Shown here piece after piece: positions 1 to 32,821 of a stretch of DNA of 32,821 nt. The notes under the pieces are model-generated. The model was given only the letters and a program-made list of their open reading frames with translations. It was not told where the DNA came from and did not search any database. The position numbers and the translations under genes were made by a program. Source of the DNA: Bacteroidales bacterium (lineage in GTDB: Bacteria > Bacteroidota > Bacteroidia > Bacteroidales > Bacteroidaceae); assembly GCA_012729225.1 (NCBI GenBank), contig JAAYDO010000193.1, forward strand, positions 1 to 32,821. Reading direction: 5' to 3'. Position 1 is the first letter of the stretch; each line of letters opens with the position of its first letter.

Positions 1-176
1 CTATTAAATTTGCAGTCGTCATAGGAGTGAGTATTATTTGTATCTGTTTGATTTTCACCTATAAAGGTACAAAAAATATTTCACTCCTACAACTTTTCGG
101 GCACTTTTCTTACGTCGAACTCACGTTAAGTAAAAGACACATCTCCGACAGAAAAAGTGAATTCAAGTTTTTTTCT

Positions 177-211
177 TTTGATGATGACAACAAAAATATT
201 CCTTACCTTTG
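177..211 (+). promoter_or_regulatory. Bacteroidetes-type promoter with no gene behind it
   Basis: TTTG at 177-180 and TACCTTTG at 204-211 are 23 nt apart, within the usual -33/-7 spacing of Bacteroidetes sigma-A promoters. The expected transcript starts near 216-218 and reads directly into the repeat arrays. No plus-strand gene follows before the convergent minus-strand gene. Confidence 0.5.
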
Positions 212-230
212 CAATGTCTATCGAAAAGAG

Positions 231-291
231 GTCTTCACTGATGACCCTTACAAGTCTTCACTGATGACGGAGGTCGGTCTTCACTGATGAC
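231..291 (+). repeat. three direct repeats of GTCTTCACTGATGAC, 23-bp period
   Basis: The 15-nt unit GTCTTCACTGATGAC occurs without mismatch at 231-245, 254-268 and 277-291, separated by two different 8-nt spacers. The period is exactly 23 bp. It starts about 15 nt beyond the predicted transcription start, so it would sit at the 5' end of a transcript. Confidence 0.9.
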
Positions 292-361
292 AAGAAAAAG
301 ACTCAGAGAATACAATGGTTTTATAACTTACAAGTTACATTTTTCCTGTTCCACGCTCAGC

Positions 362-472
362 AACCATATGGTAATTACTCACAAACCATATAGTATTTAC
401 TCATAAACCATATAGTATTCACTCATAAACCATATAGTAATTTGCCCACGAACCATATGGTCTGTAAGAAAG
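362..472 (+). repeat. five-unit 22-bp tandem array with AACCATAT core
   Basis: Units begin with AACCATAT at 362, 384, 406, 428 and 451, giving periods of 22, 22, 22 and 23 bp. The first and last units carry the perfect palindrome ACCATATGGT, and the inner three carry ACCATATAGT. The spacing is two helical turns, as for an operator array or iterons. ACGCATGGTT at 473-482 directly after the array also occurs in the dispersed repeat further right (28671-28680, and as its complement at 8463-8472). Confidence 0.85.
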
Positions 473-521
473 ACGCATGGTTGTATAAAAGCGAAGAAGG
501 GAAAATCGTTGAATCCTCTCA

Positions 522-1886
522 CTAATTATTTGTTTTCTTCTTGAGCCTCCAATGCCCAGCATGCATTCCAACCTTCAACTCCATAGCATAGGCTTTACCA
601 CCATTGGCCTTCAAGTTATAGCCAATGTAGAAAGGAGTGAAGAACTTGGGATAATAACGAATGCCCACAGTCTCAAAGATGGGTGGTTCATATTTGGTTT
701 GCACCCATCCATGCTGACGAAAAAGGAAAGTGCCGACCGACATGGCCAATGACAAGCGTTTGTAATACACCTCGTGATAGCCTGAAATAGTCAAAGTATG
801 TTTGCTGTGAGGATAGGTGCGGTCCAGCCCCATCTCTTTTTCCACCAAAGGTGCTCGTCCTGTATATCCACCAAATGAATATTCCAGTCCCAGTCCTGAA
901 GCATGCACCTGATTGTATCTGAACATAGGCACTAAAGACGTACTCCACACTGTGTGAAGCCCCAACTTACCATCATGGTATCTCGGATCGTCTTCCGGCA
1001 ACACATCACGTCGCAAGAGCCATTCCTCATACATGGTTCTAAATCCCACAGTAGCATTGATGTCGAGATACATGTATGACTCAAAAGGTTCACGCCTGAA
1101 AGCACGCAATCGAGCCAACCTCTGCTCGAAAGTCAAACCATTATCAGACCCTGGTCGGTTCAGGTCACATCTACCCCTCAATGTCAAGCCAAAGGAGTTG
1201 CTGCCTTTATTGGGGCGATCTGTAGCACCATTAGACACATGCTTGAACTCAAAACCTATACTAAGTTCCGTTTCAGGAGTGATGCGATAGCCTGCAAATG
1301 CACCCAAACCAAAATAAATGGATAGATGCTGACCAATCATGTCGTTATCAACATTTGTGGCTGCATCATAAGGATTGGAACACAAGGTCAAGCCATTTTC
1401 AAGACCATAACCAAACGACCATTTCCTGTTGCGATAGATGTCACGACGAAAAGCAATGTAGGGAGTCCACACATACCCCACCCTTGACTGGTAAGGCGTG
1501 TTGCCTGTGTGAAGCCGCGTGTGGCTATAGTCAAGCAACTGAAATCCTGCTTCGAGAGTGGGAAATCCAAACACACGGTCATATACACTAATAGCAGAGT
1601 CGAGTGGGTTTGCCTGTGAATTCACAAACACACCATAAGAGCCTCCCCATCCTCTTTTCACTAATTTCTCATCACGCATCACAATATTCATAAGATGATT
1701 GATGCCCGCTCCACCACCTATTGAATAGAGAAAGTTGGAGATAGAGTCTTTTTCTTTCTCCTGATGAGAATACATAGCATCAGTATGATACGCATCCACA
1801 CAATCAGTGCCATTTGCGTTCATCGACACAAAAGACACTGACATCATAATCCCTATAAGAAGCACTCTCTTCAAAAGTCCAGTCAT
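522..1886 (-). CDS. PagL-like lipid A deacylase (acyloxyacyl hydrolase family), outer membrane
   Basis: This 454-residue protein has an N-terminal signal peptide (residues 1-24) and alternating aromatic/polar strands typical of an outer-membrane beta-barrel. Residues 215-222 read KHVSNGAT. The His216-x-Ser218-Asn219 pattern matches the catalytic His-x-Ser of PagL lipid A 3-O-deacylases, which remove the 3-O acyl chain of lipid A at the outer membrane. Classical PagL is under 200 residues. This protein has a long N-terminal extension and about 210 further residues of barrel-like strands after the motif, so its substrate may differ. It lies 15 nt downstream of the guanylyltransferase gene on the same strand, which suggests one transcript and a role in envelope glycolipid. 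Family assignment is fairly sure; activity is inferred. Confidence 0.7.
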   Translation of the reverse strand: MTGLLKRVLLIGIMMSVSFVSMNANGTDCVDAYHTDAMYSHQEKEKDSISNFLYSIGGGAGINHLMNIVMRDEKLVKRGWGGSYGVFVNSQANPLDSAISVYDRVFGFPTLEAGFQLLDYSHTRLHTGNTPYQSRVGYVWTPYIAFRRDIYRNRKWSFGYGLENGLTLCSNPYDAATNVDNDMIGQHLSIYFGLGAFAGYRITPETELSIGFEFKHVSNGATDRPNKGSNSFGLTLRGRCDLNRPGSDNGLTFEQRLARLRAFRREPFESYMYLDINATVGFRTMYEEWLLRRDVLPEDDPRYHDGKLGLHTVWSTSLVPMFRYNQVHASGLGLEYSFGGYTGRAPLVEKEMGLDRTYPHSKHTLTISGYHEVYYKRLSLAMSVGTFLFRQHGWVQTKYEPPIFETVGIRYYPKFFTPFYIGYNLKANGGKAYAMELKVGMHAGHWRLKKKTNN

Positions 1887-1901
1887 GCAGTCTCTTTAGG
1901 A

Positions 1902-2975
1902 TTACTCGGCAGAAAACTCCTTGATGCGTTGCTCTTCCTCCAATTTGCAGATGAGCAACGTATTATTCTTTTCTGCCACAATATAGCCATCCAAGCCCTG
2001 CACAACCACACGCTTCTCCTCTGTAGCATGCACTACACAGTTGCGTGTCTCATACAACTTGACGTTTTCCCCCACCACATTGTTGCCGTCCTTATCCACA
2101 GCAGCCAACGTGTGGAGCGATCCCCAAGTGCCCACATCACTCCAACCAAAGTCAGCAGGAAACACAAAGATTTCATCCGCTCTCTCCATTACAGCATAGT
2201 CGATAGAGATGTTCTCACAATCTGGATAAGCCTTGTTGATCATCTCTTGTTCCTTCTCCGTACCATAATAAGGCAACAGACCTTCAAAAATCTTTGAAAC
2301 CTCTGGAGCATAAATGCGTAAAGCATTGACAATAGTTCCAACATTCCAGATAAAGATACCCGAGTTCCAGAAGAAATCATTCTTCTTCACATATTCTACT
2401 GCAGTCTCATAGTCTGGCTTTTCCTTGAAGGAGTCCACCCTGAAAATCTCCTTATTACGAAGGGAAGAAGACTGCATATCAGCCTGGATATAGCCATAAC
2501 CCGTCTCCGGTCTGGTAGGTGTCATGCCCAGAGTGACAATAGCATCTGTCTCTTTGGTGAAATCAAGAGCAGAATGAACCACACGCTGGAACTCTATCAC
2601 ATCTGTCACCAAATGGTCAGAAGGTGTAATCACCAGATTCGCTTTCGGGTTCTTGGCCTTAATGCGCCAACTCACATAAGCAATGCAAGGAGCAGTGTTG
2701 CGTCGACAAGGTTCCAGCAAGATGTTTCCCTTGGGAATTTCTGGCAACTGTTCAGCCACTATGTCTGCATACTTTTCCGACGTCACCACCCACACATTCT
2801 CAGGCGCAATCAAGCCCTTGAAACGGTCGAACGTCATCTGAATAAAGGTACGACCTGTACCAAACACATCAATAAACTGCTTAGGGAAATCAGTTGTACT
2901 CATAGGCCAAAAACGACTGCCCACTCCACCTGCCATAATGACAAGGTTGTTATTCAGATTCGTGTTCACACTCAT
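1902..2975 (-). CDS. manC: mannose-1-phosphate guanylyltransferase
   Basis: The enzyme makes GDP-mannose from mannose-1-phosphate and GTP in the cytoplasm, for polysaccharide and LPS synthesis. The nucleotidyltransferase signature GGVGSRFWPMSTTDFPKQF starts at residue 16. ITPSDHLV, the FKEKPD element with FWNSGIFIW, and SIDYAVMERADEIFVFPADFGWSDVGTW follow in the family order. At 357 residues it is the single-domain form, without the C-terminal isomerase domain of bifunctional ManC/AlgA proteins. A -7 box lies about 68 nt upstream on the minus strand. It is the first gene of a likely two-gene operon with the PagL-like gene. The symbol is by family; a near-identical role is usual in Bacteroidales. 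Confidence 0.88.
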   Translation of the reverse strand: MSVNTNLNNNLVIMAGGVGSRFWPMSTTDFPKQFIDVFGTGRTFIQMTFDRFKGLIAPENVWVVTSEKYADIVAEQLPEIPKGNILLEPCRRNTAPCIAYVSWRIKAKNPKANLVITPSDHLVTDVIEFQRVVHSALDFTKETDAIVTLGMTPTRPETGYGYIQADMQSSSLRNKEIFRVDSFKEKPDYETAVEYVKKNDFFWNSGIFIWNVGTIVNALRIYAPEVSKIFEGLLPYYGTEKEQEMINKAYPDCENISIDYAVMERADEIFVFPADFGWSDVGTWGSLHTLAAVDKDGNNVVGENVKLYETRNCVVHATEEKRVVVQGLDGYIVAEKNNTLLICKLEEEQRIKEFSAE

Positions 2976-3042
2976 AATAGAAAAAGCATATTCTAATTTG
3001 TAAATCTTTTATCTTTTACTTATAAAAACCAAGTAGAATGTG

Positions 3043-3050
3043 CAAAGATA
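3043..3050 (-). promoter_or_regulatory. -7 box TATCTTTG for the manC operon
   Basis: Read on the minus strand, TATCTTTG (3050 to 3043) matches the TAnnTTTG consensus and is followed by GC. I see no clean TTTG at the right distance upstream, so this is a -7-only call. The leader would be about 60 nt. Confidence 0.55.
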
Positions 3051-3125
3051 GCAAGTTTTTCATCACACCACACCTTTTTTCTCAAAAAAAAACATAAAAA
3101 GCTTTCCTTCTCCCCCAAAAAACAT

Positions 3126-3133
3126 TACATTTG
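3126..3133 (+). promoter_or_regulatory. -7 box TACATTTG for the sugar kinase gene
   Basis: TACATTTG at 3126-3133 fits TAnnTTTG. It lies 54 nt before the start codon at 3188 and forms a divergent promoter pair with the box at 3043-3050. The -33 element is weak (TTTC at 3103-3106). Confidence 0.5.
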
Positions 3134-3187
3134 CCAATGTAAAGCATCAACCTATTCTTTCAACTACACAAATCTATTGCTATTAAA

Positions 3188-4045
3188 ATGATACTCATCG
3201 CTGATAGCGGATCAACAAAGACCGCATGGTGTGTTCTCAGTGACACTCCCAAAACCATCTTTACGCAAGGCATTAATCCCTTCCAGCAAGAAGAAGAGCA
3301 GATTAGTTCCGTCTTGCAGTATGAACTGCTCCCACAACTGCTCCATCCCGAACAAATCACAGACATCTACTTCTATGGCGCAGGGTGCACGCCAGAAAAA
3401 GCACCACTCGTTCATCATGTGCTTCGTCAGGTGGTAAGTTACTCTGCCAACATTCAGGTGGAGAGCGACATGCTCGGAGCAGCACGTGGTCTCTGCGGTC
3501 AGCAACCTGGCATTGTTGCCATTTTGGGTACAGGCAGCAACACTTGCTATTTCGACGGACGAACACTTCGAGCAGGCGTACCAGCCTTAGGCTACATCTT
3601 GGGTGACGAAGGCAGTGGTGCTTACATTGGCAAGCGACTGATTGGCGACATCCTTAAACGACAGATGCCAGATGACATCCGCCAACTATTCCTCAACGAG
3701 ACACATGAGACAGTGGCAAATATCATTCAGAATGTATATCGTGCACCTCTACCCAACCGCTATCTTGCCTCATTCAGCCCATTCTGCACACGCCACCGCG
3801 ACCATCCTGCCATTCATGCACTCCTGATGGACTGTTTTCAGCAGTTCTTCCGTCGCAATATCGTTCCTATCACCAACGACCTTGCTTCTTCTGGCACATT
3901 CACAAGCAAGACCGTCCACTTTGTGGGAAGCATAGCACTCCACTATCGCACTGAAATCACCCAAGCAGCCAAAGACTACGGCTTCAATGTTGGCACGATT
4001 CTTCAGTCTCCACTTGAAGGACTCATACAATACCATAGAAAATAG
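3188..4045 (+). CDS. BadF/BadG/BcrA/BcrD-family ATPase, N-acetylglucosamine kinase-like
   Basis: This is a 285-residue cytoplasmic protein of the ASKHA fold. The phosphate-1 loop ADSGSTKTAW is at residues 5-14, an acidic residue of the active site falls in VESDMLGAARG, and the phosphate-2 loop is AILGTGSN, followed by GYILGDEGSGAYIG. These are hallmarks of the BadF/BadG ATPase family, whose single-domain bacterial members of this size are N-acetylglucosamine or related amino-sugar kinases. The start codon follows its own promoter and the gene ends at a strong terminator, so it is monocistronic. Substrate is inferred from family resemblance only; a role in cell-wall sugar recycling is plausible. 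Confidence 0.75.
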   Translation: MILIADSGSTKTAWCVLSDTPKTIFTQGINPFQQEEEQISSVLQYELLPQLLHPEQITDIYFYGAGCTPEKAPLVHHVLRQVVSYSANIQVESDMLGAARGLCGQQPGIVAILGTGSNTCYFDGRTLRAGVPALGYILGDEGSGAYIGKRLIGDILKRQMPDDIRQLFLNETHETVANIIQNVYRAPLPNRYLASFSPFCTRHRDHPAIHALLMDCFQQFFRRNIVPITNDLASSGTFTSKTVHFVGSIALHYRTEITQAAKDYGFNVGTILQSPLEGLIQYHRK

Positions 4046-4050
4046 AAAAT

Positions 4051-4100
4051 CAAACAAGAGGGCGACTCTTTTCATCTGAGAAGAGTCGCCCTCTTGTTTG
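4051..4100. terminator. bidirectional terminator, 20-bp perfect stem
   Basis: Left arm 4051-4070 (starting CAAACAAGAGGGCGACTCTT) pairs without mismatch with 4081-4100 around a 10-nt loop. It sits between two convergent genes (stops at 4045 and 4116), so it can end transcription from both sides. Confidence 0.85.
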
Positions 4101-4115
4101 CATATAGTAGGTGGC

Positions 4116-4508
4116 TTATTTGCTGGAATCAATCAACCATTTCCCATCTATATTCAGGACATTGGCCTCCTCATTCTTGGCAGAACCATCACCATACTTC
4201 ACGACATACATCACCTTGGCAGACTTTTCATCGTCACCCATCTCCACATTAGTAATCTCCACGCCTGTGATGCCCTTCTTCTTGTCAATATCCTTCGACA
4301 TCTTATCACGAAGGAGATTCGCATAGCCCTCTTTTTCCTTTTCAGAAAGTCCCTTCTTGAAATAGAAGAGGTCTATAGCATCCTCATACTTGCCAGCCTG
4401 AAGATTAGATATATACTGCTCCACAACTCCTTCTGGAGTATTCTTCGAGCAAGACACAAAAGTGATAGCTAAAAGCGCAATAGCGAGAAAAGAAACAAAT
4501 TTTTTCAT
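4116..4508 (-). CDS. small DUF4878-like lipoprotein
   Basis: This is a 130-residue exported lipoprotein. A hydrophobic signal ends in FVSC with Cys20 as the lipidation site. The mature part is an NTF2-like alpha+beta domain: TPEGVVEQYISNLQAGKYEDAIDLF, a helical stretch, then strands VEITNVEMGDDEKSAKVMYVVKYGDG and IDGKWLIDSS. This is the layout of DUF4878 lipoproteins common in Bacteroidetes, whose function is unknown. The ATG overlaps the stop of the upstream gene as ATGA (4505-4508), so the two are translationally coupled and probably work in the same envelope process. Confidence 0.7.
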   Translation of the reverse strand: MKKFVSFLAIALLAITFVSCSKNTPEGVVEQYISNLQAGKYEDAIDLFYFKKGLSEKEKEGYANLLRDKMSKDIDKKKGITGVEITNVEMGDDEKSAKVMYVVKYGDGSAKNEEANVLNIDGKWLIDSSK

Positions 4509-5155
4509 TGTGATTTAGTTTTAAGTGGTTGAAAATATTGAATTAGTTTAGATTCTTGAATATCACATGGAAAGATACACTTGCGCTCCTTGCTGATGAT
4601 GCTTGGCACTTCATGACGCTTTCCTCCACTAACATCCAGTCCTTGATGAAGATAAGCCTGCCACACCAACTCAGAGCAATAGAGCCGTGTGGTGTCAGAG
4701 AGGAGATAATCACTATCGAACTCCACCCGCTGCTCCACCTTGGTCAGCGCATAGCGAGCCGCCGCTTCAGCAATGCTATCCCCACAGCCCACTCTCATCC
4801 AAGCCCCTCTAACGGCTCGTTCGTAAGAGAAGAATGCAGTTAGAGACTCCAGTTTCACCCACTCAGGATGATTCCCCTCAGCCTCACCAGGAACCGCATG
4901 AACAACCATCCACTCAGAGGCGAGAGAGTCATAATGAAGGATGCCTATATGAGAATAGGAAGAGTTGCTCGACTCTGTAATCAAACGGCTTTCCGCCCCA
5001 CAGCCACACCTCAACACCAGATCACCCTCACGAAAATCCTCTTGCCCTGTCACCACCACCTGTTCATGCCTGTCAAGACAAGCGTCAAGAAGCGTCACGC
5101 ATACAATAGCAAGGGAAATGCGACCAATCAACGACAGACGAAGGCTCTTTTCCAT
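4505..5155 (-). CDS. permuted NlpC/P60 (YiiX/YaeF-like) cysteine hydrolase, lipoprotein
   Basis: This is a 216-residue lipoprotein when started at the ATG at 5155. The longer frame from 5167 would need a TTG codon inside the promoter. The signal peptide ends LLDAC with Cys26 as lipidation site. EGDLVLRCG, then SHIGI (His69), then LYCSELVWQAY (Cys160) give the His-before-Cys order of circularly permuted papain-like amidases of the YaeF/YiiX type (peptidase family C92). These cleave amide or lipid-linked amide bonds in the envelope; the substrate here is unknown. It is the first gene of a two-gene operon with the DUF4878-like lipoprotein. Its promoter -7 box ends only 9 nt before the ATG. Confidence 0.72.
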   Translation of the reverse strand: MEKSLRLSLIGRISLAIVCVTLLDACLDRHEQVVVTGQEDFREGDLVLRCGCGAESRLITESSNSSYSHIGILHYDSLASEWMVVHAVPGEAEGNHPEWVKLESLTAFFSYERAVRGAWMRVGCGDSIAEAAARYALTKVEQRVEFDSDYLLSDTTRLYCSELVWQAYLHQGLDVSGGKRHEVPSIISKERKCIFPCDIQESKLIQYFQPLKTKSQ

Positions 5156-5164
5156 ATTCAATGG

Positions 5165-5195
5165 CAAATATAGTTTATTTTTATAATCACCACAA
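5165..5195 (-). promoter_or_regulatory. promoter for the YiiX-like lipoprotein operon
   Basis: On the minus strand TTG (5195-5193), a 20-nt spacer and TATATTTG (5172-5165) match the Bacteroidetes consensus well. The expected transcription start is about 5158-5160, just before the ATG at 5155, so the mRNA would be leaderless or nearly so. Confidence 0.6.
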
Positions 5196-5290
5196 CTTTC
5201 ACATCAGTTTTTTTCCACATTCTCTCATCATTTAATTACTTCTGTTCGCTTTTTTACATCCATCATGGTAAGATATTGGAAGAGAATGTG

Positions 5291-5298
5291 TACCTTTG
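5291..5298 (+). promoter_or_regulatory. -7 box TACCTTTG for uvrA
   Basis: TACCTTTG lies 70 nt before the ATG at 5369. It falls inside the longer open frame that begins with a TTG at 5276, which argues against that earlier start. No clear -33 TTTG is visible. Confidence 0.55.
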
Positions 5299-5368
5299 CA
5301 GAAGCATTGTTATAGGATTAGACGAAGGAAAAACTTATTTTCCATTTTACAGAAAGGCAAAAAGAAAC

Positions 5369-8209
5369 ATGGAACGGAAACAAGCAGACTTGAAAGATTA
5401 CATCAGTGTGAGAGGTGCTCGGGTGAACAACCTGAAGAATATCGACGTGAAGATACCACACAACCAGTTCGTGGTGATTACTGGAGTGAGCGGCAGCGGC
5501 AAATCGTCATTGGCTTTCGACACACTGTATGCAGAAGGACAGAGACGCTATGTGGAGAGCCTCTCCACTTATGCGCGCCAGTTCATGGGTCGGCTGAAGA
5601 AACCCGAGTGCGACTTTATAGAAGGCATCTCACCAGCCATTGCCATTGAGCAAAAGGTAATCAGTCGCAACCCTCGTTCCACTGTAGGCACCAGCACAGA
5701 AATCTATGACTACCTAAGAATGCTCTATGCAAGAATAGGCAGAACCTACTCGCCTGTAAGCGGAGTGGAGGTGAAGAAGCACACAACCGATGACATCATC
5801 AAATACGTACTGAAGCACGAGGAAGGGATGAAGATGGTGGTGCTGACACCTCTTGTACTCAGAAATGGAAGAACACTGAAAGAGCAACTGGACATCTGCT
5901 ATAAAACAGGCTACCAGCGCATAGAGATGAAAGACGAGGTGATGAGAATCACAGACCTGCTCACCTCCGAAGAGGAACTCACCGCCAAGCCTGGTGACAT
6001 CAAGTTGGTGATAGACCGCATGAAGGTGGCAAACGAGAAGAGCACACTCAACCGACTGGTTGATTCGGCCAAGACAGCCATGTATGAAGGAGATGGAAAA
6101 TGCATCGTGCGATTTGAGAATGGAGAAGAGAAAGTGTTTTCCATGAACTTCGATGCTGACGGCATTGAATTTGAAGAGCCCACAGACCAGATGTTCTCCT
6201 TCAACTCCCCTGTGGGTGCATGTCCCGAATGTGAGGGATATGGTCGCATCATTGGCATAGACGAGAGCCTGGTGATTCCTGATCCAGAACTGTCTGTTTA
6301 CGACAATGCCGTAGCACCTTGGAGAGGAGAGAAGATGAGTGAATGGAAGAAATATTTTGTCCGAACCGCTGATAAATATGGATTTCCCGTATTCACACCT
6401 TACAGCCAACTGACACAAGAGCAGAAAGATTTCCTTTGGCACGGAGTGGAAGAGGTCAATGAATGGGGCAACCGCTCCATCTGCATCGACGAACTCTTCA
6501 AGATGCTGAGGGAAAATCAGTACAAGATACAATACCGGGTGATGCTGGCCCGCTACAGAGGCAAGACCGATTGCCCCACCTGTCATGGAAGACGTCTGAA
6601 GAAAGAGGCTGAATATGTGAAGATTGGAGGAAAGAGCATTTGCGACCTTTGCGACCTCTCTATCAGCGACCTGCATGAGTTCTTCAGAACACTGAAAGTG
6701 ACAGAACACGAGGCCAAAGTAGCCAAACGCCTTTTGGCAGAAATCAAGAGTCGCTTGCAGTTCCTTATTGATGTGGGGCTCAGTTACCTGACCCTTTCCC
6801 GACTGAGCAGCACACTATCGGGCGGAGAAAGCCAACGCATCAACCTTGCCACCAGTTTGGGTTCGTCACTTGTGGGTAGCATGTATATTCTCGATGAGCC
6901 AAGTATTGGCCTGCACTCCCGCGACACCCACAGACTGATACGTGTGTTGAGAGCCTTGCAGAAGTTGGGAAACACTGTGATTGTGGTAGAGCATGACGAA
7001 GAAATCATGCGTGCAGCAGACTATCTCATCGACATAGGGCCTGACGCAGGAAGGCTGGGCGGTCAAATCATGTATGCTGGCGCACCCCTAAAAGTGGGTG
7101 AAAAGACAGACAAGAAAAAAGGACTCATCGGAGAGACCTCCCACACGATTGACTATTTGACTGGCAAGGAGACCATCGACACTCCACAGACTCGTCGTCC
7201 GTGGAACAACTACATCATGGTAAGAAATGCGAGGGCAAACAATCTGAAAGGTATTGATGTGAAGTTTCCTCTAAATGTGATGACCTGTGTAACAGGCGTG
7301 AGCGGAAGCGGAAAATCCACTTTGGTGAGAGACATTCTCTATAAAGCCATGAAACGGCAATTGGGGGAGACAGGCGACAAGCCTGGTCTGTTCTCCAAGT
7401 TGGAAGGCGACATCAACAGCATCAAGCATGTGGACTTTGTGGACCAAAACCCTATCGGCACCTCATCCCGCTCCAATCCCGTTACTTATATTGGCGCATG
7501 GGATGAAATCCGCAAACTCTTCTCCACCCAGCAACTTGCCAAACAAATGGGCTACACACCCGCCTACTTCTCCTTCAACACTGAAGGCGGACGATGCGAG
7601 GAGTGCAAAGGCGAAGGCTCTGTCACTGTGGAGATGCAGTTCATGAACGATGTCGTGCTGGAGTGTGAGGCATGTCATGGCAAACGTTTCAAGAGTGACA
7701 TTCTGGAAGTGAAATACAAAGGAATGAACGCTTATGACATCATGGAAATGACCATCAACCAAGCAGTGGAGTTCTTTGAACAACACGGACAGAAACGCAT
7801 TGTCAATAAGATGAAACCTCTACAAGAAGTGGGGCTTGGCTATATCAAGTTGGGGCAAACATCTTCCACCCTCTCAGGAGGCGAGAACCAGCGCATCAAG
7901 CTGGCATATTACCTAAGCCAGGAAAGAGCCACCCCTACCCTGTTCATCTTCGACGAGCCTACCACAGGACTGCATTTCCACGACATCAAGAAACTCTTGG
8001 ATGCTTTCAATGCCCTGATAGCGAGAGGACACACCATTTTAATCATTGAGCACAATATGGATGTGATTAAATGCGCAGACCACATCATAGATATTGGTCC
8101 AGAAGGCGGACAGGCTGGAGGACGAATCGTGGCAGAAGGCACTCCCGAGGAAGTTGCTCAATGTGCATACAGCTATACAGGTCAATACCTACAGGACAAG
8201 ATGAAGTGA
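5369..8209 (+). CDS. uvrA: excinuclease ABC subunit A
   Basis: UvrA is the damage-recognition ATPase of nucleotide excision repair; it works as a dimer and loads UvrB on lesions. From the ATG at 5369 the protein is 946 residues, normal for the family. It has two Walker A loops (GVSGSGKSS near residue 39 and GVSGSGKST near 643), two ABC signatures (LSGGESQRI and LSGGENQRI) each followed by a Walker B (LDEPSIGLH, FDEPTTGLH), and zinc motifs CPECEG (Cys285/288), CPTCHG (Cys402/405), CEECKG (Cys743/746) and CEACHG. The CxxC that many UvrA proteins carry about 20-25 residues before FSFNxPxGACP is absent here (NFDADGI instead). The gene appears monocistronic. Confidence 0.95.
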   Translation: MERKQADLKDYISVRGARVNNLKNIDVKIPHNQFVVITGVSGSGKSSLAFDTLYAEGQRRYVESLSTYARQFMGRLKKPECDFIEGISPAIAIEQKVISRNPRSTVGTSTEIYDYLRMLYARIGRTYSPVSGVEVKKHTTDDIIKYVLKHEEGMKMVVLTPLVLRNGRTLKEQLDICYKTGYQRIEMKDEVMRITDLLTSEEELTAKPGDIKLVIDRMKVANEKSTLNRLVDSAKTAMYEGDGKCIVRFENGEEKVFSMNFDADGIEFEEPTDQMFSFNSPVGACPECEGYGRIIGIDESLVIPDPELSVYDNAVAPWRGEKMSEWKKYFVRTADKYGFPVFTPYSQLTQEQKDFLWHGVEEVNEWGNRSICIDELFKMLRENQYKIQYRVMLARYRGKTDCPTCHGRRLKKEAEYVKIGGKSICDLCDLSISDLHEFFRTLKVTEHEAKVAKRLLAEIKSRLQFLIDVGLSYLTLSRLSSTLSGGESQRINLATSLGSSLVGSMYILDEPSIGLHSRDTHRLIRVLRALQKLGNTVIVVEHDEEIMRAADYLIDIGPDAGRLGGQIMYAGAPLKVGEKTDKKKGLIGETSHTIDYLTGKETIDTPQTRRPWNNYIMVRNARANNLKGIDVKFPLNVMTCVTGVSGSGKSTLVRDILYKAMKRQLGETGDKPGLFSKLEGDINSIKHVDFVDQNPIGTSSRSNPVTYIGAWDEIRKLFSTQQLAKQMGYTPAYFSFNTEGGRCEECKGEGSVTVEMQFMNDVVLECEACHGKRFKSDILEVKYKGMNAYDIMEMTINQAVEFFEQHGQKRIVNKMKPLQEVGLGYIKLGQTSSTLSGGENQRIKLAYYLSQERATPTLFIFDEPTTGLHFHDIKKLLDAFNALIARGHTILIIEHNMDVIKCADHIIDIGPEGGQAGGRIVAEGTPEEVAQCAYSYTGQYLQDKMK

Positions 8210-8368
8210 CGGCACTCTTTCCAAGGAAGACTTTCGTCCAATGAAACGACCGTACCCCCTTCCCCCCATTCTTCGGGGAGAGGAAAGAACAGCCTGTGTA
8301 TGCGAGGAAGGAATCGTTGGTGTTCCCTATCATTTGGCACACCAAAAGATGGAAGCATTCTTCATCCG

Positions 8369-8456
8369 CCAACGCACAATGCTTCAAGTGCCAACGCACA
8401 ATGCTTCAAGTGCCAACACACAATGCTTCAAGTGCTCATGAACAATGCTTCGATAG
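8369..8456 (+). repeat. 22-bp tandem array of copy A (4 units)
   Basis: Units 8369-8390 and 8391-8412 are identical, 8413-8434 has one change and 8435-8456 is diverged. The consensus starts CCAACGCACAATGCTTC. The last unit, next to the conserved block, carries CGAT in the same place as the last unit in copy B, so array and block are in register. Confidence 0.9.
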
Positions 8457-8761
8457 CCAACGAACCATGCGTGCGTTTTTGCCCCGACAGGCATCAAGTC
8501 TCTTTTAATTCATAAGCATTTGTTTGTGAATAAGATAAAGGTCCTTTTAGAGGCTCATAAAACTTCTTTCCCTTTCTTGGACGGGTCGCCCCACGACAAG
8601 GTTTGCCAGAATCGCCATGCCTTTCTTCCGCAGAAGGTCTTTCTCCTATGAATGCCTCATGAATTTTGACAAAAAAGGATGAAGGGAAGGAGCATGATTG
8701 CCAAGATGCACCAACAATCGCAACCAACTGTTTCATCTTCCGAATTCGTCAAACTCACGTT
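8369..8761 (+). repeat. dispersed non-coding repeat, copy A
   Basis: The element starts with four 22-bp tandem units (8369-8456). It continues with a 28-nt block (8457-8484) that is identical to the complement of 28659-28686. CAGAATCGCC follows at 8607-8616 with a similar TTCTTCC-ending flank, and it ends with AACTCACGTT at 8752-8761. All four parts recur in copy B in the same order on the opposite strand. The distance from the 28-nt block start to CAGAATCGCC is 150 nt here and 151 nt in B. No transposase or terminal inverted repeat is visible. Confidence 0.85.
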
Positions 8762-8821
8762 ATAAATAATTAAAAGTGAAGTTTTTTTGACAGAATATCC
8801 TCGACTTTATGTTTTTTTCAT

Positions 8822-8829
8822 TAACTTTG
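8822..8829 (+). promoter_or_regulatory. -7 box TAACTTTG for the M64 peptidase gene
   Basis: TAACTTTG at 8822-8829 fits the consensus and lies 37 nt before the ATG at 8866. No good -33 element is seen. Confidence 0.55.
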
Positions 8830-8846
8830 TACCCAAATCAAACTGT

Positions 8847-8859
8847 CCCCTAAAGGGGG
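8847..8859 (+). promoter_or_regulatory. CCCC-TAAA-GGGG hairpin over a Shine-Dalgarno-like run
   Basis: AAAGGGGG at 8852-8859 ends six nt before the ATG and can pair with the 16S tail allowing one G-U. That is unusual in this phylum. CCCC at 8847-8850 can pair with the G-run and hide it, so this could be a small translational switch. Confidence 0.35.
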
Positions 8860-8865
8860 TAACCT

Positions 8866-10284
8866 ATGAAGCGACTCTTACTAATTATCATAACAACAGT
8901 GGGTGGTATCGTTGGATTGAATGCCCAAAACTTTGAAGAGTATTTCGAAGATGCCACCTTGAGACTTGATTACGTTTTTGCAGGCAACGTGAAAGAACAG
9001 CACATTTATCTGCAAGAAATGAAGAAGCAGGACAAGTGGGCTGGACGAAAAGGCAGGCTGTCAGAGATATTCCTTCTGGGCAATGGGCAAGTGACCGTGA
9101 AGGATCATGCCTCACAAAAGGTGATTTATGCCAACACTTTCTCCACTCTCTTTCAGGAATGGCTGCAATATGACGAAGCCAAGAAACTCAGCAGGTCGTT
9201 TGAGACTTCACACAATGTGCCTTTTCCCAAAAACACTGTGGATGTAACAGTCACATTGACCAATAATCACCATGCTGTGATTGCAGAGATGACCCACACG
9301 GTAGATCCTAAGGACATTCTCATCCGCAAGATAGGAGACAACGGCATTCCATTCCACTACGTGTGGAAAGGCAATCCTAATGGAGCATCCCTCACCACAA
9401 CCAGAGAGTCCGAAGACCCATTCACCCCATCCAAATATGACCCATCTGCAAATGTGAATCTAACAGAGTGTGTGGATCTTGCCATTGTGGCTGAAGGATA
9501 CACAGCATCTGAAATGGGGAAGTTTTATGCTGATTGTGAAAGGGCCGTGGAGGCACTCTTCACTTGGGAGCCTTTTCGGTCACTAAAGAACAGATTCAAC
9601 ATTGTGGCCGTTGCCGCTCCTTCAATGGAATCAGGCCCTTCTGTTCCCAGCAGAGGTCTTTGGAAAATGACTGCTACAGGAAGTCACTACGACACTTTCT
9701 ACACAGATCGCTACCTCTTCTCTCAAGACATGCACAAGATCTACGACCTTCTCTCCGGAGTGCCCTTTGAGCATGTCATGGTGCTTGTAAACTCTGACAC
9801 CTATGGAGGTGGCGGTATCTACAACCAACTGACCTATGCCACAAGTGACCACCCAACCTTCAAGGAGATTTTTGTGCATGAGTTTGGGCACAGCTACGGT
9901 GGATTGGGCGACGAGTATGCCTATGATGATATGGATTCGGAATGGTATCCTGCCGACACCGAGCCATGGGAGCCTAACCTCACCACACTCAAGGATTTCA
10001 ACTCAAAGTGGGCTGACTTGATGCCGAAGAAGCAACCAATCCCCACCCCACTCAATCCTCAAGTACCCGACTATCGTCAAATAAACCCTAACGACACAAA
10101 AGCGATGAATGCCCTCAACAAGGCAACACAGGTAGTAGGAGTATTTGAGGGGGCTGGCTATCAGAGCAAAGGATGCTATCGCCCTGCTCAGGAATGCCGA
10201 ATGAAAATCAATCAGGTGGAAGACTTCTGCCCTGTTTGTACCCGTGCCATCCGAGGCATTACCGATTTCAATACAGCAAAATAA
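8866..10284 (+). CDS. secreted M64-family (IgA peptidase-like) metallopeptidase
   Basis: This is a 472-residue exported protein with a clear signal peptide (MKRLLLIIITTVGGIVGLNA). An N-terminal beta domain of about 170 residues, of the kind that precedes M64 catalytic domains, is followed by VDLAIVAEGYTASE, which opens the catalytic part. VHEFGHSYGGLGDEY (His338, Glu339, His342) supplies the zinc site. The family is named for an IgA-cleaving protease, but most Bacteroidetes members have unknown substrates. No C-terminal sorting tail is visible; the protein ends shortly after a CxxxxC...CPVC cysteine cluster. It starts a run of exported enzyme genes, the next beginning 51 nt downstream. Confidence 0.85.
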   Translation: MKRLLLIIITTVGGIVGLNAQNFEEYFEDATLRLDYVFAGNVKEQHIYLQEMKKQDKWAGRKGRLSEIFLLGNGQVTVKDHASQKVIYANTFSTLFQEWLQYDEAKKLSRSFETSHNVPFPKNTVDVTVTLTNNHHAVIAEMTHTVDPKDILIRKIGDNGIPFHYVWKGNPNGASLTTTRESEDPFTPSKYDPSANVNLTECVDLAIVAEGYTASEMGKFYADCERAVEALFTWEPFRSLKNRFNIVAVAAPSMESGPSVPSRGLWKMTATGSHYDTFYTDRYLFSQDMHKIYDLLSGVPFEHVMVLVNSDTYGGGGIYNQLTYATSDHPTFKEIFVHEFGHSYGGLGDEYAYDDMDSEWYPADTEPWEPNLTTLKDFNSKWADLMPKKQPIPTPLNPQVPDYRQINPNDTKAMNALNKATQVVGVFEGAGYQSKGCYRPAQECRMKINQVEDFCPVCTRAIRGITDFNTAK

Positions 10285-10335
10285 CTTTTGAGAGTTCTCT
10301 CTTTCCTTTTTGAACATAAACAAACTACAACGACT

Positions 10336-13146
10336 ATGAGACTGAAACATTTATGCTTGACTTTGTGCATGGTTATGGGCTTAGCAACTTATGCGGCAAA
10401 TAACAAAGAGACGGTTGCACAGGTGACTGATGCGGTAACACTGACAACAGATGTGGACTACATCATCACAGGCACCACTCCTTTTGCCACTTCTGGCAGG
10501 GTGAACATTACCAACACGGAGCATGCCGTATTGATTTTTTCCAATATCAAACCGAGCATGGTATTGAAAAACCACATGAACAACATCTTCATCAATGGCG
10601 AAAAGGCTGTGGATGGTGAGAACTGTCAAGTGAAGATGTATGGAAGAGGAACAATCGTGTTCCCTTATGGGAAAGACATACAGCCTCTGACCTGCTATAC
10701 GGAGCAAAACTATGGAGGAGAGGCTTGCACGAACTACACAGAAGGTAGTTCTGGCGGTTTCATGAAGACACTGACCGCCACAACACTGAACAACAAGATT
10801 CGCTCCTTCAAGCTGAAGAGAGGTTATATGGTGACCTTTGCCATCGGCACCAGCGGCTGGGGATACAGCCGTGTGTTTGTGGCAGACCAGGAGGATCTGG
10901 AAGTGAACGAACTGCCTTCTATCCTCGACAACAGAATCTCTTCATACCGTATCTTCAAGTGGGTAAATGCCCACAAGGCAGGTCTTGCCAGCAATGGCGA
11001 CTACAATGCCAACCAAGCACTCAACGCCTCTTGGTGCTATGACTGGGCTCAAGGCAACGAAAGCAATATGCCTGACACGGAATGGGTGCCCAACCATATC
11101 TATGAGGACTGGCCTACTGCTGCGACCTGTGGTAGTGTGACCGCTTCTTGCAATATGAAGACCAACAACGAGCCAGGCAACGCTGCTGATGACCATCCTC
11201 AGGATGTGGAGACGGTGTTGAACAACTGGCAGAATCTGATGCGCACAGGTATGCGCCTCTGCTCAGAGTCTTCTCATGATGGCTCAATGGCTCACCTCAA
11301 GGCTTTTATCGACTCTATTGATGCAAGAGGTTGGCGTTGCGACATGCTGGACCTGCACTGCTACTGGAGCGGTGGTTTTGACGAAGGCAACCTCAACTGG
11401 TATAGTGACACCTATGGAAATGGTCGCCCCATCTGGATTTCAGAATGGATCTGGGGTGCTTCATGGAATCGTAATGGGGCTTTTGCCAATGGTGTGAGTG
11501 ACGAGCAAATACTCAACTCGACCAAAAATATCCTCAACCAACTCAATGCCAATCCACGTGTGGAACGTTATGCTTATTGGAATAGTGAGTCGAAAGCACA
11601 TATCTATGAGGAGGGTCGTTTGACTGAACTTGGGAAGTTCTATGCTACCATGGAAGTAGGACAAGGATACAATGCTTCCATTCAAAAGATTCCTAATGAC
11701 ACAAGACTGGAAGTGATAGGCGATTTGACAAACTCCTATGACAACAAGAAAGGCACAGTGACACTCACTTGGACTGATCCGAATGGCGATTTGATGAACC
11801 AAATAGAAGTGAAATGCAAGAAACCAGGAAGTTTGAGATTTACCACAGTGGGCAGTGTAGAGCCAAAGGACAAGAACTCCGAAGGAGGTGTAAACTACAC
11901 ATTTACAGCTGAAGTGGGCGACCCTGGTGTCTATATATTCAAGATACAGGCGGTAGCACACAACAACAAGACACTTGAGAGCAAGGAAACAACTGTTGAT
12001 GTTGCTCCTGCTCAAGGCACTGACGCCTATCAGTTTGGCACACCAATCATCAACTCAACAGATGTCAATGAGATCTACTATTCTGAGTCATTAAATGTGG
12101 GAACTGCTGGTGACATCTGCTTGTTCATGGGTTCTTTGAGCAATAAGAATGCAGACTTCTATGCAGGCAATGTGGTTGGTAAGACAAGTCGCGCAGGCTA
12201 TTTTACCTATCAACTTCTTCCTTGGAAGAGCAACAAGGGAAGCATCACCGAGAATGAGGACATTCCTTTCCTCTCGCTTCCTATTGGCAACTATAACTTT
12301 GGCGGCCTTGATTGCGAAGTGGGACAGACCAGATCAAAGACAGCCATATCAAACCTGTGGACAGATGTGGCTGAAGTGACTTTCACACAGGCTTTCCCAG
12401 AAGGTGTCACTCCTGTGATTCTGGCTGAAATCAAAAATCCAACCACCACAACTCAGGCTCTATGCGTGAGGGTGTTTGATGTGACCAACACTGGTTTTAA
12501 GTTCATCATCTATCCAGAGGCGGCTTCAGGAGACCGTGTTCCACGTGCTCAGACCATTTCTTATCTTGCCATCACCCCTGGCTTGGGCTGTATGAACACA
12601 GACAACCCGACACTTATTGCAGCAGGAATGGGGCTTGACAATCAAATCTATGGAACGATTGCACAAAGTAACACGTTTGTTGATTCAAACGAGGAGCCTT
12701 TGTCTTTCTATCAGCCAACCATCCTCACCGCCTTGCAGACAAATAATTACCCTGGCACTTGTATGCTTCGCCGTACCAATGCAACTAAATATGAGAATGG
12801 TGTCACATGGACTACTGGCGTGAGGGTGAAGCGCATCATGGAAAGCGAACTGACCATTGATGGCAACAAAATACCCAAGACCACTTCCGATGAGGCTTAT
12901 CAAGACAAGTTGGGTTGGGTGGTTATTGCCAACTACAAGGAAGGTGGCTCTCTGCCTACAGCCATTCACGACATGAGCGTCAGCCAACTTCATCCTTACA
13001 TCAGCAACAGACGCATTGTGATGGAAGGGGCTTCCTTTGACGTGTACAGCATCAATGGTGTGAAGATGTCTGCTGATACCACTCTCGAACCAGGCATTTA
13101 CATCGTAAAGGCTCAAGGTAAATCATTCAAAGTGCTTGTGAAATAA
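10336..13146 (+). CDS. secreted GH128-like (Asl1-like) glycoside hydrolase with C-terminal sorting tail
   Basis: I start this at the ATG at 10336 (936 residues) because a normal signal peptide (MRLKHLCLTLCMVMGLATYA) begins there; the longer frame begins at a TTG. Residues from about 198 to 435 are a TIM-barrel of the Asl1-like catalytic type used by GH128 beta-1,3-glucanases: FKWVNAHKAG, the acid/base Glu279 in TNNEPGNA, and the nucleophile Glu370 in WISEWIWGASW. A fibronectin-III/Ig-like module and H-type-lectin-like beta strands (FTQAFPEGVTPVILAEI) follow. The last 75 residues resemble a type A sorting tail (FDVYSINGVKM ... GIYIVKAQGKSFKVLVK), pointing to type IX secretion. The likely substrate is a beta-1,3-glucan; this is inferred from the family. 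Confidence 0.8.
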   Translation: MRLKHLCLTLCMVMGLATYAANNKETVAQVTDAVTLTTDVDYIITGTTPFATSGRVNITNTEHAVLIFSNIKPSMVLKNHMNNIFINGEKAVDGENCQVKMYGRGTIVFPYGKDIQPLTCYTEQNYGGEACTNYTEGSSGGFMKTLTATTLNNKIRSFKLKRGYMVTFAIGTSGWGYSRVFVADQEDLEVNELPSILDNRISSYRIFKWVNAHKAGLASNGDYNANQALNASWCYDWAQGNESNMPDTEWVPNHIYEDWPTAATCGSVTASCNMKTNNEPGNAADDHPQDVETVLNNWQNLMRTGMRLCSESSHDGSMAHLKAFIDSIDARGWRCDMLDLHCYWSGGFDEGNLNWYSDTYGNGRPIWISEWIWGASWNRNGAFANGVSDEQILNSTKNILNQLNANPRVERYAYWNSESKAHIYEEGRLTELGKFYATMEVGQGYNASIQKIPNDTRLEVIGDLTNSYDNKKGTVTLTWTDPNGDLMNQIEVKCKKPGSLRFTTVGSVEPKDKNSEGGVNYTFTAEVGDPGVYIFKIQAVAHNNKTLESKETTVDVAPAQGTDAYQFGTPIINSTDVNEIYYSESLNVGTAGDICLFMGSLSNKNADFYAGNVVGKTSRAGYFTYQLLPWKSNKGSITENEDIPFLSLPIGNYNFGGLDCEVGQTRSKTAISNLWTDVAEVTFTQAFPEGVTPVILAEIKNPTTTTQALCVRVFDVTNTGFKFIIYPEAASGDRVPRAQTISYLAITPGLGCMNTDNPTLIAAGMGLDNQIYGTIAQSNTFVDSNEEPLSFYQPTILTALQTNNYPGTCMLRRTNATKYENGVTWTTGVRVKRIMESELTIDGNKIPKTTSDEAYQDKLGWVVIANYKEGGSLPTAIHDMSVSQLHPYISNRRIVMEGASFDVYSINGVKMSADTTLEPGIYIVKAQGKSFKVLVK

Positions 13147-13234
13147 GCACGTGTTAAAACGATAAGAAAACCATAGATGAGCATGAACTTGTAGAAAACA
13201 CTTTCTATCCATCACTCATCACTAAAACCCTTCT

Positions 13235-13954
13235 ATGATGGCTACTCCTCATATTTCTGCCGAAAAAGGCGCATTCGCCAAGACTGTGCTCATGCCTGGC
13301 GATCCTCTCAGAGCAAAATTTATTGCAGAGACATTTCTCACAGACTCCCAACTCGTTACTTCTGTGCGCAACGTATTGGGCTACACGGGTCTTTATAAGG
13401 GAAAGAAAGTATCGGTCATGGCAAGCGGAATGGGCATGCCAAGTATCGGTATCTATTCCTATGAACTATTCAGTTTCTATGATGTGGAAAACATTATCCG
13501 TATTGGTTCGGCAGGCAGTTACCGTGATTGGCTGAACGTGATGGATGTGACATTGGCCGAAAGTGCTGTAAGCGATTCCTCTTTTGCCAAGATACAAGGA
13601 GGCGTGAACGATCCTTGCATCAAGCCCGATGCTCACATCAATGAAGTAATCAAGCAAAAAGCGGAAGAACAAGGAACGAACCTCAAGATGAGTGTGGTAC
13701 ACTCCAGCGATGTGTTCTATTCAGACCCTTCACAAGGCACATGGAAAGACATTGCTGAGCGTACCGGTTCTGACTGTGTGGAAATGGAAAGCTTTGCCCT
13801 CTTCCACAATGCCAACATGTTGGGCAAGCATGCAGCATGTCTTCTCACCATCAGCGATTCCTTTGTCAGTCATGTGGAACTCACATCTGAGCAACGCCAG
13901 AATTCTTTCACGGAAATGATGAAACTGGCACTTGAGACTGCCATCAGTTTATAA
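13235..13954 (+). CDS. deoD: purine nucleoside phosphorylase, DeoD type
   Basis: This cytoplasmic hexameric-type enzyme splits purine (deoxy)nucleosides with phosphate into base and (deoxy)ribose-1-phosphate. The 239-residue length is standard. Family features are in order: TPHISAEKGAFAKTVLMPGDPLRAKFIAE at the N-terminus with the phosphate-binding GDPLRA, VMASGMGMPSIGIYSYEL, RIGSAGSY, and CVEMESFAL with the nucleoside-binding Glu-Met-Glu. The conserved catalytic Asp is in TISDSF. Two ATGs are adjacent (13235 and 13238) and either could be used. It sits between two genes for exported enzymes, 88 nt after one and 24 nt before the next, which is unexpected for a housekeeping salvage enzyme. Confidence 0.93.
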   Translation: MMATPHISAEKGAFAKTVLMPGDPLRAKFIAETFLTDSQLVTSVRNVLGYTGLYKGKKVSVMASGMGMPSIGIYSYELFSFYDVENIIRIGSAGSYRDWLNVMDVTLAESAVSDSSFAKIQGGVNDPCIKPDAHINEVIKQKAEEQGTNLKMSVVHSSDVFYSDPSQGTWKDIAERTGSDCVEMESFALFHNANMLGKHAACLLTISDSFVSHVELTSEQRQNSFTEMMKLALETAISL

Positions 13955-13978
13955 CTACTCATTATTAACTATATTGAA

Positions 13979-16234
13979 ATGAAAAAACTATTACTAACAA
14001 ATCTACTGTTGATGCTTGCCATCTGCTTGCAGGCACAAACAGGTATTGACAAGACCTCGCTCATAACCAATCCCAACTTTGAGAATGGCAACAGCGGATG
14101 GATCACCGAGAGTTTGCAGACGCAAGGCAACGATGCCTTTTCCCAAAAGGCTGGCAACACCTATATGGAGAAATGGGTAAGTTCTGGCAATAGCGTAGGA
14201 AATGCCAAGGCTTATCAAAAGATTACGGGACTTCCCGCAAGTAAATATCAACTGACCGCAGGTGCTCAGAATCTTGACCAGAACAATACTTCCAGAAATT
14301 GCACAGGCGCAAGTATCTATGCAGGTGACGCTAAGACCACTGTCTATACTCCTGCTGACTACACCGTTTCTTTTGTCTGCATATCAGGAGAAGCAGAGAT
14401 TGGTTTTGAAGCCATCAATGCCTCTGGCAACTGGATTGCATTTGACAACTTCCGTCTTTCCCTCATGGAGGAATATGGTGCGGAGCAGATGCTTCCTTTC
14501 TTGAAAGAGAAATTGACCGAGATTGAAAAAGAGTATGACGAAACCAAGAATGGCGCAGAAGAATTCAAGGCAGCACTTGATAAGGCAAGACTATTAGCCA
14601 ATAACAATGAGGCTACCTCTACCGAGATCATGAATGAGATGGCTGCCCTCGAACAATCAGCCTTTGCATTTAAGGTTGCCAATGGCACTACTCCATCAGG
14701 TACAGCCCCCGAGGTGACCAGCACCAACCACTTTGTGGCAACAGGTGCAACAGAAGCACTTGTTCGTGCCAACACCAAAGGTAGCAATATCCTTGAGCGT
14801 GGAGTTTGCTGGAGCACAGAACGCAATCCTACTGTGCTGAATGAGCGCACCACCAAATCTTTCTCTTTGAATGGAACGATTTTCCATATCAAAGGACTGC
14901 AACCAGCCACGGTTTACTATGTTCGTCCATACGTGATGAATAAGACTTATCAGGTGGCTTATGGTGATGAGGTGAAGATCGTCACTCATCCCAAAGGCAC
15001 TTGCACCAGTTCGTGGAATGAGGGTGCACCAGATGCTGCTGCCAACACACGTTGTCGTGAAGCCATCAAGCAGACCATCGATTACTTCAATGAGTGGACT
15101 GGCATTCAGGGCTTCCACCTTTCAGGTAACTATGGAGCAGGGACTCCCACAGCAGACTGTTCTTATGGAGGCTGGATGCGTATCGGTCCTAATGCTGCCT
15201 ATCAGGCTATTGGCACGGTGCTCCATGAGACCGGTCACGGTGTAGGTGTAGGCACAAGTAGCAGATGGTGGGACACGAATGTGCATGATTGGAAATGGTT
15301 TGGCAGAGAGGCTAACAATGTTTATCATTTCCTTGAGAATAAATATAATGATGAAGAATATGTCCTTGTGGGCGATGGCACACACGGATGGGGACAGAAG
15401 GCCACCTACGACTGGTTTGTGAATGGTGCAGATAAGGATACTCACCAGGAACTCCAATACATTGGTGGTATGTGTCTCCTGTACGGTCTCTTCATAGACG
15501 GTCTTTGCCCTACAGCCTCAGACCCTAATGGTATCTCTGGCTATACTTATAACTTTGATGATGCCAAGAAATACTATATCATGTGCAAGGACAGTGAACA
15601 TGGTTTGGGCGAAGGCCTGCTCTTTCAGAAAGATTCCAGAACTGCAGGCTGGAAGCCATTCCTCACAGGTGCAGTGGTGGAAGATGATGCAGCCTGGTAT
15701 ATGGAGTTTGACGCTCAAGAAAGTCGCTACTTCTTCAAGAACGCTTCCACAGGTTACTATCTCACCCACCCTACTACGGGCAATCTTTCAGTTAAGTCTA
15801 TCAGAACATCTCCAGGCGTGACAGAGCAGTTCCAACTCATGCCTGACAGGACAGATGTGACCATCGAACTTGCCGGCAAAAGTTTGAAAACACATGGATT
15901 CTGGTTCACTTGGTATGCCGATGGCAACAAATCCATGACTGCTGCCGACTATTCCAGCAGACGAGAGATAGGGAGCATCACTCAAACAAACTTTGACTAT
16001 ACTGATGCTGCAACTATTCAGCAATGGATTATTCTCAGTGAGGACGAGTTGGCTGACTATCAAGCCCAGGCCATCGCTACAGGAGTAAAGGATCTCTCAT
16101 CACAAAGCACCACAGAAAGCAAAGACGTCAAAGGCATCTATGCTCCCAATGGCACACAACTACAAAGCGTTCAGAAAGGTGTGAACATCGTCAAATATGG
16201 TGATGGACAAGCAAAGAAACTTTATGTGAAATAA
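13979..16234 (+). CDS. secreted HExxH zinc-peptidase-like protein of unknown family with sorting tail
   Basis: This 751-residue protein has a signal peptide (MKKLLLTNLLLMLAICLQAQ). Residues 25-160 look like a carbohydrate-binding jelly-roll (NPNFENGNSGW ... WIAFDNFRL). A coiled helical stretch follows (about 165-230), then a fibronectin-III-like module (RGVCWSTERNPTV ... LQPATVYYVRPYV). The central domain has LHETGHGVGVGTS with His416, Glu417 and His420. HExxHxxG resembles metzincins, but the residue where the third His should stand is Thr. Later residues (HGWGQKATYDW, THQELQYIGG) could supply the ligand. An RICIN-like beta region and a sorting-type tail (GIYAPNGTQL ... KKLYVK) close it. I do not recognise a named family; proteolysis is inferred. 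Confidence 0.6.
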   Translation: MKKLLLTNLLLMLAICLQAQTGIDKTSLITNPNFENGNSGWITESLQTQGNDAFSQKAGNTYMEKWVSSGNSVGNAKAYQKITGLPASKYQLTAGAQNLDQNNTSRNCTGASIYAGDAKTTVYTPADYTVSFVCISGEAEIGFEAINASGNWIAFDNFRLSLMEEYGAEQMLPFLKEKLTEIEKEYDETKNGAEEFKAALDKARLLANNNEATSTEIMNEMAALEQSAFAFKVANGTTPSGTAPEVTSTNHFVATGATEALVRANTKGSNILERGVCWSTERNPTVLNERTTKSFSLNGTIFHIKGLQPATVYYVRPYVMNKTYQVAYGDEVKIVTHPKGTCTSSWNEGAPDAAANTRCREAIKQTIDYFNEWTGIQGFHLSGNYGAGTPTADCSYGGWMRIGPNAAYQAIGTVLHETGHGVGVGTSSRWWDTNVHDWKWFGREANNVYHFLENKYNDEEYVLVGDGTHGWGQKATYDWFVNGADKDTHQELQYIGGMCLLYGLFIDGLCPTASDPNGISGYTYNFDDAKKYYIMCKDSEHGLGEGLLFQKDSRTAGWKPFLTGAVVEDDAAWYMEFDAQESRYFFKNASTGYYLTHPTTGNLSVKSIRTSPGVTEQFQLMPDRTDVTIELAGKSLKTHGFWFTWYADGNKSMTAADYSSRREIGSITQTNFDYTDAATIQQWIILSEDELADYQAQAIATGVKDLSSQSTTESKDVKGIYAPNGTQLQSVQKGVNIVKYGDGQAKKLYVK

Positions 16235-16305
16235 TCAAGAAAGAGAATCTTCTCTATGGAAGGAGATGACCTCTCATGGTGTGGAGAAGAGACTCTTCAA
16301 TATAT

Positions 16306-17673
16306 ATGAAACAACAGAAACTCTTCATACTGATGGCATACGCACTTTTGTGTATGCCATCTTTTGCTACAAAGACTGCCGACCAATGGCCTGATGGAAA
16401 AGAAATGAGCGAGTGGTTTCGCCAAGCAGACTCTGTGAATGTAAAGAATTTAGGCAAAGCCTATCTCATCACAGACTATGGCGTGGTGAATGACGGGCAA
16501 CTTCACACCACTGAGATGCAAGTACTCATCGACAAGGTGGCAAGCGAAGGCGGCGGTGTTGTAGTTGTGCCAGAAGGCATCTACAAGACAGGAGCACTCT
16601 TCTTCAAGCAAGGCGTGCATCTTCATCTATATGAGGGGGCAATCCTCATGGGTAGCAATGACCCAAGCGATTACCCTTTGGTCGAAACACGCATTGAGGG
16701 TGAAAGTTGCCTTTACTTCTCTGCACTCATCAATGCCGATGGATTGGATGGCTTTACCATCTCTGGCAAGGGGGTGATTGATGGCAATGGAACGACCTTT
16801 TGGAAGCATTTCTGGGAACGCAGAAAATGGAATCCACAATGCACCAACAAGGATGAACAGCGGCCACGTCTCATCTATGTGAGCAACTGTAAGAATGTAC
16901 AGATAGAGGGAGTGAAACTACAGAACTCCGCTTTCTGGACTACACATATATATAATAGTGAAAACATAAAACTTCTACGTCTTCACATCTATTCGCCAGT
17001 CCAGCCTGTCAAAGCACCCAGCACAGATGCCATCGACCTTGATGTGGTTAAGAATGTATTGGTCAGAAATTGCTATATGAGCGTGAACGATGATGCTATA
17101 GCCATCAAGGGAGGCAAAGGTCCTTATGCCGATTACTGGCGGAATCCTTATCCCGACATTGACATCCATCAGTTTCCAGAGATGATTGGCAGTGGAGGCA
17201 ATGAGAACATCCTCATAGAGGACTGCGAATACGGGTTCTGCCATGGCTGCCTCACTCTGGGTAGCGAATCTGTTTATAATCACAACATTGTGCTTCGACG
17301 CATCAAAGTGACAGAAGCCAACAACCTTCTTTGGCTCAAGATGCGTCCCGACACACCCCAGACCTACGAGTATGTGACAGTGGAAGACATTGTTGGAAAT
17401 GCAAAGAACTTTATCCTTGTAGCACCCTGGAAACAGTTTTATGATTTAAAGGGGAGAGAAAGCATGCCCATGTCCTACTGTAGCCACATCACCATGCGTA
17501 ACATCACCTTCGACTGTGATGTCTTTTTCAATGTGAAGAAACAGGACGATCAATACCGCCTAAGCAACTTTACTTTCAAAAATCTAAGCATTCAAGCCCT
17601 AAACATTGAATTTAATCGTGAATTTATAGAAAATTTCACAGTCAAGAATGTGAAAGCCAAAAAAAAGCAGTAA
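16306..17673 (+). CDS. GH28 polygalacturonase-like glycoside hydrolase, exported
   Basis: The ATG at 16306 starts a proper signal peptide (MKQQKLFILMAYALLCMPSFA); the ATG at 16276 would put ten charged residues in front. The 455-residue protein has a right-handed beta-helix with the GH28 landmarks in variant form. STDAID (Asp241) replaces NTDGID, NDDAIAIKGG (Asp262, Asp263) holds the paired catalytic Asp residues, FCHGCLTLGSE (His313) replaces GHG, and WLKMRP (Lys345) stands for RIK. The core acids are present, so the enzyme is probably active on a pectic or related uronic-acid polymer, but the changed loops argue against a plain polygalacturonase. It follows the HExxH protein gene by 71 nt. 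Confidence 0.82.
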   Translation: MKQQKLFILMAYALLCMPSFATKTADQWPDGKEMSEWFRQADSVNVKNLGKAYLITDYGVVNDGQLHTTEMQVLIDKVASEGGGVVVVPEGIYKTGALFFKQGVHLHLYEGAILMGSNDPSDYPLVETRIEGESCLYFSALINADGLDGFTISGKGVIDGNGTTFWKHFWERRKWNPQCTNKDEQRPRLIYVSNCKNVQIEGVKLQNSAFWTTHIYNSENIKLLRLHIYSPVQPVKAPSTDAIDLDVVKNVLVRNCYMSVNDDAIAIKGGKGPYADYWRNPYPDIDIHQFPEMIGSGGNENILIEDCEYGFCHGCLTLGSESVYNHNIVLRRIKVTEANNLLWLKMRPDTPQTYEYVTVEDIVGNAKNFILVAPWKQFYDLKGRESMPMSYCSHITMRNITFDCDVFFNVKKQDDQYRLSNFTFKNLSIQALNIEFNREFIENFTVKNVKAKKKQ

Positions 17674-17678
17674 CTTTG
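17671..17678 (+). promoter_or_regulatory. -7 box TAACTTTG overlapping a stop codon
   Basis: The TAA stop of the GH28 gene (17671-17673) is also the first three bases of TAACTTTG. The downstream transporter ATG is at 17700, giving a leader of roughly 15-17 nt. No TTTG -33 element is seen at the expected distance. Confidence 0.5.
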
Positions 17679-17699
17679 CGCCTTGAAAACTAAGAATAT

Positions 17700-19409
17700 A
17701 TGGATTGGTTGATTGAATTGTTCATGACAGGCGGAGGTGTGGCTCATACCGTGATGCTTTTCGCCATTGTTATCTCGCTGGGTGTATTTTTAGGGAATAA
17801 AATCAAAGTGAAGGGTATCACCCTTGGTGTCACTTGGATTCTCTTTGTTGGCATCTTGGCTGGTGATCTTCTGGCACGTGGAGGCATTGAAGAGAATGCC
17901 ACCGTCATCAATTTTATTCAAGACTTCGGTCTGATACTTTTTGTATTCAGCATCGGTCTTCAGGTCGGTCCATCCTTCTTCACTTCCCTCAAGCAAGGAG
18001 GTCTGAAAGCCAATGGTGTGGCTGCAGGCATCATCATGTTGAATATTGTCGTGATGCTTGCACTCTACTACGGACTTCGCAATATCATCCCAGCCGTCAA
18101 TGACCTCCCTATGATGGTTGGAACTCTCTGTGGTGCTGTCACCAACACTCCAGGTCTTGGTGCTGCCAATGCCGCTCTTGAGCAGATCAACCACATTCAT
18201 CCATTTGAAAATGGCATCCCCATGATTGCCAACGGATATGCATGCGCCTATCCTCTTGCAGTGGTAGGTATCATTCTCAGCATCATCTTCGTTCGTATTA
18301 TTTTCAAAGTCGATCTTCAGAAAGAACTTGATCATTTCAACAAAAGAAATAACAAAGAAGCGGTCAAGCCTCATCTCATGACTGTCAAAGTGTTCAATCC
18401 TGCCATTGCAGGAAAGACCATCTTTCAGGTGAGAGGCTTTATCGGACGCGGCTTCGTTTGTTCACGCATTCTCCACGAAGGCCATGTAGAAGCCCCCAAC
18501 AGGGAGACGCTTCTCAATGTGGACGACAAACTCTACATCGTTTGTGCAGAAGAAGATGCGGATGCCATCATCGCCTTTATTGGTCCAGAAGTGCAGGTTG
18601 AATGGGACGAGCAGGATGTGCCAATGGCTTCTAAGAAATTCACTGTAACCAGAGAAGACCTGAATGGCAAGACACTGGGCAGCCTACACCCAAGTTCCAT
18701 GTATGGAGTAAATGTCACTCGTGTATTCCGTTCAGGCATTGAACTCTTTGCAAGTCCAAGCATCATTCTTCAGGTGGGAGACATCCTTACAGTTGTAGGT
18801 CCAGAAGATGCTGTGGATAGATTTGCCAACATCATAGGAGATAAAAAGCAACAGCTCGACAAGCCCAACCTCCTCACACTCTTTCTCGGCATCAGCTTCG
18901 GTATTATCTTTGGCATGTTGCCCATAGAGATTCCAGGCATGTCTGTACCCATCAAACTGGGCATGGCAGGAGGTCCACTGATCATCGCTATTCTATTAGG
19001 CCGCTTCGGCTATAAGATTAAGTTGGTCGCCTACACAACTAACTCCGCCTCTTTAATGATAAGAGACATAGGTCTTGTACTCTTCCTTGCCAGTGTGGGA
19101 ATCAAGGCTGGTGGAAACTTTGTCGATACTGTGCTTAATGGTGGTATTCATTATGTATGGATGGGTTTCCTTATTACCGTAATCCCATTGATCGTCATGG
19201 GCATCTTTGCTCGCATGAAGTGGAATACCAACTACTTCCTTCTCATGGGTATCATGAGTGGTGCTACAACCGACCCACCAGCATTGGCTTTCTCCACTGC
19301 TTATGCTAACAACGGCATTCCATCAGTAGGATACTCAACGGTTTATCCACTTTCCATGTTCCTGCGCATCATCACAGCACAGGTCATCATCCTTCTCTTA
19401 TGCAGCTAA
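17700..19409 (+). CDS. AspT/YidE/YbjL-family putative transporter with two RCK_C domains
   Basis: This is an inner-membrane protein of 569 residues in the two-repeat layout of the aspartate-alanine exchanger family. A first set of membrane helices (about 1-200) ends with GAVTNTPGLGAANAAL. A cytoplasmic middle holds two TrkA-C/RCK_C-like domains (about 220-380: KVFNPAIAGKTIFQVRGF and VTREDLNGKTLGSLHP). A second helix set carries the matching GATTDPPALAF. The duplicated GA-T-TxPxL motif is the family signature. Substrate is unknown; relatives exchange amino acids or dicarboxylates. Its last 10 nt overlap the next gene, so the two are co-transcribed. Confidence 0.82.
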   Translation: MDWLIELFMTGGGVAHTVMLFAIVISLGVFLGNKIKVKGITLGVTWILFVGILAGDLLARGGIEENATVINFIQDFGLILFVFSIGLQVGPSFFTSLKQGGLKANGVAAGIIMLNIVVMLALYYGLRNIIPAVNDLPMMVGTLCGAVTNTPGLGAANAALEQINHIHPFENGIPMIANGYACAYPLAVVGIILSIIFVRIIFKVDLQKELDHFNKRNNKEAVKPHLMTVKVFNPAIAGKTIFQVRGFIGRGFVCSRILHEGHVEAPNRETLLNVDDKLYIVCAEEDADAIIAFIGPEVQVEWDEQDVPMASKKFTVTREDLNGKTLGSLHPSSMYGVNVTRVFRSGIELFASPSIILQVGDILTVVGPEDAVDRFANIIGDKKQQLDKPNLLTLFLGISFGIIFGMLPIEIPGMSVPIKLGMAGGPLIIAILLGRFGYKIKLVAYTTNSASLMIRDIGLVLFLASVGIKAGGNFVDTVLNGGIHYVWMGFLITVIPLIVMGIFARMKWNTNYFLLMGIMSGATTDPPALAFSTAYANNGIPSVGYSTVYPLSMFLRIITAQVIILLLCS

Positions 19410-20101
19410 CAATAAACGACATACTCAATTATCTTTTGCAGTCAGCAGACTTACCCCTGTTGGCTGCATTTGCACTTGGCATATTGGTGGCACTCAACCC
19501 TTGTCAGTTGGCCATCAGCATCTCAGCCTTGGCTTACGAATACCGCAATGGCAAGAATTTTATTGATGGTTTGGTGTATGCCTCTGGACGCACCCTCACC
19601 TACACCATCCTCGGCTGGATCACCATGTGCCTCATTGGTGGAGGCAGCAATATAAAATGTCTGCAAAGCATCCTTTCTAAAGCAGAAGTTATAGTGCCAT
19701 ATGTACTAATCATCATTGGCATATTCTTTCTCTACAGAGCCTTTCATCTTCATCACCACAATGACGATTGCCACAACAACAAGCGTATTATTAAACGTAG
19801 TGGTCCACTTGGTTCTCTCATATTAGGAATGTCTTTGGCTTTGGCATTCTGTCCTGAGAGCGCCATATTCTATTTTGGCATGATGATTCCCCTCAGCATC
19901 ACCAGTAATGTGGGTGCACTCATTCCCCTCGTGTTTGGCCTTTCTGCAAGTATTCCCGTTATTGTCATAGCGTGGATCATGCAAAAGGCTGTAAATGGTG
20001 CTGAAAAGTTAAGCCATAGTTTTGAGCACTTCCAGCAATGGTTGAATGGCATCACAGGAGTCTTGTTTCTTCTCATTGCCATCCTGCTTTTCTGTGAATA
20101 A
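19400..20101 (+). CDS. ArsG/CcdA-like polytopic membrane protein
   Basis: This 233-residue protein has about six predicted membrane helices. ALNPCQLAISISAL in the first helix and ALAFCPESAIFYFGMM later place one cysteine in each half, as in CcdA/DsbD-type proteins and the ArsG-family permeases of Bacteroidetes. A His/Cys-rich loop (HLHHHNDDCHNN, near residues 117-128) lies between the halves and could bind a metal. No arsenic or thioredoxin genes are nearby, so neither arsenical efflux nor electron transfer is supported by context. The start overlaps the transporter gene by 10 nt, which suggests coupled expression. Confidence 0.65.
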   Translation: MQLTINDILNYLLQSADLPLLAAFALGILVALNPCQLAISISALAYEYRNGKNFIDGLVYASGRTLTYTILGWITMCLIGGGSNIKCLQSILSKAEVIVPYVLIIIGIFFLYRAFHLHHHNDDCHNNKRIIKRSGPLGSLILGMSLALAFCPESAIFYFGMMIPLSITSNVGALIPLVFGLSASIPVIVIAWIMQKAVNGAEKLSHSFEHFQQWLNGITGVLFLLIAILLFCE

Positions 20102-20157
20102 ACATGAATAATCCACAGAATTAAAGAAGTTTAATAGAAAAAAGTTTTATTGAATGG

Positions 20158-20165
20158 TATATTTG
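20158..20165 (+). promoter_or_regulatory. -7 box TATATTTG for the 258-residue unknown gene
   Basis: TATATTTG fits TAnnTTTG and lies 56 nt before the ATG at 20222. It falls inside the longer frame from a TTG at 20150, which supports the later start. Confidence 0.5.
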
Positions 20166-20221
20166 TGCTATTTTCGCAAATTAAACATTCCATTCAATCA
20201 TCTGAAAACGCCATCCACAAA

Positions 20222-20998
20222 ATGACAGAAGAAGAAAAACAGCATGACCGAGATGAGTTCTCCAGCAAAAGCGTCGGGCAACTGTCGAGTGAACTGCTTC
20301 GCCTCATCCTTGTTCTGACATGGCGCATCCTTGTGTGGCTCTTCAAGAAACTGCTCAAGGGGGTGCTATGGTTCATGCAGGCATGTGAGGATGGATGGAT
20401 AAGACTCAATAACTGGTGGCACGACAACGACACGCAGGAGAAAGTAGCCAAGACAAAAGCATGGATCAAACAAGCCGCTCGTACTTTCGCACAATGGTGT
20501 GTCATCGCAGCAAAAGCCACAGCCCACGGTATCGTTGTCGGCTCACTTTTTACATGGAAATGCATCAAGATTGGTGCAAAAATCACACTGAGAGGTATCA
20601 TTCTTGCAGCCAAAGCCACCGCACATGGCATTACCCATCTGCGTCCCACCCTTAAGAAACTGGTACAACTCATCATACAGGGTTTCAAGTCATTTGTGCT
20701 TTGGCTCAAACATTGCAAACGAAGCATGCGTTATTCACACATCATGCGCAGGCGTCGCTATCAGACCTTCCGACGAAATGGTGGTATAAAGGGTTGGATG
20801 GCAAACACCTCCAAGAACATGCAAAAGAGCATTGTCATGTTTATGGAAGAAGACCAAGACGAGGCAACACCCGAAGCCGTCACCGAAGATGACATCATGG
20901 AGGAAGCGATGGAAGAAGGGGCAAATAACGGTAAAAAGTCCATGAAGCTAGGAAAGACCTTCATGTCACACGCCAAGAATTTCATGGACGTGGAATAG
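20222..20998 (+). CDS. unknown cationic, Trp-rich, probably membrane-associated protein
   Basis: I do not recognise this 258-residue protein. From the ATG at 20222 it opens with a charged segment (MTEEEKQHDRDEF). A hydrophobic, Trp- and Lys-rich amphipathic region follows (LLRLILVLTWRILVWLF...), then two stretches sharing AAKATAHGI separated by about 30 residues, which suggests an internal duplication. Next come a strongly basic patch (MRRRRYQTFRRN) and an acidic tail (EEDQDEATPEAVTEDD). There is no signal peptide or catalytic motif. It could sit on the inner face of the membrane or bind nucleic acid. It has its own promoter and no partner genes. Confidence 0.6.
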   Translation: MTEEEKQHDRDEFSSKSVGQLSSELLRLILVLTWRILVWLFKKLLKGVLWFMQACEDGWIRLNNWWHDNDTQEKVAKTKAWIKQAARTFAQWCVIAAKATAHGIVVGSLFTWKCIKIGAKITLRGIILAAKATAHGITHLRPTLKKLVQLIIQGFKSFVLWLKHCKRSMRYSHIMRRRRYQTFRRNGGIKGWMANTSKNMQKSIVMFMEEDQDEATPEAVTEDDIMEEAMEEGANNGKKSMKLGKTFMSHAKNFMDVE

Positions 20999-21321
20999 GT
21001 GAATCACACGAGTGCTTTTTCAAGGTTGCAATGCTATAAAACCCTCCAAGATGCGCACACACTAACATATAACTTTCTTTATACAGAAATCACCGTATCC
21101 TCATTCTTTATGTAAGAAGTTTCACCTATTCAGAGCATAACAAGCATTGAAAATATAAAAATGTTCAATTTCCATCAAAAAAAACAATCTATTTAGTAAT
21201 GGAACAAAAAAAAAGTTGTACTTTTGCCATGTAAACTGAGAAGACACGACTAAAACAACATCGCCAAGATGCCTAATCAGTGTGTCAAGAAAAAAGAAAC
21301 AACTAAAAATAAAGATAAACT
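20999..21321. other. intergenic stretch before tonB
   Basis: No gene or RNA is recognised in these 323 nt. The first half shows no structure I can name. The AT-rich second half holds the tonB promoter and an approximately 90-nt leader. Confidence 0.5.
21219..21226 (+). promoter_or_regulatory. -7 box TACTTTTG for tonB
   Basis: TACTTTTG fits TAnnTTTG, with TTTA at 21192-21195 as a weak -33 candidate. The leader to the ATG at 21322 is about 90 nt and purine-rich near its end. Confidence 0.5.
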
Positions 21322-22035
21322 ATGGAATTAAAGAAATCCAAGAAAGCAGACCTCGAGAGCACGAAAGGCACGGGCTTACTCATCGGCTACATTGTAGCCC
21401 TTGCTGTGATGTTCGCTTGCTTTGAGTTCACTACTCGTACCTATGCTGAGACTGATGTGGTTTACGCAATGCCAAGCTACGTAAGCGAGGAAGAAGTTGT
21501 TCCTATCACTCAGCCTATCTTCACTGCCGCTCCACCTCCACCAGCAGAGACTCCTGCTGTGGCAGACATTCTTGACATTGTGGACAACAACACAGACATT
21601 GAAGAAGAGACCATTCAATCCTCCGAGGACACACACGAAGCGCAGTCTGGTCCATCAGCACCAGTACACACAGGCGCTATAATTGCACCTGGTCCTATAG
21701 CAGAGGATGGTGACGAAGGAGAGATCTTCGAGGTGGCAGAGACTGCTCCTACATTCCCTGGTGGTGAGGAAGCCCTGATGAAGTGGCTTCAAAAGAACCT
21801 GAAATATCCTGCAGATGCACAGGACAATGGCGTTCAAGGTCGTGTTTTAGTACAATTTGTGGTTAATAAGGACGGTTCTATTGTAGATCCCAAAGTCGTT
21901 AAATCCGCAGACCCATCACTGGACAAAGAGGCTATGCGCGTAGTGAGGGCTATGCCGAAGTGGAAGCCAGGACAGCAGCGTGGAAAGACAGTCCGCGTGC
22001 GTTACACTCTTCCTGTCATCTTCCGTCTGGGCTAA
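21322..22035 (+). CDS. tonB: energy transducer TonB
   Basis: TonB spans the periplasm and transmits the ExbB/ExbD proton-driven motion to outer-membrane transporters. The 237-residue protein has a short cytoplasmic basic end, one membrane helix (GTGLLIGYIVALAVMFACF, about 17-35), a Pro/Glu-rich linker (PPPPAETP and acidic repeats) and a C-terminal TonB domain from about residue 145: FPGGEEALMKWLQKNLKYP, GVQGRVLVQFVVNKDGSIVDPKVVKSADPSLDKEA, MPKWKPGQQRGKTVRVRYTLPVIFRL. A terminator follows directly. The matching exbB/exbD genes are 2.3 kb downstream, so the whole module is local. Confidence 0.92.
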   Translation: MELKKSKKADLESTKGTGLLIGYIVALAVMFACFEFTTRTYAETDVVYAMPSYVSEEEVVPITQPIFTAAPPPPAETPAVADILDIVDNNTDIEEETIQSSEDTHEAQSGPSAPVHTGAIIAPGPIAEDGDEGEIFEVAETAPTFPGGEEALMKWLQKNLKYPADAQDNGVQGRVLVQFVVNKDGSIVDPKVVKSADPSLDKEAMRVVRAMPKWKPGQQRGKTVRVRYTLPVIFRLG

Positions 22036-22059
22036 ACACACCACATATCGTGACACATA

Positions 22060-22097
22060 ATACCGCACAACATGAAACTGCTGTGCGGTATTTTTTT
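22060..22097 (+). terminator. intrinsic terminator after tonB
   Basis: ATACCGCACA (22060-22069) pairs with TGTGCGGTAT (22082-22091) and is followed by a T-run to 22097. Confidence 0.85.
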
Positions 22098-22139
22098 ACC
22101 TCACGCCATCCATTTAAACTCACACATTATATATATATT

Positions 22140-23108
22140 ATGTACACCATTGCTGAACTCACCAATATGATCAGTACAGAGATTGGACAAATTCGCTACA
22201 AAGCCCAACCAGCCAACCTCTATACCCCCATCCAGTACATTCTTTCCATCGGAGGAAAGCGTGTCCGTCCTCTCCTCATGCTCATGGGCTACAATCTATA
22301 CAAGGAAGATGTAAGCACCATTATCCCTAACGCTTTGGCACTGGAAACCTATCACAACTTCACCCTACTCCATGATGACCTCATGGACAAGAGCGACATG
22401 CGACGAGGACATGCCACCGTCCACAAAAAGTGGAATGAGAACACAGCCATCCTTTCTGGTGACACCATGCTCATCATGGCTTATCAACTCTTTAACCAAG
22501 GAGTGGAAAACAACGAAGCACGAACAGCCTTCATAGAGGCAACAATTGGTGTTTGTGAAGGTCAGCAATTCGACATCGACTTTGAAACTCGCAATGATGT
22601 GACTGAGGCAGAATACATGGAGATGATTCGCCTCAAGACTTCCCTACTTCTGGGCTATGCACTCAAGATTGGTGCCATCTTAGGTGGAGCAAGCACAGAA
22701 GACATTCATCATCTCTATGAGTTTGGCGAGAAGATGGGACTTGCCTTCCAGTTGCAAGACGACCTACTCGATGTGTATGGCGACCCTAAGAAATTTCAGA
22801 AGAAACTCGGGGGCGACATCATCGACAATAAGAAGACCTTCATGCTTATCAATGCCTTTCTGCGTGCAGACCAGAAGCAGCGTGAAGAACTCCACCATTG
22901 GGTCAATTCCACTTCATGCAACGAGGAAGAGAAGATTGCCGCAGTCACACATTTATATAATGTATTGGGTATTGACCAACTTGCCAAACAGAAGATAGAG
23001 GAACTCTTTGCTGTAGCACTCCAGAGCCTCGACAAGGTTCAGGTGGCAGAAGAGAAGAAAGCGCAACTGCATGCCTTTGCCAACCAACTTCTCGAACGCA
23101 AATACTAA
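22140..23108 (+). CDS. trans-isoprenyl diphosphate synthase (polyprenyl synthetase)
   Basis: The enzyme condenses isopentenyl diphosphate onto an allylic diphosphate for quinone or carotenoid side chains. Started at the ATG at 22140 it has 322 residues. The longer frame overlaps the tonB gene and terminator and is rejected. It shows GGKRVRPLLMLMGY, the first Asp-rich motif DDLMD (Asp79, 80, 83) followed by KSDMRRG, and the second motif LQDDLLDVYGD (Asp207, 208, 211). Chain length cannot be read with confidence. tatD follows 80 nt downstream, or almost directly if tatD uses its earlier ATG. Confidence 0.88.
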   Translation: MYTIAELTNMISTEIGQIRYKAQPANLYTPIQYILSIGGKRVRPLLMLMGYNLYKEDVSTIIPNALALETYHNFTLLHDDLMDKSDMRRGHATVHKKWNENTAILSGDTMLIMAYQLFNQGVENNEARTAFIEATIGVCEGQQFDIDFETRNDVTEAEYMEMIRLKTSLLLGYALKIGAILGGASTEDIHHLYEFGEKMGLAFQLQDDLLDVYGDPKKFQKKLGGDIIDNKKTFMLINAFLRADQKQREELHHWVNSTSCNEEEKIAAVTHLYNVLGIDQLAKQKIEELFAVALQSLDKVQVAEEKKAQLHAFANQLLERKY

Positions 23109-23188
23109 AGATGATGCAGGAAACTTCCAAGAGTTTCAACCGACACACATATATCGAAGCAACATACTTAGATACGCCATACCATAAC

Positions 23189-23998
23189 ATGATCGACACG
23201 CATTCACATCTTGACGAAGAAGAGTTCGCAGAAGACCTTGAAGAGGTCATCCTGCGAGCCAAAGACGCAGGCGTCAATCACATTCTCGTGCCAGGCATCT
23301 GTCTCAAAGACACGCCACACCTACTCGATGTGTGCCGTTCACACCCTGGCTACCTATTCCCTATGATTGGTCTGCATCCCGAAAACATCATGGACGAGGA
23401 TTACCATACAGTCCTCCACCAACTTGAGAATCTCCTGGTAGAGAACATGGATGCCAAAACATGCCCCACCATTGCCATAGGCGAGGTAGGCATAGACCTC
23501 TATTGGGATGACACACATCGCACCGAACAGTTGGAAGTATTTGAGCACCAGATTAAATGGGCAGAAAAATACAAACTTCCACTCATCATCCATTCCCGCA
23601 ATGCACATAGCGAACTCATGGAAATCATGGAGCGTCATCGCAGCAGCAACCTCACAGGAATCTTCCATTGCTTTACAGGCAACGAAGACGAAGCCCGCGA
23701 GCTCCTCACCTTCCCTGGATTCATGCTCGGCATTGGCGGTGTGCTCACCTTCAAGAATTCCACATTGAGAGAAGTGGTCAAGAAAGCCATTCCACTCTCA
23801 AGAATTGTGCTTGAGACAGATGCTCCCTACATGTCACCAGTTCCCCACCGAAGCAAAAGAAACGAGAGCGCACATGTCAGATTAGTAGCAGAAAAACTCG
23901 CTGAGATATACGAATGTGAATTTGACAACATTGTGCTTCAAACAACGTCAAATGCGTTACAAGTATTTAAAAAACTGACTTTTTTCGATAAAAAATGA
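23189..23998 (+). CDS. tatD: TatD-family metal-dependent deoxyribonuclease
   Basis: This is a TIM-barrel hydrolase with a two-metal site, usually a 3'-5' DNase. The start at 23189 gives the family's normal opening MIDTHSHLD (His5, His7) and a length of 269 residues; an upstream ATG at 23111 would add 26 residues of no family character. Other metal ligands are in GEVGIDLYW, the His of IIHSRNAH, the His of IFHCFTGNEDEA and the Asp of LETDAPYMSP. It lies behind the polyprenyl synthase gene and ahead of tRNA-Ser with no terminator between. Confidence 0.88.
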   Translation: MIDTHSHLDEEEFAEDLEEVILRAKDAGVNHILVPGICLKDTPHLLDVCRSHPGYLFPMIGLHPENIMDEDYHTVLHQLENLLVENMDAKTCPTIAIGEVGIDLYWDDTHRTEQLEVFEHQIKWAEKYKLPLIIHSRNAHSELMEIMERHRSSNLTGIFHCFTGNEDEARELLTFPGFMLGIGGVLTFKNSTLREVVKKAIPLSRIVLETDAPYMSPVPHRSKRNESAHVRLVAEKLAEIYECEFDNIVLQTTSNALQVFKKLTFFDKK

Positions 23999-24040
23999 AA
24001 GTTTCCAGCCAATTACAATTATTGGTAAAAAAAAAATAAC

Positions 24041-24048
24041 TATTTTTG
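24041..24048 (+). promoter_or_regulatory. -7 box TATTTTTG ahead of tRNA-Ser
   Basis: TATTTTTG fits the consensus. TTG at 24022-24024 is 16 nt upstream, shorter than usual. The tRNA 5' leader would be about 75 nt. Confidence 0.4.
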
Positions 24049-24131
24049 TCCCAAATTATGTGTACAGTTTCCGTCAATCAGGAAAAAGGCACATCAACCG
24101 GCAGGGCTTATACCCCGACTTTGACCAAAAA

Positions 24132-24219
24132 GGAGAGATGCTCGAGTGGCTGAAGAGGCACGCCTGGAAAGCGTGTATACGTCAAAAGCGTATCGGGGGT
24201 TCGAATCCCCCTCTCTCCG
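24132..24219 (+). tRNA. tRNA-Ser (anticodon GGA)
   Basis: This is an 88-nt class II tRNA. The acceptor stem is GGAGAGA (24132-24138) with TCTCTCC (24212-24218), then discriminator G24219. The anticodon stem CACGC/GCGTG encloses loop CTGGAAA with GGA at 24166-24168. It has a long variable arm (TATACG...GCGTAT) and a T-arm GGGGGTTCGAATCCCCC. CCA is not encoded. It reads UCC and UCU. Confidence 0.96.
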
Positions 24220-24307
24220 CATACAACCGATAGACCAAAACAAGCAATAAATAAAACAAGCAATAAACAAAATCAAATAAATTATTGATCTTAAAATTTT
24301 CAACACA

Positions 24308-25138
24308 ATGAAAAAAATTTTTGCTATCATTGCATTGATGGGTGTGTTCACATTAAGCACACAGAATGTTTTTGCTCAGGACGAAGTTGCCGATACAGCA
24401 GCAACTGAGCAGACTGATTTAGTAGCCACAGATTCAGCATCCGTTGATTCAGCAGCAGTGGCAGTTGATGAAGAACCTGCTGTTGCAGAACCAGTTGAGA
24501 CTGGCATGTACAAGACCATCAAGACTAAGTTCATCGAAGGTAGTGCAGGCTTCATGGCTCTCGTAGCTATCGCATTGGTTCTCGGTCTTGCTTTCTGCAT
24601 CGAGCGTATCATCTACCTCGCTCTCTCTAAGGTGAACACAGTGAAGTTCGTAAACGACATCGAAGATGCCCTCATCAACAAGAATGACCTTGAGAAGGCA
24701 AAGGATATTGCACGTAACACTCGCGGTCCTATCGCTTCAATCTACTATCAGGGTCTGATCCGTCTCAATGATGGTACTGACGCAGTTGAGAAGTCTGTTG
24801 TTGCATACGGAGCGGTTCAGGCTTCCAAACTCGAAAGCGGTTGCTCTTGGATCACACTCTTTATCGCTATGGCACCATCTCTCGGATTCTTGGGTACTGT
24901 GATTGGTATGGTCATGGCATTCGACAATATTCAGGCAGCAGGTGATATTAGCCCTACAGTCGTTGCAGGCGGTATGAAGGTGGCTCTTTTGACTACCATC
25001 TTCGGTATTGTCGTTGCTCTCATCCTTCAGGTATTCTACAACTACATTCTTGCTGAAATCGAAGGTCTTACCGCTAAGATGGAAGACGCTACAATTTCTC
25101 TCCTTGACATTGTTGCTAAGTACAACAACAAGAAGTAA
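24308..25138 (+). CDS. exbB: MotA/TolQ/ExbB proton channel protein
   Basis: ExbB forms the inner-membrane proton channel with ExbD and powers TonB. The 276-residue protein starts with a cleavable-looking signal (MKKIFAIIALMGVFTLSTQNVFAQ) and an acidic Ala/Val-rich periplasmic stretch, an extension usual in Bacteroidetes. Then come a helix (FMALVAIALVLGLAFCIERIIYLAL), the cytoplasmic helical part, and the two conserved helices with LFIAMAPSLGFLGTVIGMVMAF and VAGGMKVALLTTIFGIVVAL. No clear promoter is seen between tRNA-Ser and this gene. It heads a four-gene operon. Confidence 0.92.
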   Translation: MKKIFAIIALMGVFTLSTQNVFAQDEVADTAATEQTDLVATDSASVDSAAVAVDEEPAVAEPVETGMYKTIKTKFIEGSAGFMALVAIALVLGLAFCIERIIYLALSKVNTVKFVNDIEDALINKNDLEKAKDIARNTRGPIASIYYQGLIRLNDGTDAVEKSVVAYGAVQASKLESGCSWITLFIAMAPSLGFLGTVIGMVMAFDNIQAAGDISPTVVAGGMKVALLTTIFGIVVALILQVFYNYILAEIEGLTAKMEDATISLLDIVAKYNNKK

Positions 25139-25226
25139 TTAGAGAACTGAGGACATCCAAACATCCCTGCGATGTAGTCCCTTGGATTCAATCCAAATCA
25201 TTCACTATTAAAAAGGAGAAAAAACA

Positions 25227-25739
25227 ATGAATAACATACAAGTAGTAAGCGCACAGGACAAGGTGGAGAAAATCTCCAAGATCACATTGTGGGTGCTCGT
25301 TGGCATCAGCATTCTGATCACCATCCTCTTCGCTTTGATCAACTTTGATAGACCATACGAGGACAATCCAGACATGGTCGATCCACAGCTCACAGACCTT
25401 CTCATCGTCTGGACTTACATCCTTATCGCATCTGCTGCCATCTCAACAGTAGGCGCTGCTATCTATGGCTACATAAGCGGTGGCAACAAGTCTAAGAACG
25501 AAGACATCGGTCTTGCAAGCAAGGCTGGCGTGATTGCTTGGGGCACATTCCTCGTAGGCATAGTAGCAGGTCTTATTGCTGGTATCGCCAACAAAGACGA
25601 AATGCTCATCTACAACACCAACGACCAAGCTACACCAAGTGAACTCATCATTACTGACACATCAATGATTGCAATCATCGTATTGACCGTGGTTTCAGTC
25701 ATCGTGACAGCATATAGCATGGTTTCAAACAAGAAATAA
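25227..25739 (+). CDS. unknown four-helix membrane protein in the exb operon
   Basis: This 170-residue protein has about four hydrophobic segments: LWVLVGISILITILFALI, LLIVWTYILIASAAISTVGAAIYGYI, AGVIAWGTFLVGIVAGLIAGI and MIAIIVLTVVSVIVTAYSMV. A short polar loop rich in Asp/Asn (INFDRPYEDNPDMVDP) follows the first. It has no named domain that I know. It lies between exbB and the first exbD with 25-90 nt gaps, and AAAAAGGAG ahead of its ATG is a rare ribosome-binding-like sequence. Position suggests an accessory of the proton-channel complex; this is inference. Confidence 0.7.
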   Translation: MNNIQVVSAQDKVEKISKITLWVLVGISILITILFALINFDRPYEDNPDMVDPQLTDLLIVWTYILIASAAISTVGAAIYGYISGGNKSKNEDIGLASKAGVIAWGTFLVGIVAGLIAGIANKDEMLIYNTNDQATPSELIITDTSMIAIIVLTVVSVIVTAYSMVSNKK

Positions 25740-25763
25740 ACCCTTTAACTCAGAGCAAATAAT

Positions 25764-26357
25764 ATGGGAAAGAAAAGAAAGATGCCGGGACTGAACACCA
25801 GTTCTACAGCCGATATCTCATTCATGTTGCTCATCTTCTTCCTTGTCACAACATCTATGGACACCGACCAGGGCTTGGCACGCAGTTTGCCTAAACCACC
25901 TGAGGACGACCAGAAGAATATTGAACTCAAGATCAAGGAACGTAACATTCTCAACATCCGTATCAATAAAGACAACTACGTGATGGTAGGCAATGACTAC
26001 GCAAGCCTTGCAGACATTAAGGAGAGAGCGAAAGAGTTTATCAAGAATGCGGACAACAAGCCAAATCTGCCAGAACTCAAACCAAAGTTCATCAAGGAAC
26101 TTGGCAAGAACGTTATGATTACAAAAGAGCATGTCATTTCCGTTCAGACAGACCGCGGTACAAGTTATGGAGTCTATTTCGCTGTGCAGGACGCACTTGT
26201 GACAGCTTATAACGAGCTCCGCGATGAGGCAGCAAAGGAATACTTCTCTAAGAAGAAGTTTGAATTCTGTACCCCAGACGAGCAGAAGGCTATCCGTGAG
26301 ATTTACCCACAGAAGATATCTGAGGCTGAACCTAAGAAATATGGAGGACAACAATAA
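25764..26357 (+). CDS. exbD: ExbD/TolR-type biopolymer transport protein (first copy)
   Basis: This is a partner of ExbB in the proton channel, 197 residues. A short cytoplasmic end (MGKKRKMPGLNTSSTADISF) leads into one membrane helix (ISFMLLIFFLVTTSMDT). The helix is preceded by the Asp of TADIS that corresponds to the proton-carrying Asp of ExbD. A periplasmic domain with LPKPPEDDQ, ILNIRINKDNYVMVG and VISVQTDRGTSYGVYFAVQDAL follows. It is longer than typical ExbD (about 140) because of an inserted Lys-rich stretch in the periplasmic domain. Its TAA overlaps the ATG of the second copy by one base. Confidence 0.88.
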   Translation: MGKKRKMPGLNTSSTADISFMLLIFFLVTTSMDTDQGLARSLPKPPEDDQKNIELKIKERNILNIRINKDNYVMVGNDYASLADIKERAKEFIKNADNKPNLPELKPKFIKELGKNVMITKEHVISVQTDRGTSYGVYFAVQDALVTAYNELRDEAAKEYFSKKKFEFCTPDEQKAIREIYPQKISEAEPKKYGGQQ

Positions 26358-26821
26358 TGAGTAGATTTAACAAAAATGGTGGCAGAGAAATGCCAGAGAT
26401 GAACACCTCATCTCTTCCTGACTTGATTTTCACCATCCTGTTCTTCTTCATGATGGTTACCTCCATGCGTGAAGTCACCTTAATGGTGAAGTTCGACAAG
26501 CCTACAGGTACTCAGCTTGAGAAGTTGGCACGTAAGTCAAGTACCTCATTCATCTACATTGGCCGTCCAACAGAAGCACTCAGAGGACAGTATGGTACAG
26601 GACACCGTATCCAGATCAACGATCGCTATGTTGAAGCTCCTGAAATTCATGACTTCGTTTATGCAGAACGTGACGAGCTGGCAGAGGCAGACAAGCCTTT
26701 CTATACAGTATCCGTCAAGGCTGACCATAACACCCCTATGGGTATCATTACAGACGTGAAGCAGGTGATGCGTAAAGCGTATGCACTCAAGATGATGTAC
26801 TCTGCCAACAAGCAGCAATAA
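26357..26821 (+). CDS. ExbD/TolR-type biopolymer transport protein (second copy)
   Basis: This is a 154-residue paralogue of the preceding gene. MPEMNTSSLPDLIFTILFFFMMVTSM supplies the same N-terminal motif, with the Asp of SLPDLIF before the helix. The periplasmic part has RIQINDRYVEAPE, FYTVSVKADHNTPMGIITDVKQVMRKAYALKM. Two different ExbD proteins in tandem suggest a hetero-dimeric plug in the ExbB channel, as often seen in this phylum. It closes the operon, followed by a terminator 20 nt after the stop. Confidence 0.88.
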   Translation: MSRFNKNGGREMPEMNTSSLPDLIFTILFFFMMVTSMREVTLMVKFDKPTGTQLEKLARKSSTSFIYIGRPTEALRGQYGTGHRIQINDRYVEAPEIHDFVYAERDELAEADKPFYTVSVKADHNTPMGIITDVKQVMRKAYALKMMYSANKQQ

Positions 26822-26841
26822 GCACATCATATCAATATGAC

Positions 26842-26874
26842 AAAAGAGCGACTCTCTACGAGGGTCGCTCTTTT
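26842..26874. terminator. terminator between exbD and pncB, possibly bidirectional
   Basis: AAAAGAGCGAC (26842-26852) pairs with GTCGCTCTTTT (26864-26874), followed by CTGTTT. It lies between convergent genes; the A/T ends of the stem give a T-run in either direction. Confidence 0.8.
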
Positions 26875-26931
26875 CTGTTTCCTGTGGCTCAAGAACAGGC
26901 AGTTTTCAATTCACAAATGCCCAATCATCTC

Positions 26932-28149
26932 TTATTCAGCCCTACTATTCACATAGTGGATAGCCTCCATAAAGCGACCGATCACTTCTGGCTTGCCTGT
27001 ATGCTTACCCTTATCCTCCGAAATCTTGCAAGTGTCATTATAGAAAGGCCATGACTCCGTAATCTTGACAGCGACCAGTTTAATAACGATGTTCATAGGC
27101 TTGACATCAGCAAAGTCATTTGTGAAATGAGTGCCAATACCAAAGGAAGGCTGTACCTTATCAGCCGCATATCTATGAATCTTGATGGCACGATCCGTGT
27201 CGAGCGCATTTGAGAAAATCACCTGCTTCGTCTTCGGATCAATGCCCAGCGAACGATACTTATCCACAATCATATCCAACTGCTCATAGTTGTCGCCCGA
27301 GTCTATACGCATCCCCTTAAAGAGATTGGCAAAGTCTTCCGAAAAGTTATATGAAAAGATACTCCAACCATAAGAGTCGTAGAGATAAGTGCCCAGCGCA
27401 CCCCTAAACGTGGTTCTCCATGCCTCCATCGCCAAATGATTAGCCATCTGAGGACCAAACATGCCACCAATGGCACACACAAACTCATGAGCCATCGTCC
27501 CCACAGGGGTGAGGTCATACTTCATGGCCAGATAGACATTGCTCGTACCCACAAAACGCCCTGACCAAGCACGGGACTTCTGGCAGTCACTCATGGCTCT
27601 CACCACCGTCTCTTCTGCTTCAAACGAAGCACGCCTTCTCGTGCCAAAGTCACTATACACACATCCTGCGTCGAGCAGACGCTCTGCCTTATGGTAAGTC
27701 TTCCGATAATAATCCTGATAGTCAAACTTGCAGTCCAATCCTGTCACCATATAATACAGTTCTGAGATGATTGCCAAAATCTTCACCTCCAGCAGAATCG
27801 TGTCGCTCCAGTTGCCCTCCATCTCTATGTGGAGACGCAGTTCATCATCCTGCCAGCACTTCACCCATTCACGGCGGAAGCGGAAACCCTTCAGGTAGCC
27901 ATAGAACCAGTCTGGGATATACGTGCACTTTCTTCTCATGAAAGCAATTTCCTCATCCGTCATGCGAAGTGACTCCAAATAGCCAATCTGCTCGTTCACC
28001 AAATCAGCAAACCCTGTTGGATAGGCTGTGCCATTGCGATCCACAAACTCATACTTCACCTGAGCACGGGGAAAACTGTCTATCACGGCGACACACATCG
28101 AAAACTTGTAGAGGTCGTCATCAGTCATGTAATTAATAATCTGTCGCAT
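26932..28149 (-). CDS. pncB: nicotinate phosphoribosyltransferase
   Basis: The enzyme makes nicotinate mononucleotide from nicotinate and PRPP, the salvage entry to NAD. The start at 28149 gives MRQIINYMTDDDLYKFSMC, the normal PncB opening, and 405 residues. The longer frame from 28236 runs through the promoter. Landmarks are DFGTRRRASFEAE, GTSNVYLAMKYDLTPVGTMAHEF (with the phosphorylatable His of the family), RIDSGDNYEQ, IFSNALD and FGIGTHFTND. The gene is single, with a consensus promoter and a shared downstream terminator. Confidence 0.92.
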   Translation of the reverse strand: MRQIINYMTDDDLYKFSMCVAVIDSFPRAQVKYEFVDRNGTAYPTGFADLVNEQIGYLESLRMTDEEIAFMRRKCTYIPDWFYGYLKGFRFRREWVKCWQDDELRLHIEMEGNWSDTILLEVKILAIISELYYMVTGLDCKFDYQDYYRKTYHKAERLLDAGCVYSDFGTRRRASFEAEETVVRAMSDCQKSRAWSGRFVGTSNVYLAMKYDLTPVGTMAHEFVCAIGGMFGPQMANHLAMEAWRTTFRGALGTYLYDSYGWSIFSYNFSEDFANLFKGMRIDSGDNYEQLDMIVDKYRSLGIDPKTKQVIFSNALDTDRAIKIHRYAADKVQPSFGIGTHFTNDFADVKPMNIVIKLVAVKITESWPFYNDTCKISEDKGKHTGKPEVIGRFMEAIHYVNSRAE

Positions 28150-28171
28150 ACTGTCATGATTTTTGTCACAA

Positions 28172-28203
28172 CAAAGATAGTTATCTCCACTGAGAAATAC
28201 AAA
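28172..28203 (-). promoter_or_regulatory. consensus promoter for pncB
   Basis: On the minus strand TTTG (28203-28200), a 20-nt spacer and TATCTTTG (28179-28172) match the consensus exactly. The start is expected near 28165, giving a leader of about 15 nt to the ATG at 28149. Confidence 0.75.
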
Positions 28204-28389
28204 TTTCATATCTCTTTTCATCATAATTCCCCACAACTAACACCAAAATGCAACACAACAAGAATGAACATACCCCTTTTGGAATGTGCGTGCAATCATG
28301 TGTCTGAATGCCCCCGAAAAAGAGTGGCCATCCAATCAGGAATGTATCCAAAGATTCTGGAAACAGATTGTCTATTGAGTGAATGAATG

Positions 28390-28752
28390 AACGTGAGTTC
28401 GATAAATATGGAAGAAGAAATAGATGGTCCCGCTTGTTGGCACATCTTTTCAAGCATACTCATCGCTTTTCATCAAAAATGAAGGGTAATTCAATGGTCA
28501 TTTGACCTCAGTGGAAGAAGGGCGAGGCGATTCTGACAGTCTTTTTCGTTGGACGGCACTTCCAAGGGAACGGAAGGAGTTTCACTTTCTTCTTAAAATC
28601 CCTCATATCTTCTTTATACACAACGATTTATAGACACAAGAGAATCCAATGCCTATAAGGGCAAAAACGCACGCATGGTTCGTTGGTCATCGAACCATTG
28701 TTCGTTGGCACTTGAACCATTATTCGTTGGAACATGAACCATTGTTCGTTGG
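28390..28752 (-). repeat. dispersed non-coding repeat, copy B (inverted relative to A)
   Basis: Read on the minus strand this has the same order as copy A: 22-bp array (28752-28687), 28-nt identical block (28686-28659), CAGAATCGCC (28535-28526) and AACTCACGTT (28399-28390). Spacing from the block to the terminal motif is 287 nt against 295 nt in A. In the middle, part of the two copies aligns codon-like without gaps, but stops break the frame in B. Confidence 0.85.
28687..28752 (-). repeat. 22-bp tandem array of copy B (3 units)
   Basis: Units 28687-28708, 28709-28730 and 28731-28752 each end in CGTTGG on the plus strand. Read on the minus strand they start CCAACGAACAATGGTTC or a one-base variant. 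Copy A has four units with CACAATGCTTC in place of AACAATGGTTC. Confidence 0.9.
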
Positions 28753-28929
28753 AGCAAGACCTACACATGGAGTGAAGACAAGCGCAACAAGAGGGGATGT
28801 CGAAAATAAAAAAGATTCCGATGGAATAATTGTGGACGTGAAATGGAATGATTGCAAAACGGGAGCAGTCCAAGGACATCTACATTGGAAATGGGAAGAA
28901 GGTTATCAACAAATAAAACATCTAACAAC

Positions 28930-29069
28930 ATGAAGAAGAAGTACATCAAACCCAGCATCAAGGAACGACCATTGTGACCAACAGTTTGCCATCAGGCTCA
29001 TGGAGTGGTGGCATCAGCGATGAACCAGCCACAAGAACCCGCTCCCTCCAAGGAATGGTACATCTTTGA
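28930..29069 (+). pseudogene. frameshifted micro-gene of the 'MKKxYIKP' small-peptide type
   Basis: ATG at 28930 opens MKKKYIKPSIKE and then stops at 28975-28977. Dropping one base near 28963-28966 continues the frame as TTIVTNSLPSGSWSGGISDEPATR and on to a stop at 29067-29069. The joined product of about 46 residues has the basic YIKP start, a short beta-like stretch ending in a Ser-Gly turn, and a Gly/Ser/Asp-rich tail. That is the layout of small peptides abundant in Prevotella genomes (my recollection of the group). Alternatives are a sequencing error or chance. A hairpin (29071-29090) follows immediately. Confidence 0.4.
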
Positions 29070-29296
29070 CGAAGAGGAATGAGCCTCTTCAGCTTTGACC
29101 ATTTGCGGGACGAGGAGTGTAGCAACAAAAAGAATGCGATATGCAGCGCAAAGGGCATAACATGTCATAATCCGTATGGGAGAATCAACATGAATGGCTC
29201 TCCCATATTCTTTTGCATGATTCATGAAATGTTTTATTTGAAATATGTGGATATTTATCGAAGATGAAGAAGGATGATGGAAAAACAAAAGAGAAT

Positions 29297-29328
29297 TTTG
29301 GATGTTAGGTAAATATGGGTTATCTTTG
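29297..29328 (+). promoter_or_regulatory. consensus promoter for the thyA operon
   Basis: TTTG (29297-29300), a 20-nt spacer and TATCTTTG (29321-29328) match the consensus. Transcription would start near 29334, about 22 nt before the ATG at 29356. Confidence 0.75.
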
Positions 29329-29355
29329 CAACAGAAAAACAAGAAAAGAAGCACA

Positions 29356-30150
29356 ATGAAACAATATCTTGACTTGCTTGACCGCATCATGAAAGAGGGT
29401 GTGGAGAAAGGCGACAGAACAGGCACAGGCACTATCTCCGTGTTTGGCAACCAAATGAGGTTTAATCTGCAAGAGGGCTTTCCGCTCCTAACCACCAAGA
29501 AGTTGCACCTAAAGTCCATCATCTATGAACTGTTATGGTTCTTACAAGGCAACACAAATGCCAAGTGGCTACAGGATCGTGGCGTACGCATCTGGAATGA
29601 GTGGGCAGACGAGGATGGAAACCTTGGTCACATCTACGGCTATCAGTGGAGAAGTTGGCCAGACTACAATGGAGGTCATGTGGATCAGATTACAGAGGTG
29701 ATTGACCAAATCAAGAACAATCCGAACTCTCGCCGTCTGATTGTGTCGGCATGGAATGTAGCAGACCTTGGCAACATGAACCTGCCTCCCTGCCACATCC
29801 TGTTTCAGTTCTATGTGGCTGACGGCAAGTTGAGTTGTCAGCTGTATCAGAGAAGTGCCGACACGTTTTTGGGCGTGCCCTTCAACATTGCCTCCTATGC
29901 ACTGCTGACCATGATGGTGGCTCAAGTGTGCGGATTGAGGCCAGGCGACTTTGTTTATACCACAGGCGACACCCACCTCTATCTTGACCATCTGGAGCAG
30001 GCAAAGATGCAGTTGAGCCGTGAACCAAGAGCATTGCCCAAGATGAAAATCAATCCAAAGGTAAATAGTATCTTCGACTTTCAGTATGAAGACTTTGAAT
30101 TGACAGACTATAACCCACACCCACACATTAAAGCCACAGTGAGCGTATGA
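29356..30150 (+). CDS. thyA: thymidylate synthase
   Basis: The enzyme methylates dUMP to dTMP with methylene-tetrahydrofolate, releasing dihydrofolate. From the ATG at 29356 it is 264 residues, the same as the E. coli enzyme. The nucleophile Cys146 lies in [12 protein letters not shown]. Also present are [31 protein letters not shown], the phosphate-binding [11 protein letters not shown], and the [18 protein letters not shown] block. The upstream frame from 29302 crosses the promoter. The last four bases overlap folA as ATGA, coupling dihydrofolate production to its reductase. Confidence 0.96.
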
Positions 30151-30632
30151 TTTCGATGATTGTCGCCATCGCAGAAAATAGAGCGATTGGCAATGATAAT
30201 AAACTGATCTATTGGCTGCCCAACGACTTGAAACGCTTCAAGGCTCTCACCACGGGCAACACGATTATCATGGGACGACGCACCTTTGAGAGCCTGCCCA
30301 AGGGCGCACTTCCCAACCGCAGAAACATTGTCCTCTCAAGAAACGGAAAGCCTGAGGATTTCCCTGGAGCAGACCTCTACCCCAACCTTGAAGAGGCACT
30401 GAAGTCGTGCGAGGGAGAAGTGTTCATCATTGGCGGAGCATCAGTGTATAGGGAAGGCTTGGCAAAGTCAGACAGATTGTGCCTCACCTACATCCACGAC
30501 ACACCCAAAGAGGCTGACACCTTCTTCCCCGAAATCAAGGAGGAAGAATGGAAGGAGACCTTTAGAGAGGAACATGACACAGACGAGAAGCATCAATACC
30601 GCTATGCTTTTGTGAATCTGGAAAGAAGATGA
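30147..30632 (+). CDS. folA: dihydrofolate reductase
   Basis: This reduces the dihydrofolate released by thymidylate synthase back to tetrahydrofolate with NADPH. At 161 residues it is of normal size. [32 protein letters not shown] contains the substrate-site Trp and Asp (WLPND). [22 protein letters not shown], and [13 protein letters not shown] (NADPH-binding Gly-Gly) follow, and [16 protein letters not shown] is the C-terminal block. Start overlaps thyA and stop overlaps the next gene, each by four bases (ATGA). Confidence 0.95.
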
Positions 30633-32011
30633 TTCAACTACCCCACGACTTTGAACAGACAATGACTGAATACCTCGGCAAAGATGAATACGCTCATCTG
30701 GTCGAGGCATTGGGCATGACTGCACCTACCAGCATCCGATTGAACCAAGAGAAGGTGAAAGGTGAGAAGATAAGAGTGATGGAAGATGCAGAGAGAGTGC
30801 CGTGGTGTGAGAGCGGATATTATCTGCCCAAGAGACCATTGTTCACCTCCGACCCACTCTTCCATGCCGGTTGCTATTATGTACAGGAAGCCTCTTCCAT
30901 GTTCTTGTCACACGTGCTGAAACAATATGTGGAGAAGCCCGTGGTGGCTCTTGACCTGTGTGCCGCACCAGGAGGGAAGTCCACGCTGGCTCTCTCACAA
31001 CTGCCCGAGGGGTCGTTACTCATTGCCAACGAGGTGGAGCGCCGACGTTCCAACATCCTGGCAGAGAACATCATCAAATGGGGTAAAAGCCATTGTATCG
31101 TGACCAACAACCATGCGGAAGACTTCAAAGCCTTTGGTGGTGCATTTGATGTCATCATCTGCGATGCCCCCTGTTCGGGCGAAGGCATGTTTCGCAAAGA
31201 CCCTGCCAGCATAGAGGAGTGGAGTCTTGACAATGTGGAGGTGTGTTGGAAAAGACAGCGCAACATCGTGAGCGACATCTGGCACACACTAAAGGAGGGA
31301 GGCATCTTCATCTACAGCACATGCACCTACAATCCCCATGAAGACGAGGAGAATGTGGAATGGATAGCCAAGGAACTCGGAGCGGAAGTGCTCTCATGCT
31401 CCCCCTCTCCCCAGTGGGGACTCCATTCAGAAAATATTCATTTCTTTCCCCACAAGAGCAAGGGCGAGGGGTTCTTCATTAGTGTGATGAGAAAGACCAG
31501 CCATGAAGAGGAGTCCTGTATGGGTGGCGGCAAGAAGGAAAAAAAGAATAAAGGTGGCAAGGCGGGCAAGCAGTCCGTCAAGATACCACATGAACTGAAG
31601 GGATGGCTAAAGAATCCTGATGCCTACACACTGATGGAAGACGATGGGCTATTCAGGGCTTTCCCCACTCTTTATATAGACATGCTGAAACAAGCAGAGC
31701 GTACACTGAGAGTGATCCATGCAGGTATCACCTTAGGCATGATGAAGGGGAAGAACCTGCAGCCAGGACACTCCTTGGCCATGGCTATAGCAAGAAACGA
31801 AGAGGCATTTGCAACAGCAGAAGTAGATGAGCAACAGGCAATTGCCTATCTGAGAACAGAAGCGTTGCAATTGTCGGCTGACATACCGATGGGATATGTG
31901 CTCATCACCTACAAAGACCATCCTCTGGGCTTTGTGAAGAACATTGGCAACCGTGCCAATAATCTCTATCCAGAGGAATGGAGAATCAGAAGCAGTTACC
32001 TTGGTGCGTGA
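30629..32011 (+). CDS. NOL1/NOP2/Sun-family RNA cytosine-C5 methyltransferase (RsmF-like)
   Basis: This is a 460-residue RNA m5C methyltransferase, probably of 16S rRNA. The N-terminal third is the substrate-binding part (TSIRLNQEKV, VPWCESGYYLPKRP, AGCYYVQEASSMF). The SAM motif is DLCAAPGGKSTLAL, followed by ANEVERRRSNILAENI. The paired cysteines of the family are in DAPCSGEGMFRKDP and STCTYNPHEDEENV. The C-terminal region after a Lys-rich linker (KKEKKNKGGKAGK) matches the extra domain of RsmF-type enzymes, ending with LPMGYVLITYKDHPLGFVKN-like residues. It is coupled to folA by ATGA; the link to folate genes is probably only positional. Confidence 0.87.
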   Translation: MIQLPHDFEQTMTEYLGKDEYAHLVEALGMTAPTSIRLNQEKVKGEKIRVMEDAERVPWCESGYYLPKRPLFTSDPLFHAGCYYVQEASSMFLSHVLKQYVEKPVVALDLCAAPGGKSTLALSQLPEGSLLIANEVERRRSNILAENIIKWGKSHCIVTNNHAEDFKAFGGAFDVIICDAPCSGEGMFRKDPASIEEWSLDNVEVCWKRQRNIVSDIWHTLKEGGIFIYSTCTYNPHEDEENVEWIAKELGAEVLSCSPSPQWGLHSENIHFFPHKSKGEGFFISVMRKTSHEEESCMGGGKKEKKNKGGKAGKQSVKIPHELKGWLKNPDAYTLMEDDGLFRAFPTLYIDMLKQAERTLRVIHAGITLGMMKGKNLQPGHSLAMAIARNEEAFATAEVDEQQAIAYLRTEALQLSADIPMGYVLITYKDHPLGFVKNIGNRANNLYPEEWRIRSSYLGA

Positions 32012-32077
32012 AAAAATGAAGAATGAAGTATTGAATAGGAAAAACCATACCGATTTTTGCAATTCAACTATCGAGTT

Positions 32078-32108
32078 TTTGATTTCTGATAGAAAATTCG
32101 TAACTTTG
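32078..32108 (+). promoter_or_regulatory. promoter for the 184-residue unknown gene
   Basis: TTTG (32078-32081), a 19-nt spacer and TAACTTTG (32101-32108) match the consensus. The leader to the ATG at 32138 is about 25 nt. Confidence 0.7.
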
Positions 32109-32137
32109 CACGCCAAATCAATGAGAATATACAGCAA

Positions 32138-32692
32138 ATGAACTTATACGTTAGATACTTTAACCACGAACACCTGGCAAAATCCGTGGATGAAGCCATT
32201 GACTTTCTTCAATCTATAGAAGAAATCAAATTGGAGAGCAATGCCGCCAACAGAATCAACACTTTTCTCAATTCTTCAAATCTCTACCCTTTCCGCTTGA
32301 AGGTGAGTTTCTCCAACTATGTGCTCTTCCTCAAGACAGAGGCTGAGACGATTGAGCAGTTTAAGATTGAGGAGGCTGCACGCAAGGAGGAGAAAGGCAA
32401 TCATGCTTCATCGATAGCAGAAAAGAAGAAGTCTATCATAGAGGCACTGAATGAGGAGCATGTGGGCTGGTGGGAAGTGGCACTCACATTCAAGCGTGTG
32501 CTGACCATTCCCGAGACTGGCAAGTGTAAGTATATTGACACTCCTTTCCGTGTACGCCTGAAGGCTATCAGTGCGTTAGATGCTTACAATCGTGTGATTG
32601 ACCACTTGAAGAACAGACCTGACGTGGATCCTCGCTCACAGTTGCCTTCAGCCAAGAGCGACAAATTTGTATATCAGTTTGTGGGAGAATAA
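32138..32692 (+). CDS. unknown cytoplasmic protein
   Basis: I do not recognise a family for this 184-residue protein. It has no signal peptide or membrane segment. The first 80 residues mix helix and strand (MNLYVRYFNHEHLAKSVDEAIDFLQSIEEI, PFRLKVSFSNYVLFLKTEA). A charged, probably helical linker follows (EAARKEEKGNHASSIAEKKKS). The second half contains VGWWEVALTFKRVLTIP and TPFRVRLKAISALDAYNRVIDHLKNRP. There are no cysteines apart from one in GKCKYI and no catalytic pattern. Its own consensus promoter and double terminator show a deliberately independent transcription unit. Confidence 0.7.
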   Translation: MNLYVRYFNHEHLAKSVDEAIDFLQSIEEIKLESNAANRINTFLNSSNLYPFRLKVSFSNYVLFLKTEAETIEQFKIEEAARKEEKGNHASSIAEKKKSIIEALNEEHVGWWEVALTFKRVLTIPETGKCKYIDTPFRVRLKAISALDAYNRVIDHLKNRPDVDPRSQLPSAKSDKFVYQFVGE

Positions 32693-32738
32693 ATAAGAGG
32701 GTGTGTCAAAATAGGCACATCCTCTTATTTGTTTTTTT
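32691..32738 (+). terminator. intrinsic terminator, 15-bp stem
   Basis: AAATAAGAGGGTGTG (32691-32705) pairs with CACATCCTCTTATTT (32716-32730) with one G-T pair, then G and seven T. The stem overlaps the stop codon of the preceding gene. Confidence 0.88.
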
Positions 32739-32745
32739 ACAGGCA

Positions 32746-32779
32746 CGGCATGGAAAGATTCTTTCTATGCCGCTTTTTT
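32746..32779 (+). terminator. second terminator-like hairpin
   Basis: CGGCATGGAAAGA (32746-32758) and TCTTTCTATGCCG (32760-32772) are complementary with one G-T pair; the innermost bases must open to form the loop. CTTTTTT follows. It is either a backup terminator or the terminator of a gene beyond the window. Confidence 0.6.
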
Positions 32780-32821
32780 GATGTAAAATCTGTCACAAGC
32801 ACCCACGAAGCCGCATTTTGC

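What the first reader, a model, noticed from the sequence alone, without database searches (positions are those of the whole stretch)
8369..8761. Composite dispersed non-coding element, two inverted copies 20 kb apart
Copies at 8369-8761 (+) and 28390-28752 (-) share four parts in the same order: a 22-bp tandem array, a 28-nt identical block, CAGAATCGCC with similar flanks, and terminal AACTCACGTT. Block-to-CAGAATCGCC spacing is 150 and 151 nt, and block-to-end spacing is 295 and 287 nt. Conserved spacing with diverged filler suggests selection or recent dispersal of a structured unit (a mobile non-autonomous element, an RNA gene, or a chromosome-organising site). Both copies lie in the largest gene-free stretches of the window. 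I recall translated fragments of the 28-nt block appearing as spurious hypothetical proteins in Prevotella, which hints at a high-copy family.
Basis: partly seen in the sequence, partly recalled or inferred. Interest (0 to 1): 0.78.

Follow-up and report, generated by a model that had tools for sequence, protein, structure and literature searches.

The report
Evenly spaced mobile repeat arrays
The two matching stretches are decayed copies of a small transposable element that carries a 22-bp repeat array and occurs well over a hundred times in this bacterium; unexpectedly, the copies keep their distance from each other along the chromosome, as if the array did a job for the cell.

Summary
The two copies belong to a family of roughly 140-180 per genome (extrapolated; 53 block matches at up to 3 mismatches, reversed control 0; 68 loci in 1.106 Mb). 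The element is longer than described: copy 1 spans about 8230-8761, and family members begin with an inverted copy of their 3' end (ACGTGAGTTCGA), the end type of ISPg3/ISPi1-like insertion sequences. Two of five array-bearing elements with both ends recognisable have exact 7-8 bp target duplications. So it is a MITE with a minisatellite, a kind known from Porphyromonas (BrickBuilt). It is old: leader and tail are 22-23% off consensus. Two results go beyond a plain MITE. Array and block are better conserved than leader and tail in 16 of 16 copies each, and all 65 mapped loci away from contig ends keep the array. Neighbouring copies are never closer than 6.2 kb (0 of 46 intervals under 6 kb; 13.0 expected with gene context matched). 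An unrelated 22-bp array in Prevotella nigrescens is also over-evenly spaced. I read the array as a selected protein-binding site; that function is inferred, not shown.

The parts
8230..8761 (+). copy 1, whole MITE (about 532 bp), between the uvrA stop (8209) and the M64 peptidase gene (8866)
   Evidence: leader/array/tail models hit 8235-8769; ends located by eye; genes by Pfam
8230..8251 (+). decayed 5' terminal inverted repeat (15 of 22 letters match ACGTGAGTTCGATGAAATTACC, counted by eye)
   Evidence: consensus
8252..8351 (+). leader
   Evidence: leader model hit 8235-8365, E 2e-24
8352..8475 (+). 22-bp array: units start at 8352, 8374, 8396, 8418, 8440 and 8462 (the last opens the block)
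8457..8484 (+). 28-nt block CCAACGAACCATGCGTGCGTTTTTGCCC = modified last array unit plus T-run
8485..8742 (+). tail, with CAGAATCGCC at 8607-8616
   Evidence: tail model hit 8480-8769, E 1e-48
8743..8761 (+). 3' terminal inverted repeat AATTCGTCAAACTCACGTT
28390..28753 (-). copy 2: array, block and tail; leader and 5' end not detectable
   Evidence: tail 28385-28663 E 6e-52, array 28649-28747 E 2e-29, no leader hit
28668..28747 (-). copy 2 array units (first letters at 28747, 28725, 28703, 28681)
28659..28686 (-). copy 2 28-nt block
28526..28535 (-). copy 2 CAGAATCGCC
28390..28402 (-). copy 2 3' terminal repeat TCGAACTCACGTT
1..127 (-). end of an insertion sequence with the same terminal repeat (115-127), cut by the contig end
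362..461 (+). array of a second, unrelated 22-bp family (ACCATATGGT plus 12); not part of the finding but same architecture

Best explanation
Shown: the element belongs to a large family of old MITEs whose ends match those of ISPg3/ISPi1-like (IS982-type) insertion sequences, and insertion-sequence ends of that type are present in this genome. Supported: inside each MITE a 22-bp-phased array (units such as GAACAATnnTTC plus 10, usually 3-6 counting the first and last) closed by a fixed block is kept by selection while the transposon ends decay, and copies are retained at even distances (median 12.5 kb), mostly at the 3' ends of genes and between convergent genes. Inferred: each array is a cluster of binding sites on one face of the helix (22 bp is about two turns) for a DNA-binding protein that needs one such cluster every 10-15 kb, for instance to absorb transcription-driven supercoiling or set domain borders, as proposed for REP/BIME elements in E. 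coli. The MITE is the vehicle that carried the site round the chromosome.
For: MITE: inverted ends; exact target duplications TAAGACA and TATGTTTA in 2 of 5 array-bearing elements with both ends recognisable; insertion-sequence ends with the same repeat, at least 14 of 68 repeat matches lying 108-124 bases from a contig end and leading into reading frames; the Prevotella nigrescens element with the same ends scores as IS982 (NF033520, E 2.9e-72) and is flanked by ATACTTA twice (by eye); a host N-terminal peptide is 79% identical to it over 57 aa. Selection: array and block above leader in 16 of 16 and above tail in 16 of 16, Wilcoxon 3e-5 each; 65 of 65 mapped loci not at contig ends have the array, 42 of 68 have all three modules. 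Context: of 66 copies 50 were clear: 25 convergent, 18 same-sense, 4 antisense, 3 divergent; on the mapped contigs elements were assigned to 34 convergent, 29 co-directional and 5 divergent gaps, out of 92, 429 and 100 gaps. Spacing: 46 intervals, minimum 6.2 kb; 0 under 6 kb against 15.7 (random intergenic) or 13.0 (class-matched), 0 of 20,000 and 0 of 10,000 simulations. On the five longest contigs known at the time plus the window: 19 intervals, minimum 8.6 kb, 0 under 6 kb against 5.3, P 0.001 (uniform null). Replicate: P. nigrescens, 45 intervals, CV 0.60 against 0.96, P 0.0001 or less.
Against: No protein has been shown to bind. Tandem units could be homogenised by recombination, which would raise array identity without selection (it would not explain the block). 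The array model was built from copies found through array and block. Even spacing could come from unknown insertion or purging biases. All mapped contigs were first met through hits of this element or its end repeat, so density is biased upward. Genes were called only as long open frames. The 3'-end bias is also what survival of harmless insertions predicts. Only 2 of 5 two-ended elements have a target duplication. P. nigrescens spacing is looser (intervals down to 1.6 kb) and its null is uniform, not gene-matched.
Confidence: 0.5

Rival explanations
1. Plain selfish MITE: an old burst of transposition, insertions surviving only where they do not harm promoters or genes; no host function.
For: Terminal repeats, target duplications and insertion-sequence ends; few copies in divergent gaps; many truncated copies.
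Against: Neutral decay should hit all modules alike, yet array and block are better conserved in 32 of 32 paired comparisons and present at all 65 internal mapped loci. Survival in permissive gaps does not give a 6-kb exclusion: class-matched placement expects 13.0 short intervals, 0 seen.
Confidence: 0.27
2. Spacing comes from the transposition machinery (target immunity of the transposase, or purging of close copies by recombination), not from function.
For: Exclusion zone without any shorter interval; copies share ends.
Against: A second MITE-like family whose flanks end in a similar repeat (by eye) lies within 0.43 kb of a family-1 copy at 3 of 14 mapped loci, and on contig C154 an insertion-sequence end cuts into the tail of a copy about 100 bp from its block, so such ends do not exclude each other. 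Present copies are about 30% diverged, too far for frequent recombination, though they were once identical. Does not explain array conservation.
Confidence: 0.13
3. RNA-level element: structured RNA, 3' UTR stabiliser or intrinsic terminator made of array, block and T-run.
For: Same-sense bias 18 to 4 in co-directional gaps; mean RNA fold z -2.2 (plus) and -2.6 (minus) for array and block in 40 of 66 copies; T-run after the block.
Against: A strand-symmetric fold signal is expected from near-palindromic units; unit-to-unit complementarity within copies is not above cross-copy pairing; no terminator call facing the block in either window copy (0; the one lies inside the array on the opposite strand, shuffles mean 0.8); no Rfam match.
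Confidence: 0.08
4. Chance or assembly artefact.
For: Draft genome of 213 contigs, 88.8% complete.
Against: Reversed controls 0; 258 unit-pair strand matches in the genome (some places on both strands) and 0 in 44 congeners.
Confidence: 0.01

Closest known systems
BrickBuilt MITE of Porphyromonas gingivalis (PMC4596501; abstract, section 4 part 1, section 7 part 1, sections 9 and 10 read)
   Same: Intergenic MITE with leader, internal minisatellite of nearly the same period (23 nt) and tail; leader and tail lost from the outer ends; no leader-tail form without the repeats; found in one species and a near relative.
   Different: 18-19 copies per genome against roughly 140-180; ends of GAGACC type (ISPg1-like) against ACGTGAGTTCGA; unrelated unit sequence; even spacing and module-by-module conservation not discussed in the sections read.
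MITE239 / MITE700 and ISPg3 of P. gingivalis (PMC4596501 Table 2); ISPi1 of Prevotella intermedia (PMC4755523 section 3.2.1 read)
   Same: Nearly the same terminal repeat (MITE239 left end ACGTGAGTTCGA; ISPg3 ACGTCAGTTCGA); ISPi1 is said to share the ISPg3 repeat and to make 7-bp target duplications.
   Different: MITE239 and MITE700 are reported without minisatellite; that table files ISPg3 under IS5, whereas the P. nigrescens relative scores as IS982 here.
PINSR of Prevotella intermedia/nigrescens (PMC4755523 section 3.4 read)
   Same: Intergenic, 177-184 copies per P. intermedia genome, lineage-specific, small CDSs annotated on top; a 22-bp array family in P. nigrescens may be PINSR.
   Different: PINSR is stated to lack terminal inverted repeats; its sequence is in a figure not held here, so identity is not tested.
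REP/BIME elements (PMC1525189 and PMC6639932: passages seen)
   Same: Dispersed extragenic repeats, frequent between convergent genes, reported to bind DNA gyrase.
   Different: Unrelated sequence; REPs are recalled to be mobilised by RAYT transposases, not by elements with terminal repeats; I recall no even spacing for REPs.

Membership tests
MITE | short, no transposase gene | tested here: met
   copy 1 is about 532 bp and no frame of 100 aa or more lies inside it; one on the minus strand (8085-8399) overlaps its 5' part and uvrA
MITE | terminal inverted repeats | tested here: met
   decayed in many copies, including copy 1
MITE | target-site duplication | tested here: met
   7-8 bp in 2 of 5 array-bearing elements with both ends recognisable; no exact match of 4 bp or more in the other 3
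MITE | cognate autonomous element with the same ends | tested here: inconclusive
   insertion-sequence ends of the same type at contig ends, but no complete copy recovered from this draft
MITE | empty sites in sister strains | not tested
   closest congener about 78% identical in the M64 protein; no sister strain held
IS982-type mobilisation (ISPg3/ISPi1 group) | IS982 transposase linked to this terminal repeat | tested here: inconclusive
   met in P. nigrescens: ACGTGAGTTCGACGAATT ends, NF033520 243 bits against cutoff 130; host link indirect, 79% over 57 aa, and the host fragment alone gave no NCBIfam hit
BrickBuilt | GAGACC-type ends and 23-nt unit | tested here: not met
   ends ACGTGAGTTCGA, unit 22 bp
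PINSR | 188-bp repeat without terminal repeats | tested here: not met
   terminal repeats present here; the consensus itself was not available for comparison
REP/BIME | REP sequence and RAYT linkage | not tested
   no RAYT search made; terminal repeats argue against membership
structured RNA (Rfam) | match to a covariance model | tested here: not met
   only a tRNA in the window; no match in six further loci

The most novel reading that the evidence does not exclude
Chromosomes of the host's genus and of Prevotella nigrescens are marked every 10-15 kb by arrays of about 3-6 short dyad-like sites at about two helical turns (21-24 bp). The site sequence is replaced from lineage to lineage (GAACAATnnTTC here; GCAAAA..TTTTGC in P. 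nigrescens; CGGTSTGASTCASACCG three times in six congeners) while architecture and even spacing persist: a fast-evolving chromosome-organising system of Bacteroidales, spread in this species by an IS982-type MITE.
Probability: 0.3. Interest if true: 0.88.

Novelty: new variant of a known kind. Interest (0 to 1): 0.64.

Why it matters
MITEs are usually seen as selfish leftovers placed at random and pruned by harm. A family whose inner array outlasts its own ends and keeps a minimum distance to the next copy would be a clear case of a transposon serving as delivery vehicle for a chromosomal site. It would also give a testable account of PINSR and BrickBuilt, repeats described without known function, and a way to find the binding protein in Bacteroidales, a dominant group of gut and oral bacteria.

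Tried and rejected
RNA gene: Rfam search, unit-to-unit covariation and fold z-scores gave no support beyond what near-palindromic units give. Terminator or sigma-70 promoter: consensus scans of both copies no better than shuffles. Strict dyad symmetry: a scan for evenly spaced dyad triples did not pick up the host family (0 at 7 of 8 letters; 2 against 1.0 shuffled at 6 of 8), so I do not call the host units true palindromes. Period spectrum: 20-25 bp arrays are 3.9-7.3 per 100 kb in the host, G034, G016, other congeners and P. nigrescens samples, 7.9 in G023, 3.3 in other genomes of the order and 1.0 in E. coli; suggestive only, small samples. Orientation along contigs: 28 same against 18 opposite neighbours, no clear pattern. 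Host identity: not named by any tool; Bacteroidales. Wider search: one genome-contig scan gave a single match in an unrelated MAG; viral contigs gave 0 for the block and 3 two-unit matches without leader or tail, read as chance; no plasmid match. Literature searches aimed at this repeat or its kin listed no description of it, in an open-access library only; two searches were for REPs and for even spacing. Empty-site test abandoned: congeners too distant.

Full report
What is there. Copy 1 used as a blastn query finds 40 scored places in its own genome (2.89 Mb draft, 213 contigs, 88.8% complete; first look 173 candidates), copy 2 among them at E 7.8e-40. A 24-nt core of the block has 53 matches at up to 3 mismatches, the reversed pattern none. 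A pattern for two neighbouring array units has 258 strand matches in this genome (some places match on both strands) and none in 44 congeners; the 28-nt block at up to 3 mismatches has none in 60 other genomes.

Anatomy. Aligning copies with their flanks shows that the similarity begins about 140 bp further upstream. The order is: 5' end ACGTGAGTTCGAYGAAAT; leader; a 22-bp array that starts with GAAGCATTCTTC and runs through units such as GAACAATTGTTC, GAACAATGCTTC and GAACAATGGTGC; a fixed last unit GAACCATGCGTGCG followed by a T-run (the block); tail; 3' end ATTCRTCGAACTCACGT, the inverse of the 5' end. Array length differs in steps of 22: the distance from a GAAGCATTCTTC-like anchor (up to 8 mismatches in 23) to the block is 110 in 25, 88 in 25, 66 in 8, 44 in 3, and 132 and 89 in 1 each of 63 copies. 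Three of 66 block matches had been set aside before this count: L008 plus strand and L024 as spurious, L085 as truncated. Copy 1 runs from about 8230 to 8761; copy 2 has no detectable leader.

Mobility. Eight spans with both end repeats were found in the loci then held; five distinct ones carry the array (one is listed twice, two lack it), and two of these five have exact direct duplications at the ends (TAAGACA in L117, TATGTTTA in L002). The same terminal repeat occurs 68 times in the genome at up to one mismatch, reversed control 2. At least 14 of these lie 108-124 bases from a contig end (only contigs of known length) and several lead into insertion-sequence reading frames; the window itself starts inside such an element (1-127). 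The relative in Prevotella nigrescens has the same ends, a 7-bp duplication ATACTTA and a broken IS982 transposase; a host N-terminal peptide is 79% identical to it over 57 residues. The IS982 label for the host's own elements is therefore indirect, and a host fragment alone matched no NCBIfam model. Published relatives of the end repeat: ISPg3, MITE239 and MITE700 (PMC4596501 Table 2) and ISPi1 with 7-bp duplications (PMC4755523, section 3.2.1).

Age and constraint. In 432 kb (parts of the five longest contigs then known, plus the window) separate leader, array and tail models found 21 loci (22 clusters, one split at a stretch border); every locus has the array. Pooled identity to consensus is 0.77 (leader), 0.87 (array and block) and 0.78 (tail); the array leads in 16 of 16 leader pairs and 16 of 16 tail pairs. 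On the wider map, 65 of 68 loci have an array hit and the three without it lie 131-475 bases from contig ends. The ends needed for transposition are thus less conserved than the inner array. Caveats: the array model was built from copies found through the array and block, and tandem units can be homogenised.

Context. With genes of at least 150 aa called as long open frames, 50 of 66 copies were clear: 25 between convergent genes, 18 between co-directional genes with the element in the same sense, 4 antisense, 3 divergent; element-free gaps of at least 150 bp were 16 convergent, 47 co-directional and 18 divergent. The 18-to-4 bias has a two-sided binomial p of about 0.004 (worked by hand).

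Spacing. I mapped 22 contigs, or long parts of them (1.106 Mb, 38% of the genome; all first met through hits of this element or its end repeat): 68 loci, 46 intervals, minimum 6.2 kb, median 12.5, mean 15.2. Random intergenic placement expects 15.7 intervals under 6 kb and 13.2 under 5 kb; none was seen, and none of 20,000 simulations did as well. Matching the gap class of each element still expects 13.0 under 6 kb (0 of 10,000 simulations, CV 0.50 against 0.81; a variant that ignores gaps under 60 bp expects 13.4). Convergent gaps themselves do come closer than 6 kb (16 of 71 intervals). Restricting to the five longest contigs then known and the window leaves 19 intervals, minimum 8.6 kb, 0 under 6 kb against 5.3 (P 0.001, uniform null). 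Loosening detection to E of 1 adds two chance-level hits only. The second MITE-like family of this genome (ACCATATGGT plus 12), whose ends look similar by eye, lies within 0.43 kb of a family-1 copy at 3 of 14 mapped loci, so exclusion does not follow from such ends.

Beyond this genome. Congeners hold their own arrays. CGGTSTGASTCASACCG pairs at 24 bp (up to 2 mismatches) number 18-74 in each of six congeners, 1-2 in three more and 0 in the host; each of the 24 arrays inspected has three units at exactly 24 bp. G016 and G024 carry a related unit (GAACATATGTTC or GAACCTATGTTC plus 10) without the MITE leader or tail, so the unit may be older than its vehicle. In P. nigrescens, 47 loci of an unrelated 22-bp array were found in 550 kb, none between 326 and 461 kb, a stretch rich in conjugation and transposon genes. 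Reversed sequence gives 3 loci against 47 at E 0.001 and 0 against 47 at 1e-5. Without the empty stretch, 45 intervals have CV 0.60 against 0.96 (P 0.0001) and 4 under 3 kb against 13 (P 0.0005 and 0.0002 in two runs, uniform null). With the empty stretch included, the CV test fails (1.67 against 0.97) because of that one gap. PINSR has 177-184 copies per P. intermedia genome and is also found in P. nigrescens (PMC4755523, section 3.4); whether these arrays are PINSR was not tested. Nine intervals of the CGGT family in congener G036 are all above 9 kb, too few to weigh.

Mechanism. Shown: MITE structure, high copy number, age, 3'-end bias, array retention, even spacing. Inferred: selection on the array as a DNA site. 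RNA readings lost ground. The nearest functional analogue is the REP/BIME class, extragenic repeats frequent between convergent genes and reported to bind DNA gyrase (PMC1525189, passages seen); that analogy is about how it may work, not membership. My confidence in the MITE part alone is about 0.93; the stated 0.5 is for MITE plus selected, evenly spaced binding array.

Noticed in passing
window 362-461: Array of a second 22-bp family (ACCATATGGT plus 12 bp); 22 distinct loci in the sequence held, no match in 44 congeners; its flanks end in a similar terminal repeat by eye, so it is probably another MITE.
   Followed up: partly
window 1-127: The contig begins inside an insertion sequence with the same terminal repeat; at least 14 contig ends of this draft lie just inside such an element, so these elements explain part of its fragmentation.
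   Followed up: partly
L250-L269, L217, L219, L221: Triple 17-bp dyads at exactly 24 bp, often between an A- and a T-run and, in two congeners, a longer outer inverted repeat (CTTCCACTGCCTC ... GAGGTAGTGGAAG, by eye); 18-74 pair matches in each of six congeners; three apparently orthologous pairs between G036 and G013.
   Followed up: partly
L226, L227, L229 and L183, L228 (G023): Two more dispersed array families in one congener: a 21-bp AT-rich palindrome in four units at three loci, and a 22-bp unit around GGACTnnAGTCC at two loci.
   Followed up: no
L274, L339-L346, L275, L298 (P. nigrescens NZ_CP082843.1): 22-bp arrays GCAAAA..TTTTGC at 47 loci in 550 kb, absent from 326-461 kb; possibly the published PINSR repeat.
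   Followed up: partly
L211 (contig C131, 206-927): Two opposed terminal repeats 722 bp apart, a possible larger relative or insertion-sequence remnant.
   Followed up: no
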